In this document: piece by piece, positions 1 through 45,637 of the stretch
Position numbering within the stretch: the stretch's first letter is position 1
How the letters are laid out: every line of letters begins with the position of its first letter
NCBI RefSeq assembly: GCF_017464355.1
Contig: NZ_JAFUAG010000007.1
Span: forward strand, 1-45,637
Direction of reading: 5' to 3'
Source: Ruminococcus sp.
GTDB taxonomy: Bacteria > Bacillota > Clostridia > Oscillospirales > Ruminococcaceae
Length of the DNA: 45,637 nt
The notes under the pieces: model-generated
Database searches by the model: none
Seen by the model: the letters and a program-made list of their open reading frames with translations, nothing else
What the model was told of the DNA's origin: nothing
Position numbers and translations under genes: made by a program

Positions 1-90
1 AAATATGCGATTTTTTCGATTTGCCGAAATAGCGCAGTTTTGAGCTTTTCTACCGTCAAAAGCCCCGATTTTTCGGTGATTTGGCATCAC

Positions 91-120
91 TTGACGATAA
101 ATGACGATAATTGGCGATAA
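91..120. repeat. Three tandem 10-bp repeats
   Basis: The units TTGACGATAA, ATGACGATAA and TTGGCGATAA sit head to tail at 91-100, 101-110 and 111-120. The period is one DNA helical turn. They begin just downstream of the -10 box of a leftward promoter (130-158), where a repressor operator or an initially transcribed control sequence could sit. No protein binding them is known to me. Confidence 0.6.
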
Positions 121-129
121 AGTGGTTCT

Positions 130-158
130 ATTATAGCATATCCGTATGATATTTGCAA
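130..158 (-). promoter_or_regulatory. Leftward sigma-A-type promoter
   Basis: On the minus strand, TTGCAA (153-158) and TATAAT (130-135) are separated by 17 bp. It would drive a gene lying left of position 1, so bases 1-123 are probably that gene's 5' leader. The leader contains the 10-bp repeats. Confidence 0.6.
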
Positions 159-247
159 GTGCAGGGGAACGGCCGGCCGCAATCACATTGAAGATCTGCA
201 TTGGCTTATTAACTAAAATATCCAAGGGTTTGACACTAAAATTTCAC

Positions 248-276
248 TTGACATATATGGAGGGCGGGTGTATAAT
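248..276 (+). promoter_or_regulatory. Promoter of the 352-1311 lipoprotein gene
   Basis: A perfect consensus TTGACA (248-253), 17-bp spacer and TATAAT (271-276). A second TTGACA occurs 18 bp upstream at 230-235 and has no matching -10. The leader is about 70 nt. Confidence 0.8.
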
Positions 277-351
277 AAATAATGTGCAGCTGTGACTATA
301 CGGCTGAATACAGCCCCATGAAGCAGGGCTCTGCCGAAAGGAACAAGAACG

Positions 352-1311
352 ATGAAAGCTAACAGACTCGCCGCTGTTCTTGCAGCTGCTGTGCTGGTGC
401 TCGGCTGCACCGCCTGCGGTTCAAAAAAGGATAATAAAGACAGCAAGAAAACGGCGGACAAAAAAAATAAAGATACCAGCAGCGCTGTGGTAAATGATGA
501 TGACAGTATTGACGAAACAGTCACCGATGAGCAGACTGAATCTGCACTGACCGCCGTTGACGGACAGTTCATCATGCAGGCCTACGATGTGCTGCAAAGC
601 GGACAGTACAGCGTGAAGCTGACTTACACCGACCCCTCGGGGCTTAAAACGGATATCTACCGTGTGGTGGACGGCAGCGACTACTACGAGCTGCAGAAAA
701 ACGAGATCGGCGAAAGCGGCTGCATCTGCGTGAACGGCACCGCTTATGATTTTGACAATGTCTGCGGCATTTACCGCAAACGGACTTCGGGCAAGCCCGA
801 AAGTATTATAGAAACGGTGGTAGAGCAGAAGCTTCCCGCCACCGACACCCACATCGACCCCAATGAGGCAGCTGAATATGAGGTGGAAGAATACACCTAC
901 ACAGGCGGCACCTACATAACGGTCATGGATTTTTATTTTGACAAGGTAACAGGTCTGCCTGCAAAATATACCACAAGGTATATGGTCGAGGAAGAAAACG
1001 GCGACGAGGGCATGACCGAAACAAGGACCATAAAAGAGATACTCTACGGAGCTGACGGCGACCTTATCGCCACCGACGGTGAGACCCATGAGCTTGACCG
1101 TGATGTGTTCGACACCGCTTTCCTTTCAAAGCTGGCTGACTTCGATGCCATGACCCCCGAGCAGAAGCTGGGGTACTGCCAGGCTATCTTCGTGACAGCT
1201 GAGGTAACTCAGGAGGAGCTGGACAAGGCAGGCATGACCGAGGATAAGCTCAGGAATATCTCATACGAAGACTTCACCTCGCTGGTATACACCTACGGGT
1301 ACGATGTCTGA
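352..1311 (+). CDS. Putative secreted lipoprotein
   Basis: A 319-residue protein of unknown function. The first 19 residues form a signal peptide ending in a lipobox (LVLGC, Cys19), so it should be diacylated and held on the outer face of the membrane. A Lys/Asp-rich, probably unstructured linker follows (about 24-60), then a globular domain without cysteines that I cannot assign. The middle is rich in beta-type segments with Tyr and Thr, resembling in general character the LolA/outer-membrane-sorting-like lipoproteins of Firmicutes, but no motif proves that. The start is fixed by an AAAGGA site at 337-342 and a consensus promoter upstream. It is followed after 13 bases by a CBS-domain gene, so the two may be co-transcribed with the downstream carboxypeptidase. 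Confidence 0.85.
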   Translation: MKANRLAAVLAAAVLVLGCTACGSKKDNKDSKKTADKKNKDTSSAVVNDDDSIDETVTDEQTESALTAVDGQFIMQAYDVLQSGQYSVKLTYTDPSGLKTDIYRVVDGSDYYELQKNEIGESGCICVNGTAYDFDNVCGIYRKRTSGKPESIIETVVEQKLPATDTHIDPNEAAEYEVEEYTYTGGTYITVMDFYFDKVTGLPAKYTTRYMVEEENGDEGMTETRTIKEILYGADGDLIATDGETHELDRDVFDTAFLSKLADFDAMTPEQKLGYCQAIFVTAEVTQEELDKAGMTEDKLRNISYEDFTSLVYTYGYDV

Positions 1312-1324
1312 AAGGGCTTAGTTG

Positions 1325-1759
1325 ATGAATATACTCAAGCTTTTGCACCCTAAAGCGTGCATAGAATATATATACGGCGACTGCACAGCAAGGCAGACGC
1401 TGGAGAAAATGAAAAATCACGGCTACTCTGCGGTGCCTGTCATCGACAGGGAGGGCAGGTTCATCAAGACCATATCCGAGGGCGATTTCCTGCGGTTCAT
1501 GGTGGAGAGGGGTATGTACGACATACGGGAGATGGAAAATTTCTCCCTGGAAGCCATACCTGCCAAGGTGAAGATGAAGCCTGTGAGCGTTTCTGCCACG
1601 GTGGAAGAACTTATTCTTCTGAGCATGGATCAGAACTTTGTGCCTGTTATCGACGACAGGGGCATTTTCATAGGTATAGTCACCCGAAAGGACATACTGG
1701 GCTACTGCTACAAGACCATTATGCAGGATAAGCAGGATTTCGGGGCAGACGAAACATAA
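1325..1759 (+). CDS. CBS-pair domain protein
   Basis: A 144-residue soluble protein made almost entirely of two CBS motifs (about residues 15-65 and 80-135). Each has the typical run of a variable helix followed by a V-P-V-[IV]-D-x-x-G segment (VPVIDREGRF; VPVIDDRGIF) and then G-I-V-T-R-K-D. CBS pairs bind adenosyl nucleotides such as AMP, ATP or S-adenosylmethionine and act as regulatory modules; here no catalytic domain is attached. An AAAGGG ribosome site at 1311-1316 favours ATG 1325 over the TTG three bases earlier. It lies 13 bases after the lipoprotein gene and about 50 bases before the D,D-carboxypeptidase gene on the same strand. The ligand and target are unknown. Confidence 0.85.
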   Translation: MNILKLLHPKACIEYIYGDCTARQTLEKMKNHGYSAVPVIDREGRFIKTISEGDFLRFMVERGMYDIREMENFSLEAIPAKVKMKPVSVSATVEELILLSMDQNFVPVIDDRGIFIGIVTRKDILGYCYKTIMQDKQDFGADET

Positions 1760-1811
1760 TTTACGGACATAATTAATTCAGGATAAATATTGAAAGGAAT
1801 GGTAAGGAGAA

Positions 1812-3014
1812 ATGAGAAACAGTAACCGTAAGGGCGGCGCGGCGATCGTCGCGGTGCTGGTGATGATAATTATCGTGGCGGTAGGCTGTGCGGTCATGGT
1901 CGTTTCAGGCAGAAAGACCATAAGTCCCAACACAAGCGTGACAGCCCCCATACCCAGTGATTACAGCCTTGAAGAGCAGGTCCCCGAGGAGACCACCCCC
2001 GAGGAGGAGGTCATTGAGGTATTGCCCGAGGTAAAGCCCTCGCAGCTGCCTGCTATATCGGAAAGCTATCAGACTATCAACCTTAAGGACGCTACCTGCA
2101 ACACCGCTGTTCTGCTGGACGCTGAGAGCAATGAGATAATCGCAGGTCTGCAGTATGACAAGAAGATATATCCCGCTTCGCTGACCAAGCTGATGACCCT
2201 GCTGGTAGCAGTTGAGCATATTGATGATATGCAGGCAAAGTACAAGTTCACCGACAAGGACATCGACCCCCTGATAGATGAGAATGCTTCCCGTGCAGGC
2301 TTTGTGGCAGGCGATGAAGTCACCATGGAAGACCTGCTGTATGCGGCTATCCTCCCCAGCGGCGCTGACGGCACACTGGGTCTGGCAAACGCCATTGCAG
2401 GTTCCGAGAAGGACTTCGTAAAGATGATGAACGACAAGGTCGCTGAGCTGGGTCTGACGGACACCAACTTTGTGAATGCCAGCGGTCTTCACGACAAGCA
2501 GCACTACACCACTGCTCAGGACGTGGCAGTTATCACAAGGGCTTGTATGCAGAACGAGACCTGCCGCAAGGTACTTTGCGCTGACAAGTGGACCACCAAG
2601 CCCACCAAGGAATTTGAAGACGGCATTGAGCTTGACAGCATTTTCCACTCACGTTTCGGCGGCTACTTCATCGATGCTGACCAGAACGGCGAGGAGGACG
2701 CTAAGCTTCTGGGCGGCAAGACTGGCTTTACTGATGAGGCTATGTTCACCCTTTCAACTGTTGTTGATTACAACGGCAAGGAGTACATATGTGTTACCAC
2801 CAAGTCTGAGGGCGACCTGATAGCTACCGAAGATTCGATCATGATCTTCGAGAACTACCTGCCCGGCGCTGTCGGCACACCTGTCACCGACGATGACGAC
2901 AGCAGTGAGTCTGAGAGCAGCGATGATGACAGCAGCAGATCATCTGACACTGTTATTGCCCTGACCAGCGACGACAGCAGTTCACAGGCTGACAACGAAA
3001 ATTACGAAGCATAA
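1812..3014 (+). CDS. D-alanyl-D-alanine carboxypeptidase, peptidase S11
   Basis: A 400-residue membrane-anchored serine peptidase that trims the terminal D-Ala of peptidoglycan stem peptides outside the cell. An N-terminal membrane helix (about 11-32) is followed by an acidic Glu/Pro linker and the penicillin-binding catalytic domain (about 85-350). The SxxK motif is seen as S-L-T-K and the third motif as K-T-G within LLGGKTGFTDEA. The second motif, usually S-G-N, reads S-G-A (PSGADG), a variant worth noting. The usual PBP5 C-terminal domain and amphipathic anchor are missing; instead there is a 50-residue tail of Ser, Asp and Glu. GGTAAGGAGA ends just before ATG 1812. A strong terminator follows. 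It is of the DacF/DacA type, but I cannot choose a symbol. Confidence 0.9.
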   Translation: MRNSNRKGGAAIVAVLVMIIIVAVGCAVMVVSGRKTISPNTSVTAPIPSDYSLEEQVPEETTPEEEVIEVLPEVKPSQLPAISESYQTINLKDATCNTAVLLDAESNEIIAGLQYDKKIYPASLTKLMTLLVAVEHIDDMQAKYKFTDKDIDPLIDENASRAGFVAGDEVTMEDLLYAAILPSGADGTLGLANAIAGSEKDFVKMMNDKVAELGLTDTNFVNASGLHDKQHYTTAQDVAVITRACMQNETCRKVLCADKWTTKPTKEFEDGIELDSIFHSRFGGYFIDADQNGEEDAKLLGGKTGFTDEAMFTLSTVVDYNGKEYICVTTKSEGDLIATEDSIMIFENYLPGAVGTPVTDDDDSSESESSDDDSSRSSDTVIALTSDDSSSQADNENYEA

Positions 3015-3023
3015 GCTTAAAAC

Positions 3024-3055
3024 AAGCGCTTTGCGTGAAAACGCAGGGCGCTTTT
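3024..3055 (+). terminator. Terminator after the carboxypeptidase gene
   Basis: Stems AAGCGC (3024-3029) with GCGCTT (3048-3053) and TGCGT (3032-3036) with ACGCA (3041-3045), then a short T-rich tail. Confidence 0.75.
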
Positions 3056-3065
3056 ATCATGCACA

Positions 3066-3098
3066 AAACGGCAGCAGACCCCATGCCTGCTGCCGTTT
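3066..3098 (-). terminator. Terminator of the small ribbon-helix-helix gene
   Basis: A 12-bp perfect stem, AAACGGCAGCAG (3066-3077) with CTGCTGCCGTTT (3087-3098). On the minus strand it is followed by TTTTGTG. It overlaps the stop codon of the minus-strand gene and also backs up the preceding rightward terminator. Confidence 0.75.
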
Positions 3099-3285
3099 AT
3101 TCCTGCTTGTCAGAGCTTTCCTCTCCGCGGTCAAGGTTCTCCAGCGCAAAATTAAGGCACTGTATGACCAGCTGGTTCAGGGAAAGGTTGTTTTCGTAGG
3201 CTAGTTTGTCGAGTTCGTCTACAAGTTCAGTGGGGAGCCTGAAAGACTTGCTCACTGAGTCATATCCTTTTTGGATTTTCCACAT
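3097..3285 (-). CDS. Ribbon-helix-helix (Arc/MetJ-type) DNA-binding protein
   Basis: A 62-residue protein. Residues about 11-50 fit a ribbon-helix-helix fold: a short beta strand (SKSFRLP) that would enter the DNA major groove, helix one (TELVDELDKLAYENN), a turn with SLNQ, and helix two (LVIQCLNFALENL). Proteins of this size and shape act as dimeric repressors, often autoregulatory. The start was set at ATG 3285 because AAGAGGTG lies 7 bases upstream on the minus strand; a longer frame to 3315 has no such site. No toxin partner is adjacent, so it does not look like an antitoxin in a pair. It is divergent from the second lipoprotein gene (3425), which it may control; that is inference. Confidence 0.75.
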   Translation of the reverse strand: MWKIQKGYDSVSKSFRLPTELVDELDKLAYENNLSLNQLVIQCLNFALENLDRGEESSDKQE

Positions 3286-3370
3286 AATGCAACACCTCTT
3301 GTTTATATTATGCAATATTTTTTGTTTGTTGTATACAATTATTTTGTTTTTATTTTGTGATACATTCGTA

Positions 3371-3399
3371 TTGCAATTGTTTTACTGCTATGATATAAT
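3371..3399 (+). promoter_or_regulatory. Promoter of the Thr/Glu-repeat lipoprotein gene
   Basis: TTGCAA (3371-3376), 17-bp spacer, TATAAT (3394-3399), about 25 bp before the ATG at 3425. The 140-bp gap shared with the divergent ribbon-helix-helix gene is AT-rich. Confidence 0.7.
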
Positions 3400-3424
3400 G
3401 ATTGTATACGAAAGGGGTGCTTTT

Positions 3425-4417
3425 ATGAGCAATTTACAGAAAATATCTATTTTGTGCGCAGCTGTGCTGACTGTGGGGCTGACAGCTTGCGGGGAAACAG
3501 CTGAGAATACCGACAGTAAAGAGATTACGACCGCTGCAACGACAACAGAAGCATCAACCACAACAGAAGCTACCACAACGACAGAAGCTACCACAACGAC
3601 CGAAGCTACTACAACGACCGAAACTACTACAACGACCGAAACTACTACAACGACCGAAACTACTACTACAACCGAGGTTACAACAACATCAGCTCTAGAA
3701 GTTACTAATATAACTAACAGATCAGTAAAATATGATAATGATAAACAGGTGTATCGAGTTCTTTGGCAGTTGAAAGATCAGAATAAACAGCCAATGAAGG
3801 CAGAAGGTGATGTAAAGATAGTAATAGTCAACGATAACGGTAACGAAGTATACAATGATTCTTTCCATATTACCGAAAATGATTACACAGATGAAACTGG
3901 TAAGCTTTATGGCTGTGTTGAAATACCTGTCACTGATATATCTCCTGATGTTAGTCTAAATCCTTCCTCCGGTTCAGGGCAAAGTGGAACACTAACATTG
4001 TCAGTCGAAGGTGATAATTATTCTTTCCCCGAAAAGAACCTTGCTATATTTGATTTGCCAACAAAACAAACGCAGATAATATTACCACAGGTTCCATTAC
4101 AGGTAAGCGGTTTATCAAACAAAAATGAAATCGACACTACGCTTGAAATTACAGAAATCACTTGTACAACAGATGATAGTAAAATTACACTCAAATTTAA
4201 ATGTAATATGATATATAACAAAGACGGAAATAACGAAGCGCAAAGTGGACGTTTTGCATATAGATTGATTGACAAAGACGGAATCATAGCCGATTCGGGT
4301 GATATCTACACAAATGCAATACGCTTGGGCGAGTGCACTTATGTAGAAAAAGTATTTTATGATTTTACTATAGATTTAACTCAGGACTATACCCTTGAAC
4401 TCTGTAATGATCAGTAA
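3425..4417 (+). CDS. Lipoprotein with Thr/Glu tandem-repeat linker
   Basis: A 330-residue surface protein of unknown function. A signal peptide with lipobox (LTACG) is followed at about residues 35-95 by a low-complexity spacer of T-T-T-E and T-E-A units, then two beta-rich segments of unknown fold (about 95-330). The spacer looks like the glycosylated or stalk linkers of Gram-positive surface proteins, holding the distal domain away from the membrane. AAAGGGG lies 7 bases before ATG 3425. The base composition is clearly more AT-rich than that of the flanking genes, which may mean recent acquisition. No homologous family is recognised. Confidence 0.85.
   Translation: MSNLQKISILCAAVLTVGLTACGETAENTDSKEITTAATTTEASTTTEATTTTEATTTTEATTTTETTTTTETTTTTETTTTTEVTTTSALEVTNITNRSVKYDNDKQVYRVLWQLKDQNKQPMKAEGDVKIVIVNDNGNEVYNDSFHITENDYTDETGKLYGCVEIPVTDISPDVSLNPSSGSGQSGTLTLSVEGDNYSFPEKNLAIFDLPTKQTQIILPQVPLQVSGLSNKNEIDTTLEITEITCTTDDSKITLKFKCNMIYNKDGNNEAQSGRFAYRLIDKDGIIADSGDIYTNAIRLGECTYVEKVFYDFTIDLTQDYTLELCNDQ
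3541..3680 (+). repeat. 18-bp coding tandem repeat (about 7-8 units)
   Basis: Units of the form ACAACGACCGAAACTACT, each encoding T-T-T-E-x-T. The last copies are almost identical in DNA, whereas the first are diverged. Length changes by whole units would keep the frame, so this is a likely variable-number repeat. Confidence 0.85.
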
Positions 4418-4429
4418 TACTAACACAAA

Positions 4430-4456
4430 AAAGACCGCCCCCACAGGACGGTCTTT
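4430..4456. terminator. Bidirectional terminator
   Basis: AAAGACCG (4430-4437) pairs with CGGTCTTT (4449-4456). It is T-rich on the right and has a run of A (T on the minus strand) on the left. It separates the convergent lipoprotein and cellobiose phosphorylase genes. Confidence 0.8.
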
Positions 4457-4474
4457 CTTATTTCTATAAAGCTA

Positions 4475-6889
4475 TCAGCCCATCACAACAGTGATATTGG
4501 TCTGCTCGGTCATCTTGCACTCGCATACGAAGTCGCCCTCAACTGCCTCGCCGTTAACGGTTATCTGCTTGATACCGCTTTCAACGTGGTCGGGGTTCTG
4601 TATGTCGATGGACAGGTGCTTGCCGCGGAAGTTCTTCTCGATCTTGAAGCCGTCCCACTCAGCGGGGATAGAGGGGCTTATCACCAGACCCTCAGCGTTG
4701 GGCCTCATACCGCAGATACCCTCAACGCAGCCTACCATTACGGTAGAACCTGTGCCTGTCAGCCAGTGAACGTGGCTGCGGCCTGCGTAAGGCGAACGTG
4801 TGCTCTCGGTGAACTGGCCGTGTACATAGGGCTCCAGCACTCTCTGCTCGGCCTTGTCGTTCATGCTTGCAGGTGCGGACTCAAGGAAGTACTCAAACGC
4901 CCTGTTGCCGTGACCCATGAGAGATTCTGCCAGGATTATCCAGCCCTGTGTCTGGCTGAATATACCGCCGTTCTCCTTAGTGTCGGGGTTGAAGATGTGC
5001 ATGAGCGCACCGTCAAAGTAGTGGTCTACATAAGGGGGCTCCATGATCTTGACGCCGTAAGGTGTGTTCAGTATCTCATGAACGCTCTCCAGAGCCTTTT
5101 CAGCCTGCTCCTTGCTTGCAAAGCCCGAAATTACAGACCAGCTCTGGGGGTTCAGCCACATGGAAGCCTCGGGATCGGCCTTTGCGCCGACTACCTCGCC
5201 GTTGTCGCGTATACCTCTGATAAATCTGTCCTCGTCCCAGCAATCAGCCAGAGCCTTGCCCAGCTCAGCCTGAGCCTTGGTGATGTACTGTACATACTCA
5301 GCGTCCTTGCGCTCCTCTGCATAACCCTTCATAACGCTCATCGCATAGTACAGCTGGAAAGCCACGAAAGTGGACTCGCCCTTCTTGCCCATTCTCAGGC
5401 AGTCGTTCCAGTCAGCGTGGAGGCCTGCGGGCATTTTGTGAGCGCCAAGTCTTTCCTGGGAGAAGCGGATAGCGTTCTTCAGGTGCTCGTAAACGGTAGC
5501 CTCTCCGCCGCCCTCTTCTGCATAAACGATGACCTCATCGAGGAATGCCTTGTTGCCTGTTTCGCCTATATACTTAACTATAGTGGGGAACAGCCACAGC
5601 GCATCGTCTGCTCTGTAAGAGGGGTGGCCTGTTTCCTTAGCGTATACGGAATTCTCGTCGTTCTCATCGGGGCAGGTCTCGTGGCCTGCTCTGTGGTCGA
5701 ACTTAACAAGGGGCAGACCGCCGCCGTTGGATACCTGTGCGGACAGCATGAAGCGTATCTTCTCAGCTGCCAGCTCGGGGTTGATGTGTATGATACCCTG
5801 GATATCCTGAACAGTATCTCTGTAGCCGTAGCCGTTTCTCAGGCCGCAGTAAATAAAGGAAGCTGCTCTAGACCAGATGAAGGTGATGAAGCACTGGTAA
5901 GCGTTCCATACATCGACCATGTTATTGAACTCTTCGGAAGGTGTTTCTACCTGGAAGTTGTTCAGCTGACCGTGCCAGTAGTCCACAAGTTCCTTGACCT
6001 CAGCGTCTACCTTGCCTGCTGCCTTGTATTCAGCCATGATATTCTCAGCGGTGATGGGATCCTTCTGGCCGAGAATGTAGATAAGCTCCTTGGTCTCCCC
6101 TGCTGCCAGTGTGAAGTCAGACTGCAGAGCGCCGCAGGCATTGCTGTTGTAGTTGAGTACGTTGTCGCACTTGCCGCTTTCAACAGCTATGGGATTGCCG
6201 TAATCTCTGTAGGCGCCGATGAAGCTGTCCAGATTGCCGTTGTAGGCTGCAACGTCAGCGCCTACAAGTCCAAAAAATCTCTCTCTGTGGTTAGAGCCGT
6301 TCTCGTCCTTGCCGCTGTTCTCGTTAATGTGCTGAACTATCTTGTTGCCCTCAAAGGAGGTGCGGGTGATGAACAGGGTGTACTGGAGGTTTACCTGGTC
6401 CTGCTCATAGTTGTTCTCGTTGGTGAACTCGATGAAGCCCCAAGTTGACAGGTTTCTGGGCTTATCAGAGGTGTTTGTCACCTTAGTTCTCCATACCTCA
6501 TAGGTCTTGTTCAGGGGCACATAGTAAGTCAGCTCGGACTTTATGCCCTTGTACTCAGAGGTGATAGTTGTATAAGCGGTACCGTGATGGCACTCGGTCT
6601 TATACTCATCAAAGCTCTTGCCTACAGGCTGCCATGTAGCAGACCAGTAATCCTTGGCATCGTTATCTCTTATGTAGACATATCTGCCGGGCAGGCCGAT
6701 GTTGGAGTTGAAGCGGTATCTGGCAATTCTGCCGTTTGCGCCGCTCTTCACGAAGCTGTAGCCGCCGCCGTTGTTTGAAACGATAGCACCGTACTCAGGG
6801 GAACCCAGATAGTTTGCCCAGGGTGCGGGGGTGTCGGGGCGAGTGATGACATATTCCTTGTTTTTCAGGTCAAAATAACCATACTGCAT
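4475..6889 (-). CDS. Cellobiose phosphorylase, GH94
   Basis: An 804-residue cytoplasmic enzyme of glycoside hydrolase family 94 that splits cellobiose with inorganic phosphate into alpha-glucose 1-phosphate and glucose (EC 2.4.1.20), saving ATP. The N-terminal beta-sandwich domain (about 1-280, beginning MQYGYFDL) is followed by a linker and the (alpha/alpha)6 barrel (about 320-740). The barrel holds the family motif HADWND at about residue 491-496, which supplies the general acid Asp. Length and start are typical of cellobiose phosphorylases, not of the longer cellodextrin phosphorylases. ATG 6889 has AAAGGAG upstream on the minus strand; 12 extra residues upstream are possible but lack a site. 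It is monocistronic as far as can be seen, and no transporter or regulator for cellobiose is adjacent. Confidence 0.93.
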   Translation of the reverse strand: MQYGYFDLKNKEYVITRPDTPAPWANYLGSPEYGAIVSNNGGGYSFVKSGANGRIARYRFNSNIGLPGRYVYIRDNDAKDYWSATWQPVGKSFDEYKTECHHGTAYTTITSEYKGIKSELTYYVPLNKTYEVWRTKVTNTSDKPRNLSTWGFIEFTNENNYEQDQVNLQYTLFITRTSFEGNKIVQHINENSGKDENGSNHRERFFGLVGADVAAYNGNLDSFIGAYRDYGNPIAVESGKCDNVLNYNSNACGALQSDFTLAAGETKELIYILGQKDPITAENIMAEYKAAGKVDAEVKELVDYWHGQLNNFQVETPSEEFNNMVDVWNAYQCFITFIWSRAASFIYCGLRNGYGYRDTVQDIQGIIHINPELAAEKIRFMLSAQVSNGGGLPLVKFDHRAGHETCPDENDENSVYAKETGHPSYRADDALWLFPTIVKYIGETGNKAFLDEVIVYAEEGGGEATVYEHLKNAIRFSQERLGAHKMPAGLHADWNDCLRMGKKGESTFVAFQLYYAMSVMKGYAEERKDAEYVQYITKAQAELGKALADCWDEDRFIRGIRDNGEVVGAKADPEASMWLNPQSWSVISGFASKEQAEKALESVHEILNTPYGVKIMEPPYVDHYFDGALMHIFNPDTKENGGIFSQTQGWIILAESLMGHGNRAFEYFLESAPASMNDKAEQRVLEPYVHGQFTESTRSPYAGRSHVHWLTGTGSTVMVGCVEGICGMRPNAEGLVISPSIPAEWDGFKIEKNFRGKHLSIDIQNPDHVESGIKQITVNGEAVEGDFVCECKMTEQTNITVVMG

Positions 6890-7140
6890 AGTCTTTCTCT
6901 CCTTTGATTGATTTCCTCCCGACATTCAGGCACATCGATAAAAATGCCCTGCCATATCGGGATACGATTTTCATATTATCCATTCCGCGCATAAACGCTA
7001 AAGTCATTGTAACACATATCCGCATTTTTTACAAGGGGGTGCAGGGGATTTTTTCAGAAAAAAACGTAAATTTTTTTAGTGCAAACTGACTTATTTGTAT
7101 CTTCTGTGGATATATTAAATCATTGAAAATATATGAAAAC

Positions 7141-7165
7141 GCACCGACGAAAAAATCATCGGTGC
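7141..7165 (-). terminator. Terminator of the dockerin gene
   Basis: GCACCGA (7141-7147) pairs with TCGGTGC (7159-7165). On the minus strand it is followed by GTTTTC. The 250 bases from here to the GH94 start show no gene and no clear promoter or CRE-like site. Confidence 0.7.
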
Positions 7166-7183
7166 GAAAAGAATTTCGTTGTA

Positions 7184-9001
7184 TCACAGCGCCCTTATGC
7201 CCTTGACATGAGCAGCTATGGCGGAGAGGTCGGTGACATTCACGTCGCCGTCGCCGTTAATGTCGGCTATGCCGGGGTCTGTCAGCGGACGGATAGCCTT
7301 GACGTGGGCGGCCACTGCCATAAGGTCGGTGACATTTACCTCGCCGTCATCATTGACATCACCCTTGATACTGCCCAGCTTGAACTTTATGTAAGACCAT
7401 TCGGTATACTCGCAGGCGGGGTCATTCCAATCGTCCATCGTCCTGCCGCGGAGCTTGGCATAATAGGTAACACCATCTCTGACGTTGACTATATCTATTT
7501 TATCCGTGAACGCCTGGCTGTACAGCAGGTCGGTATAGTCGGGGTCTGAGTAGATGTAAATGTCACAGTTTTTGACACCCTCGGCGCCCTTCCACCTTAT
7601 CACCACTTCGTTGTCTTTGAGAGTGCCCCATAAAGACGCCTGCTCCCAGGTCACTTCAGGTGCGGGCTTGGTAACTTTAAAGTCGTATTCGGGCATGGTG
7701 AACACATCTGTTTCGGCAGTTGTCGATTCGTCGTCTTGGGCAGGTTCATCTGCCGCTCTTACCAGGCGGATATCACCGTCAGCGTACTCAAATGCGCTGC
7801 CCAGCTTTTCAGCGACTTCCTGCTTGCTGAGGCCTGCCTTTTCATAGTTCACAGCATTGTCCTCGGTGCTGCCTGCTGCCCTAAGGGTGATACCCACATC
7901 TGCGCCCCTGTAATAACAGTTGGCCATGGGGAAATTAAATACATTTCCCGCAATACCGCCCACATAGCCGTTTTCGGAGGTAACATTTCCCAGGTCAAGG
8001 CATCTGCTTATGCAGAGGTCATGGTTGCCTGTGCCGATGATGCCGCCTGCGCCGTTACCCTGGCCGTCAGTGCCATCGGCGGCAAAAATATCGCCGCGGT
8101 TTATGCAGCAGTATACTCCCGGGGCGCTTATGGAGTTGTCAGCAGCGTCCATGAGCAGCAGCGGGTTGACAAATAATCCGAACATCATGAAGACAAGTTC
8201 CCCCAGGATCACCTCCGAAGTTCTATCCTTGAATTCACCGACGATACCGCCTGCGCAGCTCTTGTGGATACCGTTCTGCATATGGGTTATGCCGTAGGCC
8301 TCAACTTTGCCGTCGAAATCGCAGCAGGCAATGACCGACTGCCTGGACAAGGCGACTATACCGCCTGCCACCGTATCCCAGGACTTGTTCTGGGGGCTTT
8401 TGGCGACCACATAGCTTTCCTTTACGATAACATTCGATATTATACCCATTTCTACATGGCCGAAAAGGCCTGCTAAGTTTTCATGAACGCAGTACATACC
8501 CGATATGGTATGGCCGTTGCCGTTGAATACACCACTGAAAGAAGTATTGACAGCGCCAAGATCAAGCAGCGGCGCAACATAGGGTGCTTCCAGCTTGGCT
8601 TCGCCTATGGGTGTCCAGTTATTGGCAGGAGCTTTGTTCTTCCAGTTGGCAAAGTCTGAGGTATCGTTAAGCTTAAGGTCTGCGGTCAGGTTGATGACAG
8701 TGTTCTCAAAGCTGTTGCCCTCACGCACCATTTTGCCAAGACCTGCCAGCTCCTCAGGGGTGCTTATATCGAATACAGCCACCCTGACCTCATCATTGCC
8801 GTTCATCTGAGTGATGACCTTATGCTCACGGTAGTACCATGAGGTATCTGCTGTGCCGTCCCAGATGTGCTGCACCTCTGCGTCAGCGGCATGGGCCGTT
8901 AGAACTGCACCTTTCTCAAACATTTCAGCAGGCAGAAGACCTGCTACCCCGAACACGAAAGCAAAGGCGGTCAGCCCTGCTATCATTCTTTTGTTTTTCA
9001 T
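7184..9001 (-). CDS. Secreted GLUG-like, dockerin-bearing protein
   Basis: A 605-residue secreted protein. A signal peptide (about 1-36, ending near A-H-A-A-D) is followed by a region of GLUG-like repeats (about 80-360) with segments such as FSGVFNGNGHTISGM, AGLFGHV, AGGIVGEF and VGGIAGN, which build beta-solenoid structures in adhesins and peptidase-like proteins. A fibronectin-III-like beta sandwich follows (about 440-540), then a type I dockerin (about 545-605) with two Ca-binding repeats, GDVNDDGEVNVTDL and ADINGDGDVNVTDL. The dockerin should plug into a cohesin, so the protein may be displayed on a scaffold or cell-surface carrier. No catalytic domain is recognised, so it is a candidate adhesin or substrate-binding component. 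GGGGAGG precedes ATG 9001. Confidence 0.85.
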   Translation of the reverse strand: MKNKRMIAGLTAFAFVFGVAGLLPAEMFEKGAVLTAHAADAEVQHIWDGTADTSWYYREHKVITQMNGNDEVRVAVFDISTPEELAGLGKMVREGNSFENTVINLTADLKLNDTSDFANWKNKAPANNWTPIGEAKLEAPYVAPLLDLGAVNTSFSGVFNGNGHTISGMYCVHENLAGLFGHVEMGIISNVIVKESYVVAKSPQNKSWDTVAGGIVALSRQSVIACCDFDGKVEAYGITHMQNGIHKSCAGGIVGEFKDRTSEVILGELVFMMFGLFVNPLLLMDAADNSISAPGVYCCINRGDIFAADGTDGQGNGAGGIIGTGNHDLCISRCLDLGNVTSENGYVGGIAGNVFNFPMANCYYRGADVGITLRAAGSTEDNAVNYEKAGLSKQEVAEKLGSAFEYADGDIRLVRAADEPAQDDESTTAETDVFTMPEYDFKVTKPAPEVTWEQASLWGTLKDNEVVIRWKGAEGVKNCDIYIYSDPDYTDLLYSQAFTDKIDIVNVRDGVTYYAKLRGRTMDDWNDPACEYTEWSYIKFKLGSIKGDVNDDGEVNVTDLMAVAAHVKAIRPLTDPGIADINGDGDVNVTDLSAIAAHVKGIRAL

Positions 9002-9060
9002 ATTGACCTCCCCGTTATAAATAAATTCTGTTAACAGTTTACACCTTTTTAACAAAAAAG

Positions 9061-9594
9061 TCAAGACTTTCTCTGTAATATGGTATACAGAAGATCCCCT
9101 GCTATGGCCGCAGCGCAGATACACCCTGCCGCTGCGCAGACCCTCGGCAGCTTTTTACAGAACATTCTCATCAGGGGATGAACTGCCTTGACCAGCAGCA
9201 GGCTGAGTCCGCCGAACATGAGGGAGCTGTACAGCGCTATCCTCCCCTGAAAATTGAAACGCCACATATGATACGTCCACAGCTGCTCCCCCAGCACCGC
9301 CTCGATGATATAAGAAGCTGCCAGCTCCCCTGCGGTGGTGACAGCCGTACTCACCACAAACACGAACACCGCCCCGCTGCGCCTGCGGAATATGAGCAGC
9401 AGTATCAGCCCGAAAAAGCCGTAGATAGGCAGTATGGGCAGGTGCAGAAATCCCCTGGGCTCATATTTATGGTACATGACATACATCACCGTTATCTCGT
9501 ATAGCCAGCCCACAAAGCCGCACACCGCAAATTCTGCGGCATAGGAGGCTGTCTGTGTGAAGCTCAGGCTTTTCTTATCTTTGTTTTCTTCCAT
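9061..9594 (-). CDS. CmpB-like polytopic membrane protein (PF06541 type)
   Basis: A 177-residue integral membrane protein with four to five hydrophobic helices (about 17-40, 45-65, 70-95, 115-140, 150-172). The segment F-x-G-W-x-Y-E (FVGWLYE), the motif GFLHLPILPIYGFFG and the R-I-x-L-x-S-S-L-x-F-G-G stretch are characteristic of the family annotated as putative ABC transporter type IV permease (CmpB). Its biochemical role is not established. The start at ATG 9594 is supported by AAGGAGTT about 7 bases upstream; an upstream extension of 20 residues has no site. It lies just behind the terminator of the amino-acid transporter operon and 60 bases ahead of the dockerin gene. Confidence 0.8.
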   Translation of the reverse strand: MEENKDKKSLSFTQTASYAAEFAVCGFVGWLYEITVMYVMYHKYEPRGFLHLPILPIYGFFGLILLLIFRRRSGAVFVFVVSTAVTTAGELAASYIIEAVLGEQLWTYHMWRFNFQGRIALYSSLMFGGLSLLLVKAVHPLMRMFCKKLPRVCAAAGCICAAAIAGDLLYTILQRKS

Positions 9595-9613
9595 AGGGAA
9601 CTCCTTCTGTACC

Positions 9614-9645
9614 AAAAAGCGGACTACTCTTGTGCAGTAGTCCGC
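9614..9645 (-). terminator. Terminator of the amino-acid ABC operon
   Basis: GCGGACTACT (9619-9628) pairs with AGTAGTCCGC (9636-9645); on the minus strand it is followed by TTTTTGG. It ends the substrate-binding/permease/ATPase operon. Confidence 0.8.
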
Positions 9646-9650
9646 AGATA

Positions 9651-10397
9651 TCACTGTTCAAGCTTTTTAAGGAAAGCTCTTGTCCTGTCGTTGGAGGGGT
9701 TGTCGATAACATCGGCAGGTGCGCCCTGCTCGACTATGACACCGCCGTCCATGAACACCACATGGTCGGAAATGCTCCTTGCAAAGGCTATCTCATGGGT
9801 GACTATGACCATGGTCATCTTCTCCTCTGCCAGTTCTTTCAGAACTTTCAGTATCTCCGCCGTAAGCTCGGGGTCAAGGGCTGAGGTGGGCTCATCGAAG
9901 AACAGCATCTTCGGCTTCATGTTCAGCGCCCTGGCTATGGCCACACGCTGCTGCTGTCCGCCCGACAGCTGGTAGGGGTAGTGATCCGCCTTGCTGTCAA
10001 GACCCATTTTTTTCAGCAGCACCTCCCCGTCCTTCCTGACCTCTTCCTTGTCCCGCTTCATAACGTGTACGGGAGCATCGCAGATGTTCTTCATGACCGT
10101 ATAATGGGGGAAGAGATTGAAGCTCTGGAAGACCAGGCTGAAATAGCTCTTTATCTCCTTAAGCGCCGCCTTGCCCACATATTTAGCGTCAGTGACCGCA
10201 GGCTTGCCGCAGTAGCTGATACTTCCGCCGTCAACAGTTTCCAGCATGGAAAGACACCTGAGAAAGGTGGATTTACCCGAGCCCGAGGGACCCAGTATGG
10301 ATACCACCTGACCCTCGCTGACATCAAGGCTTATATCTTTCAGGACTTCAAGGTCATCAAAGCTTTTCCTGACATTTTTAACTTCAAGTAATTTCAT
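9651..10397 (-). CDS. Polar amino-acid ABC transporter ATP-binding protein
   Basis: A 248-residue cytoplasmic ATPase that powers amino-acid import with the adjacent permease. The Walker A is GPSGSGKST (about 35-43), the Q-loop lies at SLVFQSFNLF, the ABC signature is LSGGQQQR, the Walker B is MLFFDEPTSALDPE, and the switch His is in VTHEIAFAR. It is the usual length for GlnQ/HisP/ArtP proteins, and the signature and D-loop match the polar amino-acid uptake class. It is the last gene of a three-gene operon, 12 bases after the permease. Substrate specificity cannot be read from the ATPase. Confidence 0.93.
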   Translation of the reverse strand: MKLLEVKNVRKSFDDLEVLKDISLDVSEGQVVSILGPSGSGKSTFLRCLSMLETVDGGSISYCGKPAVTDAKYVGKAALKEIKSYFSLVFQSFNLFPHYTVMKNICDAPVHVMKRDKEEVRKDGEVLLKKMGLDSKADHYPYQLSGGQQQRVAIARALNMKPKMLFFDEPTSALDPELTAEILKVLKELAEEKMTMVIVTHEIAFARSISDHVVFMDGGVIVEQGAPADVIDNPSNDRTRAFLKKLEQ

Positions 10398-10409
10398 GGC
10401 CTGTCCCTC

Positions 10410-11093
10410 CTATCTGAAATAGTTCATTTTCTTCTCCAGCAGCTCCATAACAAAAGCCACCACGAAGTTGAACACATAGTAGAACAGTCCTGCCACGAAC
10501 AGGGGCATGATAGTTGCCTGGGCTGCCGCCACCTGCTTGGCCACGGTGAACATCTCGGTATAAGCTATGGCAAAGGCAAGGGAGGTATCTTTTACCAGGG
10601 TTATGACCTCATTGGTAACAGAGGGTATGATGTTCTTGACCATCTGCGGGAAGACCACCTTGAAAAACCTCTGCGCCCTGGAATAGCCCAGTATCTCGCA
10701 GGCCTCGTACTGTCCCACGGGAACAGCCTGTATGCCCGAACGGTATATCTCGGCAAAATATGCGGCATAGTTCAGGGAGAAACCTATTATTACCGCATAG
10801 AAACGGTAGTCCTGGGATATCTTCATGCCGAAGAGATAGAAGGGTCCGAACATGACCACCAGCAGCTGCAGCATGAGGGGGGTGCCCCTGACTATGGATA
10901 TATACAGCTTCACCAGGGTGCTGAGGGGCTTGAACTTTGACATTCTTCCCGCTGCGATGACAAGCCCCAGGGGCAGTGCGAACAGCAGTGTCAGAAAGAA
11001 TATGAGCAAGGTCGCCCCGAAGCCCTCTGACAACTTCTGGCAGATACCCATGAGCTGAGAGAAAAAGCCCTCGTTTTCAGCAAGTATCATCAT
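10410..11093 (-). CDS. Polar amino-acid ABC transporter permease
   Basis: A 227-residue inner-membrane permease of the HisM/GlnP class with about five helices. The coupling EAA loop is visible near residue 130-150 (YEACEILGYSRAQRFFKVVFPQM), and the N-terminal part has the G-x-x-x-T-L-x-x-x-x pattern of this class (GFGATLLIFFL). Its start overlaps the stop of the substrate-binding gene by 4 bases (ATGA), which points to translational coupling. A second ATG follows directly, so the first residue is uncertain by one. One permease gene implies a homodimer. Confidence 0.92.
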   Translation of the reverse strand: MMILAENEGFFSQLMGICQKLSEGFGATLLIFFLTLLFALPLGLVIAAGRMSKFKPLSTLVKLYISIVRGTPLMLQLLVVMFGPFYLFGMKISQDYRFYAVIIGFSLNYAAYFAEIYRSGIQAVPVGQYEACEILGYSRAQRFFKVVFPQMVKNIIPSVTNEVITLVKDTSLAFAIAYTEMFTVAKQVAAAQATIMPLFVAGLFYYVFNFVVAFVMELLEKKMNYFR

Positions 11094-11971
11094 TCTGCTG
11101 CCTGCTCCTCTTCAGCGGCCTGCTGGTCCTCTATATACTTGTCAGAGGGGTCAAAGCAAAGGCTTGCCTTTTCGATACCGTTAGCCTCCCATTCGTCAGC
11201 TATCTTATAGATAGTACCGTCGTGATACATTTTTACAAGGGCAGCCTGCACCTGATCTCTCAGCTCGGTATTTCCCTTGAGGAAGCCTACACCGTATCTC
11301 TCGGTGGAGATATTCTCATCAAGTATCTTGTAGCCGTCACCTCTGCTCTTCACCTCGTAGGAAGCCACGCCGTAGTCCATGCATACAGCGTCAGCCGCAC
11401 CTGATTCAAGGTTCAGGAAAGCTGTGTTGTAATCGCCTACCTGCTGCAGGTCGGCAAAGGTGGCTGCCAGTGCCTTGTTCTCTTCGGAAGCGTCATCGCC
11501 TTCAAGGGCGTGCAGTGCAGAGCTGTCTGCCTGTACCACAACTACCTTGCCTGCCAGACCCTTTAGGTCGTTTATGCCCGAATCAGTCTTGACAACTACG
11601 ACCTGTGAGTTGTCGATGTAGGGGGTGGACCAGGTGTAATCATCTTCCCTGCCGTTTATGGTGAAGCCGTTCCAGATACAGTCGATAGAACCCGACTTAA
11701 GCTCCATATCCTTTGAATCCCAATCGATGGGCTGCTTTACCAGCTCCCAGCCGTTGCGGTCGCATACCTCCTGCGCCAGCAAAAGATCAAATCCCACATA
11801 CTCGCCGTTCTCGTCCTGATAGCCATAGGGCGGGAACTCAGCGTCAAAGCCTACAGTAAGGGTCTTTCTACCGTCCTCTTTCTTTTCTTCTTCCTTCTTG
11901 CCGCAGCCCGAAAATGCTGCTGTCATCAGCGAAAGGCTGAGTACGACTGCAAATATTTTTCTCATCTTCAT
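11090..11971 (-). CDS. Amino-acid ABC transporter substrate-binding lipoprotein
   Basis: A 293-residue family 3 solute-binding protein tethered outside the membrane. A signal peptide ends at a lipobox (AFSGC, Cys about 23) and a charged spacer follows. The binding domain (about 38-275) carries family features such as L-T-V-G-F-D-A-E-F-P-P-Y-G-Y near the start, the G-F-D-L-L-L segment, and the D-x-x-x-x-G motif (NGFTING). The short acidic tail is rich in Glu, Gln and Ala. It is the first gene of the operon. AAGAGGG lies about 9-10 bases before the ATG. Candidate ligands are polar or charged amino acids or cystine; the residues do not let me choose. Confidence 0.92.
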   Translation of the reverse strand: MKMRKIFAVVLSLSLMTAAFSGCGKKEEEKKEDGRKTLTVGFDAEFPPYGYQDENGEYVGFDLLLAQEVCDRNGWELVKQPIDWDSKDMELKSGSIDCIWNGFTINGREDDYTWSTPYIDNSQVVVVKTDSGINDLKGLAGKVVVVQADSSALHALEGDDASEENKALAATFADLQQVGDYNTAFLNLESGAADAVCMDYGVASYEVKSRGDGYKILDENISTERYGVGFLKGNTELRDQVQAALVKMYHDGTIYKIADEWEANGIEKASLCFDPSDKYIEDQQAAEEEQAAE

Positions 11972-12027
11972 AGAAAATTCCCTCTTTCAAACGATAATTC
12001 CAATTTGTGCCAAAAAAACTTATCAAG

Positions 12028-12042
12028 GCCGATTTTTCGGCC
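12028..12042 (-). other. 5'-terminal mRNA hairpin of the ABC operon
   Basis: GGCCGA, a short A-rich loop and TCGGCC form a stem that starts only a few bases after the predicted transcription start (near 12048). The T-run behind it is 7 bases away, so it is a poor terminator and more likely a 5' stabilising stem. Confidence 0.5.
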
Positions 12043-12054
12043 ATAACCTTTACC

Positions 12055-12083
12055 ATAGTAACACACGAAATAACTTTTGTCAA
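12055..12083 (-). promoter_or_regulatory. Promoter of the amino-acid ABC operon
   Basis: On the minus strand, TTGACA (12078-12083), 17-bp spacer, TACTAT (12055-12060). It lies back to back with the promoter of the signalling operon, so a regulator bound between them could affect both. Confidence 0.8.
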
Positions 12084-12135
12084 TAGCGGCCTGTTTTTTT
12101 CGGCGGTCTATACAAATCCCCGCAGACAGCAGCAC

Positions 12136-12164
12136 TTGAAAAGCGGAGGAAATTATGGTATAAT
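12136..12164 (+). promoter_or_regulatory. Promoter of the three-gene signalling operon
   Basis: TTGAAA (12136-12141), 17-bp spacer, TATAAT (12159-12164). The gene start follows 35 bp later. Confidence 0.75.
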
Positions 12165-12198
12165 GGGCAAAGTGAGATCCTATGAAAGGGGTGAACTT

Positions 12199-13851
12199 AT
12201 GCCAATAAACCGCAGGCACCGCCGCGAGGTGATACTCGGTGTATCAGCTGTCATATTTGCAGGGCTTTTCAAGCTTATCCTCGATACCACTGAGTTTTCC
12301 TACCACTGTCTGCTGTCGCTGCTTTTGCTGACAATTTACCTGGTATGGCTGTTCGCCTCTCGAAGACGTTTCCCCCAGCGGGGCATGAGGCGGCTGATGA
12401 CGGCCTCGGCTGTGCTTATGATGCTGTGGAACATTGTGAAAACTATCAGGTATGAGTTCATACCTGCGGACTCATTTATAAGCAGGCAGATCTGGTACTG
12501 GTATTATTTCCCTGTGGTCATGCTGCCCATACTGCTGCTGATGACCACCTTCTACCTGGGACGAACAGACGGCTACGAGCTGCCCCGCAAAGCACTGCTG
12601 GCCTTTATACCCGCCGTGCTGGTAACGGCTGGCATAGTCACCAACGACTACCACCAGCTGGCTTTCCGCTTTGACGGCGGCGTGCCCGATACCTCTGACA
12701 GCTACAGCTATGGGGTGCTTTACTTTTCTGCTATGGGCATACTGGTCATCTGCGTGGCGGGCATACTTTTCAAGACCCTCCGCAGCTGCACCAAAAGTCA
12801 GTTTTCAAGGAGTTTCCTGCTGCCTGCGGCCATTTCTGCCCTGGGTGGACTTTATTTTTTCAGCTACAACAACTCAGGGGAACCCACCCTGTTCCAGCGT
12901 ATGTATGAATTTCCCGACCTGACCTGCCTGTTCTTCGTATGTTTCTGGGAAAGCCTGGTAATAACCCGTATGCTGCCCTCAAATGCCGACCACGAGGAGT
13001 TTTTCAGGGCTTCATCTATCAGTGCGGGTCTGGCGGACAACGACCTGAACATAGTCCTCCATGGTGAGAACAGCCCTGTTCCCGAAAAAGACCAGCTTAT
13101 CGAAGCTGAGGAAGGCGAGGTAATAAATGAGGGCAGACAACTGAAGGTACAGCCTGTGGCAGGCGGATATTTCTACTGGCTGGAGGATATAAGGGAATTA
13201 CAGCGGCTGAATTTGCAGCTGGAGGAAACAGGAAATTATCTTGAAGAAGAAAATGCCATGCTGGACGAAGCCTCAAAGCTGGAGGAAGGCAGACGCCGCA
13301 CCGCCGAGCAGAACAAGCTGTATGACAGCATTTCCCAGCGGCTGAAGCCCAGGTTCGACAGCCTTTCGGCCAAGCTGGAAAAGCTTCCCGCCGATGAAGA
13401 GGGCTTCCGTGAGGGCATGAAGCGGGCTGCAATCGACGGGGTGTTCATAAAACGCTGTTCAAACCTGCTTTTGCTGGCAGGCAGCAGCAGTGTCATCGAC
13501 AGCGGCGAGCTGGCACTTTCGGTGAACGAATCACTGGGGTATCTGGGATTATCGGGCATTTTCGGTCACGCTGATATCCCCGTAGGAACTGAAATGGCGG
13601 CGGACGAGGTGCTGTTCTGCTACGAACTTTTCCAGCAGGCCATAGAGAATGCCCTGCCCGAGCTGAATGCTGTTATGGTAACGCTGAAAACAGGCAGCAC
13701 ACGGAAATTCCTGATAGAGCTTGACAACGAAAGCCAGCCCGACCTTTCGGGATTTTACAAACGCGGGGCACTGCTGGGCGGAAAGCTTGATACCGAAGTT
13801 TCCGACGGCAGCTGCTTCATCACCTTTACTCGTGAAGGGGGTGAGGACTGA
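12199..13851 (+). CDS. 7TM sensor with degenerate (pseudo) kinase domain
   Basis: A 550-residue membrane protein. About seven N-terminal helices (10-225) resemble the 7TM input region of histidine kinases. A short PAS-like/linker segment follows (about 250-330), then a coiled coil with Q-L-E-E-T-G-N-Y-L-E-E-E-N and a kinase-like tail. Compared with the next gene's kinase, the phospho-accepting His is absent: the dimerisation helix reads SISQRLKPRFDSL where the partner has IRIHDDVGRALL. The ATP N-box keeps only its Asn (FQQAIEN). It is therefore likely a non-catalytic sensor or scaffold partner of the downstream kinase. GAAAGGGGTG sets ATG 12199. Its TGA overlaps the next ATG by 1 base. Confidence 0.8.
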   Translation: MPINRRHRREVILGVSAVIFAGLFKLILDTTEFSYHCLLSLLLLTIYLVWLFASRRRFPQRGMRRLMTASAVLMMLWNIVKTIRYEFIPADSFISRQIWYWYYFPVVMLPILLLMTTFYLGRTDGYELPRKALLAFIPAVLVTAGIVTNDYHQLAFRFDGGVPDTSDSYSYGVLYFSAMGILVICVAGILFKTLRSCTKSQFSRSFLLPAAISALGGLYFFSYNNSGEPTLFQRMYEFPDLTCLFFVCFWESLVITRMLPSNADHEEFFRASSISAGLADNDLNIVLHGENSPVPEKDQLIEAEEGEVINEGRQLKVQPVAGGYFYWLEDIRELQRLNLQLEETGNYLEEENAMLDEASKLEEGRRRTAEQNKLYDSISQRLKPRFDSLSAKLEKLPADEEGFREGMKRAAIDGVFIKRCSNLLLLAGSSSVIDSGELALSVNESLGYLGLSGIFGHADIPVGTEMAADEVLFCYELFQQAIENALPELNAVMVTLKTGSTRKFLIELDNESQPDLSGFYKRGALLGGKLDTEVSDGSCFITFTREGGED

Positions 13852-15128
13852 TGAAGCTGGGAGATGCTCCCCTGCTGACCCTGTCTGCGCTGGGCATAGG
13901 GGCTTATCTTTTGAACTTTCTATATCTTGCTGTCATCATCAGGCGGAGAATAGCGGGGCTGGGCAGGAAGATATATCTCATATGCCTGCCAGCACTGGCA
14001 GTAAGCATGGCTATGATGCTTTGCATAAATGAGGTCTGCCGCTGTGTCATCGGCGGAAGAGAGCCCTCGGTGTTCACCGACTCAGCGGCAAATGTCAGCG
14101 CACTGCTCTGCCTTGCTGTCATAGTTCTGCTCACCGCCCTGTGGGGAGTGCTGTGGCTCAGGCAGGAGCAGGATATCATGAGCAGCCTGACGCCCCAATC
14201 CCTGGAAGACGGCCTTAACAGCCTGCCCGATGGTGCTGCCTTTATCAGCACAGGGGGCATACCGCTTATGGTCAACAGCACCATGCAGCGCATATGCCGC
14301 CAGGCTCTGGGCAGACCCCTGTTCGACCTGCGCACACTGGAGAACAGCCTGCAGCGCAATGAACTGACCGAGGGCTGCACCTCGGAGGTAAGGGGAAAGG
14401 GCTACTACCTGCACCTTAAGGACGGCACTGTCTGGGATATAAAAAAGACCCTGCTGAACGTTGACCGCCGCAAGGTCTGGGAGCTGCTGGCCTACGATAT
14501 CACCGAGCGCTATCAGAAAAGCCGTGAGCTTGAGGAACGCAACGCACACCTCACCGAGGTGAACCAGAGCATACGGGCCTACACCCGTGAACTCAATGCG
14601 ATAATACGGGAGGAAGAGGTGCTGGCCGCCAAGATACGCATACACGATGACGTGGGCAGGGCGCTGCTGGCACTGAAAAGCTACCTGATACGAGGCGGCG
14701 ACAGGGCTGCCCTCATGGAGCTATGGCAGTTCACCGCCCAGGTACTCAAAGGCGAGAACGACCCTGACGGCAGCGCAGATGCCATCGGGGCGCTGAAAGA
14801 AGCGGCCGATGCGGTAGGCGTGAAGCTCACCCTTAACGGCGAGATACCTGACGACCTGCGCAAGGTGCTGACCATAGCCATACACGAATGTCTTACAAAC
14901 ACAGTAAAGCACGCTGACGGCACTGAGCTTTCGGTTGACGTTACCGACAAGGACGATGTGGTGACGGCGGTGTTTACTAATAACGGCAGACCTCCCGAGG
15001 GGGAGATAAGCGAGAGGGGCGGCCTGAAAAGTCTTCGCACGGCGGTGGAGCAGGTGCGGGGCGAAATGGAAATGGCTGCCGACCCCCAGTTTCGTCTGAC
15101 CATAAGGGTGGACAGAAAGGAACAGTAA
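13851..15128 (+). CDS. Sensor histidine kinase (HisKA_3-like)
   Basis: A 425-residue membrane kinase. Three N-terminal helices (about 8-30, 41-60, 83-104) are followed by a PAS-like domain (118-220), a coiled coil (222-255), a dimerisation/phosphotransfer helix with the phospho-accepting His265 in RIHDDVGRALL, and a HATPase_c domain (330-422). The N-box is at about 343-354 with Asn350 (IHECLTNTVKHA), and a G-rich lid lies near NNGRPPEGE. The H-D-x-x-G phosphosite is the mark of NarL/LuxR-linked kinases and fits the regulator encoded one base downstream. Its start overlaps the pseudo-kinase stop (TGATG), so the two membrane proteins are probably made in equal amounts and may form a heteromer. 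The signal is unknown. Confidence 0.88.
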   Translation: MKLGDAPLLTLSALGIGAYLLNFLYLAVIIRRRIAGLGRKIYLICLPALAVSMAMMLCINEVCRCVIGGREPSVFTDSAANVSALLCLAVIVLLTALWGVLWLRQEQDIMSSLTPQSLEDGLNSLPDGAAFISTGGIPLMVNSTMQRICRQALGRPLFDLRTLENSLQRNELTEGCTSEVRGKGYYLHLKDGTVWDIKKTLLNVDRRKVWELLAYDITERYQKSRELEERNAHLTEVNQSIRAYTRELNAIIREEEVLAAKIRIHDDVGRALLALKSYLIRGGDRAALMELWQFTAQVLKGENDPDGSADAIGALKEAADAVGVKLTLNGEIPDDLRKVLTIAIHECLTNTVKHADGTELSVDVTDKDDVVTAVFTNNGRPPEGEISERGGLKSLRTAVEQVRGEMEMAADPQFRLTIRVDRKEQ

Positions 15129-15129
15129 C

Positions 15130-15756
15130 ATGGAAAAGTACAAGGTAATGATAGTTGATGACCAGTCCATTTCAAGGCACCTTTTTGAGATGTATGTGAA
15201 CAATTCCCCGAGATACGAGCTGGCCTTCTCATTGAGTTCGGCTTCGGCGGCGGACGTTTATATCCTCCGTCATCAGGTGGACCTTATCCTCATGGACATA
15301 CTGATGAACGACGGATCCAACGGACTGGAGGCTGCGGAGAAGATCAAGAAGCTCCGCCCTGAGATAAAGATAATCGCTGTTACCTCCATGCCCGAATTTT
15401 CCTGGTTGGAGAGGGCTAAGGAGATAGGCATTGAAAGCTTCTGGTACAAGGAGGCTGACGAGCAGACCATACTTGAAGTCATGGACAGCACCATGGCGGG
15501 CAGGCACGTTTATCCCGAGAGCAGCCCTACGGTAAAGCTGGGGCTGGCAGACAGCTCTGAATTCACCGACCGTGAACTGGAGATACTGCGCATAGTCACC
15601 ACGGGCGCCACCAACCAGCAGGTAGCGGAACAGCTGGGCATCTCCGAGAACACGGTGAAATCCCATGTGCGTTCCATGCTGGACAAAACAGGCTTCCGCA
15701 GCCGCACGGAGCTTGCCATAAAAGCCCGTGTCATCGGCATAGCCATTGAGGATTGA
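15130..15756 (+). CDS. LuxR/NarL-family response regulator
   Basis: A 208-residue transcription factor. The receiver domain (1-120) has the acidic pocket D10/D11, the phospho-acceptor Asp56 (LILMDILMND) and the Thr/Lys switch (VTSMPEF; YKEADEQ). The LuxR-type helix-turn-helix (about 140-205) reads FTDRELEILRIVTTGATNQQVAEQLGISENTVKSHV, a textbook match. It begins one base after the kinase gene and should be phosphorylated by it. Targets are unknown; autoregulation or control of the divergent amino-acid transporter is possible. Confidence 0.93.
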   Translation: MEKYKVMIVDDQSISRHLFEMYVNNSPRYELAFSLSSASAADVYILRHQVDLILMDILMNDGSNGLEAAEKIKKLRPEIKIIAVTSMPEFSWLERAKEIGIESFWYKEADEQTILEVMDSTMAGRHVYPESSPTVKLGLADSSEFTDRELEILRIVTTGATNQQVAEQLGISENTVKSHVRSMLDKTGFRSRTELAIKARVIGIAIED

Positions 15757-15797
15757 TCCATATTTTTAGCCCGTTTCGGAAAAACTGCAAACAAAAA

Positions 15798-15833
15798 GTG
15801 CGTCCGCGAAAAACGTGGACGCACATATTTTTT
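15798..15833. terminator. Bidirectional terminator
   Basis: An 11-bp stem with one G-T pair, GTGCGTCCGCG (15798-15808) with CGTGGACGCAC (15814-15824). A T-rich tail follows on the right and TTTTTG on the minus strand. It lies between the convergent regulator and ddh genes. Confidence 0.85.
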
Positions 15834-15876
15834 ATTTAACAACTCACAGCCGACATACGTCAGCGAGCGTGAGTTA

Positions 15877-16866
15877 TCAGAGCATGGAAGCTCTCAGCTC
15901 TTCGCCTGTCTTGGGCGAGAGATATGCGGGAGCGATGTCGAAAACAGTCTTGCAGCCGCTGACACCTTCCTGCTTCAGTCTGTAAGCTGCCCTTGCATAT
16001 GCCACCAGTATGCTGGAGGTGAACTCAGGGTTGGAACCAAGCTTCAGGCTGTACTCGATGATATGGCGGGTCTCGCCGTTCACACCTGTCTTGCCGCTGC
16101 GGAATACAAAACCGCCGTGGGGAATGCCGCTGTGCTTCTCGTTCAGTTCTTCCTGAGAAATGAAGTTTACAGTGGTATCATAATCGGAGAAGTAGTTGGG
16201 CATTGTCTTAATATCTTCCTCGATCTTAGCTTTGTCAGCACCTTCCTTGGCAACCACGAAGCACTCTCTTGTATGCTTCTGTCTGGTGGTCAGGTCGGGG
16301 TCTTCGCCGTTTCTTACAGCGTCCATAGCCGACTGTACGGGAATGGTGTACTGCTTGCCGTCTGCTACGCCCTCAACACGTCTGATAGCGTCGGAATGGC
16401 CCTGGGAAACGCCCTTGCCCCAGAAAGTATAGTCCTTGCCCTCAGGCAGTATGCAGCTGCCGTAAAGTCTCTGTACAGAGAACATACCGGGATCCCAGCC
16501 CACGGAGATAACGCTGACATTGCCGCCCTTCTTTGCAGCAGCGTCTACATTTGCAAAATGCTCGGGAATGCGTGCGTGAGTATCGAAGCTGTCGATAGTG
16601 TTGAAAAGCTCAGAGAACTTAGGTGTCTGCTCGGGCAGGTCCTTAGCGCTGCCGCCGCAGAGTATCAGCACGTCGATCTTATCCTTGAAATCAGCCACAT
16701 CATTGACAGAATAAACGCCTACGCCCTCAGTGAGTATCTTAAGGGTGGAAGGATCTCTTCTTGTAAAAACAGCAGCCAGCTCGGTATCAGGGTTCTGTCT
16801 GATAGCCAGCTCAACGCCTCTGCCCAGATTGCCGTAGCCGACGATACCTATACGAATATTGCTCAT
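15877..16866 (-). CDS. ddh: meso-Diaminopimelate dehydrogenase
   Basis: A 329-residue NADPH-dependent enzyme that makes meso-2,6-diaminopimelate in one step from tetrahydrodipicolinate and ammonia (EC 1.4.1.16), feeding lysine and peptidoglycan synthesis. The N-terminal Rossmann fold shows G-x-G-x-x-G (GIVGYGNLGRG). Family markers follow: SFDTHARIPEH near 90, SVGWDPGMFSVQRL near 120-135, the G-K-G-V-S-Q-G-H-S-D-A-I-R segment, and a C-terminal A-R-A-A-Y-R-L helix. Length is the family norm. AAAGGAAA precedes ATG 16866. It is monocistronic with its own promoter and terminator. Confidence 0.95.
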   Translation of the reverse strand: MSNIRIGIVGYGNLGRGVELAIRQNPDTELAAVFTRRDPSTLKILTEGVGVYSVNDVADFKDKIDVLILCGGSAKDLPEQTPKFSELFNTIDSFDTHARIPEHFANVDAAAKKGGNVSVISVGWDPGMFSVQRLYGSCILPEGKDYTFWGKGVSQGHSDAIRRVEGVADGKQYTIPVQSAMDAVRNGEDPDLTTRQKHTRECFVVAKEGADKAKIEEDIKTMPNYFSDYDTTVNFISQEELNEKHSGIPHGGFVFRSGKTGVNGETRHIIEYSLKLGSNPEFTSSILVAYARAAYRLKQEGVSGCKTVFDIAPAYLSPKTGEELRASML

Positions 16867-16906
16867 ATCATCATTTCCTTTCCGAAAATAAAAATCTTAC
16901 CCTGAT

Positions 16907-16935
16907 ATTTTACCACAAATTTTCCCCTACGTCAA
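16907..16935 (-). promoter_or_regulatory. Promoter of ddh
   Basis: On the minus strand, TTGACG (16930-16935), 17-bp spacer, TAAAAT (16907-16912). Confidence 0.65.
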
Positions 16936-17224
16936 TAGTATGAGGTTTTGCGTGACTAATTTTTTTTGCATTTTTTACCTCAATAATCAGACATTTTTGC
17001 TGATTTGACGCAAGTGTGTTTTACAGCGGTAAAGAGGACGGCACAAAGCATATAGCTTTAGTATGGAATTATGTTTTGTTCACAAAAGTCCGCATTTATT
17101 TTTGTGCAAAAGGCAGAAATTGTAATTACTGCGCCAAGCTCTGCCGAAATTAGTCGAAAAAATGTTATAATGTGGTCGGGGTGCAGCAAGCAAAAGGCTG
17201 ACTTTAACGAAAGGGCGTGGTTCA
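16936..17224. other. Intergenic region upstream of the phosphatase-like gene
   Basis: No gene is seen. The divergent ddh promoter lies at its left edge. A TATAAT (17166-17171) about 50 bp before ATG 17225 is the likely -10 of the phosphatase gene, but its -35 region is poor. The stretch 16960-17100 is AT-rich without recognisable repeats. Confidence 0.5.
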
Positions 17225-17692
17225 ATGGATACGGAAAACAGAGTGATGATAATGTCCCGTGATGACGCAGAGCTGCTCATCTACGAGGACAGATTTCCCG
17301 AAAGCACGGCGGTAATAAGCTTTATTGACCCCAAAGAGCGCAGGCTGATAGGCCTTGACCCCGTCAACTACAAGGGCGCCTGCGACAGTGTATTCCTCAT
17401 CGAGGCGGAAGACATCGACAGGGACAGCTGGGAGCTTCGCGGGAAGGACTTTGAGGAATTTCTTCCCGAGGCTGAAGAGGCTGCCCGCTTCATACACGAA
17501 AATATGAAAACGGGAAAGACTATCATCTGCCAGTGCGAATACGGCGAGAGCAGGAGCGCAGGCTGTGCTGCCGCCATACGGGAATTTTTCTTCGGGGACG
17601 GCATAAAGGTCTTTGCAGACTTCCGCTACCTGCCCAGCCAGATGATATACAACAAGATGTTCCGAGCCCTGAAAGACACAGCGGACAGCTGA
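17225..17692 (+). CDS. CX5R phosphatase-like protein
   Basis: A 155-residue soluble protein with the cysteine-phosphatase P-loop Cys104-E-Y-G-E-S-Arg110-S after a beta strand (TIICQ), in the position expected in dual-specificity or tyrosine phosphatases. A general-acid Asp would lie in the preceding loops (D63-D65 region, AEDIDRDSW). The chain is short and lacks transmembrane segments, so it should act in the cytoplasm. This fits the compact bacterial dual-specificity-like class, and phosphoprotein or phosphosugar substrates are both possible. An AAGGGCG-type site precedes ATG 17225. It is monogenic, followed by its own terminator and a palindromic repeat. The assignment rests on the CX5R loop only. 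Confidence 0.75.
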   Translation: MDTENRVMIMSRDDAELLIYEDRFPESTAVISFIDPKERRLIGLDPVNYKGACDSVFLIEAEDIDRDSWELRGKDFEEFLPEAEEAARFIHENMKTGKTIICQCEYGESRSAGCAAAIREFFFGDGIKVFADFRYLPSQMIYNKMFRALKDTADS

Positions 17693-17701
17693 ATATGAAA
17701 C

Positions 17702-17733
17702 AACTCCCCTCGCATGAGCAAAGGGAGTTTTTT
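17702..17733 (+). terminator. Terminator after the phosphatase-like gene
   Basis: AACTCCC (17702-17708) pairs with GGGAGTT (17723-17729), followed by TTTTTTG. Confidence 0.8.
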
Positions 17734-17753
17734 GTACTGATATTATTTTTCTT

Positions 17754-17849
17754 CCAATTTTGGAGTGTATTACTGATGATACAGAATGGCTTTTTTCGTA
17801 TTGTTTTCCCCGCCTTCGGCGGGGAAAACAATACACAACCAAATTGGGA
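17754..17849. repeat. Palindromic dispersed element, copy A
   Basis: A roughly 96-bp unit that recurs at 43105-43201 with five substitutions and one indel. It has imperfect terminal inverted repeats (starting CCAATTTT and ending AAATTGGG), a conserved middle with GATGATACAGAATGGC, and an inner perfect 17-bp hairpin (17788-17804 with 17808-17824) with a 3-base loop. It sits between the convergent phosphatase-like and anchored secreted genes. It has no coding capacity, and is MITE- or REP-like. Confidence 0.85.
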
Positions 17850-17850
17850 T

Positions 17851-18795
17851 CTATTTTTTCTTCTTAGCGATCAGTGCTATGACTACACCGATAACAGCTA
17901 CAGCCGCAGCACATATACCCACGATAAGGCCTGTGTTGGACTTTTCCTCCTGCTTTTCAGCGGCGGGCTCTTCCTTCTTGGACTCAGCCGCAGAGGTCTC
18001 CTCGGGCTTTTCCTCCTCGACAGCTGCCTCGGTCTCGGCGGGAGCTTCTTCAGCTACAGGCTCTTCCTCGGCCACTGGATCGGCAGCCTCGCTCTCCTCA
18101 GCCTCGCCGCCTATGGGCGGGTCGTTTGCGATATCGCCGTTGCCGCATATCTTCTCCACGGTCTCATCGGGGAAATCCTCTATCTTGTCCGTAGGCAGAC
18201 CTGTGATAGTGAAGTTTATGGTGATAGGGTCTGTGGTAGCCCAGGCATAGTTGTCCATCTCAGGCTCGCAGACAGCGGGTTCACCGTAGGCATTTTTTAT
18301 CTTCAGCAGCTTGCCGTCCAGCTCGGAATCCTCGGGGATAGGCTGCTCGACGAAGGTGTACTTGACGCCGTCAATGGTAACGTCATCGATAGTAACTACC
18401 ACCGTGGGCTCGATGCCCTTTTCCTCATCGGGAGCTTCCAGGGGCAGTTCAAGATACAGGCCGAAATAGCCGCAGTAATAGTCGCCGCCCGAAACGTCCT
18501 TGCAGTCATAACCACTCATATCAACGGTATAGGAGCCGTTGCCTGTGATATTGACATCGTGATAGGTACTGGATATCTCCATGGAGCCCATTTCGTCCAT
18601 GGCGGGCTCACTGGTGCCGCGGCGGTAGTCCCACCAGTCCATTATCATCCAGGCGATACCTGCCTGACCGTAAACACCGTTCTCATCGGGCTCGGGTATC
18701 TCCTCCGCTGATGCGGTAACTGCCACTGCCATGAAAGACATGGACATCGCCCCTGCGCAGAGCATTGCTGCGTTTTTTTTCAGGATACTTTTCAT
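17851..18795 (-). CDS. Secreted membrane-anchored protein, unknown function
   Basis: A 314-residue extracellular protein. A signal peptide (1-30, ending V-T-A-S-A-E) is followed by a Trp/Tyr-rich beta domain (about 33-205) that could bind a carbohydrate or peptide. An acidic, Ala/Glu/Pro-rich stalk (about 215-280) leads to a C-terminal membrane helix (about 286-308) with a K-K-K-K stop-transfer end. This is a type I surface display layout without a sorting motif. The domain has two cysteine pairs at most (DCKD; YYCGY; AVCEP; KICGN), so disulphides are possible. The fold is not recognised. It has its own consensus promoter; copy A of the palindromic element lies at its stop. Confidence 0.85.
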   Translation of the reverse strand: MKSILKKNAAMLCAGAMSMSFMAVAVTASAEEIPEPDENGVYGQAGIAWMIMDWWDYRRGTSEPAMDEMGSMEISSTYHDVNITGNGSYTVDMSGYDCKDVSGGDYYCGYFGLYLELPLEAPDEEKGIEPTVVVTIDDVTIDGVKYTFVEQPIPEDSELDGKLLKIKNAYGEPAVCEPEMDNYAWATTDPITINFTITGLPTDKIEDFPDETVEKICGNGDIANDPPIGGEAEESEAADPVAEEEPVAEEAPAETEAAVEEEKPEETSAAESKKEEPAAEKQEEKSNTGLIVGICAAAVAVIGVVIALIAKKKK

Positions 18796-18923
18796 ACTGA
18801 TATTCCTCCCTTATGACGGCAGCGCCTTTACACCCTCGGCCTGCCTGAAAGACAGCTATAGCAAACGGCTATGCAAAATAATTAACATTGCTTGCTATAA
18901 TTGTTATATTTCCTAACGTTTTC

Positions 18924-18952
18924 ATTATAACCGATAAAGCTGTCATTGTCAA
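18924..18952 (-). promoter_or_regulatory. Promoter of the anchored secreted protein gene
   Basis: On the minus strand, perfect TTGACA (18947-18952), 17-bp spacer, perfect TATAAT (18924-18929). It leaves a leader of about 120 nt. Confidence 0.8.
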
Positions 18953-19193
18953 GCAAATAATATTGAAAATGCCCAAAAATATTAGCATCATTTGCATAAA
19001 TAAAACAAAATTAAACAAATTGATTGTAAATATTTTGTTGATATGTTCGCTGAGTGTAAAAATATTTTAATTAAATATTTTTATTGACTATCCGTCATTT
19101 TTACTTTTAATTATCTCCTAGTTAATAATATCCATATACTTATGTGAAAATTTGTTTACATTAACGAAATTTTTACTTTTGCCGTTCTGGCTA
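18953..19193. other. AT-rich divergent intergenic region
   Basis: No gene. A very AT-rich stretch between two divergent promoters (18924-18952 and 19194-19222). Nothing repeated or strongly folded was seen; it may simply be an upstream-activating region. Confidence 0.5.
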
Positions 19194-19222
19194 ATGACAA
19201 AACACGAGTTATCTGTTATAAT
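19194..19222 (+). promoter_or_regulatory. Promoter of the FIST-EAL gene
   Basis: ATGACA (19194-19199), 17-bp spacer, TATAAT (19217-19222). Confidence 0.65.
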
Positions 19223-19264
19223 TAAGGTGTATTGAGTGCATGATAATGCAAGGGGTTGTTTAAA

Positions 19265-21877
19265 ATGTTTACATGGAATTTTCAATATATATCAAAGGCA
19301 AGACTGGCTGAGGCTTTCGATCAGCTCATGCTTGACCCCACAAAAGGCGATATACTCGTGAGGATACATACTGCTATCCACCTTGAAGACGAGGCTGTGG
19401 ATCTTGCCCGCTTTATCTCAAAGCTTTTACCCGAGGCTCATATTTTCGGCACAAGCACCTCGGCTATAATCAGCTGGGGCAAGCTCATACAGAACCAGTG
19501 TGTTGTTTCGGTAACACAGATGTCGGGCGGCAGCATTAAAACTGCACTGCTGCCTACTTTTTATGAGAACGGGCTGCCCGTTCCCCCTGCCAGGCTGGCC
19601 GATGATGTGCGAGATGCCGTAATATGCGGCAATACCAGGCTGGTGCTGACTTTCCTGACGGGGAAATATCTGGGTGTGTATAATTTTGTTGAGGAGTGCA
19701 ACAGGGCTTTCCCCGGGGTGCAGATGATAGGCGGACTTGCAAACACCTCCGAGATAAACCTGAAAAAGTTCCTGGACTCAGGGTTTGTCTTCAACGAAAA
19801 CGGCTGGACGAACCGAGGCGTGCTGGTGGCTGCCATTAGCGGAGATGAGGTGGAGAGCTTCAGTTCATATGCCACAGGTGTTCAGGCACTGGGCGAGGAG
19901 ATGGAGATAACCGATACCTTCAGCACCTGCGTGCTTTCCATAGACGGCAAGGACGCTGCCCGTGAGTACCGCATGGGTGTTGGTGAGGAACTGAAGAATC
20001 GTCCCGAGCTTACAAACCTGTTCCCCTATGTGTATTCAGATGCCAGCGATATACCTATCTTCGTCCGCTTTTCTGATGACATGAGCCTGGGCGAGATGTT
20101 TGATATGAACGAGCCTGTAAACAAGGTGATGTGTGATGACCACGGCGGTCTTGACCTTGATACCCGCCGTGAATATATATGTGCGAACCACAATGTCAGC
20201 AAGGGCAAAAAGCTTAAGCGTGCCTTTATCTATGACAGCAAGGTCATCGCTGACAACCGTTCGCTTTTCAGGAGAGTTGAGAATTTTGAAAAGGCGGAGA
20301 CTATCTTCGGATACTCCTGCATAGCCCGTTCCATGATATATTCAAACTGCGTAAAGTGGGAGCTTTCCGCCTATGAGAACTCTAATATGTGCGGCTGCAT
20401 AACCGAGGGCGAGATAGCCCATGTAGACGGGCGCAACACCTTTGCAAACTGCTCGTTCGTCGTATCTGTCATAGGTGAGGAGCCTGCAACCCAGAAGTAC
20501 AACCCCTATGCCTTCTCCCATACCGATACCCTGGTGGCAGACAACCGTGAGCTGCTGAACTACCTCTACGATATCGAGAACAAACTGATACAGCAGGAGC
20601 ATTCGGCGGCGGCAGACAGCCTAAAGGCCTTTGCAAGAGACTGCGAGATGAAGCTGCTCTATTCCGACGGGGACGAGATACCCAATGCTGCTGCCATGAA
20701 TATGGACATAAAGCTGAAAGGCTACGACCGCATCTGCATGATAAGCGTGTTTGAGACCGCTGCGATGAAAATGGTCTTCCCTGAACAGCTCATAGACCTG
20801 ACCTACAAGAACTATCTTTCAAAGTGCGTAAGCTTTGCCAAGCAGAAGGGCTATTCTGTTTACGTTATCAAGGACTGGCACCTGGCCATAGGTGCGCCCT
20901 CGTATATGTTCTCCCTTTCCGAATTCGTCAGCGATATGGAGAAGCTGCAGCATGACCTGTTTGCGACTTCTGAGGACTACATCGCCATAGTTCCCCTTTT
21001 CTGCGTGATAGATGATTGCACCATGGACGACCTGGACCAGGCTTACAATTCCGCCAGGCTGGAAATGGCAGGCAAGAACATACAGTTCAGCGTGAGAAAT
21101 GCAAAATCCGAGCAGCTGGACGAGGACAGCCTGCGCGAAAGATACCACATGGTAAATGTGATAAACTACGCTATATCCAATGATAAGGTGATACCCTATT
21201 TTCAGGGGATATATGACAATGTCAGCAAGAAGATACACCACTATGAGTCACTGATGAGACTGGAAGACGAGAACGGGAAGGTCTACTACCCGGGAAGCTT
21301 CCTTGATGTGGCAAGGTCTTACGGGCTGCTGTACGACTCTCTTTCCAAAATAATGATAAAGAAAGTCTTCGACAAGTTCCGCAGCATACAGGACAGAAGC
21401 GTCAGCATAAACCTGGGCATAAGGGATATCAAGAACCGTGAGATAGTCGATACCATTTATGATTTTCTTTCTACGGTCAAGCACCCCGAGAACTTCGTTT
21501 TTGAGATACTGGAGAACGAGGACATAGACGACTACGACCTGCTGGTGGCTTTCGTGGACAAGATACACGACCTGGGCGGACAGATATCCATCGACGATTT
21601 CGGCAGCGGATTTTCATACCTGCAGCACATCGCCAGCATTCATTCGGATTACCTGAAGATAGACGGCTCCATAGTCAGAAAATGCGTGGAGGACGAGCAG
21701 AGCGCCAACCTGATAGCACTTATCTCGGGCTGGAAGAAGCTGAGCAACCGCAAGGTGGAGATAATCGCTGAATTCGTGGAAAATCAGGACATACAGGATC
21801 TTCTGCTGGATTTCGGCATCGACTATTCCCAGGGCTACCTGTTCTCAAAGCCAAGTCCCGAGCTTGAAGAGGTGTGA
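19265..21877 (+). CDS. FIST-sensor c-di-GMP phosphodiesterase (EAL)
   Basis: An 870-residue cytoplasmic protein. A FIST_N-like domain (about 20-210, with IFGTSTSAIIS and MIGGLANT) and a FIST_C-like domain (about 220-385) form a ligand-sensing module found on signalling proteins. A helical linker (about 415-445) and a GGDEF-like region lacking the GGDEF motif (about 450-595) lead to an EAL domain (about 625-865). The EAL residues are kept: YESLMR, Asn in SINLG, FEILENE, the DD of IDDFGSG, Lys in LKIDG, E-F-V-E, and SQGY. It should hydrolyse c-di-GMP to pGpG. AAGGGG at 19250-19255 fits ATG 19265. It is followed without a gap by a sensor gene that may be its partner. Confidence 0.88.
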   Translation: MFTWNFQYISKARLAEAFDQLMLDPTKGDILVRIHTAIHLEDEAVDLARFISKLLPEAHIFGTSTSAIISWGKLIQNQCVVSVTQMSGGSIKTALLPTFYENGLPVPPARLADDVRDAVICGNTRLVLTFLTGKYLGVYNFVEECNRAFPGVQMIGGLANTSEINLKKFLDSGFVFNENGWTNRGVLVAAISGDEVESFSSYATGVQALGEEMEITDTFSTCVLSIDGKDAAREYRMGVGEELKNRPELTNLFPYVYSDASDIPIFVRFSDDMSLGEMFDMNEPVNKVMCDDHGGLDLDTRREYICANHNVSKGKKLKRAFIYDSKVIADNRSLFRRVENFEKAETIFGYSCIARSMIYSNCVKWELSAYENSNMCGCITEGEIAHVDGRNTFANCSFVVSVIGEEPATQKYNPYAFSHTDTLVADNRELLNYLYDIENKLIQQEHSAAADSLKAFARDCEMKLLYSDGDEIPNAAAMNMDIKLKGYDRICMISVFETAAMKMVFPEQLIDLTYKNYLSKCVSFAKQKGYSVYVIKDWHLAIGAPSYMFSLSEFVSDMEKLQHDLFATSEDYIAIVPLFCVIDDCTMDDLDQAYNSARLEMAGKNIQFSVRNAKSEQLDEDSLRERYHMVNVINYAISNDKVIPYFQGIYDNVSKKIHHYESLMRLEDENGKVYYPGSFLDVARSYGLLYDSLSKIMIKKVFDKFRSIQDRSVSINLGIRDIKNREIVDTIYDFLSTVKHPENFVFEILENEDIDDYDLLVAFVDKIHDLGGQISIDDFGSGFSYLQHIASIHSDYLKIDGSIVRKCVEDEQSANLIALISGWKKLSNRKVEIIAEFVENQDIQDLLLDFGIDYSQGYLFSKPSPELEEV

Positions 21878-21879
21878 GC

Positions 21880-23628
21880 ATGGCAGGCAGAAGAAAAGAC
21901 GAAAAGCTCATCTGCATGATACTTGAAGATATCGGCAGTGACTTTTCAAAGGAACTGGTAAAAACAGTATGCAGCTCCCTGCCCGCCAACCGCCGTATAA
22001 GGCTCATCGTACTGCCGGGAAAGTACGATGACGGTCTGGGTGCGGATACTATCCATGAATACAAGGCTGTATACAACACGGTGCTTAAGGTCAGCGACCT
22101 TTGCCCTGTGGACGGCTTCATAATCCACCTGGGCAGCGTTAACGAGCGTGACAGGAACAACGGGCAGATATACAACAGCGTTATGAACCGCTTCGGGGAT
22201 ATACCCAAGGTGCTGGTTGCCTCTGACCTGACCGATGCTGTGACCGTCAACTACGACAACGAAAGCGGCATACGGGAGGCTGTGGAATATCTGGTGAATG
22301 CCAACGGCTTTTTCAGGCTTTGTATGCTGGGCGGCCGTGATGACAATAAAGATGCCCGCGCCAGAAAAGAGATATTCTCAAGGTGCCTGCACGAGTACGG
22401 GCTGGAGTTCGGCGAGGATAATTTCGTGAATACGGACATGACCGAGAACTGCCAGCGGGAGGCGGAGCTTCTGCTGGACAAGAACCCCGATACCCAGGCA
22501 GTGTTCTGTGTCAACGATGCGGTGGCCAGAGGGCTTTACGAGGCCATGAGCAAGCGGGGGCTGGTACCGGGGCGGGATATAATGGTATTCGGGTTTGACA
22601 ACACCAAGATGTCCTGCGAGATGATACCTGCCCTGACCTCCATAGGTTCGGCTGAGGTACCCCTGGGGCAGAAAGCGCTGGAGCTGCTGCTGAGCATGAT
22701 GAACGGCGACACGGTCAGCTCTGCCACGGTGCCCACCAGGCTTTTCGGCAGGGAGTCACTTCCCTACCAGATGTACGACTACAACACCGTTGAGATGCTG
22801 AATATAGACCCCTCATTCATCTACCGTATGTTCGATGACTGCTTCTACAGGTACAAGACCTCTTTCATCGACCGTGAATCTGTCAACCTGCGCAGGCTGT
22901 TCTTCGAGATATTCACAGGCATACTCACCGCCATGAAACGCAGATACATGAGCATGGAGACCTACGACAGCATATCACGCATGGTGGATAAGCTGTTCGA
23001 GAAAGGCGCCATGGAGTACACCGACGCTATAAAGTTAACTGACAGCATAGAGCGTGTTCAGGACGGCATAAATCAGGTGCAGCGGTCGCTGGCCGCAAGG
23101 ATACTGATAAACAGGCTGTTCTCCCGCATGAAGGACAAGGCTATACTGGCCCAGTCGGAAAGGGCGGTGCGCCGTGAAAGAGAAGCCGCTGTGGAAAGGA
23201 TAAAAATGGAGTCCTTCCTGATAGCCTGCGCCCGCGGCAACTGCAGCGAGGATATCTACCGCAGCTTTGACAAGCTGGGGCTGGCTAATTCGGCGCTGTA
23301 TGTTTTTGATGAAGCTGTACCTTTCAGGGCGGGACAGGAACCGAAATTCCCCGACCATATCAAGCTAAAATGCGTTACCCGTTCAGGGGATCTGTACATA
23401 CTCTCCGAGGAAAGACAGCGCTGCCGCCTTAGCGATATACTGGAGCGCAGCGAGATATCCTCCCGCTGCAAAAGCTATGTTGCTTTCCCCGTTTACTGCG
23501 GCATACGCATATACGGCCTGCTGATGTGCGAACTGACCGACGATATCTACGAACGCGGCGAGTTCATCGCCATGCAGATAGGCAGATGTTTCGCCCTGTG
23601 CGAAAAGCACGGCGAGGCTGATACATAA
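21880..23628 (+). CDS. Cytoplasmic LacI-like ligand-binding and GAF-like sensor
   Basis: A 582-residue protein without a signal peptide. Residues about 8-290 resemble the periplasmic-binding/LacI core fold: CMLGGRDD, the AVFCVNDAVARGLYEAM segment (the usual C-x-N-D-x-x-A of LacI sensors), MVFGFDNTKM, and a G-Q-K-A-L-E-L-L helix. There is no helix-turn-helix in front, so it does not bind DNA in the usual way. A helical stretch (about 300-440) and a C-terminal GAF-like domain (about 445-580, with VAFPVYCGIRIYGLLMCE) follow. No enzyme domain is attached. AAGAGG favours ATG 21880 over GTG 21874. It is coupled to the FIST-EAL gene and may modulate it in trans. Confidence 0.8.
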   Translation: MAGRRKDEKLICMILEDIGSDFSKELVKTVCSSLPANRRIRLIVLPGKYDDGLGADTIHEYKAVYNTVLKVSDLCPVDGFIIHLGSVNERDRNNGQIYNSVMNRFGDIPKVLVASDLTDAVTVNYDNESGIREAVEYLVNANGFFRLCMLGGRDDNKDARARKEIFSRCLHEYGLEFGEDNFVNTDMTENCQREAELLLDKNPDTQAVFCVNDAVARGLYEAMSKRGLVPGRDIMVFGFDNTKMSCEMIPALTSIGSAEVPLGQKALELLLSMMNGDTVSSATVPTRLFGRESLPYQMYDYNTVEMLNIDPSFIYRMFDDCFYRYKTSFIDRESVNLRRLFFEIFTGILTAMKRRYMSMETYDSISRMVDKLFEKGAMEYTDAIKLTDSIERVQDGINQVQRSLAARILINRLFSRMKDKAILAQSERAVRREREAAVERIKMESFLIACARGNCSEDIYRSFDKLGLANSALYVFDEAVPFRAGQEPKFPDHIKLKCVTRSGDLYILSEERQRCRLSDILERSEISSRCKSYVAFPVYCGIRIYGLLMCELTDDIYERGEFIAMQIGRCFALCEKHGEADT

Positions 23629-23636
23629 CAAACAAA

Positions 23637-23669
23637 ATACCCGAGGACAGCTTATCCTCGGGTATATTT
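23637..23669. terminator. Bidirectional terminator
   Basis: An 11-bp perfect stem, ATACCCGAGGA (23637-23647) with TCCTCGGGTAT (23655-23665), T-rich on the right and A-rich on the left. It separates the sensor gene from the convergent EAL-beta-helix gene. Confidence 0.8.
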
Positions 23670-26600
23670 TATTCTGTCTGAGTCGGCCGCTGACGTTCCT
23701 CACCGTTTACGATGAAGCGCTGGCCGCTGTTTATCAGGACGATATCCTCGCTGTCGGCACAGCAGTCAAGGCCTGTGGTGTTGTTGATAGTCCACTTGAT
23801 ATCCGAACGGCGGGCTATCATGCTGACATCGCCGTTCTCGCCCCCAAGGGCAAGGGACTTATCCCCTGCTATATCCATTTTGAGCATGGCATCTGTCAGC
23901 CGCAGCACAGTGCTTCCGCTTAGGGAGCCCACAGCTGTCAGCACCACACCGTTCATGGAGATATACACCCCTGAGTTTTCCACTGACAGTTCAGTGTTCC
24001 TGCCGCTGAGGTTGCCTATTGCGAAGCCCTCGTTGCCGTCGCCGTATATCTTTATGGAGCTTTGCTCCACAGACACGCTGGAAGAACCTGTCACCGCACC
24101 TATACCGCCGCCGTGCTGGGCATTGAACTCCACGGAGATATTGGTGTTTTCCAGCACCACATCAGCATTGCCGCTTAAGGCACCTATGCCGATGATATCA
24201 TGACCGTCCGCGTCAATGGTGACAGATCCGCTGACTACCCTTATCTTTCCGCCGAGACCAGAACCTATGCAGGCCCCGTTGACCCCGTGTCCGCCGATAT
24301 TCAGCGAACCGTTCATGGCCAGGAAAAGCTCGCCGTGTTCCTCAGCAGGCAGATTGCCTATGCCGTAGAAGTCCAGGGCTCTCAGCTCTATCTTCAGGTT
24401 GCCGTCCCCCTCCAGGGTCAGGCGGGCAGACTTGGGCACCCGTATGCCCGTGTTTTTCAGGGTGTTCTCACCCACGATGACCAGCGCCACATCGGCATTC
24501 TCGCCCAGGTCTATACAGGGATTTTTCACATCGTTGGAAAGGCAGGCGTTCTCCAGAGTTATCCTGCCCCTGTAATCAGGCTCTACCCTAATATGCACAT
24601 TTGTCTTCACACCCGGGGTGCCGAAGACGGTGATGTCCTTGTAGATCATAGCGCCCTGACCCACAACTATCTCGCTGACACCGTCCCTTACCAGAGTTGT
24701 AAGTGCCACACGGTTGGTCTTGCCTGCCACATACTGGCGCACTGCACCGCCGTTCTCGTATTCCTCGTGGTACCTGGCTATCTCGTGACGCACCTTTTCA
24801 TCTATCTCTCCGATGAACTCATTGTCAGGCTTGCCTGTGTAGAAGCCCTGTATCAGGTCGGCCCCCAGCAGTATGCAGGCACGGAGTTCCTCTGTAGTCT
24901 CAATGCCCTCCGCCAGCGCCATTATGCCGTTGTCATGGCAGAAGTTTATTACCTCCTTGACAAAGTGCTGTTTCTGGGGCTTGTTCTGCACATCGCTCAA
25001 AAGCACACGGTCTATCTTGACATAGTCGGGCATATATCTCAGCAGGTTGCTTACATTCGAGTAGCCTGTTCCGTAGTCGTCAACGGCTATTTTAACGTCC
25101 ATGCGCTTGAACATCTCTTTCAGGCGGTTGAGGTCGGCATCGTCCATTTCGGCTTCCTCAGTAAGCTCTACCACCACTGTGTCCCCAAGATGTTTCAGGT
25201 AGCCCTCTATCTCCTCCATGTCCTCCCCCGTCAGCCTTACACCGGGTATGCTGTTTATGAATATCTTGGCATCGCCGATGATATCCATGTTATCCTCCAC
25301 CAGGGCAAGCACGTTCTTGAAGGTAGCCCTTTCCACGTCAGCCAGCCTGTTCTGCATATCCGCATACTTTACTATTGAAAGGGGCGGCACACGCTTGTCC
25401 GTGGCCGAACGCATGAGCGCTTCATAGGAATATATCCCGCCGTCCTTGGCATTGACGATAGGCTGGAAACGATATGAGAGCAGATTGTCATCAAGTATTT
25501 TTGTGACCAGCTCATAGTCCGCCTTTTCATCTTCATCAAGACGGTCGTAGGCTGCGGTCATGGCGGCGAACTTGCCGCTTTTCAGCTTGTCCAGCTGGGT
25601 CTGGAGATTTCTTGCGGTCACAGCCCGCCTGAGTCCCTCTATCCCGCGGGAAACAAGGCCTATCCACCTGCGGTAGGTCTCATCATAGCTTCTGGGCGCA
25701 CTGCCGTATTCCACTGCCGCATAGCCGAAATTCTGGTTCTCAAAGAACACAGGTGTGAAGAACCATGCCCTGGGCTTATCCGCAGGCTCTGCCAGCTCAG
25801 GCAGAAGTTCTTCGGTGTCAAATATCCTTTCAAGGCCAGCAAGACCGTCCTTGCGGTCACTGCGGTACCTTACGGCATATATCATCTTGTCGGTGTAGCC
25901 CTCGTTGGGACAGGCAAGGTTATGGCTGCCGTCCATATATTTCCAGCGCTCGCAGAGGCAGAGATGAAAGCTCTCCGCACCCTTTATCTGGAAAGCGTAG
26001 GAATACACAGTACCCAGCAGGTCGGCAAGACTTGTCTGTATCAGCAACTCCTCCGCCATGGTGTTGTTCACCGAGTCAAAGCCTTCCTCGGATATATCGG
26101 TGCCCCATTCACGGCGCTTCATATCAAACTCAGGGATATTTGTGTGCTTGCAGCCGCAGCTTTCCCCTATGACCAGATAGGGCTGGGCGGTGTAGGGCTC
26201 GTTCTTCATGCCATGGAAGATGTTATCCATATACCCCGCCGCATAGCGGCCTGCTTCCTCCGCCGGTATCAGCGAAGAGGTTATGGACTTGGGCGCAGTC
26301 TGCCCCTCAAAGGTCGAGTCATAGCTGACCACGGCGATATCCGCAGGTATCTTTACTCCCCTCTCGGTCAGCGCCTTGCACAGGCCTATGGCCATGGCGT
26401 CGTTGGCACACACCACCGCCTCGGGCAGGCCTTTCTCGCTTGCAAGCAGCACATCTGCACAAAGCTCACCGCTCTGATACCAGAAGTCACCGTATATTAT
26501 CCTGTCCTCGGGCAGGGTGAGCCCATGGCTCTCCAGAGCATCCTGCACGGCCTTAAGACGCTGTTTTGCGTGCTTATGCCACTTCTTGCCCGAAAGAAAA

Positions 26601-27013
26601 GCTATGTCCTTATAACCATGCACCTCGATAAGGTGTGAGACCAGCTCCACCACTGCATCATGACATTCGGTGAAAATGCTTGGAAAATACGGGCTGTCCT
26701 TTTCAATGACCAGCACAGGCTTGTCAAAGCTGCGCTGCAGTTTTTCTTCGAGGGCAAGGGCTGCATCGGCGGTCTGTATAGTATCCTCCAGTATCACAGC
26801 CCCATCGAACATCTCAGGGCGCATCAGCGAGAATATATTTGCCTCGCCCTGCTCGCGCACTGCTGTATTCTGGTATTTATGGTACATCGAGAACACGCAC
26901 ACGTCCATATCACTGCCAAACGCGCTCGCTAGAAATCCCGTTATGAATTTGCTCTGATAGCTTTCATCCGCCTGTCCCACGAACAAGGCTATCCTTTTCC
27001 TGCCCTCTCCCAT
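23669..27013 (-). CDS. LacI-like sensor, EAL phosphodiesterase and beta-helix fusion
   Basis: A 1114-residue protein with no signal peptide or membrane helix. Four parts are seen. (1) A LacI-type binding fold (about 5-290) with AVVCANDAMAIGL and an ESCGC segment at its end. (2) A GAF-like and helical region (about 300-500). (3) An EAL domain (about 510-750) with YEALMR, FINS, VVELTEE, VDDYGTGYS, VKIDR, AEGIETT and QGFYTGKP, all residues needed for c-di-GMP hydrolysis. (4) A C-terminal beta-solenoid (about 770-1100) of about 25-residue turns, each with an I-G-x-L-S-G-like corner (ACIGSGLGG, IGIGALSGN, GGIGAVTGS, FAIGNLSGR, TAVGSLSGS). Such repeats usually occur on surface proteins. GAGGAG sets ATG 27013. 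It is convergent with the FIST-EAL operon and has its own promoter. Confidence 0.85.
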   Translation of the reverse strand: MGEGRKRIALFVGQADESYQSKFITGFLASAFGSDMDVCVFSMYHKYQNTAVREQGEANIFSLMRPEMFDGAVILEDTIQTADAALALEEKLQRSFDKPVLVIEKDSPYFPSIFTECHDAVVELVSHLIEVHGYKDIAFLSGKKWHKHAKQRLKAVQDALESHGLTLPEDRIIYGDFWYQSGELCADVLLASEKGLPEAVVCANDAMAIGLCKALTERGVKIPADIAVVSYDSTFEGQTAPKSITSSLIPAEEAGRYAAGYMDNIFHGMKNEPYTAQPYLVIGESCGCKHTNIPEFDMKRREWGTDISEEGFDSVNNTMAEELLIQTSLADLLGTVYSYAFQIKGAESFHLCLCERWKYMDGSHNLACPNEGYTDKMIYAVRYRSDRKDGLAGLERIFDTEELLPELAEPADKPRAWFFTPVFFENQNFGYAAVEYGSAPRSYDETYRRWIGLVSRGIEGLRRAVTARNLQTQLDKLKSGKFAAMTAAYDRLDEDEKADYELVTKILDDNLLSYRFQPIVNAKDGGIYSYEALMRSATDKRVPPLSIVKYADMQNRLADVERATFKNVLALVEDNMDIIGDAKIFINSIPGVRLTGEDMEEIEGYLKHLGDTVVVELTEEAEMDDADLNRLKEMFKRMDVKIAVDDYGTGYSNVSNLLRYMPDYVKIDRVLLSDVQNKPQKQHFVKEVINFCHDNGIMALAEGIETTEELRACILLGADLIQGFYTGKPDNEFIGEIDEKVRHEIARYHEEYENGGAVRQYVAGKTNRVALTTLVRDGVSEIVVGQGAMIYKDITVFGTPGVKTNVHIRVEPDYRGRITLENACLSNDVKNPCIDLGENADVALVIVGENTLKNTGIRVPKSARLTLEGDGNLKIELRALDFYGIGNLPAEEHGELFLAMNGSLNIGGHGVNGACIGSGLGGKIRVVSGSVTIDADGHDIIGIGALSGNADVVLENTNISVEFNAQHGGGIGAVTGSSSVSVEQSSIKIYGDGNEGFAIGNLSGRNTELSVENSGVYISMNGVVLTAVGSLSGSTVLRLTDAMLKMDIAGDKSLALGGENGDVSMIARRSDIKWTINNTTGLDCCADSEDIVLINSGQRFIVNGEERQRPTQTE

Positions 27014-27072
27014 ACTAAAACTCCTCTTCCCGACTATATACACAGCCATTCAAGCACATAATATCATGTTTT

Positions 27073-27101
27073 ATTATAACATATAATTGTTTGATTTGCA
27101 A
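27073..27101 (-). promoter_or_regulatory. Promoter of the EAL-beta-helix gene
   Basis: On the minus strand, TTGCAA (27096-27101), 17-bp spacer, TATAAT (27073-27078). Confidence 0.7.
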
Positions 27102-27163
27102 TATTTTTTCTTAATAATTTTATTTTTTATGTAAAATATACAGCATTCATTAAAATGCAAAAA

Positions 27164-27190
27164 TCCGACAGACCCCGCAGGCCTGTCGGA
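27164..27190 (-). terminator. Terminator of the Imm26-like gene
   Basis: TCCGACAG (27164-27171) pairs with CTGTCGGA (27183-27190); on the minus strand it is followed by TTTTTG. Confidence 0.8.
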
Positions 27191-27197
27191 CTTATTA

Positions 27198-29444
27198 CTA
27201 TTTGCTCCGCTTTTTCAGAAGCTCTATGTACTCCGCCCTTGTTATACCGCCGTACTTTTTCGCAAAGTCATCAAGGGTGCTGTCGGCGGGCAGACCGAGA
27301 AACTCCATGACCATATTGAACTTATCCCGCTTTTCGGGGGTAAGCAGACTGAAATAGAGCTTGGGGTACTTAGCCAGCAGTTCTGCCATGGTCCTGCCGC
27401 AGAAATAAGAGGTTATACCCAGCGACACCCCGCCGTTGAAGCACCTGTCCTCCTCCAGCAATTTGCGGATATTATCAGGCACCTCGTCCCAGGGCACCTC
27501 AAAGGAAGCGAAGCCCCATTCCACATACAGCGCCCTCGGGGCTTTCATTTCAGGCTTTGGCTTTTTCGGGGACATCTTCACGAAGGTCTCCGCCGTGAAC
27601 ATATTGAAATGCTCATTCCTTTTACCCACCCTTGCCAGCTGCAGCTCAAACTGTATATCCTCGGGAACAAGCTCCTTGTGGGCGACTATCTTGTGGGTCC
27701 CCCAGAGGATATCATTGTCCGAGCAGATGTCGGGCGCACGCAGAGGTCTGTCTGCCAGCTCCTCTGGGGTCATGTCAGCGTTATCGGTGATGAAGTCGTA
27801 CATTCTAACCACAATGGGCATAGTCATCAGTGAACGGAAAGAGTGGGTCTCGGGAAGCTCCTGCCACTTTTCCAGCTTTCTGGTGCTGCCTATGATGAGG
27901 CCGTAGGCATAATGCTCCCTGTCTGCTCTGCAGCGGAAGATATCCCCCTCCCTGAATTTCACCGTCTGATGACCCGTGTTTCGCACCTCATCGACCTGCT
28001 CAAAATAATCATCGGGGCAGGTGGAGATGTAGTATCTCATGAACTCGTGGAAGTCCTCATCGGTCAGTATCTTTTTGATACGTTCTGTTTCGCCTATAGC
28101 TATCTTCTGATTATTGCGGTAATTGCCTGCCCATATGCCGCTTTCGCCCTTTTTCAGGTAGATATCCAGCGTACCCCCGTAGGGCTCCCCTGCCATGACA
28201 TTTGAGGGAGTCACGGGCTTTGCCCTGCCCCTGCCCGTCTTTGGCCTGAGCATTTTCCGTTCCTCGGTCTCCAGGCGGGTGTCGAATTCAGTGTAGTTTC
28301 TGCTCAGCACCCGGCCCTCATCGTTTACCGCGTATTCCTCATATATGACCTTGACTATGGTGTCACCCTGATAAAACAGCGTCGTCCGCTTTTTGAGGAT
28401 ATGGGTAACACTGAACATAGTCTCGCTTTCAAGATCATCGTTCATGGGATCCAGGGCGAGGTACTTTCTCTCCTCATTGGTGAGCATTACGGCGTATTCG
28501 CCCTCTCTGAAATACTGCTCCGCCTTTGATACAGCCTTTTTTGGAGGGACAGAGGCTTCTTCGGTTTTCTCGGGAACAACGGCCTTTTCGGGAGAAAGCT
28601 TATCCCCGCAAAAACTGCCGAAGACCTCTTTTACCGCCTGATAGTTCACGCCCTCTCTCCCCCGCCAGAAATTCAGCGGGTAAAAGCTCAGGCCGTCCCT
28701 GCCCATGCCGTGTTCATCAAAATTTGCAAAGCTGTGGAGAAAGCCCTTGTTCTCAGCACCCTCCAGTATGCCGCAGACGGAAAGTATGCCCAGTATGCAG
28801 TGGATAGCATTTCCCGTGGCCTCGAAGAATTTCCGCTTGCGTATCTCGGCCAGAAGTGCGGTATCCATGTTGTGGGGCTTCATTTCAGCCACGCAGGCAA
28901 AAATGCCGTTGAGTATGCTGTAGTCTTCCTCGCAGGGTTCCACGGGGGGAAGCTTTTCAAACTCCCGCAGGTCGTTGAGGACATATTCAGCGCAGGAATA
29001 ATCGGGCTCGCTGCCGTACTGCTTGGGCGGCAGGTAGCGGAAGACATTGTACTTGTTCCAGTCCACCTCCTCAGCACTCTCCAGCCCGTGGGAACAGCCG
29101 CAGACAACGCAGACAGGCCTGCGCCACTCTGTCCTTTCTGCACCGTCGGAAACAAGCTCATGCGCGGGAAGCGCCCTTGCCCACACCAGGCTCGATACCG
29201 CCGAACGGTATCTCATATCCCCGCTTGAAAGGCTGTACAGAAAGCCCTTGGCTGCTTTTTCAAGGGATATGCGCTCTGCCAGCGCCTTTATCTCAGCTGT
29301 CATCTCATCGTGGGTGATACAGCTTTTCTCTGCCAGCACCCCGCTTTTTATGCCGTTTGCCCACTCGCTCTCAGTGGGCTGTTCCTTCATGATATTGGTA
29401 AGATAATACTTTTTCAGTACCCCAAGGGCTTTCTTGTCGGTCAT
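27198..29444 (-). CDS. Large protein with Imm26-like domain
   Basis: A 748-residue soluble protein. The N-terminal half (1-330) is not recognised; it has a C-V-V-C-G-C cluster near 110-115 that could bind zinc, and a charged linker near 290-320. The segment about 510-640, beginning KFREGDIFRCRADREHYAYG and continuing through VVRMYDF to the GTHKIVAHKE stretch, resembles the Imm26 immunity-domain pattern (G-D-x-F followed by a Y-x-x-G strand and a late W/F). The tail (about 640-748) holds helices with K-R-D-K-F-N-M-V-M. No toxin gene is adjacent. The start at ATG 29444 is set by AAGGAGG; upstream residues to 29576 cross the promoter. Function is unknown, and the Imm26 match is by eye. Confidence 0.7.
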   Translation of the reverse strand: MTDKKALGVLKKYYLTNIMKEQPTESEWANGIKSGVLAEKSCITHDEMTAEIKALAERISLEKAAKGFLYSLSSGDMRYRSAVSSLVWARALPAHELVSDGAERTEWRRPVCVVCGCSHGLESAEEVDWNKYNVFRYLPPKQYGSEPDYSCAEYVLNDLREFEKLPPVEPCEEDYSILNGIFACVAEMKPHNMDTALLAEIRKRKFFEATGNAIHCILGILSVCGILEGAENKGFLHSFANFDEHGMGRDGLSFYPLNFWRGREGVNYQAVKEVFGSFCGDKLSPEKAVVPEKTEEASVPPKKAVSKAEQYFREGEYAVMLTNEERKYLALDPMNDDLESETMFSVTHILKKRTTLFYQGDTIVKVIYEEYAVNDEGRVLSRNYTEFDTRLETEERKMLRPKTGRGRAKPVTPSNVMAGEPYGGTLDIYLKKGESGIWAGNYRNNQKIAIGETERIKKILTDEDFHEFMRYYISTCPDDYFEQVDEVRNTGHQTVKFREGDIFRCRADREHYAYGLIIGSTRKLEKWQELPETHSFRSLMTMPIVVRMYDFITDNADMTPEELADRPLRAPDICSDNDILWGTHKIVAHKELVPEDIQFELQLARVGKRNEHFNMFTAETFVKMSPKKPKPEMKAPRALYVEWGFASFEVPWDEVPDNIRKLLEEDRCFNGGVSLGITSYFCGRTMAELLAKYPKLYFSLLTPEKRDKFNMVMEFLGLPADSTLDDFAKKYGGITRAEYIELLKKRSK

Positions 29445-29466
29445 GGCTGTTGCCTCCTTTTTTAAT

Positions 29467-29495
29467 ATAATAACACGATCAAGCCTTCCCGTCAA
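29467..29495 (-). promoter_or_regulatory. Promoter of the Imm26-like gene
   Basis: On the minus strand, TTGACG (29490-29495), 17-bp spacer, TATTAT (29467-29472). Divergent from the tRNA promoter. Confidence 0.65.
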
Positions 29496-29529
29496 TATAA
29501 TTGAGGGAAAAATATCTCCCTTAAAACTA

Positions 29530-29558
29530 TTGACAAGCGGGAAGTTATGTGATATAAT
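29530..29558 (+). promoter_or_regulatory. tRNA-Ala operon promoter
   Basis: Perfect TTGACA (29530-29535), 17-bp spacer, perfect TATAAT (29553-29558), 18 bases before the first tRNA. Confidence 0.85.
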
Positions 29559-29576
29559 ATCTTTTGTCAAGAGCAA

Positions 29577-29649
29577 GGGCTCGTAGCTCAGTTGGGAGAG
29601 CGCTGCGTTCGCAACGCAGAGGTCGGGAGTTCGACCCTCCTCGGGTCCA
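29577..29649 (+). tRNA. tRNA-Ala (CGC anticodon)
   Basis: The 73-base cloverleaf begins GGGCTCG and ends CGGGTCCA. The acceptor has the G3-T70 pair that identifies tRNA-Ala. The anticodon stem CTGCG/CGCAG closes the loop TTCGCAA, giving anticodon CGC. TTCGA is in the T-loop. The CCA end is not encoded. Confidence 0.93.
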
Positions 29650-29668
29650 CTTTATCAGCTGAAAAAAC

Positions 29669-29741
29669 GGGGCATTAGCGCAGTTGGGAGCGCGCCACAC
29701 TGGCAGTGTGGAGGTCACGGGTTCGAATCCCGTATGCTCCA
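29669..29741 (+). tRNA. tRNA-Ala (GGC anticodon)
   Basis: The 73-base cloverleaf begins GGGGCAT and ends ATGCTCCA, again with G3-T70. The anticodon stem CCACA/TGTGG closes loop CTGGCAG, giving GGC. CCA is not encoded. It is co-transcribed with the preceding tRNA. Confidence 0.93.
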
Positions 29742-29755
29742 TATACCATATTTTA

Positions 29756-29787
29756 CCCCCGCAGATCTCAGGTTTGCGGGGGATTTT
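29756..29787 (+). terminator. tRNA operon terminator
   Basis: CCCCCGCA (29756-29763) pairs with TGCGGGGG (29775-29782), then ATTTTCT. Confidence 0.8.
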
Positions 29788-29876
29788 CTATAAGCATAAA
29801 CAAAGCTTTTTCGTGACTATGAGAAGCAGAGAGCAGGAGCTGAATGAACAAAAATATGATCATGGGAGGTAGAATT

Positions 29877-30557
29877 ATGCGTCCGATAAAAGATATCCGT
29901 GTATACAAAAGCCTTTCTGAAAACGCAGACGGCCTGCCCATGCCTGCGGGGGTCGTCAACAGAGAGCTTGCGGTCGTCCTGCACAGGGTCGCCATGAAGC
30001 TTTCGGAAAAGGGCTTCACTCTCGGGGACTTTGACCACATTTATATTGACCTTACCTGCTTCCCCACAGAGGGCGGCATTGCCCCCTCCAAAAGGAGCAT
30101 TGACCGATATCACAGCTGGTACCGCTGGTACGAGGCCGAGGTCAGCCGTGAATTATACGGTACCCTTGAAAGCCCCGAATGCATACCCGTCGTCATTGAG
30201 ATACTTGGGCAGGTGCTGACAAGGTTTTTCAGCACAGCCGAGTTTGGCAGTGAAGCTATACTTGCCTGCGTGAACGAAGCTGTCACTGCGGGAGAGGATA
30301 TGCTTGTGGTCTTCAGGGAGAAAACCTCTGCCAGAAACAGGGCTGTCATATATCTCAGGTATACCGACAGCGGGAAATTCTTCCCCCTGCTGCGGGTGTA
30401 CGGAGGTGAGGACGAGCTTATGCTTGAAAAAGACCTGCCACTCGCAAACAGCCTTGATGCTTACGGCACCATTCAGCTGAGCGCAAAGGAAGTCACCATA
30501 AAGCCCCGCAAAAATGCCTTCTCATCAGACCTTGCACCCATGATCTTTGAACTGTGA
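29877..30557 (+). CDS. Conserved-looking hypothetical protein
   Basis: A 226-residue soluble protein of unknown function, beginning MRPIKDIRVYK. An alpha-beta character is evident, with a Y-H-S-W-Y-R-W-Y-E segment near 80 and hydrophobic strands near 115-175. It has no signal peptide, cofactor motif or metal motif. GGGAGG (29864-29869) lies 7 bases before ATG 29877, so the earlier ATGs at 29844 and 29859 are disfavoured. Its last ten codons (SDLAPMIFEL and stop) and the next few bases recur, about 80% identical, at 33861-33896, where a truncated relative seems to end. It sits alone downstream of the tRNA terminator. Confidence 0.75.
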   Translation: MRPIKDIRVYKSLSENADGLPMPAGVVNRELAVVLHRVAMKLSEKGFTLGDFDHIYIDLTCFPTEGGIAPSKRSIDRYHSWYRWYEAEVSRELYGTLESPECIPVVIEILGQVLTRFFSTAEFGSEAILACVNEAVTAGEDMLVVFREKTSARNRAVIYLRYTDSGKFFPLLRVYGGEDELMLEKDLPLANSLDAYGTIQLSAKEVTIKPRKNAFSSDLAPMIFEL

Positions 30558-30636
30558 ACAAAAAGATCCATATATCGAACCGAAACCGCCCCACATTGTG
30601 CGTACAGCACAAAAAAAGCCTCTATGGATAATTAGA

Positions 30637-30860
30637 TCAAGCTACGAACCGTCTTCGCAATTCAAGCGGAGTCAGTTTTGTTTTGAGTTGGATGCGCTGA
30701 TAATAGTAGAAATAGATGAGATCATCAATAAGTTGTCAGGCTTCAGCAAATGTCTTGATCTTAGTCCTGTAAACGCACTCTGTTTTGAGGATAGAGAAAT
30801 AATTTTCAGCTCGATCTTTCTTCATTATAGCACGAAAGCTGTATGAGCAGTCGGATATGC
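30637..30860 (-). pseudogene. IS3-family transposase C-terminal remnant
   Basis: Read on the minus strand, the region encodes a fragment close to the IS3/IS150-type transposase end: K-K-D-R-A-E-N-Y-F-S-I-L-K-T-E-C, then Y-R-T-K-I-K-T-F-A-E-A, then an in-frame TGA (30736-30738), then Q-L-I-D-D-L-I-Y-F-Y, and finally Q-R-I-Q-L-K-T-K-L-T-P-L-E-F-R-R-R before a stop at 30637. The N-terminal two-thirds, including the first catalytic residues of the DDE triad, is missing. No clear terminal inverted repeats were found, so it is a decayed insertion sequence. It is too short and broken to be active. Confidence 0.8.
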
Positions 30861-30986
30861 GGTGAAATATGCTTTTTAACGATATCGGGCTGCAGCGGGC
30901 TCTGCGATACCTTCAACAGCTGCTCGGCTTCTGAATGCGGGGAACATTATATCTGAGAAAAAGCGATAATATCTTTCTTCAAAAGG
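30861..30986. other. Intergenic region behind the IS remnant
   Basis: No gene. It may be further decayed insertion-sequence DNA, but no transposase signature is readable here. Confidence 0.4.
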
Positions 30987-31023
30987 ACAGGCGGCACTTG
31001 CTATGACCACAAGTGCCGCCTGT
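30987..31023 (-). terminator. Terminator of the phosphoesterase/BMP operon
   Basis: A 14-bp perfect stem, ACAGGCGGCACTTG (30987-31000) with CAAGTGCCGCCTGT (31010-31023), followed on the minus strand by CCTTTT. Confidence 0.8.
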
Positions 31024-31040
31024 TTATCATTTAATCATGC

Positions 31041-31700
31041 TTATAGGAAAGCTCCTATCATTCTCTGAACTATATCCTTTCTGGTAAGACCGCTTTTGCA
31101 GTCATCAGCTGTTTCAAGGATATATCGCTCATATCCGTTGATTATCTTAGCACCGCTGGGGTGGTTCAGCACACGCTTGAATCGGCTGCCGTAGGTCGCA
31201 TGAACGTGTCCGTGAAGCATATATTTCGGCTGACAGCGCTCCATCAGCTCGCTGAAGCACTCAAATCCCCTGTGGGGCAGGTCATCCATATCGCCGTAAT
31301 CTCTTGCGGGGGAATGGGTGACAAGGATATCAAAGCCCGAGTTGTTGAAAATGGTCTGCTTGCAGTGCCAGATACGCCGCCTCATTTCCTTCTCAGTATA
31401 CATGAATGGTCGGTCGCCGTATTTCATCGAGCCGCCCAAGCCTAAAAAGCGCAGTCCGCCCACGGTAACTATCTTTCCGTCGATATTCACGCAGCCCTCG
31501 GGCGGGTGATCGGTGTACTTGGTGTCATGGTTCCCGGGAACGTACAGCAAAGGCGCCCTGCCCATAGTCACCAGAAACTCAAGATATTCCGCTTTCAGGT
31601 CGCCGCAGGAAACTATCAGGTCAATGCCCTCCAGCTTGTCGGGAGTGTAATAGTCCCACAAAGCCTTGCATTCCTCGTCTGCTAATATCAGTATCTTCAT
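31041..31700 (-). CDS. Calcineurin-like metallophosphoesterase
   Basis: A 219-residue cytoplasmic protein of the metallophosphoesterase superfamily. Metal-binding motifs are seen in order: ILADEE near the start (in place of D-x-H), VSCGDLK (G-D), VPGNHDT (G-N-H-D, about 56-59), VTHSPARD (the T-H site), and GHVHATYG (G-H-x-H). The first motif, normally D-x-H, is altered (AD-EE), so metal site A may be unusual. The substrate may be a nucleotide, a phosphoprotein or RNA. It overlaps the upstream BMP-like gene by 4 bases, so the two proteins are probably made together. Confidence 0.85.
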   Translation of the reverse strand: MKILILADEECKALWDYYTPDKLEGIDLIVSCGDLKAEYLEFLVTMGRAPLLYVPGNHDTKYTDHPPEGCVNIDGKIVTVGGLRFLGLGGSMKYGDRPFMYTEKEMRRRIWHCKQTIFNNSGFDILVTHSPARDYGDMDDLPHRGFECFSELMERCQPKYMLHGHVHATYGSRFKRVLNHPSGAKIINGYERYILETADDCKSGLTRKDIVQRMIGAFL

Positions 31701-33574
31701 AGCTCGTCAATGTTGTCGTTCAGCCAGTTCATCGAAACTATATCGGCGGCCTTCATGGTCTGACGTTCGATCGGCAAGCCGACTCTTTTCGCTGTTTCAG
31801 CCTGCATGATCGTTCCTTTATCGGTATGAAGTTCACCTGTGAACGGGTCATATCCGCCGTTGACTATGGAGTTTTTGAAAAATGCCAGCAGCTTGTCTGT
31901 GCGGTAGTCGGGGTCATTGACTCTGATGTCAACAACGCCTGTCGAAAGACCGAACCAATATCCTGCAGCCTTTTTTTCTTTCAGCTTTTCACCCAGTTCC
32001 CACGCGCCCGAAAGCACCGACTGCACGATCTGGACATAGTATTTCCCCCAGCTGAAATAGGGTGTGCCGATGTATTCGTCCTTGGTATTACCTATGCGGT
32101 AAAGTCCCGGGCGCTTCAAGGCATCGTTCCTGCTCGAATAGTCGAGATCGGCATAGTATCTCACGCCCTGCGCCGCCAATTTTTCACGGCTGTCGGTGCC
32201 GTTATCATAATTAAGCAGCACCCTGCATTCGGGGTCGATAAGGGACACACCTATCGCAAAGGCATTGAGGTCGCGGTATATAAGCTCACTCTCCGAAGAC
32301 GCAAGATAGCCTATACGTCTTGGCTTTTCACCGCCCTCACGCAGAAGCATATCAGCAGCAAGAATGCCCATAAGGAACGTCGCTTCATAGAGTTTCCCGT
32401 GATAGTATCTTACCGACGAATACTTCTGACCCGCCGAACAGCAGATAAACTTCACGTTCGGGTTTTGCACAGCGGCTTTTAAAGTTTCGGGTATCATGCT
32501 TTCCGACACCGCAAATATTATCTCGTTCTTATCAGCGACCGCCCGCCCGATAGCTTCCTGCGGCTCGCCGATGTAGCGTTCGGTCACAACGTTGTCCCCC
32601 GTAACCTCGTCAACATACAGCCTGCCCGCCTCATGGCTGTCCGTCCAGCGCGAATCGTCGGGCTCAGTATCATAGATGAATGCTGCACGCAGCGGAGAAA
32701 CGGCAGTATATTTTCTTCTGCCGAACAATTTGATAAACGGGTTGGCGGGCTGTTCATTTCTGTCGGGTGCGGATTCAAGATAGGCTATCTCAACGGTGTC
32801 TTTTGCATTGAACTCTGCTCTCGCCATTTTTATGTTCTTGATTATCTGCTCCTCGCTGTCACGGACAAGAGTTTTGAGTGGGAAAATCGAGATGTACATG
32901 AGAAACGCTTCCGACAGCGTGCGGTAGTCGGTAATGCCGAGAGCCTTTCTGCATTTCCTGCAAAAGCTGAAAAACGTCGTTTTCAGCTCAGCGCAGAGAT
33001 TTTCGTCCCATCTGCCGTTCAGGTCCTGCCCCAGCAGGTCGGCAAGGCGCGCATATTCTCCAGGCTCGGAGAACACGATATAAAAATTTTTCGTGGCCGC
33101 ATAAAAATCCATATACTCGGCATAGACCTTGTATTCCCTGGTGTCATCGGGCTTTGGCATTATCCTGTAAACGTCCGCAAGTATAAACTCCATATCGCCG
33201 TATTTAGACACTGAAACGCGCTTGTTTCCCTCCTGAACGTAGTAATCGTTCATGAACTCATAGACCTTTATCGCATCGCGGATACCCTCTTTAAGAAAAG
33301 AATCATACAAGGCAGACCACTTTACGGCAAACTCCGTTCCCTCATCCAGCAGAGGCATGAAATTGTTCGCAAAGGCAGAATTACGTCCCTGCCCCTTGTT
33401 ACCTATGATACGGCTCACGGGAAGCTCCATAAGCCCCAGATGTATCTCACTGCCGCTGCTTTTTGCAGCATCAAGCTCATCAAGCACGGGCAGATAAGGT
33501 GATACGTCCTTTCTCTTAGCTTCTTTTACTGCGTCATCCGCCAGCTTTTTTGCAGCTTTATAGTCCTCTCTCAC
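31697..33574 (-). CDS. ParB-like and BMP-like cytoplasmic sensor protein
   Basis: A 625-residue protein without a signal peptide. The N-terminal part (about 40-140) ends in EGNKRVSV, the G-N-x-R-V-x-x pattern of ParB-like nuclease folds. A helical middle (140-270) follows. The C-terminal half (about 290-560) resembles the basic membrane protein (BMP, PF02608) solute-binding fold, which normally binds nucleosides outside the cell; RAAFIYDTEPDDSRWT and FICCSAGQKYSSVRYYHGKLYEATFLMGILA fit that fold. Here it appears to have been recruited to the cytoplasm. GTG 33574 is preceded by AAGGAGG with a 10-base gap. It overlaps the phosphoesterase gene by 4 bases. Confidence 0.75.
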   Translation of the reverse strand: MREDYKAAKKLADDAVKEAKRKDVSPYLPVLDELDAAKSSGSEIHLGLMELPVSRIIGNKGQGRNSAFANNFMPLLDEGTEFAVKWSALYDSFLKEGIRDAIKVYEFMNDYYVQEGNKRVSVSKYGDMEFILADVYRIMPKPDDTREYKVYAEYMDFYAATKNFYIVFSEPGEYARLADLLGQDLNGRWDENLCAELKTTFFSFCRKCRKALGITDYRTLSEAFLMYISIFPLKTLVRDSEEQIIKNIKMARAEFNAKDTVEIAYLESAPDRNEQPANPFIKLFGRRKYTAVSPLRAAFIYDTEPDDSRWTDSHEAGRLYVDEVTGDNVVTERYIGEPQEAIGRAVADKNEIIFAVSESMIPETLKAAVQNPNVKFICCSAGQKYSSVRYYHGKLYEATFLMGILAADMLLREGGEKPRRIGYLASSESELIYRDLNAFAIGVSLIDPECRVLLNYDNGTDSREKLAAQGVRYYADLDYSSRNDALKRPGLYRIGNTKDEYIGTPYFSWGKYYVQIVQSVLSGAWELGEKLKEKKAAGYWFGLSTGVVDIRVNDPDYRTDKLLAFFKNSIVNGGYDPFTGELHTDKGTIMQAETAKRVGLPIERQTMKAADIVSMNWLNDNIDEL

Positions 33575-33731
33575 GGCTCATGTTCCTCCTTCATATATCG
33601 CATTATCCACTTATGAACTTCGGTATAGTCAGATCGTCTGGCAGCACCCGCGGCGAGCCTTGCTGCTGTCATGATGTTTTCCTGCCAGCGATATGATATT
33701 GGCTATTGCCCCGAAGATCTGATGTACACCC

Positions 33732-33760
33732 ATTATACACCTTTTTCTCCGCAAAGTCAA
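33732..33760 (-). promoter_or_regulatory. Promoter of the BMP-like/phosphoesterase operon
   Basis: On the minus strand, TTGACT (33755-33760), 17-bp spacer, TATAAT (33732-33737). The leader is about 150 nt. Confidence 0.7.
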
Positions 33761-33907
33761 TCAAATGACCGATCTGCGGACATACAAAAGAGCGTCGGGA
33801 TATTCACCGTTTCGGTAAGTGTCCCGACAACGCACCGCAGGCACAGTGGGATCAGTTTATCAGCGGATATCGACCCTTGCGGCTATGACCTTTGAACTGT
33901 GAACACA
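33761..33907 (+). other. Intergenic region with remnant of an upstream paralogue's 3' end
   Basis: No intact gene. The 36 bases at 33861-33896 match the end of the 29877-30557 gene (and its stop codon) at 29 positions. In that frame they read STLAAMTFEL and stop, against SDLAPMIFEL and stop. This looks like the tail of a duplicated, mostly lost copy. Confidence 0.45.
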
Positions 33908-33936
33908 AAAAGCCCCGAAAGTACTTCGGGGCTTTG
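33908..33936 (-). terminator. Terminator of the HD-GYP operon
   Basis: A long stem AAAGCCCCGAA / TTCGGGGCTTT spanning 33908-33936 with a small AT-rich loop; on the minus strand it is followed by TTTTTGTG. Confidence 0.75.
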
Positions 33937-34033
33937 ATCATCGTAAACGACATTGTATCTCCGACACAAAATGCCTGCAGCAGCTGTGAGCAGGATATGT
34001 AAGAAAAACTTTGCCGCTTGATATACTGCTTTG

Positions 34034-35503
34034 TTACAGGCCGTATATGGACATGGCCATAAGTATGCTGCCAACGATGGCACGCAGTTCGGCGATGACC
34101 TCGGGGGTACCCTCGACCACTGTCCTGCCGTCCCCTGAAATGGCTGCCTCCTCCAGCTTGGCGGCCTTTTCGGAGATATCCATGGCGCCCACGGTCTTTG
34201 AGGCGCTTTTCAGCGAATGGATATAAACACGGTACTGCTCCAGATTTCCGCAGGCTACGCATTCTTCCAGGTGGCGCACCCTGTCATCGGAGCTGCCTGT
34301 GAACTCGGTGAGCATCTCGGCATAGAACTCGGTATCGTTCATGCAGTATTTCATGCCCACGGCGGTATCAAGGCCGTTGGCCTCCAGCATGGAAAGAAAA
34401 CCGAAAACGAACTCGCTGTCGTCGGTCTGCTTCTGCTCCACTGCCACACCTTCATCGCTGACCAGGTAGGCATCGGGGTCCTCACGCATACTGTACTCGG
34501 TATCCTCGGCTATCATCTCCAGCATGATGTCGGCAAACCTCGGGTCGAACTGGGTGCCCTTGCCGTTTATAAGCTCGCTGCGGATATATTCCTGGGCGAA
34601 GACATCGTGGTAGCTTCGCCTTGAAGACATGGCATCGTAGGCATCGGCCACTGCTATTATCCTGGCCTCCTCGGGGATATCCTCGCCTTTCAGCCCGTCG
34701 GGATAGCCTGTGCCGTCATACCTTTCGTGGTGCCACCTGGCGGCCACGGCAAGCTCGGGCATCTCGGTTATGCGCTTAAGGATATCATGCCCCACTACAG
34801 GGTGCTGCTTGATGATATCATACTCCTCGGGAGTAAGCTTGGTGGGCTTGTTTATGACAGAGTCGGGCACACCTATCTTGCCTACATCGTGCAGCAGACC
34901 CATCATGTATATACGCTCCTGGAACTCCTCTGGATAGCCCGCACTTCTGGCTATCTCCCTGGAATATTCAGCCACACGGGTAGAATGGCCGTTGGTGTAC
35001 TTATCCTTGGCATCGACCGCCCCTGCCAGTGTTTCTACCACCTGCATGGAGAGCCTTTCGTTCCTGCGGTGTTCCTCTATAAAATCGGCGCTGAGCTTTT
35101 TGGCCTCTTTTTTCAGGTCCCGCTGCAGCCTGTTGAGTTCGATGGTATTCTTGACCCTCAGCAGCAGCACCGAGGCCACAAAGGGCTTGCCCACAAAGTC
35201 CGCAGCCCCTGAGGTCAGCGCCTTTGTCTCGGTCTCAGCGTCATCGTCCGCCGTAAGGAAGATAACGGGGATATTTCTGGCATTGTGGTCAGCTTTGAGC
35301 TTCTGAATAGTTTCAAAGCCGTCTATGCCCGTCATATGTACGTCCAGCAGGATAAGGTCGGGCTTGTGCCCCTTGATATACTCCAGCAGCTCCTCTCCCG
35401 AGGTCAGGCAGTCTACACGGTAGCCGTAAAGACTGAGAATACGATCTGCTATTTTAAGATTACCCTTGTCGTCATCAGCGACAGCTATCAGGTATTCTTC
35501 CAT
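34034..35503 (-). CDS. REC-HD-GYP-Hpt regulator, c-di-GMP phosphodiesterase
   Basis: A 489-residue cytoplasmic protein. The receiver domain (1-120) has phospho-acceptor Asp54. The HD-GYP domain (about 150-335) shows HSTRVAEYS, the HD of LLHDVGKIGVPD, HPVVGHDIL and the HHERYDGTGYPDGL signature, so it should hydrolyse c-di-GMP fully. The C-terminal Hpt helix bundle (about 370-485) has the phospho-His in YIHSLKSASK. Receiver, enzyme and phosphotransfer domains in one chain suggest a relay hub. It starts 19 bases after a receiver-only protein gene, which may exchange phosphate with the Hpt. AAAGGAG lies upstream. No kinase gene is adjacent. Confidence 0.92.
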   Translation of the reverse strand: MEEYLIAVADDDKGNLKIADRILSLYGYRVDCLTSGEELLEYIKGHKPDLILLDVHMTGIDGFETIQKLKADHNARNIPVIFLTADDDAETETKALTSGAADFVGKPFVASVLLLRVKNTIELNRLQRDLKKEAKKLSADFIEEHRRNERLSMQVVETLAGAVDAKDKYTNGHSTRVAEYSREIARSAGYPEEFQERIYMMGLLHDVGKIGVPDSVINKPTKLTPEEYDIIKQHPVVGHDILKRITEMPELAVAARWHHERYDGTGYPDGLKGEDIPEEARIIAVADAYDAMSSRRSYHDVFAQEYIRSELINGKGTQFDPRFADIMLEMIAEDTEYSMREDPDAYLVSDEGVAVEQKQTDDSEFVFGFLSMLEANGLDTAVGMKYCMNDTEFYAEMLTEFTGSSDDRVRHLEECVACGNLEQYRVYIHSLKSASKTVGAMDISEKAAKLEEAAISGDGRTVVEGTPEVIAELRAIVGSILMAMSIYGL

Positions 35504-35522
35504 ATTCTCCCACTCCTTTTCC

Positions 35523-35885
35523 TCAGATATCAGCGCTTTCCAGCACTTCCATTAATGCCGCGGCTTCCACCGGCTTTGCAAGGCAGCCCACTGCTCCAAG
35601 CCTGTCGGCGGCAGCATACACTTCATCGTCAAGTGTGCCCGTCATCAGGCAGACCTTAGCCTCAGCGGTATCCCCCTCTGCCCTTATCCTTTCAAGAACA
35701 GCTATGCCGTTCTCATCAGGCATTTCCACATCCAGCAGAACGAGATCGGCACCCCCAGCCTTAAGCTTTGCTATACCGTCACTGCCGTTTTCTGCACCTA
35801 TGGAAGTATGGCCTTTCTTCTTTAATATGAACCCCACCATTCTTGCGACCATAGGGTCATCATCTATTATAAGTATCTTACTCAT
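35523..35885 (-). CDS. Stand-alone receiver-domain response regulator
   Basis: A 120-residue receiver domain only, CheY- or Spo0F-like. The acidic pocket (Asp8-Asp10), phospho-acceptor Asp52 (LVLLDVEMPDENG), Thr (LMTGT) and Lys (CLAKPVE) of the active site are all in place. AAGGGGTG fits ATG 35885; an upstream 16-residue extension lacks a site. It is the first gene of a two-gene operon with REC-HD-GYP-Hpt and probably accepts or donates phosphate through the Hpt His. Confidence 0.9.
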   Translation of the reverse strand: MSKILIIDDDPMVARMVGFILKKKGHTSIGAENGSDGIAKLKAGGADLVLLDVEMPDENGIAVLERIRAEGDTAEAKVCLMTGTLDDEVYAAADRLGAVGCLAKPVEAAALMEVLESADI

Positions 35886-35971
35886 GCTCTCACCCCTTGA
35901 GAAAAATGTCCCCATTTCATGCAACACCGCCAAAAAGCAGAGTTAAACGCACGGGAAGTGTTGTCTATATT

Positions 35972-36000
35972 ATTATAGCACATCTTTCTCACATAATCAA
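35972..36000 (-). promoter_or_regulatory. Promoter of the REC/HD-GYP operon
   Basis: On the minus strand, TTGATT (35995-36000), 17-bp spacer, TATAAT (35972-35977). The rest of the gap to 36147 shows no gene and no recognisable feature. Confidence 0.65.
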
Positions 36001-36147
36001 GGGGTTATTAAAAAATAATTTTATAGTTAAATGATTTAAAACGTTTAAGCTGCGGCTGTTCTGGCCGATTACACTATTTTCGCAATTTCAGCGGAAAATT
36101 TTCTGCATTCAGACAGCTGCAAACCACGGAATTATTGCTGTTCCCCC

Positions 36148-36176
36148 TTGCAAGAAACTTGAAAATGTGGTATAAT
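36148..36176 (+). promoter_or_regulatory. Promoter of the LytTR regulator
   Basis: TTGCAA (36148-36153), 17-bp spacer, TATAAT (36171-36176). Confidence 0.7.
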
Positions 36177-36208
36177 CAAGCTGGTATATTTTGTGGAGGT
36201 GGTCAGTT

Positions 36209-36910
36209 ATGCGTGTGGCTGTATGCGATGATGAGCAATGCTTCATCAAGTATTTCAGGGGTATCATGGACAGAATGTATAACAGCCTTGATATCATCAC
36301 CGATGAATTCTCCGGCGGCGAAGAGCTGCTCAAGGCTTTCAAATTCAAAGCCTACGATGTGGTCTTCCTTGATATAGAAATGCCCGATATGGACGGCATT
36401 ACCCTTGCCCGCAAGCTGAGGGAACTGAGTGCGGAGGTATGCATAGTTTTCCTGACGGGGCACATCGAGTACGCTATCAAGGGCTACGAGGTAAATGCCC
36501 TGAGGTACCTGACCAAGCCTGCGGACGAGAAGAAGGTCAAGGAAGTCATCGACTATGTCCTCAGCAAGCAGGAGGGTGTGAAGTCTATCTGGGTGAAGAC
36601 CAATGACGGCGCCCAGAAGGTCGCTCTGGCAGATATAATCTTCATCGAAGCCCAAAACCAGAATGTGGTCATAAACACCGTAAAGGGCAGCTACTCTGTC
36701 AGGGGAAATATCAGCGACTACGAGGTGGAGCTGACCCCCCACGGTTTTTTCAGGATACACAGGGGGTACCTTATCTCATTATCAAAGGTACTGCGCATAG
36801 GCAGCAAGTCCGTGGTCATGGAGGATAATTCCGACCTGCCTGTCAGCAGGAGCAAGGAATCAAAACTGCGGGAGACATTGTTCTCATACGTCAGCGGCGA
36901 AGCCTTCTGA
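36209..36910 (+). CDS. LytTR-family response regulator (orphan)
   Basis: A 233-residue transcription factor. The receiver (1-120) has D7/D8, phospho-acceptor Asp55 (VVFLDIEMPDMDG), Thr and Lys (YLTKPADEKK). The LytTR DNA-binding domain (about 135-230) has I-F-I-E-A-Q-N, the S-V-R-G strand, the H-G-F-F-R-I-H-R-G-Y-L signature, and the LPVSRSKESKL end. LytTR proteins bind direct repeats upstream of target genes. No kinase gene is adjacent, so it is an orphan here. GGAGGTGG sets ATG 36209; a longer TTG-initiated frame is unlikely. Confidence 0.92.
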   Translation: MRVAVCDDEQCFIKYFRGIMDRMYNSLDIITDEFSGGEELLKAFKFKAYDVVFLDIEMPDMDGITLARKLRELSAEVCIVFLTGHIEYAIKGYEVNALRYLTKPADEKKVKEVIDYVLSKQEGVKSIWVKTNDGAQKVALADIIFIEAQNQNVVINTVKGSYSVRGNISDYEVELTPHGFFRIHRGYLISLSKVLRIGSKSVVMEDNSDLPVSRSKESKLRETLFSYVSGEAF

Positions 36911-36940
36911 TGTATCGTGCAGACAATATCTACAACAAAA

Positions 36941-36975
36941 AAGCGGGCAGCTGCGAAGCTGTCCGCTTGAATTTT
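36941..36975. terminator. Bidirectional terminator
   Basis: AAGCGGGCAGCT (36941-36952) pairs with AGCTGTCCGCTT (36957-36968), with T-rich ends in both directions. Confidence 0.85.
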
Positions 36976-36981
36976 TATTTA

Positions 36982-38484
36982 TCAATCGTAGAACATTACC
37001 ACAGGTGTGCCAAGCTCAACATTGTCGTAGACGTACTTTGCGCCGTCATAAGGCATATTTATGCAGCCGTGAGAACCGTTCCACTGGTAGATAGTACCGC
37101 CGAAAGCACCGCGCCAGGTGGAGTCGTGCATACCTATACCGCAGAGGGAAACATTGTTCCAGTAGTTGCAGGTGGTATCCCACTCATCGCCGTCAGCGTT
37201 ACTGTCCTTCATGCGCTTGTTGGTCTCCTTGGACCACAGCTTGTAAACACCCTCAAGGGTAGTTCTTGCAGCGGAGGTGGTCTGTCCTGAAACGATGTAG
37301 CAGGTGTATTCTTCCTTGCCGTCCTTGTAGTACCACATCTGCTGGTTGGTCAGGTCTACCTCGATATAGGTCTTGCCGATATCGTCATTTTCGCTTCTGG
37401 CAGACTCAACACCTGTGTACTCAAAGGGGCCGTCCGAATAATATATGGGGTCAATGGAGTCAACGCTCTGGCCGTCCTCCAGCAGACCTACCAGCTGTTC
37501 AACGGTAGCGTCCTGATATATCCACCAGCCGTAAAGTCCGTCATCGCCCGGGTCTACCTTTACCTTGCCCTGCAGTGTGGACTTGAACGTCCTTGTGGTC
37601 TTGAAAGTATCGTACTTTGCAGCCAGATCTTCAACATACTTGGTAACTGCATCTCTGTCCACCACATAGTTGCCCATGTCGTCCATATCTATGAGGGTCA
37701 GCAGCTTTTTGCCTGTCAGCACCTCGGTGGTGTAATCAAAATCGTAGGTGATAGAGATGTTGAACACCTTGTTCAGCGCCTCACACTGTTCCGTGAAAGC
37801 ATCGGAGGTTATGGAGGGTACTGCGTAGCAGCCTGTGCCCTTATCAAGCTTTACCTCAAACTCGCCTTTGCCCAGCGCCCCGACAACTGCTTCCTCAAGC
37901 TTTGCCATGTCAGTTACCTTGTTGCCCTGGACCTCTTCCCTGATGACATAGCCGTCATCAGTCATATCCAGCCAGGCATCTGTAGTGGAGGTATTTCCCC
38001 AATCCTGGGCTGAAAGCACCTCGCTCAGCGTGCCCTGGTCGTAGGTGGCCTCATCGGTATAGGTAAGGTCTGTCCTGCCTGCGTAGCCCGAGAACCACAG
38101 GCCGTGGTTCACGCTGTCATAAAGCTTCTTTATCTCCCCTGCGGCATTGCGCTTGTAGCCGAAATCTGCGGGGTTTATAACGAACTCCTGTCCGTCTATG
38201 GCAGTTATGGTGAACTTCTCGGGTATCTTATCCGCTTTCAGCGCCTTTACTGCCTCTTCATAGGTCTTTCCGCTGACATCTACCCCGTTGATAAAGGTAT
38301 CTGCCAGGAATTTATTTCCGTAATAGACCCTGCCTGCACCGTATGAAACGCCCAGCACAGCCACCAGCGCCGCCAGCACTGTACCGCAGATCAGAGCCGT
38401 CTGATTTCTGACTTTCTTTCTGCCCTTTTTTTTGCTCCCTGCAGATGAGAGTTTTTTGCTGTATCCTGCAGCTTCTGCACTCAT
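36982..38484 (-). CDS. L,D-transpeptidase (YkuD) cell-wall enzyme
   Basis: A 500-residue membrane-anchored enzyme. A basic, short cytoplasmic head is followed by one membrane helix (about 30-53), and two peptidoglycan-binding-like repeats (PG_binding_4 type, about 65-185 and 195-340). The YkuD catalytic domain (about 370-500) has the H-x-x-x-x-x motif (GIGMHDS, about 453) and the catalytic Cys474 in SHGCINMP. It would form 3-3 crosslinks or attach proteins to peptidoglycan outside the cell. It has its own promoter. Confidence 0.9.
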   Translation of the reverse strand: MSAEAAGYSKKLSSAGSKKKGRKKVRNQTALICGTVLAALVAVLGVSYGAGRVYYGNKFLADTFINGVDVSGKTYEEAVKALKADKIPEKFTITAIDGQEFVINPADFGYKRNAAGEIKKLYDSVNHGLWFSGYAGRTDLTYTDEATYDQGTLSEVLSAQDWGNTSTTDAWLDMTDDGYVIREEVQGNKVTDMAKLEEAVVGALGKGEFEVKLDKGTGCYAVPSITSDAFTEQCEALNKVFNISITYDFDYTTEVLTGKKLLTLIDMDDMGNYVVDRDAVTKYVEDLAAKYDTFKTTRTFKSTLQGKVKVDPGDDGLYGWWIYQDATVEQLVGLLEDGQSVDSIDPIYYSDGPFEYTGVESARSENDDIGKTYIEVDLTNQQMWYYKDGKEEYTCYIVSGQTTSAARTTLEGVYKLWSKETNKRMKDSNADGDEWDTTCNYWNNVSLCGIGMHDSTWRGAFGGTIYQWNGSHGCINMPYDGAKYVYDNVELGTPVVMFYD

Positions 38485-38548
38485 TTGAATTATCCTTCCT
38501 CACACATTACTATCCGAAAAATATACAAATTCCTGTTTATATAGATTC

Positions 38549-38578
38549 ATTATACCACAAACCGACTTGATTTGTCTA
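38549..38578 (-). promoter_or_regulatory. Promoter of the L,D-transpeptidase gene
   Basis: On the minus strand, TAGACA (38573-38578), 18-bp spacer, TATAAT (38549-38554). Confidence 0.6.
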
Positions 38579-38700
38579 GAGGACAGCGTCCATTTCGCTG
38601 CAAAATCTTCAACAAATTTTAAAGAACAAAAATAAGCAGATATGTATATTTTTCTTTCGGCAATAATTGCTAGCCAAATTTTTGTACAAATATACAAAAC

Positions 38701-38733
38701 GAGCAGCTGACGTCCCTGAAGACACAGCTGCTC
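38701..38733 (-). terminator. Terminator of the small membrane protein gene
   Basis: GAGCAGCTG (38701-38709) pairs with CAGCTGCTC (38725-38733); on the minus strand it is followed by GTTTTG. Confidence 0.7.
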
Positions 38734-38745
38734 GCCTCGCTGTCA

Positions 38746-38919
38746 TCAGCCCAGCATATCAGACAGTTCATCCATGAAGCTGCCCGCAGAACGCAGGGCT
38801 CTGCCTGCGCGGGCTTTCAGCCTGCGGCTGCTGCGGCGAGCCTTCCGTGACAGGCCGAAGACCAGTGTGCCCACGGTTATGCCTGCGGATATGCCCCGTA
38901 TCAACGGCTTTGCAAACAT
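38746..38919 (-). CDS. Small membrane protein with basic tail
   Basis: A 57-residue protein. One hydrophobic helix (about 7-24, LIRGISAGITVGTLVFGL) is followed by a highly basic stretch (KARRSSRRLKARAGR) and an acidic end. It resembles in general shape the YtxH-type single-pass small proteins, but no family motif is present. AAAGGAGGG 7 bases before ATG 38919 sets the start; upstream codons to 39015 carry no site. Function is unknown. Confidence 0.65.
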   Translation of the reverse strand: MFAKPLIRGISAGITVGTLVFGLSRKARRSSRRLKARAGRALRSAGSFMDELSDMLG

Positions 38920-39126
38920 TGCTGTCCCTCCTTTCCTCGCTGAACAAAAAGTTCGTTCATATGCCTTAATATTTTTCGCAGATATCATCTGTCTATTCAC
39001 GAAAAAATTTCCCACTGCAATTCATTTTGCATGAACATTACAGTTACATAAATTTATTGAGCATTCTTTTTGACAAAAATAACAAAATCCACCAAAAAAT
39101 TTATTTATATTTTCTTGTCTGATGAC

Positions 39127-39155
39127 TTTACTTTTACGGGAAAATAAGTTATAAT
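39127..39155 (+). promoter_or_regulatory. Probable promoter of the leuC-leuD operon
   Basis: TTTACT (39127-39132), 17-bp spacer, TATAAT (39150-39155), with a second overlapping TATAAT at 39155-39160. No T-box leader is seen. Confidence 0.55.
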
Positions 39156-39200
39156 ATAATAGTATTAGAATAATTGCTTTACAAGGAGAAGATCAGAATT

Positions 39201-40463
39201 ATGGGTATGACAATGACTCAGAAGATCCTCGCAGCCCATGCAGGGCTCGATGAAGTCAAGGCAGGACAGCTTATTATGGCTGACCTCGACCTGGTGTTAG
39301 GCAACGACGTTACCACGCCTGTTGCTATCAACGAGTTTAACAAGGCGGGCTTCACGGACATTTTCAACAAGGACAAGATCACCATGGTGATGGATCACTT
39401 CACACCGAACAAGGACATCAAGGCTGCACAGCAGTGCAAGCAGTGCCGTGAGTTTGCATCGAAGTACGATATCACCCATTACTACGACGTAGGCGATGTG
39501 GGCATCGAGCACGCACTGCTCCCCGAAAAAGGCCTGGTGGTCCCCGGGGACGCTGTTATCGGCGCTGACTCTCACACCTGCACCTACGGTGCCCTGGGCG
39601 CATTCTCCACAGGCGTAGGCTCAACGGATATGTGCGCAGGAATGGCCGCAGGCAAGACCTGGTTCAGGGTGCCCTCGGCTATCAAGTTCAACATAGTAGG
39701 CAAGCTGCCCAGATACAGCGCTGCCAAGGACGTTATCCTCCACATCATCGGCATGATAGGCGTGGACGGCGCCCTTTACCGTTCTATGGAGTTCTCGGGT
39801 GAAGGACTTAAGAACTTGACCATGGAAGACAGGCTCTGCATGGCCAACATGGCTATCGAAGCAGGTGCAAAGAACGGCATCTTCGCTGTTGATGAGGTAA
39901 CTAAGGAATACCTCAAGGGCAGGACTGACAGGGAGTACAAGGTATTTGAGGCTGACGCTGACGCTGAGTACGATGAGGAATACACCATCGACCTGAGCGA
40001 GATAAAGCCCACTGTAGCTTTCCCTCATCTGCCTGAGAATGCAAGGACATTCGATGATATCCCCGAGGTCAAGATAGACCAGGTGGTCATCGGTTCATGT
40101 ACCAACGGCCGTATCGAGGACCTGAGGGCAGCAGCTGAGATACTTAAGGACAAGAAGGTAGCTGACCATGTGAGATGCATAGTTATCCCCGCCACACAGA
40201 ATATCTACATGACCGCCATGAAGGAGGGTCTGCTGGAAATATTCATCAATGCGGGCTGTGCAGTTTCAACACCTACCTGCGGCCCCTGCCTTGGCGGACA
40301 TATGGGCATACTGGCAGCAGGCGAAAGGGCTGTGGCTACCACCAACAGAAACTTCGTAGGCAGAATGGGACACCCCGAGTCGGAAGTTTATCTGGCTTCC
40401 CCCTACGTTGCAGCAGCTTCGGCTGTAGCAGGAAAGATCGCTCAGCCAAGCGACGTTATGTGA
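39201..40463 (+). CDS. leuC: 3-Isopropylmalate dehydratase large subunit
   Basis: A 420-residue aconitase-family subunit that, with LeuD, interconverts 2- and 3-isopropylmalate in leucine synthesis (EC 4.2.1.33). It begins [13 protein letters not shown], as archaeal-type LeuC proteins do. The three cysteine ligands of the [4Fe-4S] cluster are seen in the GSCTNGR motif and in the C-G-P-C motif (PTCGPCLGG). The length of about 420 and the start fit the archaeal/bacterial LeuC type 2 class, which can overlap functionally with homoaconitase. AAGGAG lies 12 bases upstream of ATG 39201. It leads an unusual operon in which two small unknown genes lie before leuD. Confidence 0.93.
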
Positions 40464-40469
40464 TTTGAA

Positions 40470-40585
40470 TGATATCTGCTTCAGGCGGGGGCGCCTGAGA
40501 TAACGGCAGATGATATGGGTTTATGTGGATTTGGAATAAGAACGGCTTCAGCTGACAGCGCGGCGCCGTTTACAGCTGATGTGTT
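40470..40585 (+). other. Structured spacer RNA inside the leu operon
   Basis: Two strong folded elements between leuC and the next gene. First, ATCTGC (40474-40479) with GCAGAT (40506-40511) encloses TCAGGCG (40481-40487) with CGCCTGA (40492-40498). Second, TTCAGCTG near 40546-40553 can pair with CAGCTGA near 40573-40579 around a GC-rich core. Neither has a T-run, so they are unlikely terminators and may be processing or stability elements. Confidence 0.5.
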
Positions 40586-40603
40586 CTTCAGAGGGTATGG
40601 AAA

Positions 40604-41011
40604 ATGGCTAAGAAGGAACATATTACTAATTATATCAAAGAGATCTTTTCGGATACGATAGCAAGCATGGTCTACCGCAAGGAGGGTTCGCGCCTGAGTG
40701 ATAAGGAGCGCAACCAGAAGGTAGAGGAACTGGTGGAGAAGATAAGGGTCAGCAATGTTATGCTTTATGAGCAGACCCAGGAGATCATCGACAGGTGCGA
40801 GTTCGACAGCTACAAGCCTGCGGTGGTCAACGGAAAGTCCTGCTACAAGCTGCTGAAAATGGGCAGGTTCAAGAAAGTGCTGATGTGCTATTTTATTTCA
40901 AAGACCAAGGGTGAGGTAACAGCAGAATATCTCGAACAGGTGCTGGACGAACTTAAGCGCCAGTCCGAGGGCGAGAATGTTTTCGGCTCACCTGATTACA
41001 AGGACGCGTAG
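40604..41011 (+). CDS. Unknown leu-operon protein 1 (paralogue pair)
   Basis: A 135-residue soluble protein of unknown function, mostly helical, beginning MAKKEHITNYIKEIF. Conserved blocks with the next gene are T-N-Y-x-x-x-I-F-x-D-T-I, G-S-R-x-x-x-x-x-R, E-Q-T-Q-x-I-I-D, N-G-x-S-C, C-Y-F-I and A-E-Y-L-E, ending G-E-N-V-F. Identity by eye is about 40%, so the two arose by tandem duplication. A shared Cys lies in the N-G-x-S-C block (SC at about 76-77), and another in C-Y-F-I (about 94). No signal peptide. It lies between leuC and leuD on the same strand, suggesting a role linked to the dehydratase, such as assembly or regulation, but that is inference. Confidence 0.7.
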   Translation: MAKKEHITNYIKEIFSDTIASMVYRKEGSRLSDKERNQKVEELVEKIRVSNVMLYEQTQEIIDRCEFDSYKPAVVNGKSCYKLLKMGRFKKVLMCYFISKTKGEVTAEYLEQVLDELKRQSEGENVFGSPDYKDA

Positions 41012-41052
41012 CGTCCCCGACAAAGCATGGAAAAGGTTAGGAGGCGGGTAAA

Positions 41053-41439
41053 ATGACCAATTATTTATCGGATATATTTTATGATACCATTTCGGGTATA
41101 ATCACACAGAAGTACGGTTCCAGGTTCACCGACGCACAGCGCCGCGAGAAGATAGAGGAATTTATAGCACAGCTTCGTCAGGGCAATATGTTCACCATAG
41201 AGCAGACGCAGGCCATAATCGATAAAAAGGGCTTCAACAATTTTTATCCCGACTCGATAAACGGTGTTTCCTGCTTTCGTCTGGTAAAGGAAGGTTTCTT
41301 CGGCAAGGCCAAGGTATGCTATTTCATAACCCGAACCAAAGACAAAATGGACGCTGAGTACCTTGAAAAAGTGTACGAGGAGTTAAGGCGGCAGGCTGTA
41401 GGCGAGAACGTGTTTGAGTCTGACCGTTACATCGAATAA
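41053..41439 (+). CDS. Unknown leu-operon protein 2 (paralogue pair)
   Basis: A 128-residue soluble protein, paralogous to the preceding one (see the shared blocks there) and beginning MTNYLSDIF. It lacks the five-residue N-terminal extension of its partner. The Cys residues in the N-G-V-S-C and C-Y-F-I blocks are conserved. TAGGAGG lies 9 bases before ATG 41053. It is followed after 28 bases by leuD. Conservation of both copies within one operon argues against a pseudogene. Function unknown. Confidence 0.7.
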
Positions 41440-41467
41440 TTACAAGTTTGAAAGGAGTTTTCATAAA

Positions 41468-41950
41468 ATGAAGGCTTGCGGTAAGGTACATAAATATGGG
41501 GATAACGTTGATACCGACGTAATAATCCCCGCAAGATATCTGAATACTGCGAACATGGAGGAGCTGGCACAGCACTGCATGGAGGATATCGATATTGATT
41601 TTGCAAAGAATGTTCAGAAGGGCGATATCATGGTGGCCAAGGCAAACTTCGGCTGCGGTTCTTCAAGAGAGCACGCTCCTGCTTCCATAAAGGCAAGCGG
41701 TATCTCCTGCGTAATTGCAAAGAGTTTTGCAAGGATATTCTACAGAAACGCTATAAATATCGGCCTGCCTATCATCGAGTGCGATGAGGCTGCCGAGAAG
41801 ATAGAGAAAGGCGACGAGGTGGAGATAGACTTCGATACAGGTGTCATCACCAACAAGACCAAGGGCGAGAGCTACCAGGGTCAGTCCTTCCCCGAGTTTC
41901 TTATCAAGATCATCAACTCCAACGGGCTGCTGAATTCTCTGAAAGAATAG
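41468..41950 (+). CDS. leuD: 3-Isopropylmalate dehydratase small subunit
   Basis: A 160-residue LeuD of the short archaeal/clostridial type. It begins [19 protein letters not shown] and holds the substrate-recognition region with [12 protein letters not shown], the [10 protein letters not shown]-x-N-x-G-L-P motif and a DTG near 120. It pairs with the LeuC subunit to complete the active site. AAAGGAG (41451-41457) sets ATG 41468. It is the last gene of the leuC-X1-X2-leuD operon and ends at a strong terminator. Confidence 0.93.
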
Positions 41951-41958
41951 AAAACGTT

Positions 41959-41987
41959 TTCCCCTGCTTATGCGGGGGAATTTTTTT
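41959..41987 (+). terminator. leu operon terminator
   Basis: TTCCCCTGC (41959-41967) pairs with GCGGGGGAA (41972-41980), then TTTTTTT. Confidence 0.85.
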
Positions 41988-42039
41988 GTCTGAGCCCCAT
42001 ATACCGCAATTTTTGACAATAGTATGTTTTCACCTGCTA

Positions 42040-42068
42040 TTGACAAAGTGTTATAAATATGAGATAAT
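42040..42068 (+). promoter_or_regulatory. Promoter of the nucleotidyltransferase gene
   Basis: TTGACA (42040-42045), 17-bp spacer, GATAAT (42063-42068). A roughly 95-nt leader without a recognised riboswitch follows. Confidence 0.65.
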
Positions 42069-42170
42069 ATTGTTACGGTAATATTCTGCCGAAAGATAAT
42101 ATTTTTAAATGATAAAACCCGTTGTACCCCAGACCGACTAGGCAGGGATACGGTAGACAGGAGATAAGAT

Positions 42171-43079
42171 ATGAGTGCAACTCTGGTAATAATGGCTGCG
42201 GGACTGGGTTCCCGTTTCAAAGGCGGCATAAAGCAGCTGGAGCCTTTCGGCCCCTGCGGTGAGATAATCATGGATTATTCCATATACGACGCTGTACGTG
42301 CAGGATTTGACAAGGTGGTCTTCATCATCAGGCGGGATATCCGCGAGGCTTTCGATGAGATGATAGGCAACCGCATAGGTGCCCATGTCAAGGTGGACTA
42401 CGTTTATCAGGAGCTTGACTGTCTGCCCGAGGGCTTCAAGGTACCCGAGGAAAGAGTAAAGCCCTGGGGCCACGGACACGCTGTATGCTGCTGCAAGGGC
42501 ATAGTGAACGAGCCCTTTGCCGTTATAAATGCGGATGACTTCTACGGAAAAGAGGCCTTTGAGAAGCTGTACGCTTTCCTGACCACCGAGCATTCAGGGG
42601 ACAAGCTTGCCATGGCCATGGCTGGCTTTGTGCTGAAAAACACCCTCAGCAACAACGGCGCTGTCAACAGAGGTGTATGCAAAGTGGACGAAAACTATAT
42701 GCTTGCCGATGTTGAGGAGACCTACAATATCCGCCGCGAGGAAGATGGCAAGGTCTACTCAGGCAAGGAGGATAAAAAGGAACTCAGCGAGGACAGCTAC
42801 GTGTCCATGAATATGTGGGGCTGCCCCGCAGGCTTCATCGAAAAGCTGAACGAACGCTTCACCGAGTTCCTGAAAGCCAACGGCGACAGCCTGACAGCCG
42901 AGTTCCTGCTGCCCGAGGGTATCGACTACATGATAAAGCACGGCATGGCAGACTGCAAGCTGCTGGAAAGCCGTGACAAGTGGTTCGGTGTTACCTACGC
43001 CGAGGACAAGCCCTATGTTAAATCGGCTATTTCCGAGCTTATCGCAGCGGGCACATATCCCGAAAAGCTCTGGGCATAA
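42171..43079 (+). CDS. Sugar-phosphate nucleotidyltransferase-like protein
   Basis: A 302-residue cytoplasmic enzyme of the NTP-transferase class that activates a sugar phosphate with an NTP. The nucleotide-binding signature is M-A-A-G-L-G-S-R-F-K-G-G (about 8-19), with the key Lys in G-I-K-Q-L. An A-V-I-N-A-D-D-F-Y-G-K segment near 120-130 supplies metal-binding Asp residues. Compared with classical RmlA or GalU, the C-terminal part is short and the substrate loop differs, so the sugar cannot be named. GGAG precedes ATG 42171. It is monocistronic and is followed by copy B of the palindromic element. Confidence 0.85.
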   Translation: MSATLVIMAAGLGSRFKGGIKQLEPFGPCGEIIMDYSIYDAVRAGFDKVVFIIRRDIREAFDEMIGNRIGAHVKVDYVYQELDCLPEGFKVPEERVKPWGHGHAVCCCKGIVNEPFAVINADDFYGKEAFEKLYAFLTTEHSGDKLAMAMAGFVLKNTLSNNGAVNRGVCKVDENYMLADVEETYNIRREEDGKVYSGKEDKKELSEDSYVSMNMWGCPAGFIEKLNERFTEFLKANGDSLTAEFLLPEGIDYMIKHGMADCKLLESRDKWFGVTYAEDKPYVKSAISELIAAGTYPEKLWA

Positions 43080-43104
43080 AAGAAAATATCTTAAAACACA
43101 AACT

Positions 43105-43201
43105 CCCAATTTTGAAGTGTATTGCTGATGATACAGAATGGCTTTTTTCGTATTGTTTCCTCCGCCTTCGGCGGGGAAACAATACACAACCAAATTGGGA
43201 T
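43105..43201. repeat. Palindromic dispersed element, copy B
   Basis: The second copy of the element at 17754-17849, about 94% identical. The inner hairpin has a single unpaired T relative to copy A. Again it lies between convergent genes (the nucleotidyltransferase gene and the coiled-coil gene), just before a terminator hairpin. Confidence 0.85.
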
Positions 43202-43208
43202 AACGCAA

Positions 43209-43239
43209 AAAAGCCGAAGTCACCACGACTTCGGCTTTT
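43209..43239. terminator. Bidirectional terminator
   Basis: A 13-bp perfect stem, AAAAGCCGAAGTC (43209-43221) with GACTTCGGCTTTT (43227-43239), with T-rich tails on both sides. Confidence 0.85.
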
Positions 43240-43248
43240 ATCATTTTT

Positions 43249-43839
43249 TTATTCGCTGAGCTTGGAGATAGCCTCTCTCATGCGGTTAACGTCTGCCAGG
43301 CTCTTGTTGAGTCTTTCAGTATCAGCATTCAGCAGTTCAGCAGTTTCGCTCAGGGTGGAGTTGATGTTAGCCACCATAGCGTCCATTATGCTCTGCTTCT
43401 TGTTGTTGGCATCAGCGATGATATTCTCAGCCTCAGCCCTGGCCTGATTGATTATATCAGCAGCCTCCTGATTAGACCTCTCGACCTGCTCCTTGGCATA
43501 CTGGTTAGCACGCTCGATTATCTCCTGCTGAGATACCAGCTTGTCAGCCTCAGCCTTAGCGTCCTTGATGATGGTAGCCTTTTCGTCCTCGGCGGACTTC
43601 TTTATCTCCTCAGCTTCCTTCTTGGAATTCTCAAGGATAGCCTTTCTCTGCACTTCCAGCTCCTGGGCACGCTTTATCTCGGGAGGAATGCTCATTCTCA
43701 CTTCATCTACAAGTTCGTGCAGCTGGTCGCCGTCTACCATTTTCTTATTGGAGAAAGGTACAGTAGCACCGCTGTCGATAGTTTCGTCTATTCTCAGCAG
43801 CAGGTCATTCAGGGGGGTGTACTCCTTGGGTTCGCTCAT
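43249..43839 (-). CDS. Coiled-coil protein of the coaD operon
   Basis: A 196-residue soluble protein. Apart from the first 40 residues it is a long coiled coil (about 45-190) with heptads rich in Ala, Glu, Lys and Gln, such as EEIKKSAEDEKATI and EAENIIADANNK. This is like the V-type ATPase subunit H/DivIVA-like helical class and like the coiled-coil genes found next to coaD in clostridia. It may be structural or cell-division related, but no function is proven. AAAGGAAG fits ATG 43839. It is the third gene after rsmD and coaD. Confidence 0.75.
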   Translation of the reverse strand: MSEPKEYTPLNDLLLRIDETIDSGATVPFSNKKMVDGDQLHELVDEVRMSIPPEIKRAQELEVQRKAILENSKKEAEEIKKSAEDEKATIIKDAKAEADKLVSQQEIIERANQYAKEQVERSNQEAADIINQARAEAENIIADANNKKQSIMDAMVANINSTLSETAELLNADTERLNKSLADVNRMREAISKLSE

Positions 43840-43878
43840 AATAATACTTCCTTTCATTTGCCCCGTACTTCGTCGGGG

Positions 43879-44373
43879 TTATTTATCCTCAGGCTTATAC
43901 AGCCTGTTTTTTATCACTTCCAGTATCTCGGGCGATACAAACCCCGAGATATCTCCGCCAAAGCTTGCTATCTCCTTTACCACACTGGAGGAAAGGAACA
44001 TATTCTCCCCCGCTGTAGTCAGGAACACAGTTTCAGCGTCATTATACAATCTCTTGTTTGCCAGTGCCATCTGGAACTCATACTCAAAGTCCGAAACAGC
44101 TCTCAGGCCTTTGACGATGACCGCAGCCCCCGTCATTTTAACATAATCTGCCAGCAGACCGTCATAGCAGTCCACCACCACATTGTCAAGGTCCTTGGTA
44201 ACGGCTATTATCATCTCCATCCTTTCCTTGGTGGAGAAGACAGCCTTGTTCTTGCTGCGGTTGAAGCTCACCAGCACTATGACCTTGTCAAACAGCTTCG
44301 ATGCACGCTCGATTATATCCAGATGTCCCACTGTTATCGGATCAAAGCTTCCGGGACAAACAGCAATTTTCAT
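43879..44373 (-). CDS. coaD: Phosphopantetheine adenylyltransferase
   Basis: A 164-residue enzyme of coenzyme A synthesis that joins 4'-phosphopantetheine and ATP to give dephospho-CoA (EC 2.7.7.3). The nucleotidyltransferase motif T-x-G-H is seen in PGSFDPITVGHLDII, with the K-G-L-R segment (VKGLRAVSDFEYE) and the S-S-S-V-V-K-E motif (about 127-133). Length is normal for the family. It starts 4 bases after rsmD, as in many Firmicutes. Confidence 0.96.
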   Translation of the reverse strand: MKIAVCPGSFDPITVGHLDIIERASKLFDKVIVLVSFNRSKNKAVFSTKERMEMIIAVTKDLDNVVVDCYDGLLADYVKMTGAAVIVKGLRAVSDFEYEFQMALANKRLYNDAETVFLTTAGENMFLSSSVVKEIASFGGDISGFVSPEILEVIKNRLYKPEDK

Positions 44374-44377
44374 ATCT

Positions 44378-44926
44378 TTACTCTTCCTCTGCAGGCACCT
44401 TGAAAATAGTGACTGCTATCTTTCCGTATTTATATCTTTTATGCTTTCTGAGAATGCCGTACTCTTCACCCAGCTCCAGCTCTTTCTCATGCTCGCATAC
44501 AACTATGGCACGTTCGCTCAGCTTGCCCTCAAGGCCTGTCAGCACCTTTTCGATGATACCTTTGCCGTAGGGCGGGTCAAGCAGCACTATATCGAACTGA
44601 CCCTTTGCGACCTTCAGGTAATCAAGGCTGTCCATATTAAGCACCCTTGACTGAGCCACAAGCTTGCAGTCCGAGATATTCTCTTTTATTATCTGCACAG
44701 CGGCAGGGTTATTGTCAACGAAGACACAGTGGCTTGCGTCACGGCTGAGGGCTTCAATGCCCATTTGTCCGCTGCCCGCAAAAAGGTCAAGCACCTGCGA
44801 GCCTGCCACATCAAACTGTATGGCAGAAAAAACTGCCTCTTTCACCATATCGGTAGTAGGTCTTGTATCGAGGGTATCCAGCGTTTTCAGCTTCTTACCT
44901 CTTCTTGAACCTGTAATAACTCTCAT
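44378..44926 (-). CDS. rsmD: 16S rRNA (guanine966-N2)-methyltransferase
   Basis: A 182-residue SAM-dependent enzyme that methylates G966 of 16S rRNA. It begins MRVITGSRRGKKL. The SAM site is V-L-D-L-F-A-G-S-G-Q-M-G (about 45-56), and the catalytic D-P-P-Y motif is at about 116-119 (LLDPPYGKG). An early basic segment with R-P-T-T-D-M-V-K-E-A-V-F fits RsmD. It is the first gene of the rsmD-coaD-coiled-coil operon, with a consensus-like promoter just upstream. Confidence 0.95.
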   Translation of the reverse strand: MRVITGSRRGKKLKTLDTLDTRPTTDMVKEAVFSAIQFDVAGSQVLDLFAGSGQMGIEALSRDASHCVFVDNNPAAVQIIKENISDCKLVAQSRVLNMDSLDYLKVAKGQFDIVLLDPPYGKGIIEKVLTGLEGKLSERAIVVCEHEKELELGEEYGILRKHKRYKYGKIAVTIFKVPAEEE

Positions 44927-44955
44927 AAAAACTCTCCCATTACGCTTATATGATT

Positions 44956-44984
44956 ATTATACAATATTTCGCCGCTTTTGTCTA
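44956..44984 (-). promoter_or_regulatory. Promoter of rsmD-coaD operon
   Basis: On the minus strand, TAGACA (44979-44984), 17-bp spacer, TATAAT (44956-44961). Confidence 0.7.
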
Positions 44985-45160
44985 GTGGCTTTTTCACTTT
45001 TTTTGATATTTTTCACATTCAGCTGTTTTTAAAGCCGAAGTCTGCCGAAAAAGGCAAAAAAGAGCCCCCATTAAAAAGATACCTATATAAAAGTTTTGCC
45101 CCTGAGCATTTCAAAACGCTCGGGGTCATTGTACTTATTGATACTAATATAAATCAGGAT

Positions 45161-45424
45161 TTATAGTTCTTCTGTCGTACAAACACCATTTTTAATTTCA
45201 TCAAATCTATAGGGTGACCCTTGTGAATTATAATAATTGATACGAAGTATATGTTCTTTATTTAAATAGAAATGCTGTTCGACCCGATCAATTCTATGCT
45301 CTAAAATATAATCACTATCATCTATTTCAGATAAATCCATATCATAATATTCATTCATATTATATTCGTTACAGCTTAACTGAATATTACCTGAAAACGT
45401 TTTAATAACTACCTTATCTTTCAT
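45161..45424 (-). CDS. Small AT-rich hypothetical protein
   Basis: An 87-residue protein without signal peptide or recognised domain, beginning MKDKVVIKTFSGNIQL and rich in Asn, Tyr, Asp and Glu. A GGTGAG site 6 bases before ATG 45424 supports the start over a longer frame to 45436. A TTGACA-17-TATTAT promoter is present upstream. It is more AT-rich than the rsmD-coaD region, so it may be a recent arrival. Function unknown. Confidence 0.6.
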   Translation of the reverse strand: MKDKVVIKTFSGNIQLSCNEYNMNEYYDMDLSEIDDSDYILEHRIDRVEQHFYLNKEHILRINYYNSQGSPYRFDEIKNGVCTTEEL

Positions 45425-45464
45425 ACATCTCACCATTTATAAATTCCGATTTATGTTAGTAATA

Positions 45465-45493
45465 ATAATATCACAATATCAAAGTGCTGTCAA
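45465..45493 (-). promoter_or_regulatory. Promoter of the 45161-45424 gene
   Basis: On the minus strand, TTGACA (45488-45493), 17-bp spacer, TATTAT (45465-45470). Beyond it, 45494-45637 shows no gene. Confidence 0.65.
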
Positions 45494-45637
45494 TAGAAAC
45501 GCCATACTTGTAAAGTCCAAAGGGAACAAGACTTCACAAAAACTTTACAAATCAAAATGATGAAAACAGTAAGAAATCGGCAGGTCGAATATCGCTAAAA
45601 CTTAATAGAATCAAGGCTTTTGGGCGTTCCATATAAT

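Follow-up and report, generated by a model that had tools for sequence, protein, structure and literature searches.

The window, i.e. the whole analysed stretch of 45,637 nucleotides from Ruminococcus sp., carries one intact open reading frame in which a LacI-like sensor, a middle region, an EAL domain and a beta-helix tail follow each other (Table 1). The preliminary description had given no strand for it; its coordinates match the minus-strand frame 27013..23669. A Shine-Dalgarno-like GAGGAG at 27026-27021 was recognised by eye for the start at 27013, and an alternative longer start at 27049 lacks such a site. Simple hydropathy revealed neither a signal nor a membrane segment in the 1114-aa protein, the highest 19-residue mean being 1.36 overall, with 1.24 as the maximum within the tail. 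No hydrophobic N-terminus was seen, in line with the lack of an export signal stated before, and export was left unsupported by this measure. The protein is thus predicted to be soluble and cytoplasmic.

Table 1. Coordinates of the EAL-solenoid gene, its domains and its adjoining genes in the window
Feature	Position	Strand	Remarks
EAL-solenoid gene: LacI-like sensor, middle region, EAL, beta-helix tail	23669..27013	-	one intact ORF, 1114 aa
Promoter-like site: TTGCAA (27101-27096), 17 bases, TATAAT (27078-27073)	27073..27101	-	by eye, candidate
LacI-like periplasmic-binding-protein fold, residues 1-290	26144..27013	-	no helix-turn-helix matched; Pfam, relatives, predicted structure
Middle region, residues 311-480, alpha/beta then long helix 445-478	25574..26083	-	predicted secondary structure
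EAL domain, residues 507-729, catalytic residues kept	24827..25495	-	Pfam, alignment to solved phosphodiesterases
Linker helix, residues 739-753, joins EAL and solenoid	24755..24799	-	predicted structure
Right-handed parallel beta-helix, residues ~757-1107 (~350 residues)	23693..24745	-	AF2, structural matching
Neighbour FIST-EAL protein, 873 aa	19256..21877	+	Pfam; kept in three genomes
Neighbour LacI-like sensor protein, 584 aa	21874..23628	+	Pfam shows no output domain; conserved beside the gene in these three genomes too

The LacI-type, sugar-binding-like fold proposed earlier for the N-terminal part was confirmed by a match to Peripla_BP_3 over the Pfam cut-off at residues 126-286. LacI-like domains bind small ligands, often sugars, and the Peripla_BP_3 fold is common to the protein and to the sensor domains of the LacI/GalR family (CcpA, PurR, LacI). 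In contrast to this family, no DNA-binding helix-turn-helix was matched and the output is the EAL domain: the Pfam scan of the 1114-aa protein yielded no HTH family at E ≤ 1, and the first strand of the predicted structure begins already at residue 7. Because of the missing helix-turn-helix the protein was not filed as a LacI regulator. The middle region between sensor and EAL domain (residues ~311-480) had no match in Pfam; a GAF-like fold would be a guess.

The EAL domain was recognised by Pfam with an E-value of 2.5e-46 (PF00563; 158.4 bits vs a cut-off of 31.3). Every motif was present in an alignment with BlrP1 (EAL, N, TE, DD, K, EGxE and Q), in agreement with the complete catalytic set reported in the preliminary description. 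The same catalytic and metal-binding columns were invariant across an alignment of 25 EAL domains; one relative outside this alignment (L060) has EIL in place of EAL within a variant EILMR motif, yet matches the Pfam family. Catalytic and metal-binding roles belong to the E of EAL, N, E, DD, K, E and Q, and EAL domains with these residues usually hydrolyse c-di-GMP. From the retained residues we infer catalysis, i.e. a predicted c-di-GMP phosphodiesterase. Known EAL phosphodiesterases (BlrP1, RocR, YahA and others) have the EAL domain, the catalytic residues and an N-terminal sensor in common with the protein, whereas the molecule titles of the solved ones that were aligned name no beta-helix and here a solenoid follows the EAL domain. 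On these sequence features the protein was filed as an EAL phosphodiesterase with a putative new C-terminal domain.

For this domain (residues 736-1114) AF2 predicted a continuous beta-solenoid with a mean pLDDT of 94.9. Solenoid turns with a corner glycine had been expected and were found, at a length slightly above the proposed 25 residues: corner glycines at tail residues 182, 209, 237, 265, 294 and 322 define turns of 27-29 residues. The full-length model reached a pTM of 0.55, therefore the placement of tail and EAL domain relative to each other is not confident. The two best structural matches of the tail model in VIA-align were autotransporter passengers, which we take to be non-enzymatic. 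The fold assignment rests on AF2 and VIA-align, because Foldseek alone gave no match at E ≤ 0.001, with TM-scores of at most 0.34 among the matches listed. Autotransporter passengers (Vag8, UpaB, pertactin) are 10-15% identical to the tail; unlike autotransporters, the tail protein has neither an outer-membrane barrel nor an export signal.

Sequence families gave the tail no name. Its only Pfam match in the 1114-aa protein was below threshold (GH97_C, 31 residues, 18 bits vs a cut-off of 25). Thirty tails matched 17 Pfam families at E ≤ 1, none convincingly (best single E 0.0043) and none of them carbohydrate-binding; Beta_helix_3 (PF18889) and the bactofilin family were absent from these 17. 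Bactofilin, a short right-handed beta-helix that forms filaments, is a cytoplasmic beta-helix polymer. Bactofilin and MinC-type beta-helices were also missing from the list of fold matches, an absence that does not amount to exclusion. PDB sequence searches with the tail yielded nothing convincing, with best E-values of 0.017 (SAKe6BR, five copies aligning alike) and 1.2. Among 75 tails all invariant columns were glycines, and the conserved polar columns formed no obvious catalytic cluster by eye. Aromatic residues are scarce in these 75 tails, with a median of 5.7% for W/Y/F and of zero for Trp, and the pI of the tails is acidic (median 5.25). Their first half, next to the EAL domain, is more conserved than the second (mean majority share 0.60-0.62 vs 0.42-0.44). 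The tail length is nearly constant at ~375 aa in 105 proteins, with medians of 379.5, 375, 377 and 370.5 aa in the classes defined by the position of the EAL motif; the extremes were 331 aa and four tails of 428-429 aa that run on into an extra C-terminal piece.

The architecture had been presented as undescribed. Searches of the accessible part of the open literature indeed found no description of an EAL domain joined to a beta-helix, nor of a system with such an architecture, but a lone oddity it is not: 113 distinct tail proteins, some of them near-copies, were collected. When 297 genomes of the same family were searched with the tail alone, 63 had a match at E ≤ 0.01; a few of these matches lie in frames not of the EAL type (e.g., G112). 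Around the tail matches, 39 of 40 stretches gave a tail-bearing frame at E 1e-3, the exception being L072. The EALMR motif was present in 37 of the 39 frames, and L043, at a contig end, shows only the last EAL motif. A Pfam scan of nine tail-bearing frames detected EAL in all nine, GGDEF over the cut-off in six and the LacI-like domain in three. An EAL-plus-tail alignment search of the contigs of named genomes confirmed at least 583 candidates, of which the best 80 were kept; their hosts are Ruminococcus albus, R. flavefaciens, rumen and gut Lachnospiraceae, Eubacterium, Saccharofermentans and other clostridia. The tail directly follows the EAL domain in all of these best 80, a list that favours tail-bearing matches of the query and gives no rate of EALs without a tail. 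It is shortened in three: L081 and L128 (contig end) and L112 (within the frame). The junction lies in a single frame in 80/80, and a frame error between EAL domain and repeats, considered in the preliminary description, was rejected together with a chance fusion.

The linkage also held when the search started from the EAL domain. In 148 family genomes, 31 of 33 EALs of the subfamily had the tail immediately downstream, the subfamily being delimited at ≥280 bits against the profile, a line placed at the gap from 284.8 to 258.9 after the scores had been seen. The two exceptions (G111:C1, G035:C57) end 21 and 25 residues after the EAL domain, therefore the tail is not essential to that EAL type. 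None of the next 16 EAL matches (196-259 bits) bears a tail; the eight inspected in detail end 21-48 residues after the EAL domain, the range in which ten tail-less relatives in all stop. Thirty-nine tail places were present in the 148 genomes: 31 at subfamily EALs, two contig-end fragments (L249, L250), five frames without EAL and with export-signal-like N-termini by eye (L242-L246; the matches in L242 and L245 were too weak for 1e-3 in a rescan) and one at G021:C76. In a class-level sample, 17 of 391 genomes had tail matches, four of them through weak matches only: L209 and L211 with signal-like N-termini, L210 with no signal in the frame as called, which ends at the contig end, and L242. 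Three new genomes among the other 13 were translated and revealed an EAL domain in all (L212, L213, L214). A phylum-level sample of 398 genomes gave three with a match at E ≤ 1e-10, each belonging to the same class. The tail is thus a recurrent and conserved module, apparently not described so far, whose occurrence is linked almost entirely to a single EAL subfamily. The genome of the window itself contains 13 EAL and 32 GGDEF matches; three more EAL-solenoid proteins of 693, 895 and 1249 aa are encoded on its contigs C8, C1 and C34.

A fold known mainly from secreted proteins had been suspected, and homology of the tail to repeat proteins of the exported type agrees with this. Domain E-values were ~5e-18 (L209) and ~7e-18 (L243) in small search sets, and hhalign gave a probability of 92% with an E of 6.5e-07 for L244. 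Motif order and turn pattern are in common with the exported IGGG-type beta-helix repeat proteins of Clostridia, near Beta_helix_3 (profile matches to L209, L211, L243 and L244). These have signal-like N-termini, whereas the EAL tail is predicted to be cytoplasmic, occurs in single copy, has a near-fixed length and belongs to no Pfam family. Because it lacks a signal, the EAL-solenoid protein was not filed among the exported beta-helix proteins. The large exported-type proteins at L209 (1760-9184, minus strand) and L243 (606-6056, minus strand) carry several copies of the tail-homologous domain. Thirty-nine tail-bearing EALs formed one clade against nine tail-less EALs of the window's genome (support 100/99), in a tree that presents a clustering and not a rooted history because the tail-less rows come from one genome and several branches are long. 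EAL and tail identities correlate (r 0.87, 0 of 2000 permutations, 37 proteins), as expected from joint inheritance. The N-terminal forms are LacI-EAL, LacI-GGDEF-EAL, a short helical form, and GGDEF-EAL, which by eye has a hydrophobic stretch at its N-terminus in some proteins but not in others. The homology to exported proteins, the single EAL clade and the correlated identities would fit a history in which an EAL protein acquired an exported-type beta-helix once and its N-terminus changed afterwards.

The genes for the FIST-EAL protein and for the LacI-like protein adjoin the EAL-solenoid gene also in three other genomes, two of R. albus and a Ruminococcus MAG (L077, L079, L080), with identities of 77-78% and 55-57%, respectively, and all genes on one strand there. 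They look like a sensor pair, given their overlap of 4 bases and their joint conservation in R. albus. Diguanylate cyclases adjoin the gene on the same strand in a minority of loci, and several of them carry a LacI-like sensor: Pfam detected LacI-GGDEF neighbours at L059, L061, L068, L091 and L102 and, at L126, a GGDEF protein, and a home-made profile added GGDEF neighbours at L090, L042, L046 and L055. A GGDEF gene lies within two genes at 7 of 41 loci. The cyclase beside L068 is missing at its close relative L069, the paralogue on contig C1 of the window's genome. A GGDEF, EAL or LacI-like gene lies no further than 1.5 kb away at 22 of the 79 best named loci considered. Genes of c-di-GMP or LacI type made up 23 of 232 near genes vs 11 of 439 genes beyond 4 kb, an approximate contrast that includes near-identical R. 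albus loci and a GGDEF profile built from 15 of those neighbours. With this weak clustering, a conserved neighbourhood that names a target was rejected. Elsewhere in the window, all on the minus strand, are the genes for a protein of 792 aa (27198-29576) whose residues 542-643 form an Imm26 immunity-protein domain, for a protein of 625 aa (31697-33574) whose residues 296-464 match a PnrA-like (Bmp) binding-protein domain, and for a response regulator with HD_5 and Hpt domains (34034-35503), which may be another c-di-GMP phosphodiesterase, of the HD-GYP type.

We propose a ligand-responsive c-di-GMP phosphodiesterase with the solenoid as its address or docking surface and give this reading close to an even chance. 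The LacI-like domain would bind a ligand, probably a sugar or similar small molecule, and thereby set the activity of the EAL domain. The rigid beta-helix of near-fixed length would keep the enzyme bound to a partner, a protein or a complex, and c-di-GMP would thereby be drained locally; in some genomes an adjacent diguanylate cyclase, in several with a LacI-like sensor, may oppose it. Docking to a putative protein address is the version of the preliminary idea that fits best. A docking surface is favoured over a carbohydrate binder by the scarcity of aromatic residues, the acidic pI, the near-constant length and the lack of a recurrent polysaccharide gene recognisable by eye among eight neighbour clusters. 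Against the docking model stand that no partner emerged, that genes of c-di-GMP or LacI type are absent from the nearest 1.5 kb at 57 of 79 best named loci, that a GGDEF gene is close by at only 7 of 41 loci, the cyclase-free L069 and the two of 33 subfamily EALs without a tail. The tail could equally act on the EAL domain itself. As an intramolecular or dimer-forming regulator, it would pack on the EAL domain or on the partner copy and set its activity with no external target; the helix that continues from the EAL domain into the tail in predicted structures and the joint divergence of both argue for this, as does the higher conservation of the adjoining tail half. This conservation fits a shared docking site or an EAL contact alike, so the regulator stays a strong competitor, if on balance a doubtful one: relatives without a tail exist, a rod of about a dozen turns would be large for contact with one domain, and the inter-domain placement in the model is not confident.

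The preliminary description had the tail bind an intracellular polysaccharide (e.g., glycogen) or a cell-envelope precursor. Signal-like N-termini in most homologues outside EAL frames, the LacI-like sensor and the rumen origin of many named hosts (best 80 of at least 583), presumably fibre degraders, are consistent with this, but the aromatic-poor composition and the 30 tails without a match to carbohydrate-binding Pfam families make it unlikely, and none of the eight neighbour clusters recurring in at least five loci looked like polysaccharide synthesis by eye. An enzyme of the pectate-lyase or epimerase kind is highly improbable in view of the two passenger matches, the exclusively glycine invariant columns and the lack of a visible catalytic cluster. 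Extending the docking model, one solenoid of exported proteins, captured once by a cytoplasmic EAL protein, may represent a new class of address domain for second-messenger enzymes. Phosphodiesterases that differ in their sensors would share it and be directed to one common site or partner in the cell, so that c-di-GMP signalling in these Gram-positive gut bacteria would run in a circuit confined in space; this we put forward tentatively.

How bacteria with dozens of c-di-GMP enzymes keep their signals apart is a long-standing question. Searches of the accessible open literature found no study of c-di-GMP control in these rumen clostridia. A rigid domain dedicated to one EAL subfamily offers a concrete handle on local c-di-GMP signalling, and a fold of exported proteins, in a domain left blank by Pfam, is now predicted inside the cell. 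The stiff solenoid may place a c-di-GMP-destroying enzyme at a particular intracellular spot in rumen and related gut bacteria.
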